DNA of 50,662 nt from Oscillospiraceae bacterium (GTDB lineage Bacteria; Bacillota; Clostridia; Oscillospirales; Oscillospiraceae): contig JAFTVM010000046.1 of the NCBI GenBank assembly GCA_017465745.1, positions 1-50,662 on the forward strand, in the 5' to 3' direction. A model generated the notes under the pieces. That model did not search any database, was not told where the DNA came from, and saw only the letters and a program-made list of their open reading frames with translations. Shown piece after piece: positions 1 through 50,662 of this stretch (position 1 is its first letter; each line of letters opens with the position of its first letter). Both the position numbers and the translations under genes were made by a program.

Positions 1-31
1 ACCGCTTATTCCGGAAAGGTGGAGAGATAAT

Positions 32-172
32 ATGAAAGTTGTGATCGTAGGTGGTGTGGCAGGCGGAGCCACCGCAGCAGCAAGAATCCGCAGACTGGAC
101 GAGCAGGCTGAAATCGTTGTATTCGAGAGGTCAGGCTTTATACAACACTTATCTGGAGATGTGAGACGATGA
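32..172 (+). pseudogene. N-terminal remnant of an FAD/NAD(P)-dependent CoA-disulfide reductase-type oxidoreductase
   Basis: The 46-residue frame starts at an ATG preceded by GGTGGAGAG. Its first 37 residues read like the Rossmann FAD-binding start of the CoA-disulfide reductase/NADH oxidase family ([20 protein letters not shown], then [11 protein letters not shown]). In intact members this continues into a Cys-containing redox motif over more than 440 residues. Here homology stops after about base 140 and the frame closes nine residues later. This is a truncated remnant, without the redox Cys, the NAD domain or the dimerisation domain. It lies just left of the proposed attachment site, so this flank has also been rearranged. 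Confidence 0.7.
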
Positions 173-216
173 TCAAAATACTGTTTGTTTGCCACGGCAC
201 AAATTCCTGCAAGTAG
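169..216 (+). pseudogene. 5' fragment of a low-molecular-weight protein tyrosine phosphatase gene (left end of integrated element)
   Basis: The ATG at 169 follows a plausible Shine-Dalgarno (CTGGAG). Its first ten codons give [10 protein letters not shown], the same peptide that begins the intact phosphatase at 9016. The frame then reads TNSCK and stops at 214-216. All five base differences from 9016-9045 are silent. I read this as the original 5' end of the phosphatase gene left at the left junction when an element inserted into it. A decayed paralogue would be the alternative. Confidence 0.65.
184..194 (+). other. Candidate attL core
   Basis: TTTGTTTGCCA here is identical to 9031-9041. It lies within codons 6-9 of the truncated phosphatase start, with a second identical 11-bp block (ATGATCAAAAT) just upstream. 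Confidence 0.55.
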
Positions 217-286
217 GAAAATGCCTAGAGCCGCAACGGATTTTCGGATTGAAGCCTCTGCGCCTACACCACGCTTACACCAAACT

Positions 287-304
287 ATTTGTAAGCATTT
301 GTAA
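287..304 (+). repeat. Two ATTTGTAA direct repeats near the left junction (possible integrase arm sites)
   Basis: ATTTGTAA occurs at 287-294 and 297-304, a 10-bp period, about 100 bp inside the left junction, and the second copy runs on into CCAACA. The right end carries the related TTTTTACCAA pair. Tyrosine integrases of the Tn916 type bind such direct repeats through an N-terminal arm-binding domain. The role is inferred from position only. Confidence 0.35.
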
Positions 305-349
305 CCAACATTTGAGCCTTGATTTGACGAAAAAACAGCATATAAACCC

Positions 350-380
350 AAGCCCGGCGGGAGTTGATCCCGCCGGGCTT
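350..380 (+). repeat. GC-rich hairpin, upstream copy of a pair flanking the GIY-YIG gene
   Basis: AAGCCCGGCGGG (350-361) and CCCGCCGGGCTT (369-380) form a perfect 12-bp stem with a 7-nt loop. There is no T run on the right, so it is not a standard rightward terminator. An almost identical hairpin lies at 1451-1484 beyond the next gene. The 217-584 interval otherwise holds only the palindrome at 516-541 and no convincing ORF. Confidence 0.7.
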
Positions 381-515
381 GCTGCGTATTGGGACAGGAG
401 TGGCATTGACAATGGTACAGATATTGCGTACCAAATCTATATGATTGTCAACGGTGAAGTATCTGGCCACATCCCTGGTGATCCCCCAAAAGGCTTTTTC
501 GCTCTTGATTGTATT

Positions 516-541
516 CTAATAATCATTATAATAATTATTAG
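516..541 (+). promoter_or_regulatory. Near-perfect 26-bp A+T palindrome upstream of the GIY-YIG gene
   Basis: CTAATAAT at the left end mirrors ATTATTAG at the right, and the whole 26 bp reads the same on both strands apart from one mismatched pair. It ends 43 bp before the start codon of the next gene. That is a typical position for an operator, but no regulator is identified. Confidence 0.45.
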
Positions 542-584
542 AACAGAGCTCGTTATATGCTTGAAAGTGCAGGGAGAGAGAAAT

Positions 585-1415
585 ATGGCAATCAGCAAAA
601 AGCTTGAGATGATATACCACAATGGCCAGCCCGATGGCATCCGCTCCATCCGGCGCCATCTGTCCACCATGACCACTTACGTGATTCCACGTCCGCTGCT
701 GTCCGAAGCGAAGAAGCTCACCGGCATCAATCGCCCCGGCATCTACTATCTCATCAGTGAGAATGATGACAATAAGATCGCTCAGATCTATGTGGGCCAG
801 ACCAGAAACGGCGTCAGCCGACTGGACGATCACAACCGATCCAAGGACTTCTGGAACAAGGCGATCATGTTCCTGGCGGACAGCAAGACCTTCTCCCTGG
901 ATATGATCAGCGGCCTTGAAGCTTATGCCATCAGCAAGGCCACGGAATCCCGGCGGTACAAGGTGGAGAATACCGTCAATCCCAAGTATGAAATCGATGA
1001 ATATGATCTTCCGCTGATCGAGGAAGTATACGAGGAGATCAAGTTCATCATGGCAACCCAGGGCTATAAGATGGAGAACTCCAAGACCGCTATGGATGCC
1101 GCCAATGTGCTGCACACCACGAGAAATGGCGTCCAGGCCTTCGGTATTTACGACGGCGAGAAATTCGAGGTCCTGGAAGGCTCCGAGGTCGATATGGGCA
1201 GAAAGTGCCACTCCGACAAGATGGAGCAGCACCGCCAGACCGCCATTCAGAACGGCAATATTTCCAGCATCGGCGGCAAGTTTAAGCTGAATGTATCCGT
1301 TTCCTTTACATCCCCCAGCTCCGCCGCCATGTTTGTCCTGGGCGGCAGCACCAACGGCTGGGTCGAGTGGAAGAATAAGGACGGCAAGACGCTGGACGAG
1401 TTGTATCGGAAATAA
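585..1415 (+). CDS. GIY-YIG nuclease family protein with C-terminal DUF4357
   Basis: The 276-residue protein starts at the ATG behind AGGGAGAGAG; the frame is open further upstream but without a ribosome site. Residues 52-54 are GIY and 69-71 are YVG (the YIG position), followed by R79 and a glutamate near residue 110, in keeping with the GIY-YIG nuclease fold. The C-terminal 50 residues match DUF4357, with SPSSAAMFVLGGSTNGWVEW and GKTLDEL. Proteins of this architecture are found on mobile islands and near restriction or defence genes, but their substrate is not established. It stands alone between two matching hairpins, next to an A+T palindrome, like a self-contained cargo cassette. Confidence 0.8.
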   Translation: MAISKKLEMIYHNGQPDGIRSIRRHLSTMTTYVIPRPLLSEAKKLTGINRPGIYYLISENDDNKIAQIYVGQTRNGVSRLDDHNRSKDFWNKAIMFLADSKTFSLDMISGLEAYAISKATESRRYKVENTVNPKYEIDEYDLPLIEEVYEEIKFIMATQGYKMENSKTAMDAANVLHTTRNGVQAFGIYDGEKFEVLEGSEVDMGRKCHSDKMEQHRQTAIQNGNISSIGGKFKLNVSVSFTSPSSAAMFVLGGSTNGWVEWKNKDGKTLDELYRK

Positions 1416-1450
1416 GAATTTTTCATCAGTAACTTCATAATGACCAGACT

Positions 1451-1484
1451 AAGCCCGGCGGGGGTTTGAACTCCCGCCGGGCTT
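1451..1484 (+). repeat. GC-rich hairpin, downstream copy of the pair flanking the GIY-YIG gene
   Basis: The arms AAGCCCGGCGGG (1451-1462) and CCCGCCGGGCTT (1473-1484) are identical to those at 350-380; the loop is longer. Sequence after both copies is also alike (TTGTTGTGTGTTG here, TTGCTGCGTATTG there). Lying 35 bp after the stop codon, it could act as a terminator. Confidence 0.7.
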
Positions 1485-1646
1485 GTTGTGTGTTGAGCAA
1501 AAAAGTGTGATGGATATCACCCAACATCATCATCAATAATTTGCGATCTAGGGAGAGGTGATGTTGCGTTGCTTCAAGAATCTTTCGGTAGGTTGGATAT
1601 CACTAGTGAATATTTTGTCAATTAACCAGATACAGTACAGCTTGTA

Positions 1647-1682
1647 AAATCCCTCCTGCAGAGTATTTGACAGGAGGGATTT
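1647..1682 (-). terminator. Probable intrinsic terminator of the leftward cargo operon
   Basis: AAATCCCTCCTG (1647-1658) pairs perfectly with CAGGAGGGATTT (1671-1682) around a 12-nt loop. It lies 25 bp beyond the stop codon of the small leftward ORF. The leftward transcript leaves the stem into TTTACAAGC, a weak U-tract. The 1485-1646 interval shows nothing else I can name. Confidence 0.6.
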
Positions 1683-1707
1683 GCGGTTTGTCCTGAAAAT
1701 AGAACAC

Positions 1708-1944
1708 TCAGGAATTCAGCTTGTCGTGCAGTGCTTTCAGTTTTTCAAGATTGCTTCTGGAAAGACCGCTGGTTTTTTCGGGCGCAGGGTCATCCTGGGG
1801 CATATTGACTATCCATATCAATCTGCGGTGTCCCTGTCGGTTCGGAATCCATTGGGGTTTTACAATAGATAGGGAAAGGATAGTGCCAAGGGCAGGACGA
1901 TCCATATCACTGTAGGGAGCAATGAAGTTATCGATATGCATCAT
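1708..1944 (-). CDS. Small hypothetical protein overlapping the end of the membrane protein gene
   Basis: This 78-residue frame begins at ATGATG inside the last codons of the upstream gene, overlapping it by 17 bp in another frame. The sequence has ordinary composition, with basic and aromatic residues in the middle and a helical C-terminus (LSRSNLEKLKALHDKLNS). I recognise no family. The overlap suggests translational coupling, although the same frame extends upstream without a stop, so a frameshifted C-terminal extension of the membrane protein is also possible. A hairpin terminator follows 25 bp downstream, in keeping with it being the last gene of the operon. Confidence 0.45.
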   Translation of the reverse strand: MMHIDNFIAPYSDMDRPALGTILSLSIVKPQWIPNRQGHRRLIWIVNMPQDDPAPEKTSGLSRSNLEKLKALHDKLNS

Positions 1945-3520
1945 CTTCAATAAGTTTCTTGAGGTTTTTCTCGCTTGCTTGTCCAATTTGATAATTTATA
2001 TAGGCCTCGCTCCATTGCAGTTTGTATAATGGTTCGTCTGCCCTTTCGATGCACTCTCGATCTCGCTTTGGCAACACCCAGCGAATATCAGAAGCATATT
2101 TCTCATAAAACTTATAAACCAATTTAGTACGAATTCGCTTTACTGCCTCATTTGCAGGAAGTCGTGTTAACTCGGCGTCGTCTTTACAGCAATAATCAAT
2201 TGCTTCTCGCAAAATCTTGTCAAACGCACATGTCATCATAGAATAGCCATCGTCAGTAGGCAAATACAGCAGACAGCTATTTCCGCAAATTTTAGCATTA
2301 AAATGATTCACGAGCTCATCTTCAATCACAGGTTTTGCTGCCTTAAACAGGTCTTCCTGTGATGTAACCGGTGCATATGACAAGTTATAGCCAAAAGGTG
2401 CATATATTTTCGAACCTGGTTGTGGCACAAGGGTTCCGTATGGACATATAAAAATGCTAAATGTTTTTTCCCCAACCAATGATTTCAATGAATACTCATA
2501 GATATGCAGGATTCCTAGCTCAGAGACATCCACAGACCGGACACTGCTGGGTTCCCTTCGGCACCAGTATGCATGGCCTTCGCCATCGCGGATTAACTCA
2601 ACAAATGCTTTAACATCCTTAATTGTTTGCAAACAAATGGGAAGAGTGGGAATTAACCCATATTGGAGTGCAGTCGGATTGAATGAATTTGTTAGTTTCT
2701 CTCTCTCGGCAAGTTCTGCCATACCAGGGAGCAGATAGTGATTGTTTTTTGCCAAGCTTTCAGCAAAAGCTTTATTTAACGAATTACCCTCCAGGGAACT
2801 GTATGCCCCTAAAATTTGATAATGCTTTTCATCAATATATCGAATACGGCCAAAGACTGAAGGTATCGGATTGCTTTTTTCTGCGCCTAAATATCGGTAG
2901 TTTTGGTCTAATTCTTTTTTCCAGTTTGCTGCATTTGATGTGGGTGCCGGAATAATTTCCAACCACGTATTGATATCAAAAGGCTTCGGTAAGCTAGGAT
3001 AAATCCCTGCAGGAATAGAGGAAGAAATAACTAGCGGCTCGTCCGTGTGTAAAATATTTATACGGTATCCTTTTTCGTCAACTGTAAAGGATCCCTCCAC
3101 ATGAACAAATTTCCCATCAAGTTCGCGTGAGAGTTGCGGCACAGCTTTTAGATTTGTTACCTCTATAGCGCAAGAAGCATCTCTCTTCGGATCTGCGCGA
3201 CTGGTTGTGTTAGCCATATTTGTTGTGGTTTCTTTTGTATCTTGTACTACTTCAACGTTACTACAAACCCTATTAGATAAACATGTTGCAACAATCGGCA
3301 GAACGAATACGCAAGCGTCACACAGCCATTCAAAAAAGTTGTTCATTGTTCCGAAAAACAAAACGGCAGTGAAGGCCCGCATTAACCAATCAAGAATAAA
3401 AAACGGGAGAATAATGATTTTGCGAATCTTCCCAGTTTTAGCATAAACAGCTTTAATAATACTCAGCGGAACCACAACTGAAACAATCACTTGCAAAATG
3501 ACGTCAATAATAAAAGTCAT
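1928..3520 (-). CDS. Hypothetical membrane-anchored protein, element cargo
   Basis: The 530-residue protein starts with GGGGAGGG ahead of the ATG. The N-terminus has a hydrophobic segment at about residues 3-22 and a hydrophobic stretch at about 36-84 that could hold one or two more membrane helices. A polar linker at about 90-115 follows, then some 410 soluble residues with several cysteines. No motif links it to a family I know. The gene is much richer in A+T than the flanking chromosome. It is the middle gene of a leftward set: a broken coiled-coil gene ends 67 bp upstream and a small ORF overlaps its end. The layout of membrane anchor plus large soluble domain on an island resembles cargo such as defence effectors or sensors, but that is only analogy. 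Confidence 0.6.
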   Translation of the reverse strand: MTFIIDVILQVIVSVVVPLSIIKAVYAKTGKIRKIIILPFFILDWLMRAFTAVLFFGTMNNFFEWLCDACVFVLPIVATCLSNRVCSNVEVVQDTKETTTNMANTTSRADPKRDASCAIEVTNLKAVPQLSRELDGKFVHVEGSFTVDEKGYRINILHTDEPLVISSSIPAGIYPSLPKPFDINTWLEIIPAPTSNAANWKKELDQNYRYLGAEKSNPIPSVFGRIRYIDEKHYQILGAYSSLEGNSLNKAFAESLAKNNHYLLPGMAELAEREKLTNSFNPTALQYGLIPTLPICLQTIKDVKAFVELIRDGEGHAYWCRREPSSVRSVDVSELGILHIYEYSLKSLVGEKTFSIFICPYGTLVPQPGSKIYAPFGYNLSYAPVTSQEDLFKAAKPVIEDELVNHFNAKICGNSCLLYLPTDDGYSMMTCAFDKILREAIDYCCKDDAELTRLPANEAVKRIRTKLVYKFYEKYASDIRWVLPKRDRECIERADEPLYKLQWSEAYINYQIGQASEKNLKKLIEDDAYR

Positions 3521-3587
3521 ATATATCCCTCCCCAATAGTGATCCCAATCTCATTAATCTACCGGTACGATATGGCCCCGGTTGTAA

Positions 3588-4106
3588 TTATCGAATAACT
3601 GACCATAACCGCCGCTGTGCGTGCAATCTTTGGGCATAGTCGCTAAGACGATTAAAGCGTTCAGTCAAGTTTTCTTTTTGTGTACGCTTTTCTTTTGACC
3701 AGCACCACTTAAATTTAGATAGATCCCCTTCGACTTGTTTTATTTCTTGTGTAATTTTATGTATTTGCCGATCGAGCGCACATATCATCGGGCTACTCTC
3801 AGCGTTTTTTTGGTTAAGCTTTCCCGCCAACGTTTGAGCCTCTTTAGCATACAGTCTCTCTAAAGCTTGAGCATAATTAAGATCGTGCTTACGAATAAGG
3901 ACAGGTTCTAAGTCAAAACGAAATTGAACCTGTTTGAAAATTTGTTGTGCCAAGGGTTTTAGAATACCGCTGCGCAATTTACATTCTTCACGATCACAGA
4001 AACTGATATCTTTGGCACATTTCCTGGCTTCCTCTTGAATTTCCATGAATTCATCGGAATTTCGCAAATTAGAAGGGTATTCTCTAATGACTTGATTTGT
4101 TGGCAT
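3588..4106 (-). pseudogene. Coiled-coil-rich hypothetical protein, 5' end removed by IS110 insertion
   Basis: The readable host part begins near 4095 (REYPSNLRNSDEF) and runs about 165 residues to the stop at 3588. It is rich in Glu, Lys, Gln and Leu with long predicted helices (RQIHKITQEIKQVEGDL, KENLTERFNRL). The frame stays open on the far side of 4106, but there it is only the reverse complement of the transposase gene. The first ATG on the junction side is at 4106. The missing 5' part is not visible beyond the IS. It probably formed an operon with the membrane protein gene downstream. The function is unknown. Confidence 0.55.
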
Positions 4107-5420
4107 CGATGTGAGCAGCAAAAACAATGTTGTCTGTCTCATGAAGCCGGACGGAACCAAATTCAGTACATTCTCTGTGCAAAACAACCTGGGCGGTGCT
4201 AAAATACTCTCAGAGAAGATCGTGTCGGCACTGGACAAGCTCCAGCTGGGCGAAGTGACCATCGGTATGGAGGCAACCTCTATCTATGGCGACAGCCTGG
4301 TCTACGCCCTCCGGGAGGATGGCAAGCTAGGCCGTTATCAACGAAAGATCCATGTCCTCAACCCCAAGCAGGTTCGCAAGTTCAAAGAAGCTTATCCGGA
4401 TCTACCTAAGAATGACTTTGTGGATGCCTTCGTCATTGCTGACCATCTCAGATTCGGCAGAATTGCTTCGGAGGTCTACATGGATGACTACCGCTACCGT
4501 TCCCTGCAAACCTTGACCAGAGCCAGATTTGATGCCGTTCAGAATCTGACCAGAGAGAAACAGCGCTTTGCAAACTATCTGTTCCTAAAATGCTCCGGTA
4601 TTGCTCAGGACAAAGACATACCCAATACCAGTGCGACTACACTGGCACTCATGGAAGCCTTTGAATCCGTAGATGATCTGGCAAACTGTGACCTTGAGAC
4701 CTTGACTGCTTTTGTGTCTGCTGCGGGCCGAGGTCGGTTCGCTGACCCGGAAGCAACAGCGCAGGCTATACAAGCTGCTGCCAGAGGTTCCTACAGGCTG
4801 CCAAAAACTGTCAATGACTCCATTAACCAAGCTATGTCTGTCTCCATTGCTTCTATGCGAGCACTAGAGAGTCAGATCAAGGTGCTGGAGAAAGCCATTG
4901 AACAGCAATTCCAGATTATCCCCAACACCTTGACCTCTATCCCAGGTATCGGTCCGGTCTACTCTGCCGGTATCATCGCTGAGATTGGCGACATCCGCCG
5001 CTTTGAATCTCAGGCTTCTGTTGCCAAGTACGCAGGACTTGTCTGGACACAGCACCAGTCCGGCGACTTTGAAGCTCAGAATACAAGAATGATCAAATCC
5101 GGCAACCGTTACCTTCGCTACTACCTGCTGGAAGCCGCCAACTCCGTGAGAAGATGCGACTCCGAGTTCCGGCGCTACTATGACCTCAAATTCCATGAGG
5201 TCAATAAGTTCCAGCATAAACGCGCACTCGCTTTAACTGCCAGAAAACTGGTTCGTGTTGTCTTTCGACTGCTGAAGGACAACCGCCTGTATACCGTGTC
5301 GGAGAGCTGATTGCAGCAGCTTCTCTAGGCGTTAAACAGGCCCTGTCGAAAAACGCAGTTGGCAGGGCTTTGGTTGGTGTACGCTTTTTTGCCGATACTG
5401 GCCGGCTTTGGACACTAACT
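4087..5420 (+). mobile_element. IS110-family insertion sequence, boundaries approximate
   Basis: Host coding sequence runs to within about 10 bp of the transposase start, so the left end must be close to 4087-4095. The right end lies somewhere after the transposase stop, before the leftward promoter at 5487. The roughly 110-180 bp 3' non-coding segment contains a hairpin (GCCCTG at 5340-5345 with CAGGGC at 5363-5368). IS110 elements carry a bridge RNA in a non-coding end. With essentially no left end here, that RNA would have to be in the right end, as in the IS1111 subgroup, or the left end has been lost. Confidence 0.55.
4111..5310 (+). CDS. IS110 family transposase, probably inactivated at its start
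   Basis: The protein has the N-terminal DEDD (RuvC-like) domain and the C-terminal Tnp_20 domain (SIPGIGPVYSAGIIAEIGDI, then KSGNRYLRYYLLEAAN with the serine). The only start open from here is GTG at 4111, giving 399 residues without the first catalytic Asp of the GIDVS motif. That Asp codon is at 4108-4110. Upstream in the same frame the sequence reads ATG ACT TGA, then FVGIDVSS, so a nonsense codon at position 3 separates a natural-looking ATG at 4087 from the body. The transposase as encoded should lack a metal-binding residue and be inactive unless the stop is bypassed. Confidence 0.8.
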   Translation: MSSKNNVVCLMKPDGTKFSTFSVQNNLGGAKILSEKIVSALDKLQLGEVTIGMEATSIYGDSLVYALREDGKLGRYQRKIHVLNPKQVRKFKEAYPDLPKNDFVDAFVIADHLRFGRIASEVYMDDYRYRSLQTLTRARFDAVQNLTREKQRFANYLFLKCSGIAQDKDIPNTSATTLALMEAFESVDDLANCDLETLTAFVSAAGRGRFADPEATAQAIQAAARGSYRLPKTVNDSINQAMSVSIASMRALESQIKVLEKAIEQQFQIIPNTLTSIPGIGPVYSAGIIAEIGDIRRFESQASVAKYAGLVWTQHQSGDFEAQNTRMIKSGNRYLRYYLLEAANSVRRCDSEFRRYYDLKFHEVNKFQHKRALALTARKLVRVVFRLLKDNRLYTVSES

Positions 5421-5486
5421 ATTGAAAAATTGTTTTCATTCGTCTATTGACATCACACCATTAGACTTTACGGGCAATCTAAAACA

Positions 5487-5515
5487 ATTATAAACGAAAA
5501 AGCTACGAATTTCAA
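5487..5515 (-). promoter_or_regulatory. Leftward sigma-A promoter behind the IS110 copy
   Basis: Read leftward, TTGAAA (5510-5515) and TATAAT (5487-5492) are separated by 17 bp. It points at the IS110 and the truncated coiled-coil gene beyond it. It may therefore be the original promoter of the cargo operon, now separated from its genes by the insertion. Confidence 0.5.
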
Positions 5516-5549
5516 TAATTTAGCAAAACGAATGAATCATATGCATTAG

Positions 5550-5580
5550 CCTCCGGTTTCGACCGGAGGATTTCTTTTTT
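5550..5580 (+). terminator. Strong intrinsic terminator
   Basis: CCTCCGGT, a TTCG tetraloop and ACCGGAGG are followed by ATTTCTTTTTT. It insulates the replication region from rightward transcription coming out of the IS110 copy. Confidence 0.8.
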
Positions 5581-5645
5581 GCCATTAGGTGAAATTTTTT
5601 GTTTGAAGGTGTTTCGTTTTTGGGGCAAAAGCGTGCGGTAGGTAA

Positions 5646-5847
5646 GTGAAAGGAAAAATTCTTTCGTTGAGGGTTGACTTTGACCCCCTCAAATGTCCGG
5701 ATATGTGAAAGGACTTTTTCTCAACAAATCTGACTACGGAATCTCCTATTTAGGTGACTGCCATAGGCATCACCCAAATGGGGTGTTGAAGGTTTTTTTG
5801 AATCAAGGTTTACAAATTGGTCCTTGAAGGTCGGAATTAGTGAAGGA
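5646..5847 (+). repeat. Three iteron-like GTGAA(A)GGA repeats, possible replication origin
   Basis: GTGAAAGGA occurs at 5646-5654 and 5705-5713, and GTGAAGGA at 5840-5847, each followed by a pyrimidine-rich TTTCT-type tract that can fold back. Between them lie an inverted repeat (TTGAGGG 5667-5673, CCCTCAA 5686-5692) and a hairpin around GGTGACTGCC/GGCATCACC (5753-5774). The stretch is A+T-rich and sits just upstream of a RepA-like ATPase. This is the usual layout of an iteron origin, though three imperfect copies are few. No protein-coding gene is convincing between 5311 and 6052. Confidence 0.4.
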
Positions 5848-5881
5848 ACTTTCTTTCAGCCGTACCTTGATAACTGAATAC

Positions 5882-5979
5882 CCGTCATCCGGGGGACCAC
5901 AACCGCGAAGACGCTGCACCTACACAGACGAGCGTGAAATGCCGGTGAGAACCACGGGCGCAAATCTACTGGATGACGG
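5882..5979 (+). ncRNA. Candidate structured RNA upstream of the rep gene
   Basis: CCGTCATCC (5882-5890) pairs exactly with GGATGACGG (5971-5979), enclosing an inner helix ACGCT/AGCGT (5911-5915 with 5931-5935) and a further short GCC/GGGC pairing near 5941-5960. The composition is GC-rich, unlike the A+T-rich DNA just upstream, and there is no good ORF. It could be a leader that controls rep, a counter-transcript target or a riboswitch. I do not recognise its class. Confidence 0.45.
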
Positions 5980-6052
5980 CCTACAAGACAAAAACATCGG
6001 AGGGATACAACCATGTTCTTAATCAAAACACAACGAAGGGAGGGAAAGCATC

Positions 6053-7186
6053 GTGGAAAAACTGCACCTTATCAGCGCAGACACGCTGTACTACACACCA
6101 CTTGACCATCCTCGAATGCTGATCGACGGCATCCTGTCCGACGGACTTGCCATCTTGTCCGGTGATTCCAAGATCGGCAAAAGTTGGATGATCCTTTGGT
6201 TCTGCCTGAAGATCAGCCAGGGAGAACCGATCTGGGGTCTACCCACATCCAAGACCGATGTGATCTACCTTGCCCTGGAAGACCGGGAATGGCGTGTGCA
6301 GCAGCGCATGCAGGAGCTGACCGACGAACCGCCGAAGAATCTTCACTTTGGCTTCTCCTGCGGTAAGCTGGGTGCGGAACTGGAAGATCAGATACTGGCT
6401 CTGCTGAAGGAATATCCGGCAACCGGCCTGCTCTTCATCGATACGCTGCAGATGGTCCGGGATAATGTTTCATCCAGGGTCAACGCCTATGCCCAGGATT
6501 ATCGAGATCTGTCTGCGCTGAAGAAGATTGCCGACGATCACAACATGTGCATTTTCCTTGTTCACCACAACCGCAAGGAACATGACGGCAGCAATGTCTT
6601 CAACGACATGACCGGCTCTACGGGAATCATGGGTGTGGCAGACACCTGCATGGTACTGCGCAAGGAGGACCGTTTTGGTAACGATGCGGTTCTCAGCATC
6701 ACTGGCCGGGATATAGAAGAAAAACGGCTAAAGCTGACCATGCGGAAAAATGTGTGGGAAGTCACGGAAGCGCTGAATGCTACCCAGCTGCATCGGGAAC
6801 GCATACCTCATTATCTTTTCGATATTGCTGATTACCTGCTGAAAGAAAACGGTTTTGAGGGCAAGGTCACTGACTTGCTTGCCGCTATCGGGGATGAAGC
6901 CACTCCAGCGAATGTCGCCAGCAAGAACATCACCAAGCACTTTGGCGCTGTGTTCGAGCCGTTAGGGATCAAGATGAAACCTAAGAGAAAAGCTGAAGCA
7001 CGGCTAATGGTCTTCTGGTTTGATGACGATGATGACGGTAATGACGGTCAAAGGAGGAGCGAGACTCTTGTGTCACTGCGTCATCAGTATGACGACGCTT
7101 CCTCGCTCCCCCCAGTATCGTCACAATCGTCATTTGCGTCATGGACGGATCTTACAGGTTCAGACGAGGAGCTACCCTTCGAATAA
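6053..7186 (+). CDS. RepA-like AAA/RecA-fold ATPase (replication helicase of the element)
   Basis: The 377-residue protein starts at GTG 6053 behind GAAGGGAGGG. Walker A is at residues 37-44 (GDSKIGKS), LALEDREW at 73-80 matches the RepA-type loop, Walker B is LLFIDT at about 126-131, and VHHNRK follows. This is the hexameric RepA/AAA_25 layout used by plasmids and integrative elements to unwind their origin. The C-terminal third is divergent, has a run of Asp encoded by GAT/GAC repeats, then a Ser-rich tail ending in DEELPFE, which recalls the acidic tip of SSB proteins. The neighbouring iteron-like repeats support a replication role. It is followed by xis and int on the same strand. Confidence 0.75.
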   Translation: MEKLHLISADTLYYTPLDHPRMLIDGILSDGLAILSGDSKIGKSWMILWFCLKISQGEPIWGLPTSKTDVIYLALEDREWRVQQRMQELTDEPPKNLHFGFSCGKLGAELEDQILALLKEYPATGLLFIDTLQMVRDNVSSRVNAYAQDYRDLSALKKIADDHNMCIFLVHHNRKEHDGSNVFNDMTGSTGIMGVADTCMVLRKEDRFGNDAVLSITGRDIEEKRLKLTMRKNVWEVTEALNATQLHRERIPHYLFDIADYLLKENGFEGKVTDLLAAIGDEATPANVASKNITKHFGAVFEPLGIKMKPKRKAEARLMVFWFDDDDDGNDGQRRSETLVSLRHQYDDASSLPPVSSQSSFASWTDLTGSDEELPFE

Positions 7187-7302
7187 CGGTCTCAAGAAAA
7201 TGGCAGCGGCATTTTCTTAGCAAGCATCGCCTTTAGACGGCAATTTCCATTTTGGGCAAACCCAAACCCTTTTAGCACGACAAAAAGAACAGGAGGAATT
7301 TG

Positions 7303-7527
7303 ATGGAGAACACCTGCAGTAACTGCAAAACTATTATCACCCCGGTATGGCGGCGTTACACGCTGACCATCGAAGAAGCTGCCGGGTATTACCACATCGG
7401 TGAGAGTAAGCTTCGGTCTATCGTGGACATGCATCCGAACGGGAATTTCTATGTCATGAACGGAAATCGAGTTTTGATCAAAAGGGAAAAATTCGAAGAA
7501 TATTTAGACCAAGCAACGGCTGTATAA
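7303..7527 (+). CDS. xis: Excisionase of the Tn916 type
   Basis: The 74-residue protein starts at ATG 7303, seven nucleotides after AGGAGG. The core TIEEAAGYYHIGESKLRSI is the winged-helix start of Tn916-like excisionases, with VLIKREKFEEYL near the end. It directs the integrase towards excision by bending the attachment DNA. It precedes the integrase gene by 111 bp, the standard xis-int order. An N-terminal CxxC (CSNC) and basic residues precede the domain. Confidence 0.85.
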   Translation: MENTCSNCKTIITPVWRRYTLTIEEAAGYYHIGESKLRSIVDMHPNGNFYVMNGNRVLIKREKFEEYLDQATAV

Positions 7528-7577
7528 CCCCAAACTCGGCAAATGTTATACGGCATCTGATCATTTTTCTATACAAG

Positions 7578-7617
7578 GAGCCAAACTTGTGATATACTTA
7601 CCTCGCAAGTTTGGCTC
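7578..7617 (+). promoter_or_regulatory. Hairpin and possible promoter between xis and int
   Basis: GAGCCAAACTTG (7578-7589) pairs perfectly with CAAGTTTGGCTC (7606-7617). The loop holds TATACT (7593-7598), a good -10, but no clear -35 lies 17 bp upstream. The stem ends 9 bp before the integrase Shine-Dalgarno. It could attenuate read-through from xis into int or act as a protein-binding palindrome. Confidence 0.45.
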
Positions 7618-7638
7618 TCCTGATTGAAAGGAGACGCT

Positions 7639-8838
7639 ATGAGCGAAAAAAGACGAGATAATCGCAACCGGATTCTCCACGAGGGAGAATACCAGCGCGC
7701 TGATGGGAGGTATCGTTACCGCTACATCGACGAAAACGGACAAGAGAATAATGTGTACAGCTGGCGTCTGGACAAGAATGATCGGATGCCAAAAGGCAAA
7801 AAGCCGGAGCTGTCTTTGCGTGAGAAGGAACGGCAGATCCAAGCGGATCTGTTTGACCACATCGTGACCAAGGGTGGCAACTATACCGTACTGGAACTGG
7901 TGGAGAAATATCTGTCGGTCAAGACCGGGGTTCGAGCCAACACAAAAGCTGGGTACAAGACAGTGACCAACCTGCTGAAGAAAGAACCCTTCGGTCAGCT
8001 TCGGATCGATAAGGTTCGGCTTTCCGATGCAAAGCTATGGCTGATCAAGCTGCAGCAGAAGGATGGAAAGAGCTATAGTTCTATCCATTCAATCCGTGGT
8101 GTGCTTCGACCTGCTTTTCAGCTGGCGGTGGATGATGATCTGATCCGCAAGAACCCCTTCCAGTTTGAACTGGCATCGGTCATCGTGAATGATTCTGTGA
8201 CCCGTGAAGCCATCACCCGGAAGCAGCAGCGTGACTTCCTCAACTTTGTAAAAGAGGATAAGTACTACTGCCGCTACCACGATGCCTTCTTCATTCTGTT
8301 CAATACCGGCCTTCGTATTTCGGAGCTTTGCGGTCTTACTGTATCGGACATTGAGTTCGATCAAAACAGGATCAAGGTGGATCATCAGCTGCAGCGAACC
8401 AGTGAAATGCAGTATGTGATTCAAGCGCCAAAGACAGAAAAGGGTATCCGCTATGTGCCGATGACAGACGAGGTTGCTGCCTGTTTCCGCAGGATCATTA
8501 AAGGCAGAAAGAAACCCCGGAAAGAGCCTATGATCGACGGTCACGCCGGTTTTCTGTTCTTGGACAAGAACGATATGCCGATGGTAGCGCTGCACTGGGA
8601 GAAGTACATGGCCCATGCTGTGGACAAGTACAACAAGACCTACCGCGTGCAGTTGCCCAAGATCACGCCCCATGTGTGTCGTCACACCTTCTGCTCCAAT
8701 ATGGCTAAGTCCGGTATGAACCCCAAGACGCTGCAGTATATCATGGGTCACAGCGACATCAGTGTGACGCTGAACACTTACACCCACGTTCAATTCGATG
8801 ACGCTAAGACGGAACTGCTCCGGGTAGCCGGCAGATAG
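7639..8838 (+). CDS. int: Tyrosine integrase, Tn916 family
   Basis: The 399-residue protein starts at ATG 7639 after AAAGGAG. The N-terminal 60 residues match the arm-binding domain, and the core-binding domain spans about 80-170. The catalytic set is R226 (TGLRISEL), a lysine near 265-268, H345 and R348 (HVCRHTF), H371 (MGHSD) and nucleophile Y381 (NTYTH). All are present and full length agrees with an active enzyme. It catalyses integration and, with Xis, excision. The gene ends 178 bp before the intact phosphatase gene, and repeats in that gap look like arm sites. Confidence 0.93.
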   Translation: MSEKRRDNRNRILHEGEYQRADGRYRYRYIDENGQENNVYSWRLDKNDRMPKGKKPELSLREKERQIQADLFDHIVTKGGNYTVLELVEKYLSVKTGVRANTKAGYKTVTNLLKKEPFGQLRIDKVRLSDAKLWLIKLQQKDGKSYSSIHSIRGVLRPAFQLAVDDDLIRKNPFQFELASVIVNDSVTREAITRKQQRDFLNFVKEDKYYCRYHDAFFILFNTGLRISELCGLTVSDIEFDQNRIKVDHQLQRTSEMQYVIQAPKTEKGIRYVPMTDEVAACFRRIIKGRKKPRKEPMIDGHAGFLFLDKNDMPMVALHWEKYMAHAVDKYNKTYRVQLPKITPHVCRHTFCSNMAKSGMNPKTLQYIMGHSDISVTLNTYTHVQFDDAKTELLRVAGR

Positions 8839-8842
8839 TCCA

Positions 8843-8879
8843 TTGGTAAACTCTTGATTTTTACCAAGGTTTTTACCAA
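8843..8879 (+). repeat. TTTTTACCAA repeats near the right junction (possible integrase arm sites)
   Basis: TTTTTACCAA occurs at 8858-8867 and 8870-8879 (12-bp period), with an inverted TTGGTAAA at 8843-8850. They follow the integrase stop codon directly and lie about 150 bp from the right core. Confidence 0.45.
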
Positions 8880-9015
8880 CGATACCCGAGAAAGCATGAA
8901 AAGATTTGCGAGGATTTGAGAAAATCCAAAAATCGCACTGAACAATTAACATCAAAAAGATAAGCAAATACAAGTATTTAAGAAGAAATTCGATACTTTT
9001 AAGGAGATATATAAG

Positions 9016-9444
9016 ATGATCAAAATCTTATTTGTTTGCCATGGAAATATCTGCCGCAGTCCTATGGCGGAATTTGTGATGAAGGATCTGGTGGAAAATG
9101 CTGGACTTTCCGGGGAGTTTGAGATCGCTTCCGCGGCGGTGAGCCGGGAGGAGTTGGGCAACCCTGTGTATCCCCCTGCCCGGCGGGAGCTGGCAAAACA
9201 CGGCATCCGCTGCGACGGCCATGCAGCCCACCAGATCACCCAGCGGGAGTATGACGACTACGATCTGATCTACTATATGGACCGCAGCAACGCCCGGTAC
9301 TTAAACCGGATGCTGCGGGAGACTTCCAAGTGCTATCCCCTGCTGAGCCACGATGTGGCGGATCCCTGGTACACCGGTGATTTCACCCAGACCTGGAACG
9401 ATATTCTGGAAGGCTGCAAGCGGATCCTGGAGGAGAACCGATGA
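9016..9444 (+). CDS. Low-molecular-weight protein tyrosine phosphatase
   Basis: The 142-residue protein begins at ATG 9016, nine nucleotides after AAGGAG. The P-loop CHGNICRS (CX5R) is at residues 8-15 and the general-acid segment is DPWYTG near 116-121. These are the hallmarks of the LMW-PTP/arsenate reductase-like fold, which dephosphorylates phosphotyrosine. The length is normal. Its first ten codons and ribosome site appear to have been supplied by the integrated element, since a silent variant of the same codons is left at 169-198. It overlaps the next gene by 4 bp. Confidence 0.9.
   Translation: MIKILFVCHGNICRSPMAEFVMKDLVENAGLSGEFEIASAAVSREELGNPVYPPARRELAKHGIRCDGHAAHQITQREYDDYDLIYYMDRSNARYLNRMLRETSKCYPLLSHDVADPWYTGDFTQTWNDILEGCKRILEENR
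9031..9041 (+). other. Candidate attR core
   Basis: TTTGTTTGCCA here is identical to 184-194 and lies in codons 6-9 of the intact phosphatase gene. Confidence 0.55.
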
Positions 9445-9977
9445 TGGATATGGAACGTCTGGAAGCGGCGCTGGCGGAACTGCCTCTGCTGGGATATTTT
9501 CCCGTGGAACCCAAAAGCCTGGAATTTTCCGACCGGATCCGCTGGATCTGTGAGAATGAGTGTCCCATGTGCAATAAAACCTGGGCCTGTCCGCCTGCTG
9601 TGGGCAGCGTGGCCAGCTGCCGGGACAAGTGCCGCAGCTTCGAAAACTGCCTGATGATCGCCACCATCACAGAGGTGGATGACATCACCAATATCGACGA
9701 GACCCTGGCCACCCGTCCTGAGCATGAAGCGGTCACCAATCAGGTGGCGGCGCTGATGGAAGAGCAGGGCGTGGCACCCTACATCCTCTCCACCGAGGCC
9801 TGCGCCATCTGTGAGCGGTGTGCCTGGCTGGACGGGCAGCCCTGCCGCCATCCGGATCGGATGCACCCCTGTGTGGAGAGTCACGGCATTAACATCATCC
9901 CCACGCTGGAGGAAAACGGCATCGAGTTCCAGTTCGGCGCCAACGTGGTGACCTGGGTGTCGCTGCTGTTTTATTGA
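9441..9977 (+). CDS. DUF2284 domain protein (predicted metal-binding)
   Basis: This 178-residue protein has many cysteines in pairs: CENECPMCNKTWACPP near 37-52, then C-X3-C-X5-C, and a second cluster (EACAICERCAW) with CRHPDRMHPC. This is the DUF2284 pattern, thought to bind metal or an iron-sulfur cluster; the reaction is unknown. The ATG overlaps the stop of the phosphatase gene (ATGA), so the two are translationally coupled. A strong terminator follows. Confidence 0.85.
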   Translation: MMDMERLEAALAELPLLGYFPVEPKSLEFSDRIRWICENECPMCNKTWACPPAVGSVASCRDKCRSFENCLMIATITEVDDITNIDETLATRPEHEAVTNQVAALMEEQGVAPYILSTEACAICERCAWLDGQPCRHPDRMHPCVESHGINIIPTLEENGIEFQFGANVVTWVSLLFY

Positions 9978-9986
9978 AAACATGCC

Positions 9987-10018
9987 AAAGGCCGCACCTT
10001 GGTGCGGCCCTTTGTTTT
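9987..10018 (+). terminator. Intrinsic terminator after the DUF2284 gene
   Basis: GGCCGCACC (9990-9998), two bases, then GGTGCGGCC (10001-10009), followed by CTTTGTTTT. Confidence 0.85.
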
Positions 10019-10104
10019 GATGTGGATTTTACAAAAATGCGGTGGTAAATCTGATGGATCTATTGTAAAATGAAGGTAATGATTTCCTTTTGGGAGGACT
10101 GACG

Positions 10105-10779
10105 ATGATTTACTGTGTGGAGGATGACGCCAGCATCCGGGAGCTGATGCTGTATACCCTGCGGGCGTCCGGCTTTGAGGCGGAGGGCTTCTGCGACGGA
10201 CAGGCCCTGTTCGAGGCTGTGGAAAAGCGCAGGCCCCGGCTGATCACCCTGGATATCATGCTGCCCGGCATGGACGGCATCGAGATCCTGCGGCGGCTGC
10301 GCTCCGATTCCGCCGCAGCTTCCATTCCCGTTATTATGGCATCCGCCAAGGGCACCGAATATGACCGGGTCCTGGGACTGGATCTGGGGGCCGATGACTA
10401 CCTGTGCAAGCCCTTCAGCATGCTGGAGATGGTGTCCCGGATCCGGGCGGTGCTGCGCCGGGCGGGGGCGGCGGAAAGTACGCCGTCCCTGCGGCTGGGT
10501 AATCTGGAAATGGACCCCGACGCCCACACCGTTCACGCCGGTGGCCAGCGGGTGGAACTGACCCTGAAGGAATTTGAAATGCTGCGGCTGTTTCTGAAGC
10601 ACCCCGGCCGGGTCTATTCCCGGGATCAGCTGCTGGAGAAGATCTGGGGCGGCGATTACCTGGGGGAGACCCGGACGGTGGATGTCCACATCGGCACCCT
10701 GCGCACCAAGCTGGGTGACTGCGGCCACTATATCCGCACCGTCCGGGGCGTGGGCTACCGCATGGAGGAGCGCAAATGA
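10105..10779 (+). CDS. OmpR/PhoB-family response regulator
   Basis: The 224-residue protein starts at ATG 10105 behind GGGAGG. The receiver domain (residues 1-115) has the acidic pair EDD, the phospho-acceptor Asp in LITLDIMLPG near residue 49 and the conserved Lys in LCKPF near 98. The C-terminal winged helix (from about 130) includes LTLKEFEMLRLF and RTVDVHIGTLRTKL. It should bind direct-repeat DNA as a dimer. It overlaps the kinase gene by 4 bp. The best local target candidate is the TTAAG repeat array at 13864-13921. Confidence 0.92.
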   Translation: MIYCVEDDASIRELMLYTLRASGFEAEGFCDGQALFEAVEKRRPRLITLDIMLPGMDGIEILRRLRSDSAAASIPVIMASAKGTEYDRVLGLDLGADDYLCKPFSMLEMVSRIRAVLRRAGAAESTPSLRLGNLEMDPDAHTVHAGGQRVELTLKEFEMLRLFLKHPGRVYSRDQLLEKIWGGDYLGETRTVDVHIGTLRTKLGDCGHYIRTVRGVGYRMEERK

Positions 10780-12431
10780 CAAAACGAATCTTCCGTTCCA
10801 TCTGCCTGGTGGCCCTGGCGGTGCTCATCGGCGCCGTGGTGGTCATTCTGGGCGCCCTGTACAATTATTTTACCGGCGTCCAGCGGCGGCAGCTGGCCAT
10901 GCAGACCAGCCTGGCGGCCCAGGCTGTGACCAATGAGGGGGCGGATTACCTGAACAGTCTCCGGAATCTGGATACGCGCATCACCTGGATCGCTGCTGAC
11001 GGTACGGTGCTCTTTGACAGCCATTCTGACCATGGCGCCATGGAAAACCATCTGGAGCGTGAGGAGGTCCGGGAGGCCCAGGAAACCGGCCGGGGCGACA
11101 GCATCCGCTTTTCCGACACCCTGGCGGAGCAGACGGTGTACACCGCCCAGAAGCTGCCCGACGGCACGGTGCTGCGCCTTTCCATGGCCCAGTATTCCGT
11201 GGTGAAGCTGGTGCTGGGGATGGCGGAGCCCATCGTGCTGATCCTGACGGCGGCGGTGATCCTGGCGCTGTGGCTGGCACACCGGCTGTCGCGCTCCATT
11301 GTCAGGCCGCTGAATGCCCTGAATCTGGATGATCCCCTGTCCAACCGGGAATATGAGGAGATCGCCCCCCTGCTGGGGCGGCTGGATTCCCAGCAGCGGC
11401 AGCTGAAAGCCCAGGAGACGGAGCTCAAACGCAAGCAGAGGGAATTCGACGCCATCTCCAACAATATGGAAGAGGGCCTGGTGCTGCTCAACGACCGATT
11501 CATCGTCCTGACCATGAACCCCGCTGCCGCCCGGCTCATTGGCCTCAGCCGCCCCTTCGTGGGCATCAATTTCTTCACCGTGGCGCAGGTGGGCGTGATG
11601 GAGGAGGTGCTGCGCAGCGCCACGGAGGGAAAAAGGGCGGACGCCCGGTATTCCGTGATGGACCGGGAATATCAGGTGGAGGCCAACCCCGTTAAAACCG
11701 GGGGCACGGTGTCCGGCGTGGTGCTGCTGATCCTGGATGTGACGGAAAAACACCGGGCCGAGACCCAGCGCCGGGAGTTCACCGCCAACGTATCCCACGA
11801 GCTGAAGACGCCCCTGCATTCCATTTCCGGCTACGCCGAGCTGATGAAATCCGGTCTGGTCCGCAGCGAAGACATGGCAAATTTCGCCGGGCGGATCTAC
11901 ACCGAAGCCCAGCGGCTGATCCGGCTGGTGGAGGATATCCTGCGGCTGTCCCGGCTGGACGAGGACGCCGACGCCGACCGGCGGGAGCCTGTGGATCTGT
12001 ATGTGCTGGCCCGGGAGGCCATCCAGAATATGGAGTCCACTGCCGAAAAGAATCAGGTGACACTGCACCTGGCTGGGGCAAGCACCCCCGTTTTTGGCAG
12101 CCGCCAGCAGCTGTATGGTCTGGTGCTGAACCTCTGCTCCAATGCCATCAAGTATAACCGCCCCGGCGGGCGGGTGGATGTGGATATCCGCCGGGAGGAG
12201 GGGCACGCGGTGCTGACAGTGGCGGACACCGGTATCGGCATCGCCCCGGAGCATCACCAGCGGATCTTCCAGCGGTTCTACCGGGTGGACAAGAGTCACT
12301 CCAAGGCCGTGGGCGGCACCGGACTGGGTCTGAGCATCGTCAAGCACGCCGCACTGAACCACAATGCAAAGATCGAGCTGGAAAGCCAGGTGGGCGAGGG
12401 TACCACCATCCGGGTGGTCTTTCCCGCATGA
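10776..12431 (+). CDS. PhoR-like sensor histidine kinase
   Basis: The 551-residue kinase has membrane helices at about 8-31 and 145-170 bracketing an extracytoplasmic sensor of about 115 residues. A PAS-like segment (about 225-325) and the HisKA domain with phospho-acceptor NVSHELKTPL follow. The HATPase has the N box (LCSNAIKY), G1 (DTGIGI) and G2 (GGTGLGLSIV). The order TM-sensor-TM-PAS-HisKA-HATPase matches PhoR/WalK-type kinases of Firmicutes. The signal is unknown. It is cotranscribed with the regulator and ends at a terminator. Confidence 0.92.
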   Translation: MTKRIFRSICLVALAVLIGAVVVILGALYNYFTGVQRRQLAMQTSLAAQAVTNEGADYLNSLRNLDTRITWIAADGTVLFDSHSDHGAMENHLEREEVREAQETGRGDSIRFSDTLAEQTVYTAQKLPDGTVLRLSMAQYSVVKLVLGMAEPIVLILTAAVILALWLAHRLSRSIVRPLNALNLDDPLSNREYEEIAPLLGRLDSQQRQLKAQETELKRKQREFDAISNNMEEGLVLLNDRFIVLTMNPAAARLIGLSRPFVGINFFTVAQVGVMEEVLRSATEGKRADARYSVMDREYQVEANPVKTGGTVSGVVLLILDVTEKHRAETQRREFTANVSHELKTPLHSISGYAELMKSGLVRSEDMANFAGRIYTEAQRLIRLVEDILRLSRLDEDADADRREPVDLYVLAREAIQNMESTAEKNQVTLHLAGASTPVFGSRQQLYGLVLNLCSNAIKYNRPGGRVDVDIRREEGHAVLTVADTGIGIAPEHHQRIFQRFYRVDKSHSKAVGGTGLGLSIVKHAALNHNAKIELESQVGEGTTIRVVFPA

Positions 12432-12439
12432 ATGAAAGG

Positions 12440-12470
12440 ATCCCCACCGTGAAAACGGTGGGGATTTTTG
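12440..12470 (+). terminator. Intrinsic terminator of the two-component operon
   Basis: ATCCCCACCGT, GAAA loop, ACGGTGGGGAT, then TTTTG. Confidence 0.9.
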
Positions 12471-12565
12471 ATGAAATGATGATTTCAGATTGTAGTTACT
12501 TGTTCTGATGACAGTGGGTGTCGGTATGTGATTGCGTTGCTTGAAACACACCGATAAACTGCGAT

Positions 12566-13810
12566 TTACAGCTCCTCCGCCGGGATGGCTACGGTATGGC
12601 GGATGGGCTGCCACTGGAACTTCCGGAAGGGGGCCGTCAGGGTGATGGGGGCATAGGTCAGCATGAACAGGGGGAAGCCCACCAGCGCCAGAAGCTTGCC
12701 CCGGAGGCCGCCCCGGATGCGGCGGTGCTCGGTGGCCAGGGTCAGGGCACCCACCAGGAAGAAGGACACATATGCGCCCGCCAGCGCCGCCAGAATGGCG
12801 TGGACCAGGCCCAGCCAGCGGCCTGTCAGATAGGCCAGCACCAGCACGGAGCCTGCGCTGAGGATGCCCATACCGTAGCCCCAGAGGGAGAGGGTCAGGG
12901 TCTCGAAGCTGGCATAGGTGATGACACCGCCCCGGAAGAGGCCCCGCAGCAGGTCGCCGGCATACCGGACGGAGACCTGCAGGCCGCCCTGGACCCAGCG
13001 GGTGCGCTGGCGGATGGACACGGCCAGGGAAGTGGGCTGCTCGTCGTAGAGGATGGCGTCGTGGCAGTAGCCGATGCGCACGCCCCGGGTGGCGCACCAG
13101 GTGGAAAATTCGATGTCCTCCGTCAGGGTGAAGAAATTCCAGCCGCCGGTGCGGTGCAGCAGCTCCCGGGTGAAGCCGAAGCCGGTGCCGTTGACGGCGC
13201 AGGGGGTGCCCAGACGCATCCGGGAGCGGTTTAAGTGGGTGGAGTCGTGGAGATACCACAGACCGTACCCGGCGGAGAGCCAGTTGGAGGCGAAATTCTT
13301 GGAATTGCGGTAGCCGCAGAAGGCGTCGTAGCCATCGGAGCAGACCCGGTTGATCTGCCGCACGTAGCTGGGCTCCAGCAGATTGTCGGCGTCGAAGATC
13401 AGAAAGGCGTCGAAATTATCCAGACCCTCGGTCTCCTCCATACGGGAAAGCAGGTAGTTCAGGGCGTAGCCCTTGCCGATCCGGTGGGTGTTGAAACGTT
13501 CAAAGACCGTCGCCCCCTCGGCTCTTGCCAGAGCGGCGGTGTGGTCTGTGCAGTTGTCGGCCACCACGAAGGTACGGATCAGCTCCGCCGGATAGTCCTG
13601 GGCGGCGATGGAGCGCAGCAGATGAGGCAGCACCGCCGCTTCATTCCGGGCGGCGATGAGGATGGCATAGCGGTTGCGCTTCGCCGGGCCGTGGGGCCTG
13701 TCCCGCAGGATCAGAGGGACCAGCAGATAGATGATCTGATAAAAATAGCATATGGTCGTCAGCGCCACGAGGAAGGCGCTGAGGGCTTCAAAAATGGGAT
13801 AAAGGTTCAT
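12566..13810 (-). CDS. Family 2 processive membrane glycosyltransferase
   Basis: The 414-residue protein has an N-terminal membrane helix (about 8-35), then a GT-A domain with IAARNEAAVL, FDADN (the metal-binding DxD), TEDIEF (catalytic base) and QRTRW (QxxRW), the motif set of hyaluronan/cellulose-synthase-like enzymes. Two to four C-terminal helices (about 305-390) follow. It probably polymerises or transfers a sugar to an extracellular or lipid-linked product; the sugar is not predictable. It converges with the two-component operon, and its promoter carries phased repeats that could be the target of that regulator. Confidence 0.88.
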   Translation of the reverse strand: MNLYPIFEALSAFLVALTTICYFYQIIYLLVPLILRDRPHGPAKRNRYAILIAARNEAAVLPHLLRSIAAQDYPAELIRTFVVADNCTDHTAALARAEGATVFERFNTHRIGKGYALNYLLSRMEETEGLDNFDAFLIFDADNLLEPSYVRQINRVCSDGYDAFCGYRNSKNFASNWLSAGYGLWYLHDSTHLNRSRMRLGTPCAVNGTGFGFTRELLHRTGGWNFFTLTEDIEFSTWCATRGVRIGYCHDAILYDEQPTSLAVSIRQRTRWVQGGLQVSVRYAGDLLRGLFRGGVITYASFETLTLSLWGYGMGILSAGSVLVLAYLTGRWLGLVHAILAALAGAYVSFFLVGALTLATEHRRIRGGLRGKLLALVGFPLFMLTYAPITLTAPFRKFQWQPIRHTVAIPAEEL

Positions 13811-13833
13811 AACGGAGCCTCCTTTCTGGATTT

Positions 13834-13862
13834 ATTGTAAATCCGGCGGGCAGGCAAGTCCA
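13834..13862 (-). promoter_or_regulatory. Promoter of the glycosyltransferase gene
   Basis: Read leftward, TGGACT (13857-13862) and TACAAT (13834-13839) are spaced by 17 bp; the ATG is 24 bp further on, behind AAAGGAGG. The poor -35 suits an activated promoter. Confidence 0.55.
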
Positions 13863-13863
13863 G

Positions 13864-13921
13864 TTAAGAACCGGGAAAGAGCCGTTAAGATTTGTTTATG
13901 TAAACCTTAAGGGGGATTAAG
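13864..13921 (-). promoter_or_regulatory. Four TTAAG repeats in helical phase, likely response-regulator operator
   Basis: TTAAG appears on the plus strand at 13864-13868, 13885-13889, 13907-13911 and 13917-13921, at spacings of 21, 22 and 10 bp, all in the same orientation. The nearest is 2 bp from the weak -35. OmpR-family regulators bind direct repeats at 10-11 bp multiples next to the -35. No alternative repeat explanation is evident. Confidence 0.5.
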
Positions 13922-13951
13922 AACCCCCGGATGCGGATGCATCCGGGGGTT
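13922..13951 (-). terminator. Terminator-like hairpin after the DUF1576 gene
   Basis: AACCCCCGGAT (13922-13932) pairs with ATCCGGGGGTT (13941-13951), just after the DUF1576 stop codon on the leftward transcript, followed by TTCTTAAT. Confidence 0.7.
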
Positions 13952-13956
13952 TGGGG

Positions 13957-15279
13957 TCAGGAGACCTTTTCAGACTTGGTTTTGACGAAGCGCTCCAGAA
14001 CGGGGATCATCAGCACGCAGATGACCGCCGCAGTGAAGCCGCCGTTGTAAACGCAGAAGCCGCCGTGCATGTTGGGCACGCTGGTGACCAGCACATAGTG
14101 TGCCAGGCCTGCCACAGCCCCCCAGAACCAGCCGTAGCGGCTCGCCACAGGGCTCAGGCCGTTGGCGAAGCACAGGCCGATGGCGATGGCCTGGGCATTG
14201 ATGGTCATGGCGAAAGCGCCGCCGGCGAGGGAAGACAGCCAGCCGAAGACAAAGGAGCCAACCACGTAGCCCAGCATGATGGGCCAGACGTTGCCGGGAT
14301 GGGAGCCGGAGTTACAGGTGCACAGCATGCAGAAGATGATGCCCAGGGTGACACCGTTGAAGGACGCGCCGATGGCATTGTAGTAGGCCAGGATGAACAG
14401 GCCGTAGATGCCCACATTGGTCAGGAACACGGCCTTGCCCAGGGTGCCGGAGACGTTGCCCACATGATCCTTGGCACACAGCAGCTGCATATAGTCCTTG
14501 GGCTTGCAGCCCAGGGCGATGCCGCCCAGGACGCACAGGCCGAAGACGATGATGCAGAAGATGTTGACGGTGGACTGGGAAGCGATCTGCAGGGTCTCCG
14601 CGCCGGGAGCGGCGGGGAGGTCGACGCCCATGGTCTTGTACAGGGTGGCGTTCAGGAAGAAAGCCATGAGGCACACGGGAACGGCGGCGGAGTACAGGTC
14701 GAAGCCCTTGTGGACCTTGGGGGCGTGAGTCAGGCCGGCGGGCAGCAGGAAGCCGATGAACAGGCCCACGAGCAGAGTCACCACCAGGCCGGGCAGATTG
14801 AAGCCCACAGTCTCGGCGTTGGGGTAGCGCACCAGCAGATCGGAGATCAGGGGGGCGATGCCGGTGGAGAAGAGCATGGCGTTGGCATTGGCGGCCAGCT
14901 TTTCGCGCTTCACCAGGCAGTAGACCACCACACCCAGCACGGTGGGCCAGATGTTGATGATGTGCATGCCCCAGGAGCCGAAGCCGATGGTCAGAATGGT
15001 GGCAAAGGTGGACACATTGTTACAGGTGGCACCGGTGGCCACATAGATGCCCAGGCAGCACAGACCAACCAGACCCATGTTCAGGAAGGTGGCTGCATAG
15101 CCGCCCAGGGCGAAATAGTTGGTGGTGATCTTGCCGGGGTTGCTGAGGATGGTCCACAGGCCGGAGAGCATGGTGCCACGGTCGGGCATGCAGAATGCAC
15201 CCACGATGAAGCAGGCGGAAATAAACGCGAAGAACAGCTTCAGGAAGCTGGATTCGGAGAGGTTTTTGATTTTGTTCAT
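13957..15279 (-). CDS. DUF1576 polytopic membrane protein
   Basis: This 440-residue protein has some ten or more hydrophobic helices and glycine-rich loops (FGSWGMHIINIWPT, CNSGSHPGNVWPIMLG) that match the DUF1576 family of Clostridia. No transport activity is established for the family. It follows folD on the same strand, separated by a hairpin, and so ends a folate one-carbon cluster. A role in moving a one-carbon or related metabolite is possible but only suggested by position. Confidence 0.8.
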   Translation of the reverse strand: MNKIKNLSESSFLKLFFAFISACFIVGAFCMPDRGTMLSGLWTILSNPGKITTNYFALGGYAATFLNMGLVGLCCLGIYVATGATCNNVSTFATILTIGFGSWGMHIINIWPTVLGVVVYCLVKREKLAANANAMLFSTGIAPLISDLLVRYPNAETVGFNLPGLVVTLLVGLFIGFLLPAGLTHAPKVHKGFDLYSAAVPVCLMAFFLNATLYKTMGVDLPAAPGAETLQIASQSTVNIFCIIVFGLCVLGGIALGCKPKDYMQLLCAKDHVGNVSGTLGKAVFLTNVGIYGLFILAYYNAIGASFNGVTLGIIFCMLCTCNSGSHPGNVWPIMLGYVVGSFVFGWLSSLAGGAFAMTINAQAIAIGLCFANGLSPVASRYGWFWGAVAGLAHYVLVTSVPNMHGGFCVYNGGFTAAVICVLMIPVLERFVKTKSEKVS

Positions 15280-15300
15280 GGTGATACCTCGTAACGGAAA

Positions 15301-15326
15301 ACACGGACGGGCGTGCCCGTCCGTGT
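15301..15326 (-). terminator. Terminator or attenuator between folD and the DUF1576 gene
   Basis: ACACGGACGGGC (15301-15312) and GCCCGTCCGTGT (15315-15326) form a perfect 12-bp stem; leftward it exits into TTTTCCG. It may only partly end the folD transcript. Confidence 0.7.
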
Positions 15327-15341
15327 CGTGTTTTTATACGA

Positions 15342-16214
15342 TTAGACCTTTTCAGCGGCCTCCACCACGTGCTTCATCAGCACGGAGGTGGTGACGGCAC
15401 CGACGCCGCCGGGGACGGGGGTGATGGCCTCGACGATGGGCTCGACTTCGTCGAACACGCAGTCGCCGGACATGCCGCCCTTGCCCTTGGAGGTGATCTT
15501 CTCGGGGTTCCAGTTCATGGAGACGTCGATGACCACCTGGCCGGGACGGACGTAGTCAGCGGTCAGAGAGTTCAGTACGCCGGCTGCGGAGACGATGATG
15601 TCAGCGTTCTTGCAAACTTCCGCGGTGTTGACGGTCTTGGTGTGGCAGATGGTGACGGTGGCGTTCTTGGCCATCAGCATCATGGCAGCGGGCTTGCCCA
15701 CCACCAGGGAGCGGCCGATGACGACAGCGTTCTTGCCCTTGCAGTCGATGCCGTAGTGATCCAGGATCTCCATGCAGGCGGCGGGGGTGCAGGGGGCGTA
15801 GCCCAGGTCCTGGCCCTCGAAGACACCGGCGTTGGACATGTGAGTCATGGAGTCCACGTCCTTCTTGGGGTCCAGACGGTTGCAGATCTCGTCCTGGGCA
15901 GCCTTCAGGTGCTTGGGCAGGGGACGGAACATCAGAACGCCGTGGACGGAAGCGTCGGCGTTGACTTCGTCGATGACAGCCAGAACGTCTTCCTTGGAAG
16001 CGTCCTCGGGCAGGATGTAGTTCTTGACGGCGACGCCGACTTCCTCAGCGCGCTTGGTGGCACCCTTCTCGTAGCTCAGGTCAGAGGGGTTGGCACCCAG
16101 GCGGATGATGCCCAGGGTGGGGGTGACGCCCTTTTCGCGCAGGGCAGCGGTACGGGTCTGCAGGGAAGCAACCAGAGCTTCGTTGACTTCCTTGCCCAGC
16201 AGTCTCTTTGCCAT
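15342..16214 (-). CDS. folD: FolD-type methylenetetrahydrofolate dehydrogenase (variant)
   Basis: The 290-residue protein starts at the ATG that follows GGAGG by eight nucleotides. The catalytic Tyr and Lys (SYEKGATK) are present, as is the NADP-binding segment (VVIGRSLVVGKPAAMMLM) and a C-terminal PVPGGVGAVTTSVL. Two conserved signatures are altered: the usual QLPLP reads FRPLP, and DVDGFHP reads DVDSMTH. The Gln in the first motif is important for cyclohydrolase activity in characterised FolD proteins. Since fchA lies next to it, the enzyme may act mainly as the dehydrogenase. It belongs to the fhs-fchA-folD set. Confidence 0.88.
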   Translation of the reverse strand: MAKRLLGKEVNEALVASLQTRTAALREKGVTPTLGIIRLGANPSDLSYEKGATKRAEEVGVAVKNYILPEDASKEDVLAVIDEVNADASVHGVLMFRPLPKHLKAAQDEICNRLDPKKDVDSMTHMSNAGVFEGQDLGYAPCTPAACMEILDHYGIDCKGKNAVVIGRSLVVGKPAAMMLMAKNATVTICHTKTVNTAEVCKNADIIVSAAGVLNSLTADYVRPGQVVIDVSMNWNPEKITSKGKGGMSGDCVFDEVEPIVEAITPVPGGVGAVTTSVLMKHVVEAAEKV

Positions 16215-16248
16215 ATTAGTTTCCTCCAAATATTCATAAGGTGGTACT

Positions 16249-16363
16249 TGCCTCCCTCTCTGAGGGAGGTGCCCCGAAGGGGCGGAGGGAGTGTCCTATC
16301 AATGAAATGACACTCCCCCAGTCACGGCATATGCCGTGCCAGCCCCCTCAGAGAGGGGGCCAA
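16249..16363. repeat. MITE-like intergenic inverted repeat between fchA and folD
   Basis: TTGCCTCCCTCTCTGAGGG at the left end mirrors the complement of the right end (CTCAGAGAGGGGGCCAA) with a few mismatches. Internal palindromes GCCCCGAAGGGGC and CACGGCATATGCCGTG add further stems. At about 115 bp, with no coding capacity, it resembles the short inverted-repeat elements scattered between genes in Oscillospirales. It sits inside the operon and will fold in the mRNA. Confidence 0.75.
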
Positions 16364-16373
16364 GGGTGCAATA

Positions 16374-16994
16374 TTAAACGCCGAAACCTGCCTTGACGGT
16401 GTTGAAGATCTCGTCAGCCATGGGGCAGTACTTGGCCATCATGCCCAGTGCCTTGGCGTTCATCTCTTCAGCCACAGCCCGGTTCTTCAGGGTCTTGGTG
16501 TTGATAAAGACGTTCAGGGAAGCAGCCTGCAGGGCGGCCTTGCAGCACACGGCACCGCAGCCGGCGTCGGAAACAGCCAGACGGCTGCCCTTGGCGGCGA
16601 ACACGGCGATGGCTTCGATGGCCTCGCAGCACAGCTCCATGATCTTCATGGGGGTGGAGCAGGCGATGATGGTGGCCTCTTCCATGACGGCGTCACGGGT
16701 GGGGTCGTCCTTGGGGATGCCGTAAGCCTTGGCCAGGGGCAGGAAGTTGATCTCGTCCATCTCCACCTGGTTCAGAAGCTCCGTCTGCAGCGCGTCGCAC
16801 TTGGCCTTCAGGGCGATGATCTCGTCCTGGACGTCGGCGTACTTCTTCTTACCCACGGTCAGGGAGCCAACCATGTTGCCAAGAGCGGTGCCGATGGCGC
16901 CAACCAGAGCGGCAGCGCCGCCGCCGCCGGGAGCGGGCGCGTCGGATGCCAGAACTTCCACAAACTTGCGGCAGGTTTCCATAGTCATATCCAT
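16374..16994 (-). CDS. fchA: Methenyltetrahydrofolate cyclohydrolase / formimino-THF cyclodeaminase family protein
   Basis: The 206-residue protein starts at the ATG behind AAGGAG. It matches the FTCD cyclodeaminase-like all-helical domain (APAPGGGGAAALVGAIGTAL near the start, then KKKYADVQDE). Stand-alone proteins of this size include FchA, which hydrolyses methenyl-THF, and cyclodeaminases. Lying between fhs and folD, cyclohydrolase activity in the formate-to-methylene-THF route is the likelier role. Confidence 0.85.
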   Translation of the reverse strand: MDMTMETCRKFVEVLASDAPAPGGGGAAALVGAIGTALGNMVGSLTVGKKKYADVQDEIIALKAKCDALQTELLNQVEMDEINFLPLAKAYGIPKDDPTRDAVMEEATIIACSTPMKIMELCCEAIEAIAVFAAKGSRLAVSDAGCGAVCCKAALQAASLNVFINTKTLKNRAVAEEMNAKALGMMAKYCPMADEIFNTVKAGFGV

Positions 16995-17026
16995 AGGAAA
17001 ATTCTCCTTAATATGTAAATTTAAGA

Positions 17027-17056
17027 AAGGCACAGGCAGCTGCCTGCCTGTGCCTT
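17027..17056 (-). terminator. Hairpin between fhs and fchA
   Basis: AAGGCACAGGCAG (17027-17039) and CTGCCTGTGCCTT (17044-17056) form a 13-bp stem with a 4-nt loop; leftward it runs into TTCTTAAATTT. It probably reduces read-through from fhs to fchA. Confidence 0.7.
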
Positions 17057-17067
17057 GGTGTCAATAA

Positions 17068-18879
17068 TTAGAACAGGCCGGAAACCTTGCCGGTTTCGGT
17101 GTCGATGTCAACCTTGCGGTATGCGGGGCTTGCAGCGGTGCCGGGCATCATGGAGATGGTACCAGCCATGGGGCACAGGAACTTTGCGCCGCCGTACTCC
17201 AGAATGTCGCGGACGAACAGACGCCAGCCGGTGGGGACGCCCTTCTTGGTGGGATCGTCGGACAGGGACAGGTGGGTCTTGACCATCATGGTGCAGTAGT
17301 CAGCGTACTTGGGATCGGACTCGAAGCGCTGAGCCTTCTCGGTGGCCAGAGGTGCCCAGTCGACGCCGTCGGCGCCGTAGACTTCCTTGGCGATCAGCTC
17401 CACGCGCTGACGCAGAGGCATCTCCAGATCGTACAGGAACTTGACTTCGTTCTTGGACTCACAAGCCTCGACAACGACCTGAGCCAGCTCAGCAGCGCCT
17501 TCGCCGCCGTAACGCCAGTGGTTGGACTCGGCGCAGCGGATGCCCTTCTCAGCGCACAGCTTCTTCAGCAGAGCCACTTCGGCGTCGGTATCGGTGTAGA
17601 AGCGGTTGATGCAGACGACGGGCGTGATGCCGGACTTCTTGATGGTGTTGACGTGGTGGAACAGGTTGCAGGTACCCTTCTCCAGCAGTTCCAGGTTCTC
17701 CTCGGTGTACTCCTTGGGCAGGGGGGCGCCGGGGGTGACCTTGGGGCCGCCGCCGTGCATCTTCAGGGAGCGGACGGTAGCAACCAGGACGGAGACGTTG
17801 GGAGTCAGACCGGACAGACGGGTCTTGACGTTCCAGAACTTCTCGAAGCCGATGTCGGCAGCGAAGCCGGACTCGGTGACATGGTAGTCAAACAGCTTCA
17901 GAGCCAGACGGTCGGAAATGACGGAGGACTGGCCGATGGCGATGTTTGCGAAGGGACCGGCGTGGATCAGAACGGGCTGATGCTCGACGGAGTAGCACAT
18001 GGTGGGGTTGATGGCGTTACGCATCCATGCTGCCATAGCGCCGGCAACTTCCAGATCCTCGGTGGTGACAGGCTCGCCGGACTTGGAGTAAGCCACGACG
18101 ATCTTGCCGATACGCTCGCGCAGATCCTTCAGATCCTTGGCGACAGCCAGGATAGCCATCAGCTCGGAGCCGACAGCGATGCCGAACTTGGACTCCATCA
18201 TGAAGCCGTCCAGACGGCCGCCGATGCCGATGATGATGTTACGCAGGGACTGTGCGCAGAAGTCGATGATCCAGCCCATCTCCACACGCTTGGGGTCGAT
18301 GTCCAGACGCTTCAGGCCCTTCTTGGCCAGCCACTCGTCGGTGTTGTTGCGCTCGTGCTGCATACGGGCGGTCAGAGCCACCATAGCCAGGTTGTGCGCG
18401 TTCATAATATCGTTAATGTCGCCGGTCAGGCCCAGGGAGAACTCGGTCATGGGCATCAGCAGCGCGTTGCCGCCGCCTGCTGCGGTACCCTTAACGTTCA
18501 TGGTGGGGCCGCCGGAGGGCTGACGCAGAGCGCCGCCGGCATTCTTGCCGATGTAGCCCAGGCCTTCGATCAGACCCAGAGAAACAGTGGACTTACCCTC
18601 GCCGAAGGGGGTGGGGGTAACAGCGGTGACCTCGATGAACTTGCCGTCGGGCTTATCCTTCAGACGGTTCATGACCTTGATGAAGTCGATCTTGGGGGTC
18701 TTGCCGTAGGGGATGATCTCCTCGGGCAGCAGGCCCAGCTTCTCGCGGAAGAAGTCCACGGAGGGCAGGGTCTTCTCAGCTTCCTCAGCGATCTGCCAGT
18801 CCTTGTAGACGGTGGGGTCCAGGGTCACGCGGCCGGTGACGGGATCTACGTACTTGCCATCAACAAAATTGATTGCCAT
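17068..18879 (-). CDS. fhs: Formate-tetrahydrofolate ligase
   Basis: The 603-residue protein is longer than the typical 555-560 through an N-terminal extension of about 45 residues. The ATP-binding loop [11 protein letters not shown] and the downstream [19 protein letters not shown] segment are diagnostic. It makes 10-formyl-THF from formate, THF and ATP. It is first in the fhs-fchA-folD cluster, behind a strong promoter and a structured leader. The set can feed purine synthesis or formate assimilation; no other Wood-Ljungdahl gene is in the window. Confidence 0.96.
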
Positions 18880-19009
18880 AGTTGTTTTCCTCCTTTAAGG
18901 AATCCCAGGGGGTCTTAACTATCCGCCCTGGGGTATATGATTTGTCGGCGCCGCACTCTTCTACTTTCGTGATTACCGGCGCCGCATATCGATAATTGTT
19001 TATCGGTAC
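18880..19009 (-). promoter_or_regulatory. Structured 5' leader of fhs
   Basis: About 130 nt lie between the promoter and the fhs ATG. The octamer palindrome CGGCGCCG occurs twice (18946-18953, 18977-18984) and can pair with itself or between copies. Closer to the gene, CCCAGGG and CCCTGGG (around 18904-18933) form a hairpin just ahead of AAAGGAGG. I compared it with the THF and ZTP riboswitch consensus sequences as I know them and found no match. Confidence 0.5.
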
Positions 19010-19044
19010 AGGAGAATTGTACCATTCCTGAATCGATAAGTCAA
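18990..19044 (-). promoter_or_regulatory. fhs promoter with TTATCGAT-type inverted repeats
   Basis: Leftward, TTGACT (19039-19044) and TACAAT (19016-19021) are 17 bp apart. TTATCGAT lies between the two boxes, and a perfect inverted repeat CGATAA/TTATCG (18990-18995 and 19000-19005) covers the expected start site. The repeated TTATCG half-sites look like a repressor operator. Confidence 0.65.
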
Positions 19045-19101
19045 TATCTATTGGTAAAAAATGGGAACAGAATGTTATTTTGTACAACTAACAGAATTTT
19101 A

Positions 19102-19127
19102 GGCGCAGCGGGGAGTCCCGCTGCGCC
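19102..19127 (-). terminator. Hairpin after the trigger-factor-like gene
   Basis: GGCGCAGCGGG (19102-19112) and CCCGCTGCGCC (19117-19127), 11-bp stem, leftward into TAAAATTCTG. The U-tract is poor. Confidence 0.55.
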
Positions 19128-19134
19128 ATATTGC

Positions 19135-20088
19135 TTATTCGGCGTCGGAGGTGAAGGTGATCTCGGCGGTGTCCCGCAGCAGGCGCATGGCCTTGCTCAT
19201 CAGGACGCTGCGGATGATGGCAGCCTCCAGCTGGGCATCGTAGTGCTCGCGCAGCTGCTCCACGGTGATGCCGTTCTGGCGGGCGATGACAGCGCAGGCC
19301 TGGGCGATGTCAGCTTCCTCAGCCGTCAGATTTTCCAGCTCCACGATCAGGTCCACAGCGGCCTGCATGCGGATGGTGTTCTCGGCGGTGGGGACCACAT
19401 CGGCGCGGATCTTCTCCTCGGTGGTGCCCATAAACTGGCAGTACATGGCCAGGTCCAGGCCCTGCTGTGCCAGCTGTGCCTTCAGGATGTTGATCTGCTC
19501 GTCAACGGCAGCGCTGCGCTGATCCTCGGAAACTTCAAACTCCAGGGAATCGGCGGCCATCCGCAGCAGATGATCCTGCAGGTCCATCTCGCCCCGCTCG
19601 TCGGCGTAGGCCTGGAGGGACTGGCCCAGCTTCTGGCGCATTTCCTCGAAGGTGTCACAGCCACCGACTTCCTTGGCGAAGGTATCGTCCAGGTCATAGG
19701 CGGTCTTAACGCGGATCTCATGGATGGTGCAGTGGAATTCGGCGTCCTTGCCGGCCAGACCCTCGTGGTACTGCTGGGGGAAGGTGACCTTCACGATGAC
19801 CTTTTCCTCGGGGACCTTGTCCACCAGCTGCTCCTCGAAGCCGGGGATGAACATGCCGCTGCCCAGCACCAGGGTCTGGTTCTCGGCGGTGCCGCCTGCG
19901 AACTGCTCGCCGTCGCAGAAGCCGGCGTAGTCCAGGACCACCTCGTCGCCCAGCTGGGTGGCACGGTCCTTGATAACGGCGATGCGGGGGTTCTGCTGCT
20001 GCAGACGCTGGATGTTGCGGTCGATCTCGGCGTCGGTGATGATGTGACGCTCCAGGGTGGCCTTCAGGCCGCGGTAGGTAAAGCTCAT
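19135..20088 (-). CDS. Trigger-factor-like chaperone without the ribosome-binding domain
   Basis: The 317-residue protein has an FKBP-type PPIase domain at about 45-130 (GDEVVLDYAGFCDGEQFAGG, GSGMFIPGFEEQLV) and a trigger-factor C-terminal chaperone domain at about 135-310. Normal trigger factor is about 430 residues and begins with a ribosome-binding domain bearing the GFRxGKxP signature; that domain is wholly absent. It would act off the ribosome as a holdase or prolyl isomerase. The ATG lies 15 bp after a ribbon-helix-helix gene, so the two form a small operon. Confidence 0.85.
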   Translation of the reverse strand: MSFTYRGLKATLERHIITDAEIDRNIQRLQQQNPRIAVIKDRATQLGDEVVLDYAGFCDGEQFAGGTAENQTLVLGSGMFIPGFEEQLVDKVPEEKVIVKVTFPQQYHEGLAGKDAEFHCTIHEIRVKTAYDLDDTFAKEVGGCDTFEEMRQKLGQSLQAYADERGEMDLQDHLLRMAADSLEFEVSEDQRSAAVDEQINILKAQLAQQGLDLAMYCQFMGTTEEKIRADVVPTAENTIRMQAAVDLIVELENLTAEEADIAQACAVIARQNGITVEQLREHYDAQLEAAIIRSVLMSKAMRLLRDTAEITFTSDAE

Positions 20089-20103
20089 ATCTTATGGTTC
20101 CTT

Positions 20104-20307
20104 TCAATTCTTTCTTGTGGGTTTGACGTTTACGTCCGGAGCGATATTCCCTTCAATGGCACCATGCTCGGCTTCAAAAGCCTTGATATTCTCTCGGACC
20201 AGTACCAGAATATGGCTGTTGACGCTGCGGCCCTCGTAATCTGCTACGAAGCCGATTTTCTCCAGCATTTCCTCTTCAATTCGGATAGATACACTTTTTA
20301 CTGCCAT
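20104..20307 (-). CDS. Ribbon-helix-helix domain protein
   Basis: The 67-residue protein starts at the ATG about six nucleotides after GAGGTG. SVSIRIEEEMLEKIGFVADYEGRSVNSHILVLV... is a ribbon-helix-helix (Arc/MetJ-type) core: beta strand, helix, and a turn with SVN before the second helix. Such proteins bind palindromic DNA as dimers, often their own promoter. It precedes the trigger-factor-like gene, and an 8-3-8 palindrome lies in the divergent promoter region. No toxin partner is evident. Confidence 0.75.
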   Translation of the reverse strand: MAVKSVSIRIEEEMLEKIGFVADYEGRSVNSHILVLVRENIKAFEAEHGAIEGNIAPDVNVKPTRKN

Positions 20308-20359
20308 AAACACACCTCGTTCGGATATATTGTGTGTTTATTTTATGTTTTCGGTATGT

Positions 20360-20392
20360 TACAATGCGGATAATAGATATATTGTATATCTA
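20360..20392 (+). promoter_or_regulatory. Divergent promoter region with a palindromic operator
   Basis: TAGATATA (20374-20381), TTG, TATATCTA (20385-20392) is a perfect inverted repeat just downstream of TACAAT (20360-20365), the probable -10 for the small rightward gene. The palindrome would cover the start site. A related ATATATTGT lies near 20320 on the other promoter's side. Confidence 0.55.
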
Positions 20393-20419
20393 TAAAATCC
20401 GAAGACAGGAGAAAACATA

Positions 20420-20641
20420 ATGCGCAAGAAAAAGCTGGACCGCATAATCGAGCAGATTGCCCGTCAGGAGCACTCCACATCGGAATATGTACGCAGGGAG
20501 ATGCAGCGCGCCTTGGATGAAGCCCAAGCCAGTACCGATCCTGTGGTGCAGGCCCGCTGGAAAACGATTCCTCACAAAGGCGAAAAAGCTACTCTGGAAG
20601 AATTTATCGAATACAGTGCCGCACGAGTGAATGGAATATAG
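20420..20641 (+). CDS. Small conserved Clostridia protein of unknown function
   Basis: The 73-residue protein starts after ACAGGAG. The N-terminus is basic and helical (RKKKLDRIIEQIARQEHSTS, then EYVRREMQRALDEA), followed by DPVVQARWKTIPHKGEKATLEEFIEY. Proteins of this pattern are frequent in Clostridia and carry uncertain names, sometimes mentioning Spo0A. I know of no function for them. It is divergent from the ribbon-helix-helix gene. Confidence 0.7.
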   Translation: MRKKKLDRIIEQIARQEHSTSEYVRREMQRALDEAQASTDPVVQARWKTIPHKGEKATLEEFIEYSAARVNGI

Positions 20642-20690
20642 TGATGTTGTGACACAAAATCACATCGCCGCAGGCGATCATCTTACGAAA

Positions 20691-20723
20691 AACGCCCCTC
20701 CGATTCCTCGTCGGAGGGGCGTT
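20691..20723 (-). terminator. Intrinsic terminator of groES-groEL
   Basis: AACGCCCCTCCGA (20691-20703) and TCGGAGGGGCGTT (20711-20723). Leftward transcripts leave the 13-bp stem into TTTCG. It may also stop the small rightward gene. Confidence 0.85.
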
Positions 20724-20739
20724 TGCGGGTTATTATATA

Positions 20740-22380
<1,641 letters not shown>

Positions 22381-22388
22381 TTACCTCC

Positions 22389-22664
22389 TCAGTCGGTGAC
22401 GACAGCCAGGACGTCGTCCTGCTTGACGAACTTGTAGTCGACCTTATCCAGGGTGATGTCGGTGCCGACAAACTTGCTGACGACCACGCGGTCGCCGGCC
22501 TTGATCAGCATCTCCACGTCCTTGGTGCCGGGGCCGGCAGAGACGACCTCGTAGATGGCGGGCTTTTCCTTGGTGGCGGTGGCCAGAATGATGCCGCCGA
22601 CGCTGGTTTCCTGGGCCTCATACTGCTTGAGCAGGATGTTGTCGGCCATAGGCTTGAGTTTCAT
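22389..22664 (-). CDS. groS: Co-chaperonin GroES
   Basis: The 91-residue lid protein has the mobile loop (EAQETSVGGIILA) and the C-terminal VLAVV. It starts behind GGAGGAATTCAC. It is first in the groES-groEL operon, downstream of CIRCE. Confidence 0.97.
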   Translation of the reverse strand: MKLKPMADNILLKQYEAQETSVGGIILATATKEKPAIYEVVSAGPGTKDVEMLIKAGDRVVVSKFVGTDITLDKVDYKFVKQDDVLAVVTD

Positions 22665-22735
22665 GTGAATTCCTCCATATACAAAATGTATTTAGATGGC
22701 GGGTAGGGAAGTCCCTCCCGCGTTTGTCTACTTGT

Positions 22736-22762
22736 TTAGCACTCTTTATTCCTGAGTGCTAA
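22736..22762 (-). promoter_or_regulatory. CIRCE element (HrcA operator)
   Basis: TTAGCACTC, nine bases, GAGTGCTAA is a perfect 9-N9-9 CIRCE. It lies between the -10 and the groES start and so represses the operon when bound by HrcA. Confidence 0.97.
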
Positions 22763-22765
22763 CAT

Positions 22766-22794
22766 ATCATAACCCACACACGCCAAAATTGCAA
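22766..22794 (-). promoter_or_regulatory. groES-groEL promoter
   Basis: Leftward TTGCAA (22789-22794), 17-bp spacer, TATGAT (22766-22771). A TTGACA further upstream is too far from this -10. Confidence 0.7.
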
Positions 22795-23005
22795 GAGGTA
22801 TTTGTCAATTTTTACGTAAATAATTTGTGAACCTTGACGAGGGGGACGCAATTGCAGGGGACGGATTCCCCGCCCCCCGGATGGGTATACGATAACGCGG
22901 CAATAAACAGCAAGGAAAATGCAGTTGCTTGTTTGGCATCATCGGATTGGAAACGATTACTTAGTGAATTTGATGAAATATCTTTGGAAAATACTGGATT
23001 CGCTC

Positions 23006-23034
23006 TTGCTTTTTGTGCGATATTGCTTTATAAT
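23006..23034 (+). promoter_or_regulatory. Promoter of the MinD-like gene
   Basis: TTGCTT (23006-23011), 17 bp, TATAAT (23029-23034); the gene starts 33 bp downstream. The 22800-23005 interval shows no convincing gene. Confidence 0.7.
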
Positions 23035-23066
23035 GAACCCAAATAGACTGAATGGAGGCGGCAAAA

Positions 23067-23807
23067 GTGGGCGAATTGATCGCGATTCTGTCCGGCAAGG
23101 GCGGAACCGGAAAAACTTCCGTCTGCGCGGGCCTTGCCACGGCCCTGGCCGCTGACGGAAAACGGGTGCTTTGCATCGACTGTGATGTGGGCCTGCGGAA
23201 TCTGGACATTGCCCTGGCCATGTCCGACTGCGGCGCGCTGACCTTTCTGGATGTGAGCAGCGGGGCATATGAGCTGTCCCAGGCATCGGAGCATCCTTAC
23301 TATCCGGGCCTTTTCTTCCTGACGGCGCCCACCCACTGCCCGCCCGAGTCCATCGACCGGGATCAGTTCGGTGAGTTCCTCTGGGACGCCAAGCGGGAAT
23401 TTGATTATATTCTGCTGGATGCACCCGCAGGTGTGGACGCGGGCTTCCGGCTGACGGCATCCTTTGCCGACCGCTGCATTCTGGTGACAGGCAGCGGACC
23501 CTCTTCTGTGCGGGATGTGTCCCGGGTCGGGGAACTGCTGGAGCTGATGGGCAAGAGCAACGTCCGGCTCATCGTCAACCGGGTCAGCCACCGTATGGTG
23601 GGCGCCATGGACACCACTGTGGACGATGTGATGGACGCAGCGGGCCTGCCCCTGCTGGGCGTGGTGCCGGAGGATCCCAATGTGACCCTGGCGGCCACTC
23701 ATAACCGCCCGCTTTTAATGTACAGCTGCCGATGCCCGGCCGCTCTGGCTGTCGCGCGGATTTCGAAACGTTTACAGGGCGTACCGGTGCCCATATCTCT
23801 CCGGTAA
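23067..23807 (+). CDS. minD: MinD/ParA-family ATPase
   Basis: The 246-residue protein starts at GTG 23067, eight nucleotides after GGAGG; an ATG at 23052 overlaps that ribosome site. It has the deviant Walker A GKGGTGKTS, the switch DCDVGLRNLDI and a Walker B LLDAPAG. The C-terminal ARISKRLQG resembles the amphipathic membrane helix of MinD. In division-site selection MinD recruits MinC to the membrane. No minC or minE is nearby, so the assignment among MinD-like proteins is not certain. The methylglyoxal-synthase-like gene follows 22 bp later. Confidence 0.8.
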   Translation: MGELIAILSGKGGTGKTSVCAGLATALAADGKRVLCIDCDVGLRNLDIALAMSDCGALTFLDVSSGAYELSQASEHPYYPGLFFLTAPTHCPPESIDRDQFGEFLWDAKREFDYILLDAPAGVDAGFRLTASFADRCILVTGSGPSSVRDVSRVGELLELMGKSNVRLIVNRVSHRMVGAMDTTVDDVMDAAGLPLLGVVPEDPNVTLAATHNRPLLMYSCRCPAALAVARISKRLQGVPVPISLR

Positions 23808-23829
23808 CTTTTGTCAAGGAGTGATCGCT

Positions 23830-24243
23830 ATGAATATCGCTTTTCTGGCTCATGATAAGAAGAAGGAACTGATGGTTCAGTTCTGCACCGCATACAAGAG
23901 CGTTCTGGTCAAGCATAACCTGTTTGCCACCGCCACCACCGGCCGCCTCATCGCGGACAACACGGGCCTGCCCATCACCCTGCTGCTGTCCCATAAGCAG
24001 GGCGGCCACCAGCAGATCAATGCCCGCATCGCCTACAATGAGATCGACCTGGTGCTGCTGTTCACCGATCCCAATACCACCGACCCCTGGGATGATTCTC
24101 AGATGATCGAGACCATCCGCCACTGTGATAAGCACAATGTGCCCATCGCCACCAACCTGGCCTCCGCTGAAATGTCCATCATGGGCCTGCAGCGCGGTGA
24201 CCTGGACTGGAGAGAAATGATCCATTCCAAGCCCAGATTTTAA
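23830..24243 (+). CDS. mgsA: Methylglyoxal-synthase family protein with altered active site
   Basis: The 137-residue protein starts at ATG 23830 behind AAGGAG. The fold-defining motifs LAHDKKK and TATTGRLI (usually TGTTG) are present, and His8 and Asp9 correspond to His19 and Asp20 of the E. coli enzyme. The catalytic base position (Asp71 in GGDQQ) is His60 (GGHQQI). The positions of His98 and Asp101 are Trp87 and Ser90. The canonical dihydroxyacetone phosphate to methylglyoxal reaction is therefore doubtful. The gene lies just after the MinD-like gene, probably cotranscribed. Confidence 0.75.
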   Translation: MNIAFLAHDKKKELMVQFCTAYKSVLVKHNLFATATTGRLIADNTGLPITLLLSHKQGGHQQINARIAYNEIDLVLLFTDPNTTDPWDDSQMIETIRHCDKHNVPIATNLASAEMSIMGLQRGDLDWREMIHSKPRF

Positions 24244-24249
24244 TTAGGT

Positions 24250-24340
24250 AATAGTGAATAGTGAAAAGGTAGGGTATCGGCTTCGCCGATGATTCAAATC
24301 AGTGCCGCAGGCACACCTTACTTCTTCACTATTCACTATT
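24250..24340. repeat. MITE-like inverted-repeat element upstream of hisS
   Basis: AATAGTGAATAGTGAA (24250-24265) is exactly complementary to TTCACTATTCACTATT (24325-24340). Inside are the palindromes ATCGGCTTCGCCGAT and GTGCCGCAGGCAC. The 91-bp element is non-coding and followed by further TTCAC repeats before the hisS ribosome site. Confidence 0.8.
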
Positions 24341-24377
24341 CACTTTTCACTTTTATTGACTGAAAGGAAATAAGATA

Positions 24378-25733
24378 ATGGACATCATTAAGCCCCGGAC
24401 CCTGTCCGGCTTTATGGAGCTGCTGCCCGGCAAGCAGATCCAGTTCGAGCGTATGACCGAGATCCTGCGCCGCACCTACGCTTCCTACGGCTTCGCCCCC
24501 CTGGATACCCCCGTCATCGAGGACGCCCAGATTCTGCTGGCCAAGGGCGGCGGCGAGACCGAGAAGCAGATCTACCGCTTCCAGAAGGGTGACTCCGACC
24601 TGGCCCTGCGGTTTGACCTGACCGTGCCCCTGGCAAAGTACGTTGCCCTGCACTGCAACGACCTGGCCTTCCCCTTCCGCCGGTTCCAGATCTCCAAGGT
24701 CTACCGGGGCGAGCGCGCCCAGCGCGGCCGCTTCCGTGAGTTCTACCAGGCTGATATCGACATCATCGGCGACGGCAAGCTGGACATCCTGAACGAGGCC
24801 GAGATCCCCGCCATCATCTACAATGTCTTCACCGGCTTCGGCCTGAAGCGCTTCCAGATCCGCGTCAACAACCGCAAGATCCTCAACGGCTTCTATGCCA
24901 TGATGGAGCTGAGCGAAAAGTCCGGCGATATCATGCGCACTGTGGACAAGCTGGACAAGATCGGCGCCGCTAAGGTGAAAGTCATCCTGATGGACGACTG
25001 CGGTCTGACCGATACCCAGGCGGACGAGATCCTGAAGTTTATCGCCATCACCGGCACCAACGCCGAGGTCCTGGCAGCCCTGGAGGGCTACGCAGGCAGA
25101 AATGAAATTTTCGACCTGGGTCTTGCCGAACTGAAGGCTGTCACCGCCAATCTGGCTGCCTTCGGTGTCCCCGAGGAGAATTTCGCCGTTGACCTGACCA
25201 TCGCAAGAGGCCTGGACTACTACACCGGCACCGTTTACGAGACCACCCTGCTGGACCACCCCGAGATCGGCTCCGTCTGCTCCGGCGGCCGCTACGACAA
25301 TCTGGCCGGCTACTATATCGAGAAGGCGCTGCCCGGCGTGGGCATCTCCATCGGTCTGACCCGCCTGTTCTACGTGCTGGACGAGCAGGGCCTGCTGAAT
25401 CCCGCTCTGCCCAGCGCCCCTGCTGACGCTCTGGTGCTGCCCATGCTGTCCGATCCCGCTGCAGCCATCGCCCTGGCCCAGACCCTGCGCAGCTACGGCC
25501 TGAAGGTGCAGCTCTACGGCGAGCAGAAGAAGTTCAAGCAGAAGATGACCTACGCCAACAAGCTGGGCGTACCCTACGCTGTGCTGCTGGGCGAGGACGA
25601 GGTGGCCGAGGGCGTCTGCTCCGTCAAGAACATGGCAACGGGCGAACAGGTGAAGCTGACTCCTGCTGAGGCTGCTGCATGGATCAAGGAAGGTCTGTCC
25701 GCCAATAACGGTCCTGTCATTCTGGAGAAGTAA
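24378..25733 (+). CDS. hisS: Histidyl-tRNA synthetase
   Basis: The 451-residue class II synthetase has motif 2 (KVYRGERAQRGRFREFYQAD), the histidine-specific ARGLDYYTG and GGRYDNL, motif 3 (GISIGLTRLF) and a C-terminal anticodon-binding domain (VLPMLSDPAAAIALAQTLR). It charges tRNA-His. It starts after GAAAGGAAATAAG and is followed without a gap by a small gene. Confidence 0.95.
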   Translation: MDIIKPRTLSGFMELLPGKQIQFERMTEILRRTYASYGFAPLDTPVIEDAQILLAKGGGETEKQIYRFQKGDSDLALRFDLTVPLAKYVALHCNDLAFPFRRFQISKVYRGERAQRGRFREFYQADIDIIGDGKLDILNEAEIPAIIYNVFTGFGLKRFQIRVNNRKILNGFYAMMELSEKSGDIMRTVDKLDKIGAAKVKVILMDDCGLTDTQADEILKFIAITGTNAEVLAALEGYAGRNEIFDLGLAELKAVTANLAAFGVPEENFAVDLTIARGLDYYTGTVYETTLLDHPEIGSVCSGGRYDNLAGYYIEKALPGVGISIGLTRLFYVLDEQGLLNPALPSAPADALVLPMLSDPAAAIALAQTLRSYGLKVQLYGEQKKFKQKMTYANKLGVPYAVLLGEDEVAEGVCSVKNMATGEQVKLTPAEAAAWIKEGLSANNGPVILEK

Positions 25734-26009
25734 ATGGAAGAAAAATTCATTGCCGCCTTTGAGGCCCGTCGTGCCGAAGCTGAAAAGCTGGGCGCGCGGA
25801 TGCGGCCCATGGATGTGAAGGGCGCCAAGCGCATCCTCTCCGGCAGCCGCACCAGCGATGGCTTTAATGTGCTCATGAGCAAGGGCCGCCTGGATCTGAG
25901 CCTGGAAGCCCTGGTGGTGGACAAGCGGTTCACCGCCCTGTTTACCGACGAGGAAGCCAACGAAGCCCTGACCCGGCTCCTGGACGCAGGATTCTACAAG
26001 TTCAAGTAA
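25734..26009 (+). CDS. Hypothetical protein abutting hisS
   Basis: The 91-residue frame starts with the ATG immediately after the hisS TAA (TAAATG), so it is translationally coupled. It has typical codon usage for the window, two helical parts rich in Glu, Ala and Arg, and a short basic middle (KGAKRILSGSRTSDGF). I recognise no family. A terminator follows directly, so it ends the hisS transcript. A role linked to histidine tRNA charging is possible only from position. Confidence 0.65.
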   Translation: MEEKFIAAFEARRAEAEKLGARMRPMDVKGAKRILSGSRTSDGFNVLMSKGRLDLSLEALVVDKRFTALFTDEEANEALTRLLDAGFYKFK

Positions 26010-26016
26010 AAAAGTG

Positions 26017-26048
26017 ACCGCCCGGATGGTATCATCCGGGCGGTTTTG
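26017..26048. terminator. Bidirectional terminator between the hisS and deo operons
   Basis: ACCGCCCGGATG, GTAT, CATCCGGGCGGT with TTTT on the right and a run of A on the left, so it can end both converging transcripts. Confidence 0.9.
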
Positions 26049-26074
26049 ATATGGTTGTGGGTGAGATCTCCGGA

Positions 26075-26875
26075 TCAGAAATTGCCGCCGTGCTTGCCGT
26101 GCCGGTAGTCGGTGGGCGTGGCAGTGAGGGGATGGTTTTCCATGGCAACAGCCACATCCAGGGCCACCTTCATCATGGTGGTAAAGGCGGTCTGGCGCTC
26201 CTCGGCTGTGGCACGCCTGCCTGTCAGGATCTCGTCGGAGACGGTGCAGATGCACAGGGCACGGCGGCCGTAGCGGGCGGCGTTCATGTACAGGGCGGCG
26301 GCCTCCATCTCAATGGCCATGACGCCCATCTTCTTCAGGCCGTAGACCTCGTCCAGGCCGGCGGGGACGCCCTCGTGGTCGCCGTAGAAGGTGTCGGAGG
26401 AGTTGACATTGCCCACATGGCAGACGGCGCCGTGGTTTTCGGCGGCCTTGACGGCTTCGCTGAGCATGGTGAAGTCGGCGATGGGGGCAAAGGTGCCGGG
26501 CAGATGGAACTGGTTGGCCCAATTGGAGTCCGTGCAGGCGCCCTGACCCAGGACGATGTCATAGAGGTGGATATGCTCCTGGATGGAGCCGGCGGAGCCG
26601 ACGCGGATGATGTTCTCCACGCCGTAGCCGTTGTACAGCTCGTGGGAGTAGATGCCCATGGAGGGCATGCCCATGCCGGAGGCCATGACGGAGACCTTGA
26701 CGCCCTTGTAATAACCGGTATAGCCCTGGACGCCCCGGACGTTGTTCACCAGGACGGGATTTTCCAGGAAGGTTTCGGCAATAAAGCGGCTTCGCAGGGG
26801 GTCACCGGGCATCAGGACGGTTTTGCCGAAATCGCCGGGGAGGGCGGAAATGTGGGGAGTGGGGGTCTTTAACAT
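26075..26875 (-). CDS. deoD: Purine-nucleoside phosphorylase, DeoD type
   Basis: The 266-residue protein has PGDPLRSRFIAE near the start, the phosphate-binding RVGSAGSI, the nucleoside-binding MEMEAAALY variant (IEMEAAALY) and catalytic-loop TVSDEI. It cleaves purine (deoxy)nucleosides with phosphate, giving ribose-1-phosphates. It follows deoC by 12 bp, forming a nucleoside salvage operon. The C-terminus is longer than in E. coli DeoD (239 residues). Confidence 0.93.
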   Translation of the reverse strand: MLKTPTPHISALPGDFGKTVLMPGDPLRSRFIAETFLENPVLVNNVRGVQGYTGYYKGVKVSVMASGMGMPSMGIYSHELYNGYGVENIIRVGSAGSIQEHIHLYDIVLGQGACTDSNWANQFHLPGTFAPIADFTMLSEAVKAAENHGAVCHVGNVNSSDTFYGDHEGVPAGLDEVYGLKKMGVMAIEMEAAALYMNAARYGRRALCICTVSDEILTGRRATAEERQTAFTTMMKVALDVAVAMENHPLTATPTDYRHGKHGGNF

Positions 26876-26887
26876 GATGGATCCTCC

Positions 26888-27559
26888 TTAATAGGAATTG
26901 TCGTGGGCTTCCATGCCCTTGGCCAGCTTGACGATGCGGCTGGTGCCCAGGCGGTGGGCGCCCAGGGCAATAAATTTTTCGGCGTCGGCGATGCTGCTGA
27001 TTCCGCCGGCGGCCTTGATCTTCACATGGGGGGAAACGTGCCTGGCGAACAGGGCCACGTCCTCGAAGGTGGCGCCGGCCCTGGAGAAGCCTGTGGAGGT
27101 CTTGATGTAGTCGGCGCCGGAGGCGGAGACCACCTTGCACATGTTGATCTTCTCGTCATCGGTCAGCAGGCAGGTCTCGATGATGACCTTCAGGATTTTT
27201 CCGCCGCAGGCGGCTTTCACGGCGGCGATCTCATCCCGGAGGGCATCGTAGTCGCCGTCCTTCACCAGGCCGATGTTGATGACCATGTCGATCTCATCTG
27301 CGCCGTTTGCCACGGCGTCCACGGTCTCGAAGCATTTGACGGCGGTGGTGGAGTAGCCGTTGGGGAAGCCGATGACAGTGCAGATGGGGAGTTTATTGCC
27401 CACATATTCCTTGGCTTTCCGGACATAGGACGCGGGGATGCACACGGAGGCGGTGGCGTATTTCATACCATCGTCACAGATGGCCCGGATCTCGTCCCAG
27501 GTAGCGGTCTGGGTCAGCAGCGTGTGGTCGCATTTGGCGAGGATGTCTTTGATGTCCAT
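26888..27559 (-). CDS. deoC: Deoxyribose-phosphate aldolase
   Basis: The 223-residue protein starts at the ATG behind AGGAGGGCGAAG; an upstream in-frame ATG has no ribosome site. Schiff-base Lys is in YIKTSTGF and the second catalytic Lys in VKIKAAGGI, with CDHTLL near the start. It splits deoxyribose-5-phosphate into acetaldehyde and glyceraldehyde-3-phosphate. First in the deoC-deoD operon. Confidence 0.95.
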
Positions 27560-27587
27560 GATCTTCGCCCTCCTTTCTAATGTATCC

Positions 27588-27616
27588 ATTATATCGGATG
27601 GAAAGCGATTATGCAA
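27588..27616 (-). promoter_or_regulatory. deoC-deoD promoter
   Basis: Leftward TTGCAT (27611-27616), 17 bp, TATAAT (27588-27593). Confidence 0.75.
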
Positions 27617-27626
27617 GGCGTGAAAA

Positions 27627-27653
27627 ACCCGCAGTTCTTCGGGAACTGCGGGT
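27627..27653 (-). terminator. Terminator of the HD-DUF308-tatD operon
   Basis: ACCCGCAGTTC (27627-27637), five bases, GAACTGCGGGT (27643-27653); leftward it exits into TTTTCACG. Confidence 0.85.
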
Positions 27654-27658
27654 CATGG

Positions 27659-28420
27659 TCAGATTTTGTAGAGTTTTTTGCCGTTTTCGGTGGTGATGGC
27701 GTGGATCTCTTCCACGCTCATGCCCCGGATCTCGGCCAGCTTTTCCGCCATGCGGTAAATTTTGCCGGGATCGTTGCGGCGGCCCCGGAAGGGGTCGGGG
27801 GACATGTAGGGGCAGTCGGTCTCCAGGACGATGCGCTCGATGGGGATGGAGGACGCCACCTCAATGGCCTTGCGGGCGTTCTTGAAGGTCAGCACCCCGG
27901 TGAAGCCGATGTACCAGCCCCGGTCCACCAGCTGCCGGGCCATTTCCGCGGAGCCGGAGTAGCAGTGGAAGACGCCGGTGACTTCGGGGAATTCGTGGAC
28001 CACCTTCATGCCGTCGTCATGGGCTTCCCGCTCGTGGACGATGGCGGGAAGGTTCAGTTCTTTCGCCAGCTCCATCTGCATCCGGAAGGCCCGCAGCTGG
28101 ATCTCCCGGGGGATATCCTCATAATGGTAGTCCAGGCCGATCTCACCGATGGCTTTGACCTTGGGATTCTCCCGGACCAGGCGGCGGTATTCCTCCAGAG
28201 CCTCTTCGTTCACTTCATCCGCCACATCGGGGTGGGAGCCGACAGCGGCATAAATATAATCATAAGTATTGGCCAGCTTCACGGCATTGCGGGAGGATTC
28301 CAGGCTGCAGCCGGGATTCATCACCAGGGCCAGCCCCTGGCCGGGGAGGGAAGACAGCAGCTGCTCCCGGTCGGTATCAAACGCCCGGTCATCCATATGG
28401 GCGTGGGTGTCAAAAAGCAT
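27659..28420 (-). CDS. tatD: TatD-family metal-dependent DNase
   Basis: The 253-residue TIM-barrel hydrolase has DTHAHMD, GEIGLDYHY, VHERE, FHCYSG and LETDCPYMSP, all TatD metal-site motifs. Family members act as 3'-5' exonucleases or deacylases in the cytoplasm. It is the last gene of an operon, 12 bp after the DUF308 gene. Confidence 0.93.
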   Translation of the reverse strand: MLFDTHAHMDDRAFDTDREQLLSSLPGQGLALVMNPGCSLESSRNAVKLANTYDYIYAAVGSHPDVADEVNEEALEEYRRLVRENPKVKAIGEIGLDYHYEDIPREIQLRAFRMQMELAKELNLPAIVHEREAHDDGMKVVHEFPEVTGVFHCYSGSAEMARQLVDRGWYIGFTGVLTFKNARKAIEVASSIPIERIVLETDCPYMSPDPFRGRRNDPGKIYRMAEKLAEIRGMSVEEIHAITTENGKKLYKI

Positions 28421-28432
28421 GGTTTTTCTCCT

Positions 28433-28966
28433 TTACAGGTCTGCGTCGATGATGTTGGGGTCGCCGGGCTCGGTCAGGCGGCGGTAGTCGCTGAGCTTGC
28501 CCCAGATGTTCAGCATGCCGATGAGCATCAGGCCGATGCCCACAACGGCGAACAGGGTCTGGGTCAGGGTGCGGGGCATCAGGATCAGCAGCACGCCGCC
28601 GGCACAGGTCAGGCCCGTCAGCAGATTCAGGCCCCGGAGCTTCAGATTCCGGAAGCCTTCCATGGTCAGCAGGATGCCGAATAATCGGCCGATGCCGTCA
28701 GAGAGCACCATGGGCTTGGCCAGCAGAAGCACGCCCACCACAATGGCCAGGCCGTTTCCGATCCAGCTCCTAGGGGCAATGGGGATCTGCTTCAGGGCGG
28801 GGCCCACCAGCTGCACCGCGCCCACCGCCACCAGCACCCAGCCGATGAGCTTTGTCACCAGAGCGGTGGCACCGTCCGGGTTCACCAGCAGAACAAAGCC
28901 CGCGATGATGGTCATGATGTGCAGACCAAAGGTGTTGAGGAATTTCTCTGTCTTTTTGATATCCAT
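28433..28966 (-). CDS. DUF308 (HdeD-like) membrane protein
   Basis: The 177-residue protein starts at the ATG after AAAGGAGG; the longer upstream frame overlaps the HD gene. It has about six hydrophobic helices in pairs, with short polar links and GRLFGILLTMEGFRNLKLRG in the middle. This fits the DUF308/HdeD family of small membrane proteins, some tied to acid stress. No function can be set here. Middle gene of the operon. Confidence 0.78.
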   Translation of the reverse strand: MDIKKTEKFLNTFGLHIMTIIAGFVLLVNPDGATALVTKLIGWVLVAVGAVQLVGPALKQIPIAPRSWIGNGLAIVVGVLLLAKPMVLSDGIGRLFGILLTMEGFRNLKLRGLNLLTGLTCAGGVLLILMPRTLTQTLFAVVGIGLMLIGMLNIWGKLSDYRRLTEPGDPNIIDADL

Positions 28967-28977
28967 ATTGTCCTCCT

Positions 28978-29634
28978 TTACAGCACCTTGCCGCCGTTGA
29001 CGGTGAGCCGGAACTTGGCCCCCAGCATTTCGGCGGCGCTGCGGCACATCATCATGCGGCCCAGGAAAATGTCGAAATACTCATACATGGTGCAGATGTT
29101 CTCGTCCACCTGCAGGTTCAGGGAGATTTTCATTTCCTCGGCGCTGACCTTCAGGGAGTGGCCGGTGACGGCGTAGTTGACCCGGTCGTGGATGTCGAAT
29201 TTGGCCTTTTCCTGGGTGCGGACCCGGTTGCGGCGGACGTCGGACTTGTCCGCCAGGATCAGGGCGGCGGAGACGGGATCCATGGCACCGCCGGTGGATT
29301 CGTCGTGGTGGCCAATGGCGGAGATAATGGTGATCTTGTCTGCAAGGGGCAGATCATACTTGTTCAGAATGTCCCGGGCCAGCAGGGCGCCCCACTCGGC
29401 GTGGTGCTTGCGGTTAACGGCGTTGCCGATGTCGTGCATGAAGCCGGCAATTTTCGCCAGGTCCTGGTCGTGCTCCGGGAAGCCCAGGGTTTTCAGGATA
29501 TAGGCGGCCCGGTCGGCAACCAATGCCGTGTGGGCGGGGGAGTGGTCGGTATAGCCCAGGACGCCCAGGTTGGCGTTGCCCTTTTCCAGCAGGGCCAGGA
29601 CTTCTTCATCGTGGCGGATCTGTTCGTAGATCAT
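28978..29634 (-). CDS. HD-domain phosphohydrolase
   Basis: The 218-residue protein starts at the ATG six nucleotides after GAGGTG. HTALVADRAAYIL, FMHDIGN (the HD pair), a conserved His in RKHHAEWG, GHHDE and a later Asp in LADKSD make a complete HD metal site. The C-terminal 70 residues are family-specific. HD enzymes hydrolyse phosphate esters of nucleotides; the substrate is unknown. First of the three-gene operon. Confidence 0.88.
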   Translation of the reverse strand: MIYEQIRHDEEVLALLEKGNANLGVLGYTDHSPAHTALVADRAAYILKTLGFPEHDQDLAKIAGFMHDIGNAVNRKHHAEWGALLARDILNKYDLPLADKITIISAIGHHDESTGGAMDPVSAALILADKSDVRRNRVRTQEKAKFDIHDRVNYAVTGHSLKVSAEEMKISLNLQVDENICTMYEYFDIFLGRMMMCRSAAEMLGAKFRLTVNGGKVL

Positions 29635-29667
29635 CGTCACACCTCATTTCATAGTTTCTTATTTACC

Positions 29668-29696
29668 ATTATACCCGTAATTGGCGGGAGGCGCAA
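29668..29696 (-). promoter_or_regulatory. Promoter of the HD-DUF308-tatD operon
   Basis: Leftward TTGCGC (29691-29696), 17 bp, TATAAT (29668-29673). Confidence 0.65.
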
Positions 29697-29719
29697 TGGG
29701 CCGGGGGTAAAAGATTTGT

Positions 29720-29768
29720 AAATTGTAGTTTATCGCGCAATCTCTGATTGCGTGATAAACTACAATTT
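29720..29768. repeat. 49-bp near-perfect palindrome, short copy of an AAATTGTAGTTTA repeat family
   Basis: AAATTGTAGTTTATC (29720-29734) mirrors GATAAACTACAATTT (29754-29768), and the inner CGCAATC/GATTGCG pairs as well, with one mismatch between. The same terminal sequence bounds a 92-bp element at 34489-34580. Confidence 0.75.
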
Positions 29769-29852
29769 TTATCCCCCGAGGGGGCTTCCGTTTCCTGCTT
29801 TTATTTGCTACAATGCTATCGATAAAAAAGATATCAAAAAGGAGGCTTCCTG

Positions 29853-30404
29853 ATGAATAAAATGAATCCCATCCACCGCACGGTTCTGGGCGCGCTGTTT
29901 GTGGCCCTGTGCGTGGTGCTGCCCATTGCGTTCCATTCCATTCCCGACGCCGGTTCCGTGCTGCTGCCCATGCATATCCCCGTTCTAGTGTGCGGTCTGA
30001 TCTGCGGCTGGCCTTACGGCTTTATCTGCGGCCTGCTGGGTCCTGCCCTGTCCTGCCTGCTCACCGGCATGCCCACCATGGCCATCCTGCCCGCCATGAT
30101 GATCGAATGCGCCACCTACGGCGCCATCACCGGCCTGATCCTGAAATTTATCCGCACCAAGAATCTGACCCTGGACCTGTATGTCGCCCTGATAATCGCC
30201 ATGATCGCCGGCCGCATCACCTCCGGCATCGCCAAGGCCCTGATCTTCTCCCCGGGCATCACCATGACCGCCTGGATCACCGCTTCCTTCGTCACCGCCC
30301 TGCCCGGCATCCTGCTGCAGCTGGTGCTGATCCCCCAAGTGGTGCGGCTGCTGATGAAGACCAAGTATTTGCCCGACCGCTATCCGAAAGGAATCCTGAA
30401 ATGA
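29853..30404 (+). CDS. ECF transporter S component
   Basis: The 183-residue protein starts after AAAGGAGG and has about six membrane helices. The loop PMHIPVLVCGLICGWPYG and the small-residue helix GPALSCLLTG are typical of S components that bind a vitamin or related substrate outside the cell. No ECF A, A' or T gene is near, so it would share the common energising module (group II). The substrate is unknown. TACAAT at 29809-29814 is a likely -10. The next gene overlaps its stop. Confidence 0.85.
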   Translation: MNKMNPIHRTVLGALFVALCVVLPIAFHSIPDAGSVLLPMHIPVLVCGLICGWPYGFICGLLGPALSCLLTGMPTMAILPAMMIECATYGAITGLILKFIRTKNLTLDLYVALIIAMIAGRITSGIAKALIFSPGITMTAWITASFVTALPGILLQLVLIPQVVRLLMKTKYLPDRYPKGILK

Positions 30405-30985
30405 GACAGAAAGACGTCATTGCATTTTTCGACCGCATGGCCCCCCAGTGGGACGCCGATATGATCCGCAGCGACACCGTCATCGGGAAGATCCTGGACG
30501 GCGCCGGCGTCACCGAAGGCTGCCATGTGCTGGATGTGGCCTGCGGCACCGGCGTGCTGTTTCCCGACTACCTGGCCCGGAACGTGGGTTCCGTTACCGC
30601 TGTGGATATCGCCCCGGAGATGGTGAAGATCGCTGCCGCCAAGTACCCCGGTGAAAACATCACCGTCCTGTGCGGCGATGTGGAGACCATGGAATTTGAT
30701 CGGCAGTTCGACTGCATCATGGTCTACAACGCATTTCCCCATTTCCCCGAGCCTGCCCGGCTCATTGAGACTCTGGCGGGACTGCTGAAGACCGGCGGTA
30801 CCCTGACCATCGCCCACGGCATGAGCCGCGCCGCCATCGATCACCACCACGAAGGCTCCGCCAGCCGGGTGTCCGTTGGCCTCATGAGTGAGCACGCCCT
30901 GGCTGCGCTCTTCCACCGCCACCTGAAGCTGACCGTGAAGATTTCCGACGATACCATGTATCAGGTCACCGGACAAAAGCTGTAA
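30401..30985 (+). CDS. Class I SAM-dependent methyltransferase
   Basis: The 194-residue protein starts with the ATG that overlaps the stop of the S component (ATGA), behind GAAAGGAATCC. Motif I is VLDVACGTGVLFP, the acidic residue closing the second strand is in TAVDIAPEMV, and DCIMVYNAFPHF is the motif IV region. The substrate is unknown; coupling to a vitamin-type importer suggests modification of an imported cofactor or precursor, which is inference. A strong terminator follows. Confidence 0.88.
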   Translation: MRQKDVIAFFDRMAPQWDADMIRSDTVIGKILDGAGVTEGCHVLDVACGTGVLFPDYLARNVGSVTAVDIAPEMVKIAAAKYPGENITVLCGDVETMEFDRQFDCIMVYNAFPHFPEPARLIETLAGLLKTGGTLTIAHGMSRAAIDHHHEGSASRVSVGLMSEHALAALFHRHLKLTVKISDDTMYQVTGQKL

Positions 30986-31018
30986 AAAGATGCCGTCTGA
31001 AAAGGCGGCATCTTTTTT
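30984..31018 (+). terminator. Intrinsic terminator after the methyltransferase
   Basis: AAAAAGATGCCG and CGGCATCTTTTT around a 10-nt loop. Confidence 0.92.
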
Positions 31019-31039
31019 ATCGAAAAATGAAATAACTTA

Positions 31040-31068
31040 TCGACGGATACAAAAGTTTATGATAGAAT
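31040..31068 (+). promoter_or_regulatory. Promoter of the alpha-glucosidase gene
   Basis: TCGACG (31040-31045), 17 bp, TAGAAT (31063-31068). Confidence 0.55.
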
Positions 31069-31091
31069 ATGAAAAAGGATTTTGATTCTAA

Positions 31092-31156
31092 GTTGTTGCA
31101 CGGGCGCGGGAGCGGCCATGGCTTCCCCTGGGGGAAGGCCGGGTCTGTGCAGCAAC
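31092..31156 (+). promoter_or_regulatory. Structured leader of the alpha-glucosidase gene
   Basis: GTTGTTGCAC (31092-31101) pairs with GTGCAGCAAC (31147-31156; one G-U), enclosing GGCC and a CTTCCCC/GGGGAAG hairpin (31122-31137). The fold lies between the promoter and the ribosome site. No T run follows, so it is not a terminator. I do not recognise the RNA class. Confidence 0.5.
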
Positions 31157-31190
31157 CCGCAATTCCCCACCAATGAAGGAGTCACGTACT

Positions 31191-32834
31191 ATGAACGGTG
31201 AAAGATGGTACAAAGATAAAGTATTCTATCAGATCTGGCCCCGCAGCTTCAAGGACGGCAACGGCGACGGCCTGGGCGACCTCTGGGGCGTTCTGGACAA
31301 GCTGGATTATATCCAGTCCCTGGGCTGCGACGGTATCTGGTTCTCTCCCCTGTATCCCTCTCCCGGCGCGGACTGTGGCTACGATATCTCCGATTACATG
31401 GATATCGCCCCGGAATACGGCGGCATGGAAGCCTTCCGCCAGGTGCTGGAGGGCGCCCACCAGCGGGGCATGAAGGTCATCATGGACCTGGTGGTGAATC
31501 ACACCAGCGATGAGCACGAGTGGTTCCGCAAGAGCCGCCAGCGTATCGATCCCTACACCGACTACTATATCTGGCGTCCCGGACGGGACGGCATGCGCCG
31601 CCCCAACAACTGGGATTCCCTCTTCGAGGGCAAGGCATGGGCCTGGGACAGCACCCGCAAGGAATACTATCTGCACCTGTTCGCCCGGAAGCAGCCGGAC
31701 CTGAACATGGATAACCCCCTGGTGCGGGAGGAAGTCAAGAAGATCATGCGATTCTGGCTGGATCTGGGCGTGGACGGCTTCCGGGAGGATGTCATCACCT
31801 TCATCTCCAAGCGCGACGACCTGCCCAATGACCGCCTCTTCCCCGTCAGCAAGGGTATTCGTTTCTACAATCATGGCCCGAAGGTCCACGAATATTTGAA
31901 AGAATTCAAGCGGGACGTGCTGGATGAATACGACTGCTTCACCGTGGCGGAGGCCCCCATGGTCACCCCCCGGCAGGCACTGAAGTATATCGACGAGCGG
32001 GATGGCCAGATGGAGCTGATGATCCAGTTCGAGCACATGTGCGCCGACTGCTTCTTCTCCGATTACATGCCCACCGCATTCTCCCTGAGCAAGCTGAAGA
32101 AGGCGTTCACCAGCTGGCAAAAGAAGCTGTCGGGCGTGGCCTGGAATACGCTGTATATCGAAAATCACGATCATCCCCGTATTGTCAACCGCTACGGCAG
32201 CACGGAATACTGGAAGCAGAGCGCCAAGATGCTGGCTGCCTCCTACCTGTTCCAGCAGGGTACCCCCTTCGTCTATCAGGGCCAGGAAATCGGCATGCTC
32301 AACTGGGAGCCTGTGGACGCCGGGATGTATGAGGACGTCCAGACCCGCTGGCAGTATGCCCACACCCGGGGCAATCCCGAAAAGAAGCTGCAAAAGATGT
32401 GGCGCTGCTCCCGGGATTCCGCCCGGACGCCGGTGCAGTGGGATGCCACCGCCAACGCCGGTTTCTCGGAGGTCAAGCCCTGGTTTTATGTCAACTCCAA
32501 CTATCCCTACATCAACGTAGCCCAGCAGGAAAAGGACCCTGATTCCATCCTGAACTTCTACCGCAGGGCCATCGATCTGCGAAAGAAGCTCAGCTGCGTC
32601 CGCTACGGTGACTATACGGAATACGACAGGAACTCCGACGAGCTGTATGTATATACCCGGCAGGATCACCGCCAGCGGATCCTGGTGGTCTGTTCCTTCT
32701 CCAAGGATAAGGTTAAGTTCAAGCCACCCCGCGGCTATCACCTGGAAGATGCCGACCTGGTGCTGCAGAATTATCCCGACCCCACGGAGCAGACCCTGCA
32801 GCCCTATGAATGCAGAGTGTACCTGTGGAGATAA
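31191..32834 (+). CDS. GH13 alpha-glucosidase (oligo-1,6-glucosidase type)
   Basis: The 547-residue protein starts at ATG 31191 seven nucleotides after AAGGAG; an ATG at 31173 overlaps that site. GH13 regions are visible: DLVVNHTSDEH, the nucleophile Asp in GFREDVI, acid/base Glu in VAEAP and the transition-state Asp in ENHDHPR. Val after the nucleophile is the residue linked to alpha-1,6 specificity in this subfamily (GH13_31). The Met usual before that Asp is Glu here. It is cytoplasmic, with no signal peptide, and would hydrolyse imported isomaltose-type sugars. No transporter or regulator adjoins. Confidence 0.92.
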   Translation: MNGERWYKDKVFYQIWPRSFKDGNGDGLGDLWGVLDKLDYIQSLGCDGIWFSPLYPSPGADCGYDISDYMDIAPEYGGMEAFRQVLEGAHQRGMKVIMDLVVNHTSDEHEWFRKSRQRIDPYTDYYIWRPGRDGMRRPNNWDSLFEGKAWAWDSTRKEYYLHLFARKQPDLNMDNPLVREEVKKIMRFWLDLGVDGFREDVITFISKRDDLPNDRLFPVSKGIRFYNHGPKVHEYLKEFKRDVLDEYDCFTVAEAPMVTPRQALKYIDERDGQMELMIQFEHMCADCFFSDYMPTAFSLSKLKKAFTSWQKKLSGVAWNTLYIENHDHPRIVNRYGSTEYWKQSAKMLAASYLFQQGTPFVYQGQEIGMLNWEPVDAGMYEDVQTRWQYAHTRGNPEKKLQKMWRCSRDSARTPVQWDATANAGFSEVKPWFYVNSNYPYINVAQQEKDPDSILNFYRRAIDLRKKLSCVRYGDYTEYDRNSDELYVYTRQDHRQRILVVCSFSKDKVKFKPPRGYHLEDADLVLQNYPDPTEQTLQPYECRVYLWR

Positions 32835-32839
32835 ATATC

Positions 32840-32870
32840 ATGCCCCTGCCAACCCGGCAGGGGCATTTTC
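32840..32870 (+). terminator. Terminator after the alpha-glucosidase
   Basis: ATGCCCCTGCC, five bases, GGCAGGGGCAT, TTTTC. Confidence 0.88.
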
Positions 32871-32924
32871 TACGCATATTCCCGCCGAATGGTGCATAGG
32901 CTGTGGTCGGAAGGAGGGATGGGT

Positions 32925-33191
32925 GTGGCGGAACAGGAAAAGCCTCACGCGCTGACGCTCAGCGGGCGGAAGCATCTGACCATGACCGGGGTGAATGAAG
33001 TGGTGAGCTTCGATGATACCGCCGTGGTGCTTCAGACCAGTCTGGGGACGCTGACGGTCCAGGGCCAGGATCTGCGGCTGAAGACCCTCTCCACCGACGG
33101 CGGCCAGGTGGCGGTGACGGGGGCAGTCAGCGCCCTGACCTATGCCGAGCCCCGGGAGCCCGGCGGCTGGCTGCGCCGGATGTTCGGATGA
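32925..33191 (+). CDS. yabP: Sporulation protein YabP
   Basis: The 88-residue protein starts at GTG 32925, seven nucleotides after AAGGAGG; the ATG at 32919 is too close to it. LTLSGRKHLTMTGVNEVVSF and LGTLTVQGQDLRLKTL match YabP. In Bacillus YabP and YabQ are mother-cell proteins, YabQ being needed for the cortex. The order yabP-yabQ-divIC-S1 is the Bacillus/Clostridia arrangement. Confidence 0.88.
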   Translation: MAEQEKPHALTLSGRKHLTMTGVNEVVSFDDTAVVLQTSLGTLTVQGQDLRLKTLSTDGGQVAVTGAVSALTYAEPREPGGWLRRMFG

Positions 33192-33883
33192 CGGCGCCGG
33201 CTGCCGCTGCCGGCCGGTTTGCCGCGGCCTGTCTGATCGGCATGGCACTGGGCCTGTTTTACGGCTTCCTGCGCCCCCTGCGGCGGGCGCATCCGACCCT
33301 GGCCGACCTGATTTTCCTCCCGGCGGCCGGATGGGGATGGCTGTACTGCGGCTTCGCAATTTGCCGGGGCGATCTGCGCCCGGCCTGCACCTTCGGCATG
33401 GTGGCAGGGGGAATCGTGCTGGAACTGACCCTGGGAAGCCTCCTGCGGCCGTTTTTTGCTATTATCTGGAAATATGCGACGCTGCCCGGCAAAAAAATTT
33501 CCAAAAACGCGAAAATTTTGTTTGCATCTGCGGGAAAATGGGTTACAATAAGATGGAATAATCGTCGGCATCGTCGGCATAGATCCGGAGGCTCGCCTAA
33601 TGGCAAACATCATCGAATATCTGAAACACATCAAGCCGGTCTACCGCCGCAGCAGCAACGCGATGAAGATCTTCGTCATCGTCATCATTCTCCTGGGCAT
33701 CGCCGGGCTTTTCGTCCTGCGGCACGCAACGACCGTGCTGGAGGAGCAGAACGCAGCGCTGGAAGGCGCCGCAGCGCAGCTGGAACAGGAGAACGCCGTG
33801 CTGGAGGAGAAGATTGGAATTCAGGGCACGAAGCAGGCCGTGATCCAGATCGCCCAGGAAGTGCTGGGACTGGTGGAACCTGA
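33188..33883 (+). CDS. yabQ: Spore cortex protein YabQ (C-terminal frame runs into divIC)
   Basis: The ATG overlaps the yabP stop (ATGA). The first 125 residues have the YabQ pattern: a membrane helix with GMALGLFYGFLRPLR, then two more helices and a basic end (KKISKNAKILF). The frame then stays open through the start of divIC to 33883, a 284-bp overlap in another frame, and this Arg/Gly-rich part looks like out-of-frame divIC. Either the natural stop has been lost or a frameshift near 33540 hides it. The functional protein is probably the first 130-140 residues. Confidence 0.75.
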   Translation: MTAPAAAAGRFAAACLIGMALGLFYGFLRPLRRAHPTLADLIFLPAAGWGWLYCGFAICRGDLRPACTFGMVAGGIVLELTLGSLLRPFFAIIWKYATLPGKKISKNAKILFASAGKWVTIRWNNRRHRRHRSGGSPNGKHHRISETHQAGLPPQQQRDEDLRHRHHSPGHRRAFRPAARNDRAGGAERSAGRRRSAAGTGERRAGGEDWNSGHEAGRDPDRPGSAGTGGT

Positions 33884-33923
33884 TACCGTGCTGATCCGTC
33901 CCGGGGAAGGAACCGGAAACTAA
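33600..33923 (+). CDS. divIC: Septum formation initiator DivIC/FtsB-like protein
   Basis: This 107-residue protein has a short cytoplasmic N-terminus, one membrane helix (about 23-41) and a coiled coil (VLEEQNAALEGAAAQLEQEN), then a short C-terminal domain. That is the DivIC/FtsB layout. It works in the FtsL-DivIB-DivIC divisome complex. No clear Shine-Dalgarno precedes the ATG. Position after yabPQ agrees. Confidence 0.85.
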   Translation: MANIIEYLKHIKPVYRRSSNAMKIFVIVIILLGIAGLFVLRHATTVLEEQNAALEGAAAQLEQENAVLEEKIGIQGTKQAVIQIAQEVLGLVEPDTVLIRPGEGTGN

Positions 33924-33945
33924 TTTGGAGGAAGAATAGCATACT

Positions 33946-34431
33946 ATGGAGTTAACCGTTGGTACCGTATTAGAGGGTAAAGTCAAATCCATCACCAATT
34001 TCGGCGCATTCATCGCCCTGCCGGAGAACAAGACCGGCATGGTACATATTTCCGAGGTCGCCAATGCCTATGTCAGCGACATCCGGCAGCATCTGACCGA
34101 GGGCCAGGATGTGAAGGTCGTCATCATCGGCAATGAAAACGGCAAGATCAATCTGTCCATCAAGCGGCTGCAGCCCAGAGAACCCCGTGAGAATGGCCCC
34201 CGTCAGGGCGGTTTCCGCGGCAATCACCAGGGGGGCCACACCGGCGCACCCCGGCAGCAGGGCCACACCCAGAGCCAGAACCGCCCCCAGCGGCCCGCTC
34301 CCGTGCCCCCCGCCGCGCCCAAGACCGCCGATCAGCTCTTCGAGGAGAAGCTGAAGGCATTCATGTCCGAATCTGACTCCAAGCTCTCCTCCATCCGGGC
34401 CGATCACCGGACCAAGAACCGCAGAAGATAA
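33946..34431 (+). CDS. S1 RNA-binding domain protein (YabR-like)
   Basis: The 161-residue protein starts after TTGGAGG. The N-terminal S1 domain (residues 1-75) has VGTVLEGKVKSITNFGAFI and GMVHISEV. It is followed by a Gly, Arg, Gln and Pro-rich disordered stretch (80-125) and a short helical, basic end. Bacillus YabR occupies the same place after divIC. Likely a ribosome- or RNA-associated protein. Confidence 0.88.
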   Translation: MELTVGTVLEGKVKSITNFGAFIALPENKTGMVHISEVANAYVSDIRQHLTEGQDVKVVIIGNENGKINLSIKRLQPREPRENGPRQGGFRGNHQGGHTGAPRQQGHTQSQNRPQRPAPVPPAAPKTADQLFEEKLKAFMSESDSKLSSIRADHRTKNRRR

Positions 34432-34437
34432 GCAGAA

Positions 34438-34473
34438 CAGGGCCGCCGCACAAGCAGCGGCCCTGAGCTTTTC
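34438..34473 (+). terminator. Terminator after the S1 gene
   Basis: CAGGGCCGC (34438-34446) and GCGGCCCTG (34457-34465), then AGCTTTTC. Confidence 0.75.
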
Positions 34474-34488
34474 GAACATCAAAACGAT

Positions 34489-34580
34489 AAATTGTCGTTT
34501 ACCGTTCCGAGAAACAATACGTTCTGTTCTTGCTCCGGAGCAAGAAGGTAACATACTGTTTGTACGATAAACTACAATTT
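34489..34580. repeat. 92-bp MITE-like element, long copy of the AAATTGTAGTTTA family
   Basis: AAATTGTCGTTTA (34489-34501) mirrors TAAACTACAATTT (34568-34580) with one mismatch. The centre contains the perfect palindrome CTTGCTCCGGAGCAAG. The ends match the palindrome at 29720-29768. It abuts the ribosome site of the next gene. Confidence 0.75.
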
Positions 34581-34593
34581 GAAAGGAACCGAT

Positions 34594-35292
34594 ATGTCAA
34601 CAATTGTCATCACGGGCGGGTCCCGGGGCATCGGAGCGGCGGCGGTGGAGCTGTTCGCCGCCAAGGGCCACCGGGTGTACTTCCTGTATGAAAAGAACCA
34701 TGAAGCGGCGCGGGCTGTGGCAGAGCGAACCGGCGCAGCGCCCATCTGCTGCGATGTGGCCGACGGCGTAGCTGTAAAGGCTGCCTTCGCGAAGATCCCG
34801 GAGGTGGACGTGCTGGTCTGCAACGCAGGTCAGATGCACTTCGGCCTCATGAGCATGATGGAGGAAAGTGCCTGGGACCGGCTGTTCAATGTCAACGTCA
34901 AGGGCATCTACAATTGCGTCAACGCCGCCATGCCCGCATTTCTCAGAAAGCACGCAGGCAGCGTCATCACCGTTTCCTCCATGTGGGGCCAGGTGGGCGC
35001 CTCCTGCGAGGCGGCCTACTCCGCCACCAAGGGGGCCGTCATCGCCCTGACCAAGGCCCTGGCCAAGGAACTGGGTCCCAGCGGCATCCGGGTCAACTGC
35101 GTGGCCCCCGGCGTGATCCTGACGGATATGTGCGCCGGTGTGGATCCCGATGTCCTGGCGGAAATGGCGGAGGAGACGCCCGTGGGCCGCAATGGAACCG
35201 CCATGGATGTGGCGAAGGCCATGGAATATTTAGCGAACGCGGAATTTATCACCGGACACGTGCTGAGCGTCAACGGTGGCTATGTGATTTAA
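34594..35292 (+). CDS. Short-chain dehydrogenase/reductase, FabG-like
   Basis: The 232-residue protein starts at ATG 34594 behind AAAGGA. It has the cofactor motif GGSRGIG, CNAG, catalytic Ser in TVSSMWG and YSATK (Tyr and Lys), then NCVAPGVILTDM. It is a complete classical SDR using NAD(P). The substrate is not clear; no other fatty-acid gene is near, so a role beyond FabG is likely. rpiB follows 13 bp later. Confidence 0.88.
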   Translation: MSTIVITGGSRGIGAAAVELFAAKGHRVYFLYEKNHEAARAVAERTGAAPICCDVADGVAVKAAFAKIPEVDVLVCNAGQMHFGLMSMMEESAWDRLFNVNVKGIYNCVNAAMPAFLRKHAGSVITVSSMWGQVGASCEAAYSATKGAVIALTKALAKELGPSGIRVNCVAPGVILTDMCAGVDPDVLAEMAEETPVGRNGTAMDVAKAMEYLANAEFITGHVLSVNGGYVI

Positions 35293-35305
35293 GGAGGATT
35301 TACAA

Positions 35306-35746
35306 ATGAAAATTGCAATCGGCTGTGATCACGGCGCACTGGATCTGAAGAATCAGGTGGTTGGGCACCTGGAGGCTAAGGGCTACGAGGTCAAGGACTT
35401 CGGCACCTATACCGCCGCTTCCTGCGACTATCCCGACTTTGCCGGCGCTGCCGCCAAGGCTGTGGCCTCCGGCGAATGTGAGAAGGGCATCGTCCTGTGC
35501 ACCACCGGCATCGGCGTTTCCGTCACCGCCAACAAGGTCAAGGGCGTTCGCTGCGCCCTGCTGAGCGATCTGATGACCGCCAAGCTGACCCGTGAGCACA
35601 ACGACACCAACATGATGGCCCTGGGCGCAGGCGTCGTTGGTCCCAAGCTGGCCCTGGAGATCGTGGATATGTGGCTGACCACGGCCTTCTCCCACGATGA
35701 GCGCCACCAGAGAAGAATCGACAAGATGATGGCCTACGAGGCCTGA
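35306..35746 (+). CDS. rpiB: Ribose-5-phosphate isomerase B family protein
   Basis: The 146-residue protein has GCDHGA near the start, the catalytic Cys in CTTGIG and a conserved ALLSDLMTAKLTREHNDTN. This is the RpiB/LacAB fold, interconverting ribose- and ribulose-5-phosphate. It starts after AAGGAGG. Cotranscribed with the SDR and ended by a terminator. Confidence 0.92.
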   Translation: MKIAIGCDHGALDLKNQVVGHLEAKGYEVKDFGTYTAASCDYPDFAGAAAKAVASGECEKGIVLCTTGIGVSVTANKVKGVRCALLSDLMTAKLTREHNDTNMMALGAGVVGPKLALEIVDMWLTTAFSHDERHQRRIDKMMAYEA

Positions 35747-35754
35747 TGATCCTG

Positions 35755-35785
35755 CCCCGGACGGCGCAGCCGTCCGGGGTTCTTC
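35755..35785 (+). terminator. Terminator after rpiB
   Basis: CCCCGGACGGC, GCA, GCCGTCCGGGG, TTCTT. Confidence 0.82.
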
Positions 35786-35789
35786 CGTG

Positions 35790-35818
35790 TTGACAACCTC
35801 CGGCGGCTGTGCTACAAT
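35790..35818 (+). promoter_or_regulatory. queT promoter
   Basis: TTGACA (35790-35795), 17 bp, TACAAT (35813-35818): a consensus-grade sigma-A promoter. Confidence 0.9.
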
Positions 35819-35833
35819 AACCCCAATCAAATA

Positions 35834-35903
35834 GGACAGTTCGTGACCATCCTGTCGGTAAACAAAACTAGGGAGTTTTCGATGGACGCTTTGCGTCCAT
35901 TTT
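35834..35903 (+). promoter_or_regulatory. preQ1-III-type riboswitch aptamer
   Basis: The leader contains GGACAG ... CTGTC (35834-35855), then GGTAAACAAAACTAGGGAG and a GGACGC/GCGTCC hairpin. This agrees with my memory of the preQ1 class III riboswitch described from Faecalibacterium-type Ruminococcaceae, which precedes queT. Here too queT is the next gene. The expression platform is the terminator at 35907-35936. The class call rests on recall of the consensus, not on a model search. Confidence 0.78.
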
Positions 35904-35906
35904 TGC

Positions 35907-35936
35907 TGCGGATGGGGGAATAATCCGCATTTTTTT
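35907..35936 (+). terminator. Riboswitch-controlled terminator in the queT leader
   Basis: TGCGGAT (35907-35913), nine bases, ATCCGCA (35923-35929), then seven T. It ends just before GAAGGAG, so preQ1 binding could stop transcription or also mask the ribosome site. Confidence 0.8.
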
Positions 35937-35954
35937 ATTTGAAGGAGAATCCCT

Positions 35955-36461
35955 ATGGACAAGAAGACCCGGCAGACCGTCCATGCTGCCATGATCGCGG
36001 CACTCTACGTGGTGCTGACCCATCTGCAGAATATCATCCTCCCCGGCTCCGCCACCTGGGCCATCCAGTGCCGCCTCAGCGAGACGCTGTGCGTTCTGGC
36101 GTTCTTTACCCCGGCGGCGATCCCCGGCCTGGCGGCGGGATGCTTTGTGTTTAATATGACCTACGCAGGTGCCCTGCCCCTGGATTTTCTGGTGGGTACC
36201 CTGGCCACATTCCTGGCAGCCGGAGGCATGTGGCTGACCCGGAACGTGACCATCATGGGGCTGCCTGTCCCGGGACTGCTGATGCCCGCCCTGACCAACG
36301 CGTTTCTGGTGGGCGGGGAACTGACGGTATTTATCGGCGGCGGCTTCTGGCTCAATGCCGTCTACGTTGCCCTGGGGGAGAGCATCGTTCTGCTGACCTT
36401 CGGCGTGTTCCTGTACCGCATCATCAAAAGCCAGCACCTGGATTCGAGAATGTTCGGGTGA
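35955..36461 (+). CDS. queT: QueT-family ECF S component (queuosine precursor uptake)
   Basis: The 168-residue protein has five to six membrane helices and the family pattern QCRLSETLCVLAFFTP, GLAAGCFVFN and DFLVGTLATFLAA. QueT members are regulated by preQ1 riboswitches and bind a queuosine precursor for import through the shared ECF module. No other queuosine gene is in the window. Confidence 0.93.
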   Translation: MDKKTRQTVHAAMIAALYVVLTHLQNIILPGSATWAIQCRLSETLCVLAFFTPAAIPGLAAGCFVFNMTYAGALPLDFLVGTLATFLAAGGMWLTRNVTIMGLPVPGLLMPALTNAFLVGGELTVFIGGGFWLNAVYVALGESIVLLTFGVFLYRIIKSQHLDSRMFG

Positions 36462-36465
36462 ACGA

Positions 36466-36498
36466 AACCCGCCGCAGCGTCTGCTCCGGCGGGTTTTT
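36466..36498 (+). terminator. Terminator after queT
   Basis: AACCCGCCG, 12-nt loop, CGGCGGGTT, TTTG. Confidence 0.85.
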
Positions 36499-36499
36499 G

Positions 36500-36528
36500 T
36501 TGTATTGCATCAAATCCTGTGGTATACT
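36500..36528 (+). promoter_or_regulatory. Promoter of the DUF2156-GNAT operon
   Basis: TTGTAT (36500-36505), 17 bp, TATACT (36523-36528). Confidence 0.65.
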
Positions 36529-36552
36529 ACTGGGCGAAGGAAGTGACTTTTT

Positions 36553-37470
36553 ATGATCGAATTCAAACGCCTGGAACTATCCGACAAGGCGCATTACGAC
36601 AAATATCTGATGAACTGCGGGGAGCGGGGCTGCGAATACTCCTTCGTCAACCTCTTCCTCTGGGGCCGCCAGAAGGCGGCGTTCGTGGGCGATTTTCTGG
36701 TGCTGCAGAGCCAGTTCGACCGGCGCAGCGTCTATCCATTCCCGGTGGGGCAGGGCGACGTGAAGCCCGTGCTGGACGCCATCATCCACGACGCCCGGGC
36801 CCGCGGCATTCCCTGCTGCCTGACCAGCCTGAATGGGGCGGAGTGCGAGCTGCTGGAAAGCCTGTATCCCGGCCAGTTCCGGTTCCACTGCAACCGGGAC
36901 AATTATGACTATGTCTACGACATCAATGGTCTGGCAGAGCTGAGGGGGCGCAAATATCAGAAAAAGCGCAACCACCTCCACCGCTTCCACGACGCTCACC
37001 CGGACTGTGTTTTTCTTCCCATCGAGGAAGTCAGCACGGAGGCCCTGACCGCCATGCTCAATGACTGGTACGAAAGCCATAAGGCCGCCAATCCCGGCAC
37101 CAACTACCACATGGAGGAGGTCGCCATCACCCGTGCCCTGCGGTTCCGACAGGCCCTGGGGCTGGAGGGGCTTGCCCTGGTGGAGGACGGCAGACTCATG
37201 GCATTCACCCTGGGCAGCCGCCTGAACGGCGAGACCTTTGACATCCATTTCGAAAAGGCTGTGGAAGAGGCCGCTTACGCTGCCATCAACCAGGCCTTCG
37301 CCCGCTACCTGCGGGACAAGTATCCGCAGCTGCGGTTCCTGAACCGGGAGGACGACATGGGTCTGGAGGGTCTGCGCAAGGCCAAAATGTCCTACAATCC
37401 TGATAAGATGATCGAAAAATGCTGGGCCCGCCTCTGGGAGGAAGAAGATGAACACGATTACGCCCTGTGA
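36553..37470 (+). CDS. DUF2156 (phosphatidylglycerol lysyltransferase C-domain-like) protein
   Basis: The 305-residue soluble protein has the GNAT-like DUF2156 fold: NCGERGCEYSFVNLFLWG near the start, GRKYQKKRNHLHRF in the middle, and FLNREDDMGLEGLRKAKMSY near the end. In MprF the domain moves an amino acid from tRNA to lipid. The membrane part is missing here, so the acceptor may be soluble. It overlaps the next gene by 23 bp, indicating coupling to another acetyltransferase-type protein. Confidence 0.85.
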   Translation: MIEFKRLELSDKAHYDKYLMNCGERGCEYSFVNLFLWGRQKAAFVGDFLVLQSQFDRRSVYPFPVGQGDVKPVLDAIIHDARARGIPCCLTSLNGAECELLESLYPGQFRFHCNRDNYDYVYDINGLAELRGRKYQKKRNHLHRFHDAHPDCVFLPIEEVSTEALTAMLNDWYESHKAANPGTNYHMEEVAITRALRFRQALGLEGLALVEDGRLMAFTLGSRLNGETFDIHFEKAVEEAAYAAINQAFARYLRDKYPQLRFLNREDDMGLEGLRKAKMSYNPDKMIEKCWARLWEEEDEHDYAL

Positions 37471-38203
37471 TTCCCATATCCCCGGCCTGCGCGGACTATG
37501 GAAAGCGGCCTTTGGGGACACGGATGAGTTTCTGGACGGTTTTTTCTCTGCCGCTTATGCGCCGGAGCGCTGCCGCTGTATCGAGGAAAACGGTCAGATC
37601 CTGTCCGTTCTCTACTGGTTCGACTGCTCCCTGGACGGAGCGAAGCTGGCCTATGTCTACGCCGTGGCCACGGATCCTGATTGCCGGGGAAGGGGACTGT
37701 GCAGGATGCTGATGGCGGACACCGCCCGGCATCTGAAGGCCCAGGGGTATCAGGGCATCGTGCTGGTGCCCCAGACGCGTCCGCTCATCGGGATGTACGC
37801 CGCTATGGGCTACGCCCCCTGCGGCAGTGTGGACGAGTTCCAGGCGGTGGCAGGGGAGGCGATCCCTGCCCGCAGGATCGACGCGGTGGAGTACGCCCGT
37901 CTGCGCCGGGAGATGCTGCCCGCCGGGGGCGTGGTGCAGGAGGGGGAGAGCCTCCGCTTTCTGACTACCCAGGTGGGGCTTTATGCCGGTGAAAACTGGC
38001 TGGCGGCCGCGGCAGAGATGGATGGGATGCTGTGGTGCCCGGAGCTTCTGGGGGACAGGAATGCCGCCGCCGGTATCACAAAGGCCCTTGGCTGCCGGGA
38101 GGGCAGCTTCCGTGTGCCCGGCACCGGAAGACCATTCGCCATGTTCCGTCCGCTGGCTGTAGACTGTCCTGTGCCGCGTTATTTCGGTCTTGCGTTCGAT
38201 TAA
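37448..38203 (+). CDS. GNAT-family N-acetyltransferase
   Basis: The 251-residue protein has an N-terminal GNAT domain with the acyl-CoA loop DPDCRGRGLCRMLMAD and GMYAAMGY. The C-terminal 110 residues are a second, less conserved half. The start codon lies inside the end of the DUF2156 gene behind GGGAGGAAG. The substrate is unknown. Confidence 0.85.
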   Translation: MNTITPCDSHIPGLRGLWKAAFGDTDEFLDGFFSAAYAPERCRCIEENGQILSVLYWFDCSLDGAKLAYVYAVATDPDCRGRGLCRMLMADTARHLKAQGYQGIVLVPQTRPLIGMYAAMGYAPCGSVDEFQAVAGEAIPARRIDAVEYARLRREMLPAGGVVQEGESLRFLTTQVGLYAGENWLAAAAEMDGMLWCPELLGDRNAAAGITKALGCREGSFRVPGTGRPFAMFRPLAVDCPVPRYFGLAFD

Positions 38204-38281
38204 CACTGCTTTTTTGGTGAAACTTGCCAAGTAAGGGGCTTGACTTTCTGTATATTTGGCTAGTACTCCCTCTTGAAATTT

Positions 38282-38309
38282 TTGACAAAAACCCGCATAA
38301 TAGTATCAT
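38282..38309 (+). promoter_or_regulatory. xpt promoter
   Basis: TTGACA (38282-38287), 16 bp, TATCAT (38304-38309). I see no purine-riboswitch core in the short leader. Confidence 0.65.
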
Positions 38310-38355
38310 CCAAGGTAAATTATAAAACATTTTTAACACATTCTGGAGGGTATCT

Positions 38356-38931
38356 ATGGAAGCACTGGAGCAGCGTATTTGCCAGGAGGGCCGCATCCTT
38401 CCTGGACATATCATCAAGGTGGACGGTTTTCTGAATCACCAGGTCGACACCAAGTTCCTGGCAGAGCTGGCAGACGAGTTCGCCAAGCATTTCGACATCA
38501 GCCGCGCCACCAAAATTCTGACGGCCGAGGCCAGCGGCATCGCACTGGCTGCTATCTGTTCCTACAAGTACGGCATCCCCATGGTCTTCGCCAAGAAGGC
38601 AAAGAGCGACAACATTGAGGGCGGCCTGTACATGAGCGAGATCTTCTCCTATACCTATAAGAAGAAGGTCACCCTGATCTGCGCAAAGGATTGGATCACT
38701 GCTGACGACAAGGTCTTCATCGTGGACGATTTCATGGCCAACGGCGAGGCCATGCGTGGCCTGCTGGACATCGTGGGCCAGGCCGGCGCCGAGTTGATCG
38801 GCATTGGCTGCGCCATCGAGAAGGGTTTCCAGCACGGCGGCGACAAGATCCGTGAGGACGGTTATCCCCTGAAGTCCCTGGCCATCATCGAGAAGGCCGA
38901 CGAGACCGGCTTCGAGTTCCGCAAGCAGTAA
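38356..38931 (+). CDS. xpt: Xanthine phosphoribosyltransferase
   Basis: The 191-residue protein begins LEQRICQEGRILPGHIIKVD, the Xpt N-terminus, and carries the PRPP-binding VFIVDDFMANGEA. It makes XMP from xanthine and PRPP in purine salvage. It starts after CTGGAGG. In Bacillus xpt is under a guanine riboswitch; none is apparent here. Confidence 0.94.
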   Translation: MEALEQRICQEGRILPGHIIKVDGFLNHQVDTKFLAELADEFAKHFDISRATKILTAEASGIALAAICSYKYGIPMVFAKKAKSDNIEGGLYMSEIFSYTYKKKVTLICAKDWITADDKVFIVDDFMANGEAMRGLLDIVGQAGAELIGIGCAIEKGFQHGGDKIREDGYPLKSLAIIEKADETGFEFRKQ

Positions 38932-38940
38932 GCTACATAG

Positions 38941-38980
38941 AAATACCCCCGGAAGAGTGATCTTCCGGGGGTATTTTGCT
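38941..38980. terminator. Bidirectional terminator between xpt and mnmG
   Basis: AAATACCCCCGGAAGA (38941-38956), GTGA, TCTTCCGGGGGTATTT (38961-38976), with T residues after the stem on the rightward side. Confidence 0.92.
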
Positions 38981-40845
38981 TATCTCTGTTCCAGCCAGAT
39001 CAGCAGCACCGCAATGTCTGCCGGGCTGACGCCGGAGATGCGGCCCGCCTGTCCGATGGACATGGGGCGGATCTCGGAGAGCTTCTGCCGGGCTTCCAGC
39101 CGCAGGCCCGCAATGGAATCGTAGTCGATGTCTGCGGGCAGCAGGCGGGATTCTTCCTTCTTGAACTCGGCCACCTGCTTTTCCTGGCGGGCGAGATAGC
39201 CTGCGTACTTGATCTGGATCTCCACTTCCTCGGTGACAGCAGCGGGGAGGGGGGGACGGTCGGGATCAAAGGGGGCGATATCTTCGTATGTCACCTGGGG
39301 GCGGCGGAGAAGATCGGCAAGCCTTGCGGAATTGGCCACGGGGGCGGATGCCCGGGATGCCAGCATTTCATTCAGGGCGGGGGAGCCGGGGACGCCGTTG
39401 CTCTCCAGCCGGTGCATTTCCCGGCGGACGGCCTCATACTTTTCTTCCACCTGAGCCAATCGTTCGGGGGGAACCAGCCCCACCCTGGCGCCGATGTGGG
39501 TCAGCCGCTGGTCGGCGTTGTCCTGGCGGTGCAGGAGCCGGTATTCGGAGCGGCTGGTCATGATCCGGTAAGGCTCTTCCGTGCCCTTGGTCACCAGATC
39601 GTCGATGAGGGTGCCGATGTAGCTGGTGTCCCGGGTCAGGATCAGGGGTTCGCGACCCTGGATCTTCAGAGCGGCGTTGATACCCGCAATCAGACCCTGG
39701 ACGGCGGCCTCCTCGTAGCCGGAGGTGCCGTTGAACTGGCCCGCGCCGTACAGGCCGGGCACCTTCTTGGTCTCCAGGGTGGGCAGGAGGCTGGTGGGGT
39801 CGATGCACTCATACTCGATGGCGTAGGCAGGGCGCATCATCTCGGCATTTTCCAGGCCGGGAATGGTGCGCATCATGGCAAGCTGCACATCCTCGGGGAG
39901 GCTGGAGGAGAAGCCCTGGATGTAGAGTTCTTCCGTGTCCAGACCGCAGGGCTCCACGAAGAGCTGGTGGCGGGGCTTGTCGGCGAAGCGGACGATCTTG
40001 GTCTCGATGCTGGGGCAGTACCGGGGGCCGACGCCGGAGATGGTACCGTCGTACATGGGGGAGCGGTGGAGATTGTCCTGGATGATCTGATGGGTCTCGG
40101 CGTTGGTATAGGTCAGGTGGCACACGGCGGTGTTGTTGACCTTATGCTGTGTCCGGAAGGAGAAGGGCTCCGCCTTTTCGTCGCCGGGCTGGATCTCCAG
40201 CTTGGAGAAATCCACGCTGCGGCGGTTGATACGGGGGGGCGTGCCGGTCTTGAAGCGCCGCAGGCGCAGGCCCAGGGCACGCAGATTATCTGCCAGGCCG
40301 ATGGCGGCATGCATGCCGTCGGGGCCGGAGACTTCTACATTGTCACCGATGATGATGGTGCTGTCCAGAAAGGTGCCGGAGGCGATGATGACGGCCTTGG
40401 CGTCGTAGATGGCCCCCAGCCGGGTGCGAACGCCGCTGACGCGGCCACCGGCGGTCAGCACCTCCACGATCTGGGCCTGCTTCAGCTGGAGGTTTTCCTG
40501 CTGCTCCAGGGTATGCTTCATGACCTGCTGGTACTTCCGGCGGTCTGCCTGGGCCCGGAGGGAATGGACGGCGGGGCCCTTGCCCTTGTTCAGCATCCGG
40601 TACTGGATGCAGGCGCGGTCAGCGGCCACGCCCATCTCGCCGCCCAGGGCATCCAGTTCCCGGACCAGATGGCCCTTGCCGGTGCCGCCGATGGCGGGAT
40701 TGCAGGGCATATTGCCCACGGCGTCCAGATTGATGGTAAAGATTATGGTATTCAGGCCCAGCCGGGCGGCGGCCAGGGCCGCCTCAATGCCTGCGTGGCC
40801 CGCGCCGATGACGGCGACATCGCAGGATCCTGCGTGATAGCTCAT
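38980..40845 (-). CDS. mnmG: tRNA uridine-5-carboxymethylaminomethyl modification enzyme MnmG
   Basis: The 621-residue protein starts at the ATG behind GAGGAA; an upstream in-frame start overlaps trmB. FAD motif [20 protein letters not shown], then [20 protein letters not shown], and the two-Cys region and C-terminal helical domain follow. With MnmE it modifies the wobble uridine of several tRNAs. It begins 1 bp after trmB, so two tRNA modification genes form an operon. No mnmE is in the window. Confidence 0.96.
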
Positions 40846-40846
40846 A

Positions 40847-41530
40847 TTATTCTTCCTCAGCGGCCTTCTTCTTCTCCTCGGGGGGCAGAACGAAGGGCTT
40901 GCAGACGATCTCACAGCGGTTGATGGGGGTGCCCAGGGCGTGGAACTTCTCCTCGTAGCCGGTCATGATGCCCACAATGCCGTTTTCGTGGAGGTTCCGG
41001 GTCAGATTCTTGACCTCCAGACCGCAGGCGGCGAACTCTTCGACAGAGAACTCGAAGAGGGGGGCGTTGTCGGTCTTGTAATGGATCTCGCCGCCCTGGC
41101 GGATGACGCGGCAGTACTTGTCCAGGAAGGTGCGGTAGGTCAGGCGGCGCTTGGCGTTCTTCTTCCGGGGCCAGGGATCGGGGAAGTTGATGAACAGGCG
41201 GTCGATCTCGAAGCCGGCGAAGATCTCCTCGATCTTTTCCACATCCATGTCGATGTAGAACACGTTGGTCAGGCCCATCTCGCGGGCCTTTTCCATGGCC
41301 ACCACCATGGCTTCCCGGCAGCGCTCCACGGCGATCAGCAGCACGTCGGGGTTTGCCTGGGCGGTCTCGGCGGTGAACTTGCCCTTGCCGCAGCCCACCT
41401 CCACCCACAGCTGGGCAGCACCGGGCTTCAGGCTGCGCCAGTTGCCCTTGAACTGGGCGGGATCGGTGATCCGCAGGGCGGCGCAGGCGGCCATCCGGGA
41501 TTCCAGATTCTTCATTTTTCTCATTCTCAT
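40847..41530 (-). CDS. trmB: tRNA (guanine-N7)-methyltransferase
   Basis: The 227-residue protein starts at the ATG after [14 protein letters not shown] (SAM motif) and [17 protein letters not shown] are TrmB signatures. It methylates G46 of tRNA. First gene of trmB-mnmG, divergent from cdd. Confidence 0.94.
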
Positions 41531-41578
41531 AAGTATATCCTCCAACGGGGCATACTCCCCATAATATTTCAACATATA

Positions 41579-41628
41579 ATTATATCGGAAAATTGACACT
41601 TTTCAACCCCGAATTTATGGTTTATAAT
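41579..41628. promoter_or_regulatory. Overlapping divergent promoters of trmB and cdd
   Basis: Leftward: TTGAAA (41601-41606), 16 bp, TATAAT (41579-41584). Rightward: TTTTCA (41600-41605), 17 bp, TATAAT (41623-41628). The two -35 boxes share the same DNA, so the polymerases cannot occupy both at once. Confidence 0.6.
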
Positions 41629-41649
41629 AAAAGAAAAGGAGCTGATCCC

Positions 41650-42054
41650 ATGGAAACTGAAAAACTCATCGTCCTGGCAAAGGAAGCCATGACCCACGCC
41701 TACGCCCCCTACTCCCATTTCCGTGTGGGGGCCGCGCTGCTGTGCGCCGACGGTGCCGTGTATCAGGGCTGCAATGTTGAAAATGCCGCCTACGGCGAAT
41801 GCGTCTGCGCCGAGCGCAACGCGGTATTCCGGGCAGTTTACGACGGCCACCGGGATTTTGCGGCCATCGCCATCTGCGGCGGCCGGGAGGGCGTCATTGA
41901 CGAATGCTGCGCCCCCTGCGGTTCCTGCCGCCAGGTGCTGCGGGAATTCTGCGGGGATGATTTCCGGATCCACATGGTGGACGCCGCCGGGACGATCGAA
42001 ACCCTCACCCTGGGGGACCTGCTGCCCCGGAGCTTCTCGAAGAAGAACCTGTGA
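41650..42054 (+). CDS. cdd: Cytidine deaminase
   Basis: The 134-residue protein starts at ATG 41650 behind AAAGGAG. YAPYSHFRVGAAL, CNVENAAYGECVCAERNA (zinc Cys and catalytic Glu) and CCAPCGSCRQVL (two zinc Cys) define the tetrameric enzyme. It turns cytidine into uridine. Confidence 0.96.
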   Translation: METEKLIVLAKEAMTHAYAPYSHFRVGAALLCADGAVYQGCNVENAAYGECVCAERNAVFRAVYDGHRDFAAIAICGGREGVIDECCAPCGSCRQVLREFCGDDFRIHMVDAAGTIETLTLGDLLPRSFSKKNL

Positions 42055-42125
42055 GGGAAAGCTGCAAGGCTCCCCTTTGAGGAGAGGTTTTGTATTGAAT
42101 TCTCATCTTATTTACATAATCTTTA

Positions 42126-42154
42126 TTTACTTTCCTGCCCGGTGATGCTATAAT
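42126..42154 (+). promoter_or_regulatory. Promoter of the SEDS gene
   Basis: TTTACT (42126-42131), 17 bp, TATAAT (42149-42154). Confidence 0.8.
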
Positions 42155-42180
42155 AGTAAGCTGAGAAAGGAGGCAGTGCC

Positions 42181-43350
42181 TTGCGAAAACTCTTAGCTGA
42201 ACTGAAAGAATTTCCCCGGAAAGGCGATATGGTGCTGCTCCTGCTGTGCCTGATCACTTCCGGATTTGGTATTGTGGTGCTGGCAAGCGCCACCAATGCA
42301 GAAAAATTTGACGGCAACACCCGCTATATCATCATCCAGCTGCTGGCGACCCTGTTGGGCGTGGGAGCCTACGCCGTGATCTCCTCCATCGATGCCGAGG
42401 CCATGGCGGAGCACCGCCGGGAGCTGGTGATCTTCAACTCCTTCATGCTGCTGCTGCTGATCCCCTTCGGCGTCGTCCGCGGCGGCAACAAGAGCTGGCT
42501 GGACATCCCCCTGCTGCCCTTCAACATCCAGCCCGCTGAGATCTGCAAGATCGCATTCATCGTCATCATGGCTTCCGTCATGAATTCCCGCCAGAACCGT
42601 ATTTCCAGTCCCATTTCCCTGATGCACATGGGCCTGCACCTGATCTTCCTGGTGGGACTGAATATGGTGCTGTCCAGGGACATGGGCGTTTCCCTGATCT
42701 TCGTGTTCATCACCATCGGTATGGCCTTCGCCGGCGGCGTCAGCATTCTGTGGTTCGGTCTGGCGGCGGGCGTCATCATCGTGGCATTTCCCGTCCTGTG
42801 GCAGTTCTTGGCAGGATACCAGAAGGATCGTATCCTGGTGCTCTTCGACCCCAGCATCGACCCCTATGGTCAGGATGCCCGCTGGCATGCGGTGCGCAGC
42901 CTGAAGTCTCTCACCGGTGGCGGTCTGACGGGCCAGGGCCTGTTCAACGGCACCCGCACCCAGGGCGGCCTGCTGTATGCCCAGCAGACGGACTACGTGT
43001 TCTCCTCCATCGGCGAGGAGCTGGGCTTCATCGGCTGTGTTGTGGTGCTGCTGCTGGAGCTTGCCATCGTGGCCCGGTGCATCTATGTGGGCATGCGTAC
43101 CCCAAACTATATGCGCCGGCTGATCTGCTACGGCGCGGCCTGCTCCATGATCTTCCAGGTCGTCATCAACGTGGGCATGTGCATCGGCGTCATGCCCGTC
43201 ATCGGCCTGACCCTGCCTCTGGTGAGCTACGGCGGTTCCTCCGTCATCTCCATTTACGCCATGCTTGGCTTGGTGTCGGGATCCTATGCCCGGCCGGATC
43301 ACTTAAGTCACGAGCGGTATGTGCAGCCGCCGAGAAATGCACTCTTCTGA
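42181..43350 (+). CDS. rodA: SEDS-family peptidoglycan polymerase, RodA/FtsW-like
   Basis: The 389-residue protein uses TTG at 42181 as start, seven nucleotides after AAAGGAGG. Ten membrane helices are visible, with NKSWLDIPLLPFNIQPAEICK, the catalytic-site WHAVRSLKSLTGGGLTGQGL and QTDYVFSSIGEELGF, and LPLVSYGGSSV. These are SEDS glycosyltransferase motifs. It works with a class B PBP; the LDIP segment favours RodA over FtsW. No mre genes are next to it. Confidence 0.9.
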   Translation: MRKLLAELKEFPRKGDMVLLLLCLITSGFGIVVLASATNAEKFDGNTRYIIIQLLATLLGVGAYAVISSIDAEAMAEHRRELVIFNSFMLLLLIPFGVVRGGNKSWLDIPLLPFNIQPAEICKIAFIVIMASVMNSRQNRISSPISLMHMGLHLIFLVGLNMVLSRDMGVSLIFVFITIGMAFAGGVSILWFGLAAGVIIVAFPVLWQFLAGYQKDRILVLFDPSIDPYGQDARWHAVRSLKSLTGGGLTGQGLFNGTRTQGGLLYAQQTDYVFSSIGEELGFIGCVVVLLLELAIVARCIYVGMRTPNYMRRLICYGAACSMIFQVVINVGMCIGVMPVIGLTLPLVSYGGSSVISIYAMLGLVSGSYARPDHLSHERYVQPPRNALF

Positions 43351-43359
43351 ATCAAACAA

Positions 43360-43381
43360 GGCGGCCCGGATGGGCCGCCTT
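43360..43381 (+). terminator. Terminator-like hairpin after the SEDS gene
   Basis: GGCGGCCC, GGAT, GGGCCGCC, then TTCC: weak U-tract. Confidence 0.6.
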
Positions 43382-43397
43382 CCAGCGTTCTGTGAAA

Positions 43398-43423
43398 AAA
43401 GGCGGCTCATAAGAGCCGCCTTT
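43398..43423. terminator. Terminator of the sua5-coaE-aminopeptidase operon
   Basis: AAAGGCGGCTC, ATAA, GAGCCGCCTTT; on the leftward strand the stem runs into TTTTTTC. Confidence 0.85.
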
Positions 43424-43429
43424 CAATAT

Positions 43430-44815
43430 TTATGCCAGATAAATTGCCTTACAAGCCAGCATGCCCATGTAGGCGTCCAGCTTGCTTACCAGCTCCAGAG
43501 GCGCGTGCATGCTCAGCACCGGAACGCCTGCATCCACGGTGACGATGTTGCGGTTGGCCATGCAGTAGGCGATGGTGCCGCCGCCGCCCTGATCGACCTT
43601 GCCCAGGGTGGCCACCTGCCAGATGATACCTGCGTCGTCCAGGGTCTTGCGGACGTGGAACATGGCCTCGGCAGAAGCGTCGGAGGCGCCGCTCTTGCCC
43701 CGGGCACCGGTGTACTTGGTCACGGCAACACCGTAGTTGAGCTGGGCGTTGTTGCGCAGGTCGTGGACCTCAGCGAAATTGGGGTCATAGGCGATGGCTA
43801 CGTCGGTGGACAGGCAGAAGGAATTGGCGAAGCAGTCGGCCGGATTCACCCCCTGGGCGTGGCACAGGCCGCCGATAAAGCGCTCAAAGAACCGGCTCTC
43901 CATGCCGGAGATGCCCACGGAGCCGATCTCCTCCTTGTCCGCCAGGATGCACATGGCGGTCTTGGCGGGGGTATCGATGGAGAAGATGGAATCCAGGGCG
44001 GCAAAGGCGCAGACCCGGTCGTCGTGACCGTAGGCGGAGATCAGGCTCCGGTCCAGACCCACCTCCCGGCAGCGTCCGGCGGGAACCACCGTCAGCTCCG
44101 CGGAATGGAAATCTGCCTCAATGATGCCGTATTTTTCGTTCAGCAGCTTCATGATGTTCAGCTTCACCAGGTCGCTGCCCTCGCCCTCCATAGGCTCCGT
44201 GCCCAGGATGACGTTCAGCTGCTCGGCGGCCACCACCTTGGAGGCAGTCTTCTGCATCTGATCGGCGGACAGGTGCACCAGCAGGTCGGTGACCATCAGA
44301 ATGGGATCATCCTGGTCCTCGCCGATGGTAACGGTGACCCGGGTGCCGTCCTTGCGGCAGATGACGCCATGAAGCGCCAGGGGAATGGTGGGCCACTGGT
44401 ACTTCTTGATGCCGCCGTAATAGTGGGTCTTGAAATAGGCAATCCCGGTATCCTCGTAGAGGGGATTGGGTTTTACATCCAGCCGGGGGGAATCCACATG
44501 GGCGGCGCAGATATTGACGCCGCGCTCCAGACCCTCGGTGCCGATGACGGCCAGGGCGATGGACTTGTCCCGGTTATTATAGTAGACACGATCGCCGGGG
44601 GCGGCTGCCATGCCGGGGGTGAAGGGCCTGAAGCCCAGTTCCTCAGCCCTGGCGACAGCCCAGGCGGTGGCTTCCCGCTCGGTCTTGGCGGCGTTCATGA
44701 AAGCCATATACCGCTTGGCGTAAGCCTCCATCTCTGCGCGCTGGGCATCAGAAATGCGGGTATATCCGTTCTTGGGAGAAGACAGCAAACGTTCACGCAG
44801 TTCCTCGGTGGTCAT
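43430..44815 (-). CDS. M18 family aminopeptidase
   Basis: The 461-residue protein has AAHVDSPRLDVKP (zinc His and Asp), ADKEEIGSVGISG (catalytic and zinc Glu), the later Asp in STDVAIAYD and His in LSMHAPLE, all of clan MH family M18. It removes N-terminal acidic or neutral residues from peptides in the cytoplasm. It starts after AAAGGAG and follows coaE by 38 bp. Confidence 0.93.
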   Translation of the reverse strand: MTTEELRERLLSSPKNGYTRISDAQRAEMEAYAKRYMAFMNAAKTEREATAWAVARAEELGFRPFTPGMAAAPGDRVYYNNRDKSIALAVIGTEGLERGVNICAAHVDSPRLDVKPNPLYEDTGIAYFKTHYYGGIKKYQWPTIPLALHGVICRKDGTRVTVTIGEDQDDPILMVTDLLVHLSADQMQKTASKVVAAEQLNVILGTEPMEGEGSDLVKLNIMKLLNEKYGIIEADFHSAELTVVPAGRCREVGLDRSLISAYGHDDRVCAFAALDSIFSIDTPAKTAMCILADKEEIGSVGISGMESRFFERFIGGLCHAQGVNPADCFANSFCLSTDVAIAYDPNFAEVHDLRNNAQLNYGVAVTKYTGARGKSGASDASAEAMFHVRKTLDDAGIIWQVATLGKVDQGGGGTIAYCMANRNIVTVDAGVPVLSMHAPLELVSKLDAYMGMLACKAIYLA

Positions 44816-44853
44816 AGAGAATCTCCTTTCGGTCTGTGCCGGTTTGCCGGCAC

Positions 44854-45438
44854 TTACTCACCCACTATTATACAGGAACTGCGGAAAAAATCAATACATG
44901 TCGTTGCGAACGCATCGATATCGCCGGAATTTTCCAGAATATGGTCGCAGTGGGCGCGGAACCAGGCCTCGCTCTTCTGGGCGGCGATGCGGGCGCGGGC
45001 ATATTCTTCGGAAATGCTGTCCCGCTTCATGAGCCTTTTCACCCGGTCATCCAGGGGGGCGACGATGGCCACGGTCATATCGCAAAGCTCCGCCAGGCCG
45101 CTGTCAAACAGCTCGATGGCGTCAATGGCGGCCAGGGCTGGGGCGGATGCCAGGCGGCGCTCCACTTCTGTCTTAATAGCCGCATGGGTGATGGCGTTCA
45201 GATCCTGCAGGGCGGCGGGATCGCTGAACACGATGGCGCCCAGTTTTTTGCGCTGGAGTTGACCGTTTTCCACCACGCCGGGGAAGCGGGCGTCAATGGC
45301 GTCCAGAAGAGATTTGTTGGTTTTCAGCAGCTCGTGATAGATGGCGTCGCAGTCCAGGACGATGCCGCCCAGGGATTCGATGGCCTTCAGGGCCGTGGTC
45401 TTGCCGCAGCCGGTGCCGCCGGTGATGCCGAAGATCAT
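44854..45438 (-). CDS. coaE: Dephospho-CoA kinase
   Basis: The 194-residue P-loop kinase begins FGITGGTGCGKTTALKAIES, then LDCDAIYHEL (acceptor site) and VVAPLDDRVKRLMKRDSIS-like lid region (AIVAPLDDRVKRLMKRDS). It makes CoA from dephospho-CoA. The ATG overlaps the sua5 stop (ATGA). Confidence 0.92.
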   Translation of the reverse strand: MIFGITGGTGCGKTTALKAIESLGGIVLDCDAIYHELLKTNKSLLDAIDARFPGVVENGQLQRKKLGAIVFSDPAALQDLNAITHAAIKTEVERRLASAPALAAIDAIELFDSGLAELCDMTVAIVAPLDDRVKRLMKRDSISEEYARARIAAQKSEAWFRAHCDHILENSGDIDAFATTCIDFFRSSCIIVGE

Positions 45439-46469
45439 GCGTCCACCTCCGGGTCGATGATCCGGAAAGCGGCGGCTTTTTTCAGCCGGTTCTGGACGGC
45501 ATAGGCCACACCGCCGCCCACGGGGCAGCGGGCATAGACCTTGTGGATGGCAGGATCGTCCAGCTCCCGCAGGGCGGAGAACAGACCGGCGGAGAGGGTC
45601 TCCACATGGGCCTCCTGGCCATAGGACAGGGGATCGCAGCCTTCATACAAGGGGAGTTCCTCTTCAAAGCAGAGCACCCGGTCGCCGGGCTGGAAGTGGG
45701 CATGAATATACTGCGCCGCCTTCTCCCGGGAGCCGGAGACGATGACCACCTCGCTCTGGGGGGCGTAGTGCTGATACTTCATGCCCGGGGCCCGAACCAC
45801 GGCGTCCTTGTCGATCTGGGCGGTGACGGCCCTGTCGATGACCAGGTCGCCCAGGACAGCCAGCAGCTCCTCGGGGCCGATGCCGCCGGGACGCAGCAGC
45901 CGGGGGCGTTCTCCGGTCAGGTCCACGATGGTGGATTCCACGCCCACCCGGCAGGGACCGCCGTCCACAACAGCGGCAATGCGGCCGTCATGGTCGTGGA
46001 GCACGTGAGCGGCGGTGGTGGTGGAGGGCTTGCCGGAAATATTGGCCGACGGTGCGGCGATGGGGACGCCGGAGGCGCGGATGATTTCCCGGGTTACGTC
46101 GCAGTCAGGGCAGCGGACGCCCACGGTACTGAGGCCGCCGGTGGTGCGGCGGGGCACATTCAGCCGGGCGGGCAGCACCATGGTCAGGGGCCCGGGCCAG
46201 AAGGCCTGGGCCAGAGCGTAGGCCGCCATGGGGATATGGTGGCAAAATTTCTGAATCTGGGCCAACTCGGAAACATGGAGGATCAGGGGATTATCCTGGG
46301 GACGGCCCTTGGCCTCGAAAATTTTGGCCACAGCGTTTTCGTCCAGGCCGTTGGCGCCCAGACCGTAGACCGTCTCTGTGGGGATCGCCACCAGACCGCC
46401 GTTTTGAATGATTTCCGCCGCGGTCTTCACCGTATCAGGATGGGCGGCGGGTAGAAGTAAAGTGTTCAT
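45435..46469 (-). CDS. sua5: L-threonylcarbamoyladenylate synthase, two-domain Sua5 type
   Basis: The 344-residue protein starts at the second of two close ATGs, seven nucleotides after GGAGG. The YrdC domain (1-200) has IPTETVYGLGAN, KGRPQDNPLILHV and PSANISGKPS; a Sua5 C-terminal domain follows (APGMKYQHYAP linker). It makes the TC-AMP intermediate for t6A in ANN-decoding tRNAs. First in the sua5-coaE-M18 operon. Confidence 0.94.
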   Translation of the reverse strand: MNTLLLPAAHPDTVKTAAEIIQNGGLVAIPTETVYGLGANGLDENAVAKIFEAKGRPQDNPLILHVSELAQIQKFCHHIPMAAYALAQAFWPGPLTMVLPARLNVPRRTTGGLSTVGVRCPDCDVTREIIRASGVPIAAPSANISGKPSTTTAAHVLHDHDGRIAAVVDGGPCRVGVESTIVDLTGERPRLLRPGGIGPEELLAVLGDLVIDRAVTAQIDKDAVVRAPGMKYQHYAPQSEVVIVSGSREKAAQYIHAHFQPGDRVLCFEEELPLYEGCDPLSYGQEAHVETLSAGLFSALRELDDPAIHKVYARCPVGGGVAYAVQNRLKKAAAFRIIDPEVDA

Positions 46470-46506
46470 AAGCATTCCTCCGAATATGGGAATGGGATTT
46501 CAAGCA

Positions 46507-46585
46507 GTTGAAAGTTGACAATTGACAGTTATGGTGTCGTCTCCGACGACGAATTAAAAACATTTCCGAAGGAAATACCTTCAAC
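46507..46585. repeat. Small inverted-repeat intergenic element, apparently partial
   Basis: GTTGAA (46507-46512) mirrors TTCAAC (46580-46585), with internal hairpins GTCG/CGAC and TTTCC/GGAAA, and TTGACAATTGACAG near the left end. It has the look of an intergenic repeat of Oscillospirales. The long inverted arm expected on the right is missing. Confidence 0.5.
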
Positions 46586-46609
46586 AATTTGAACCATCGA
46601 ATTCGAAAA

Positions 46610-46634
46610 GGGCAGCTGCTTTTTGCAGCTGCCC
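46610..46634 (-). terminator. Terminator of tpiA
   Basis: GGGCAGCTGC, TTTTT, GCAGCTGCCC; leftward the stem exits into TTTTCG. Confidence 0.85.
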
Positions 46635-46650
46635 CATAGGTATCGTTTTA

Positions 46651-47427
46651 TTACACGGTGGGCTGGTTGGCTGCCTCGATGATCTTGACGAACTTCTCGG
46701 GCACCAGGGAAGCGCCGCCGATCAGGCCGCCGTCGATGTCGGGCTGAGCCAGCAGCTCGAAGGCGTTCTTCTCGTTCATGGAGCCGCCGTACAGAATGGA
46801 GATGGCACGGGCGTTCTTGGAGCTGTACAGCTTGCGGACCACGGTGCGGATCATCTCGCAGACTTCCTCGGCCTGCTCGGGGGTAGCGGTACGGCCGGTG
46901 CCGATGGCCCAGATGGGCTCGTAGGCGATGATGACCTTGCGGATCTTCTCCTCGGGCACGCCTGCCAGACCCAGCTTGATCTGCATGGTGATGTGCTCGG
47001 TGGTGATGCCGGCCTCACGCTGCTCCAGGCTCTCGCCGCAGCACATGATGGGGATCAGGCCGTTTTCCAGAGCAGCCAGGACCTTTGCATTGACGTCGGC
47101 GTCGGTCTCGCCCATGGCGCGGCGCTCGGAGTGGCCGATGATGACGTACTTGCAGCCGGCATCGGTCAGCATGTTGCAGGCGATCTCGCCGGTGTAGGCA
47201 CCGGAGGCGTTGGCGTTGCAGTTCTCAGCGCCGATGCCCACGCGGGTCTCGCGCATGGCGCGGACAGCGGCGGGGATGCAGACGGCGGGGACACACAGGG
47301 CCACGTCGCACCAGCGGCCCTTGGGCATGATGGCCTTCAGCTGGGTCATAAACTCCTTGGTCTCGGAGGGGGTCTTGTTCATCTTCCAGTTACCGGCAAT
47401 GACGGTCTTACGATACTTTCTGTTCAT
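46651..47427 (-). CDS. tpiA: Triose-phosphate isomerase
   Basis: The 258-residue protein has AGNWKMNK (catalytic Lys), IIGHSERR (His) and [12 protein letters not shown] (Glu), with LYGGSM and GGLIGGASL phosphate loops. It interconverts the triose phosphates of glycolysis. It follows pgk by 162 bp on the same strand. Confidence 0.97.
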
Positions 47428-47541
47428 GGTTTTTCTCCTTACTATATATGCGCATCGAAAGGATCGATGTGAGTTGACAAAGTTAAGTTGCGGGGGATTG
47501 TGAGGGGGTTACAAAATCCGCACGGGGAATGGCATAGGGGA

Positions 47542-47565
47542 GGGGCCGATGCGGGCATCGGCCCC
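47542..47565 (-). terminator. Hairpin between pgk and tpiA
   Basis: GGGGCCGATGC, GG, GCATCGGCCCC, without a U-tract leftward (TCCCC). It may stabilise the pgk mRNA or attenuate rather than terminate. Confidence 0.5.
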
Positions 47566-47589
47566 TGTAATCATATGCGAGGGATGTAA

Positions 47590-48789
<1,200 letters not shown>

Positions 48790-48820
48790 AATGAATTCCT
48801 CCCAATCAGTGTAATTTGAC

Positions 48821-49300
48821 TTACTTCATTTTTCCGTGATCCTGGAGCCCCGGAAAATCCAGCTGCCGCAGGGCTTCGAACACCGTGATGGCCACGGCGT
48901 TGCTCAGGTTCAGGCTCCGGGCGCAGTCTCGCATGGGGATGCGCACGCAGCTTTCCCGGTGTGCTTCCAGAAAGTCTTCCGGAAGTCCCTTGGTCTCCTT
49001 GCCGAAGAACAGGTAATCCCCGTCCCGGAAGTCGGCCTCGGTATAGCCCCGGGGGGCCTTGGTGGACAGGCACCACATCCGCCGGACGTCATTGCTTGCG
49101 AAGAAGGCGTCCAGGTTTTCGTAGTCCCGGACTTCCACCAGATGCCAGTAATCCAGTCCTGCCCGCTTGACGGCCTTGTCGGAAATGTCAAAGCCCAGGG
49201 GGCGCACCAGATGGAGCCGGCAGCCTGTGGCGGCGCAGGTTCGGGCGATATTGCCGCAGTTCTGGGGGATCTCGGGCTCCACCAGTACAATGTTGAGCAT
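48821..49300 (-). CDS. trmL: tRNA (cytidine(34)-2'-O)-methyltransferase
   Basis: The 159-residue SPOUT protein starts at the ATG seven nucleotides after GAGGTG; longer upstream starts lack a ribosome site. [29 protein letters not shown] and [18 protein letters not shown] are the three SPOUT motifs of TrmL. It methylates the wobble nucleotide of tRNA-Leu isoacceptors. It probably heads trmL-pgk-tpiA. Confidence 0.93.
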
Positions 49301-49519
49301 TTGGGTCACCTCTGTCCGGATTGCAGCGGACAGCGTGCCCGCTTGCTCCCCTATTGTATGCCAAAGTTTCCTTAAAATCAACCCAAAAAAAGAGAAATCA
49401 GGAACTTTTTAATAAGATTCACATAATCGATGCAGCCGAGCCGATAAATTTGGTGGAAAATGCGGCATTGACCGTAAAAGTTGTAAAAATTCCGTGAAAA
49501 TACAAAATCCCATACAAAT

Positions 49520-49551
49520 AAGCCCGCATATCCGTGAGGATATACGGGCTT
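49520..49551 (-). terminator. Terminator of the membrane-anchored protein gene
   Basis: AAGCCCGCATATCC (49520-49533), GTGA, GGATATACGGGCTT (49538-49551), one mismatch; leftward it exits into ATTTGT. The 49301-49519 interval holds nothing else I recognise. Confidence 0.75.
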
Positions 49552-49569
49552 GTTTCCGGGGAACCGGGA

Positions 49570-50442
49570 TCAGCCGGCGGCCATGGAGAAGCCGCTGTGC
49601 ATGGCGTACCAGGTGGCGGCGCAGGTGCTGAGCACCCGGCCGTCGCTGAGTCTGGCTTCCAGCCACAGGTCCACCTGTTCACCCTCGGTCAGGGCGGGCA
49701 GGGGGAAGGCTGCGTTGGTGATGCTGCAGGCAAAGCTGCCGGGCTCGTCGGTCTCGGTGGGGGAGATGGCCTGCTCCGCCAGGATCTCATCGCCGTGCTT
49801 CAGCACCAGTCGGACGTCGGTGAAGGCATCCGTTGCAGCGGTGAGCCGGGCGGTGTGGACGGTGGCATAGCCGGTTTCCAGGGTCAGTACATTGTCCCGG
49901 ACGTTCCAGTCGCCCACCACCAGATTGCAGTAGGCATTCAGGGAGTCGGCCAGATACACCAGCTCCGGATATACAGGCTTGTCGGGAGAGGCCAGAGTCC
50001 TGGCTTCATTGCCCATGATCAGGGAGTAGATGTAGCCGTTGGCGGCGTCCAGGGCGGCGGTGGCGGTGAAGGAATCTCCGTCCCGGGTGCAGGGGACTTC
50101 GGTAATGACGGTGTTTCCCAGCATGACCCGCAGCAGCACGTCGCCTGCGGGAGCGTCATCTGTGTTCAGGGTCATGGTCACGTCGGCACCCTGATTATCC
50201 GGCCAGACTGCGGCGGTGAGGGCAGCGTCGGTGACGGTGCCGGTTTCGCCGGACAGACCGGGCACTTCGGGAGTCTGGTTCGCCAGAGCGTCGATCTGCT
50301 CCTGCAGCTGCTGGTTCTGGGCCATGAGGGCATCGATGAGGGCGGCGTCATCATTCTGGCTCACCTGAACGGCGGTGAACAGGGAGACCGCCAGGGCCAG
50401 GATGGAAAGGATCAGCGCGATGTGCGCGGGTTTGATACGCAT
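49570..50442 (-). CDS. Hypothetical membrane-anchored extracytoplasmic protein
   Basis: The 290-residue protein starts at the ATG behind CCGGAGG; the longer frame upstream is not coding-like. One N-terminal helix (about 8-27, HIALILSILALAVSLFTAVQ) acts as signal anchor, followed by a short coiled coil (ALMAQNQQLQEQIDALAN) and about 230 residues rich in Thr, Asp and Ala with beta-strand patterns. The repeated DVxLxLK/LxxxG pattern suggests two Ig-like beta domains. No family is recognised. Confidence 0.7.
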   Translation of the reverse strand: MRIKPAHIALILSILALAVSLFTAVQVSQNDDAALIDALMAQNQQLQEQIDALANQTPEVPGLSGETGTVTDAALTAAVWPDNQGADVTMTLNTDDAPAGDVLLRVMLGNTVITEVPCTRDGDSFTATAALDAANGYIYSLIMGNEARTLASPDKPVYPELVYLADSLNAYCNLVVGDWNVRDNVLTLETGYATVHTARLTAATDAFTDVRLVLKHGDEILAEQAISPTETDEPGSFACSITNAAFPLPALTEGEQVDLWLEARLSDGRVLSTCAATWYAMHSGFSMAAG

Positions 50443-50599
50443 AAAATACCTCCGGGGTGAAATATAGGATATTATAGCAGATAAACAGGAAGATGGCAAC
50501 CCGGAACGGAAAAAGGCTCCGCCGCAAGGCAGCTTCCAATAAGACAGTATGAAAACTACTGACATAGGGTAGCTGCCAAACAGGGTGCAACAACAAAAG

Positions 50600-50646
50600 A
50601 ATGCGTGATACTTCAGTCCCATGGGCTGGGTATCACGCATTTTTTA
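50600..50646. terminator. Long-stem terminator at the right edge
   Basis: AATGCGTGATAC (50600-50611) and GTATCACGCATT (50630-50641) form a perfect 12-bp stem, with TTTTT on the right and A/T-rich DNA on the left. No rightward gene precedes it; it probably ends a leftward gene beyond the window, or a small RNA. Nothing else is evident in 50443-50599. Confidence 0.7.
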
Positions 50647-50662
50647 TTTTAGATCGCGAAGA

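Follow-up and report, generated by a model that had tools for sequence, protein, structure and literature searches.

The window (the whole 50,662-nucleotide stretch of DNA analysed here) contains the first ten codons of an LMW phosphatase gene twice, at 169–198 (ATGATCAAAATACTGTTTGTTTGCCACGGC) and at 9016–9045 (ATGATCAAAATCTTATTTGTTTGCCATGGA). The second copy begins an intact gene, and the element between the two starts measures 8.85 kb. The features of the region are given below; element type names such as type B are labels coined in this analysis.

1–141, plus strand: truncated 5′ end of a CoA-disulfide-reductase-like flavoprotein gene, overlapping exactly with the end of contig G000:C29
140–198, plus strand: putative old start (attL side), about 29 bases resembling a type-B right end with its ribosome site, then phosphatase codons 1–10
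184–194, plus strand: left core, TTTGTTTGCCA
195–350, no strand assigned: element left end, resembling the left ends in G028:C74 and G091:C102
349–381, plus strand: terminator-like hairpin just within the left end, with a near-copy at 1451–1485
585–1415, plus strand: cargo gene for a GIY-YIG + DUF4357 protein (PADLOC candidate defence family PDC-S14)
1928–3520, minus strand: cargo gene for a 530-residue protein without a match in Pfam, PADLOC or PHROGs
4111–5310, plus strand: IS110-family transposase (Pfam), probably inserted into the element at a later stage
6053–7186, plus strand: AAA_25 protein, primase/helicase-like
7303–7527, plus strand: excisionase of the Tn916-Xis family (Tn916-Xis, 2e-19)
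7639–8838, plus strand: tyrosine integrase of Tn916 type, 399 residues (Integrase_DNA, 6e-31; Phage_integrase, 7e-36)
8839–9015, plus strand: element right end, with direct repeats TTTTTACCAA at 8858 and 8870 and a ribosome site (AAGGAG) at 9001–9006
9016–9041, plus strand: element-borne start (ATG, codons 1–8 and two bases of codon 9), its extent deduced from relatives
9031–9041, plus strand: right core, TTTGTTTGCCA, closing the element-borne start
9016–9444, plus strand: intact LMW phosphatase gene, 142 residues (LMWPc, 3e-30)
9441–9977, plus strand: DUF2284 protein, a partner gene in many relatives

The flavoprotein fragment gives only a sub-cut-off match to Pfam Pyr_redox_2 and is presumably CoA-disulfide-reductase-like, a name assigned by resemblance. 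The two phosphatase starts differ at five of 30 bases, all five silent, and encode the same peptide, and the core at 184–194 recurs exactly at 9031–9041, both as described in the first-pass annotation of this sequence. A degenerate pattern of the start (up to three mismatches) occurs twice in the window and not once in any of 100 dinucleotide shuffles. After codon 10 the left copy continues as TNSCK followed by a stop codon. Genome G000 (95% complete) contains a single match to the phosphatase protein at E 0.001, and the left copy is therefore not a second phosphatase gene or paralogue, an origin that the annotation had itself raised. The core coincides with codons of the CHGNICRS loop, which we take to be the catalytic P-loop of the phosphatase, and offers an example of an integrase exploiting a part of a gene that is highly conserved.

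The integrase and excisionase genes previously noted at the right end are confirmed by the presence of Integrase_DNA and Phage_integrase domains together with a Tn916-family Xis, the combination by which Tn916-type elements are recognized and which the Tn916 and Tn1549 systems share. Among the records listed, relatives of the integrase are found at 45–46% identity in Enterococcus plasmids and at 45% in one pneumococcal and one enterococcal phage; these are presumably Tn1549 and Tn916. Short repeats (CGCYTACACCA) at 261 and 272 in the left end may be integrase arm sites. In a Pfam scan of the seven longer ORFs of the element, no relaxase or coupling protein was detected, so that these seven contain neither the conjugation module of Tn916-type elements nor the relaxase that accompanies the integrase in an IME. 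Relaxase and integrase do occur together in a relative in the complete genome AP018533.1, where two starts 10.9 kb apart flank an element with a MobA/MobL relaxase (MobA_MobL, 5e-89).

Related integrases repeatedly adjoin the phosphatase. We tallied 76 of the 82 distinct integrase loci found (the six left out comprise three from the genus and three from the order), 57 of which are at least 47% identical to the window integrase. A phosphatase (>40% identical) lies within 600 bases downstream in 35 of these 57, nine more precede a start copy and eight have neither, against one of 19 below 47% identity. Among 80 public genome loci (genome_contigs), 62 are beside the phosphatase, nine beside a start copy and four beside neither; this set overlaps partly with the first (G146, G016, G070 and G091 are in both), and the tallies must therefore not be summed. 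On the integrase tree the phosphatase label requires 13 changes, at least ten of them forced (start-copy and contig-end rows counting as other labels), and the phosphatase-site integrases thus do not form one clean clade. Tn916 integrates with low specificity (PMC4701971); unlike Tn916, with its AT-rich targets, most loci of at least 47% identity here use one site. Tn916-type integrases with mostly a single target should help in finding out what sets the promiscuous Tn916 apart and may be of use for integration vectors. For gut Oscillospiraceae and Lachnospiraceae, the site itself is a mapped point of recurrent attachment by mobile elements, with carriers that include isolates of Coprococcus catus, Blautia wexlerae, Eubacterium ramulus and Pseudoflavonifractor capillosus.

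The point at which element gives way to gene can be located by comparing relatives. Genomes G146 and G457, from different genera, share about 2,750 identical bases that end with the ATG and 26 further bases, beyond which the ungapped identity is 0.62 over 160 bases and 0.52 over 400 bases. In G138/G128 the upstream identity is 0.976–1.000 and that of the gene 0.863, and the coding sequences begin to differ at the base where those of G146/G457 do; G073/G022 (0.980–0.996 upstream, 0.865 in the gene) first differ at this base too, with a weaker contrast. Since identity across genera ends after the ATG and 26 bases, the element carries the ribosome site and codons 1–8, and in the relatives the proposal that the ribosome site is brought by the element holds. 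That the two starts instead stem from a local duplication, or from phosphatase genes undergoing homologous recombination with each other, with the integrase incidental, would be in keeping with copies so short and similar; we consider it extremely improbable and reject local duplication, because right ends are common across genera while the phosphatase gene differs and because such integrases lie at the same place in many genomes. The 108 element-borne starts, a set that contains some genomes twice, comprise 83 DNA forms and 25 protein forms; differences in codons 3–9 among the 83 DNA forms are 0.208, 0.023 and 0.411 at the first, second and third codon positions, and 3,937 of 11,794 codon differences between starts change the residue. 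A ribosome site was recognized in 101 of 108 right ends using permissive four-base motifs without a control. MAG binning error could explain part of the identity between G146 and G457, though their phosphatases differ.

G095 and G104 constitute an occupied/empty pair: the left flank of G095 (787–1030) continues directly into the phosphatase in G104 with 96% identity, and 960 bases of its right flank align with G104 at 94%. The uninterrupted locus that the annotation had suggested seeking in related genomes is thus seen for relatives; for the window's own element no empty site was found among the relatives compared, and a pattern scan of viral_contigs with its predicted attP, which would mark an excised circle, gave no matches. 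The right ends of L209 and L210 are identical to that of L211 and then run into other DNA, which may reflect a tandem or a circle. Adjacency in relatives, the switch point and the G095/G104 pair support the proposed insertion at the 5′ end of the phosphatase gene with replacement codons. Comparison of relatives shows where the element inserts, that it carries the start and where element switches to gene, and it documents the occupied/empty pair and repeated insertion at a single site.

The whole is very probably explained by an integrative element with a Tn916-type integrase that inserts in codons ∼5–9 of the phosphatase gene and supplies a new start. The integrase would recombine within these codons at a core of approximately TTYRTNTGCCA, the crossover would leave the displaced start beyond the other end of the element, and the element end, carried in attP, would provide the ribosome site, the ATG and codons 1–8, thereby restoring the protein. 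Int and Xis of the window are predicted to be active. Expression of the phosphatase would come from the side of the element, perhaps through transcription that continues out of int, and the window element may have entered a start that an earlier type-B element had deposited. Starts left behind in this manner would constitute a record of past insertion order.

The older element is suggested by window bases 140–199, which match, at 80–90%, the right ends of five elements of a related type (L128, L114, L107, L101 and L116), four of the five with a related integrase directly upstream. Given this resemblance to type-B right ends, the phosphatase start had probably been exchanged by an older element beforehand, and the left copy is probably the end of that element and not, as first annotated, the original start. 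A native start without any earlier element is improbable: it would agree with the ribosome site, with the proper element left end that follows (resembling left ends of relatives by eye and 68% identical to that of L114 over 107 bases), with shorter and weaker matches to other starts too (74–78% over ∼45–50 bases) and with the consideration that native starts have to exist somewhere, but it is opposed by the five type-B matches and by starts of the genus without a nearby integrase (G104, G067 and G012), which show another upstream type.

Bases 1–141 recur exactly as the final 141 bases of contig G000:C29 (4,256 bases), which makes the DNA left of the old start unsafe as a flank. The chances seem about even that assembly created the junction at 141 artificially, in which case the old start would be real but the flavoprotein fragment would not lie next to it on the chromosome. 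The overlap is exactly 141 bases, which is the highest k that a widely used metagenome assembler applies by default, and lies at the ends of both contigs, and type-B ends in relatives have integrase DNA in that place; however, a contig–contig edge in an assembly graph is usually supported by reads, and the sequence would look no different had DNA separating the flavoprotein gene from the older element been deleted. The C29 flank was rejected as the native upstream region of the phosphatase, as its proteins match only three compared regions besides the window and a conserved neighbourhood is therefore not seen. Segments of 1.0–2.8 kb between start copies, each holding one or two genes but lacking an integrase, are present in G070, G087, G085, G031 and G008. 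It is conceivable, if rather doubtful, that a gene-capture system uses the phosphatase start as its docking site, with resident integrases moving any DNA between two starts in trans; every unit would then end in a ribosome site and start codon, and the newest insert would start the phosphatase.

For the favoured reading, an integrative element supplying a new start, precedents of insertion at a gene 5′ end are SXT in prfC and the dusA islands; as in these, the insertion here is in the 5′ end of a gene and the element, in relatives, carries new N-terminal codons. ICE SXT of Vibrio cholerae uses another integrase and targets prfC, not an LMW phosphatase gene, and unlike SXT the window element keeps the first ten residues unchanged and has no recognisable promoter. 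The dusA-associated islands carry a putative integrase acting at a single site, the 5′ end of one gene, in >200 bacteria (PMC4482086), and supply the dusA 5′ sequence (PMC4482086 and, for IMEVchUSA3, PMC8409611); the window differs in its target, an LMW phosphatase in Clostridia, and in its Tn916-type integrase. Streptococcal ICEs and IMEs accumulate in tandem at a single att site and degenerate into elements with only attL/attR (CIME; PMC5704250). Insertion is likewise repeated at one att site here but, unlike CIME accretion, at a gene start, so that each step swaps the start and leaves the old one behind. No report of the LMW phosphatase start as an integration target was found among the open-access papers searched, and the word 'phosphatase' does not occur in the available text of PMC4701971, PMC5704250 and PMC9092696.

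A promoter brought by the element, as the first-pass annotation had it, is not supported. No sigma-70-like site lies in 8700–9100 of the window (shuffles average 0.9), and the scan of right ends found one in 15 of 108 against a shuffle mean of 22.8, without enrichment. Of the interpretation offered there, site-specific 5′ insertion and an element-borne start are supported; the native left start and the promoter are not. Between int and the phosphatase no terminator-like site is found in the window or in 94 of the 108 right ends, and where none intervenes read-through from int is possible; one is present in the other 14 (0.25 in shuffles), opposing read-through in those relatives. Control of the phosphatase by the element is something that we only infer. 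A terminator-like site just inside the left end was seen in 12 of the 31 left ends scanned and in 9 of 310 shuffles, a count that rules out its presence in every left end and makes it not a general feature; it occurs in 11 of 17 left ends from the window's genus and in one of 14 elsewhere.

Codons 1–10 of the LMW phosphatase are present twice in the window (169–198 and 9016–9045), which spans contig G000:C85 in full. The five base differences between the copies are all silent, as the first-pass annotation had observed, the exact common stretch (core) is TTTGTTTGCCA, and a search with a degenerate start pattern, allowing up to three mismatches, hits two places in the window but none in 100 shuffled sequences. 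The right copy opens an intact phosphatase gene (9016–9444; LMWPc, 3e-30), the sole match in the source genome. Between the copies lie the proposed integrase and excisionase, together with other genes.

585–1415, GIY-YIG/DUF4357 gene, candidate defence gene PDC-S14 by PADLOC
530-residue protein without a family
3588–4262, 224-codon ORF on the strand opposite to the IS110 transposase
4111–5310, IS110-family transposase inside the element
AAA_25 protein, primase/helicase-like
Xis of the Tn916 family
Tn916-type integrase

The seven ORFs of the element that were scanned include no relaxase. The IS110 transposase overlaps the opposite-strand 224-codon ORF and probably cut it. Similar terminator-like hairpins (349–381 and 1451–1485) flank the candidate defence gene, which looks as if it had arrived as a unit; a protein 89% identical to its product is encoded upstream of the integrase of genome G002 (locus L096).

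Relatives bear out the proposal that the element carries a replacement start. Genomes G146 and G457, which belong to different genera, are identical upstream of the phosphatase in all 11 of the 250-base windows compared, continuing through the 26 bases that begin with the ATG; past this switch point the ungapped identity of the phosphatase genes is 0.62 over 160 bases and 0.52 over 400. The pair G138/G128 displays the same pattern (gene identity of 0.863), and G073/G022 a weaker contrast (0.980–0.996 versus 0.865 for the gene) with the first coding difference at the same base. Thus, the element carries the ribosome site, the ATG, codons 1–8 and two bases of codon 9. The 108 element-borne starts comprise 83 DNA forms and 25 protein forms. 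Across codons 3–9 the DNA forms differ by 0.208, 0.023 and 0.411 at the three codon positions, with 7,857 silent versus 3,937 non-silent codon differences, so that the element DNA is held to a protein sequence belonging to the host gene.

Among relatives, G104 is the empty counterpart of G095, in which a 17.9 kb element separates two start copies. The left flank of G095 (787–1030, including the old start) matches G104 14384–14626 at 96%, a stretch that runs directly into the phosphatase in G104, and the right flank of G095 matches there at 94% over 960 bases. G095 1–791 matches G104 ∼7 kb further upstream, and another insertion there therefore also separates the two. The complete genome AP018533.1 has two starts 10.9 kb apart enclosing an element with MobA/MobL, CHC2 and VapE-like domains, and in Eubacterium ramulus 21 three consecutive starts occur with two integrase-like ORFs.

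The left copy had been regarded as the original start of the phosphatase, a reading that the comparison did not support. Window 140–199 matches the right ends (between integrase gene and phosphatase start) of a related element type, which we term type B, at 80–90% in five genomes (G091, G028, G117, G140 and G146), with a type-B integrase or its end directly upstream in all except G117, where an integrase match was absent from the 2.8 kb examined. Judged by this resemblance, the start displaced by the window element itself is probably the remnant of an older element. Since window 1–141, a cut flavoprotein gene, recurs exactly as the terminal 141 bases of contig C29 (total length 4,256 bases), the DNA left of the old start is unsafe as a true flank; deletion and misassembly both fit this junction. 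By eye, the left end of the window element resembles that of the type-B element in G028:C74 and that in G091:C102; the blastn identities are 68% over 107 bases and 88% over 25. Each element end contains short direct repeats, which may be arm sites.

The stretch comprising the phosphatase and its 3′ neighbour, the DUF2284 gene, is matched by DNA, in whole or in part, in 114 of 136 genomes of the window's genus, and a related integrase (E 1e-60) in 28. We examined 76 of the 82 integrase places listed (genus, 30; order, 29; IMG/VR, 16; one further region). Among the 57 with at least 47% identity, 35 have the phosphatase within 600 bases downstream, nine have a start copy that leads into other DNA, five run to the contig end and eight have neither; below 47% the phosphatase is present at one (46.97%) and absent at 18. 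Of the eight misses, one is the G070 integrase, which is interrupted (L062), two match only partially (L189 and L223), one faces a different LMW phosphatase of 28% identity (L200), one has a start copy that is one codon longer (L220) and three are without explanation (L085, L218 and L222). When 73 of these integrases are placed on a tree, 13 changes are required to explain the phosphatase label, ten or more of them forced, and none of 500 shuffles was as low; the label is thus clustered but not confined to one clade. Of the 494 confirmed relatives in genome_contigs, the best 80 were classified: 62 have the phosphatase, nine a start copy (one, L306, at a contig end), five a contig end and four none. 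These four are L235 (the G070 integrase again), L249, whose start copy lacks the two G that follow the core and so escaped the pattern, L277, with its start broken within the core, and L281. At L200 (G272) the integrase is 50% identical and stands 134 bases before the different phosphatase (CTGNTCRSP), to which the target has perhaps shifted. The closest integrase (91%; G070, L111 and L106) is cut near codon 379, and its last codons are located next to a start copy at a distance of ∼17 kb.

The mechanism of the phosphatase-start elements matches that of SXT in prfC and that of dusA islands as described in PMC4482086 and PMC8409611, and accretion at the phosphatase start matches that of streptococcal CIMEs (PMC5704250). 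The phosphatase target and its integrase group appear to be undescribed in the open-access literature searched. Among the matches listed, plasmid relatives of the integrase are from Enterococcus (45–46% identity). Ten phage records contain related integrases (42–73%), including two classed as Heliusvirales (58.7% and 53.2%), the former terminating in a phosphatase start. At its end, a 52 kb phage record (PV036456.1; L316, 1–9500) carries roughly the first 126 codons of a phosphatase, and its related integrase lies ∼6.6 kb away from this fragment.

An element-supplied promoter, as had been suggested, found no support: no sigma-70-like promoter was detected in window 8700–9100, and promoter-like sites occur in 15 of 108 right ends versus a mean of 22.8 (17–32) in 20 shuffles. 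The one terminator-like site in 8700–9100 is within the phosphatase gene. Such sites lie between int and the start in 14 of 108 right ends versus 0.25 in shuffles; from the sequences, read-through from int into the phosphatase is possible in the others.

Segments without an integrase also lie between two start copies, for example in G070 (1,077 bases; His_Phos_1), G087 (1,013 bases) and G085 (1,403 bases), both without a Pfam family, G031 (2,404 bases; GH31) and G008 (2,796 bases; AbiH and a methyltransferase). The sole PADLOC match among the short segments is the G008 methyltransferase, to part of mad2. The left end of the G070 segment shares 77–91% identity with its counterparts in G087, G085 and G008 and 88% with that of an integrase-bearing element in G092. 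The short segments could represent either elements that have decayed (CIMEs) or units mobilized in trans. In genomes without a nearby integrase, small, variable genes lie upstream of the phosphatase (L136, L144 and L162) together with the hairpin known from left ends, possibly as remnants of old insertions.
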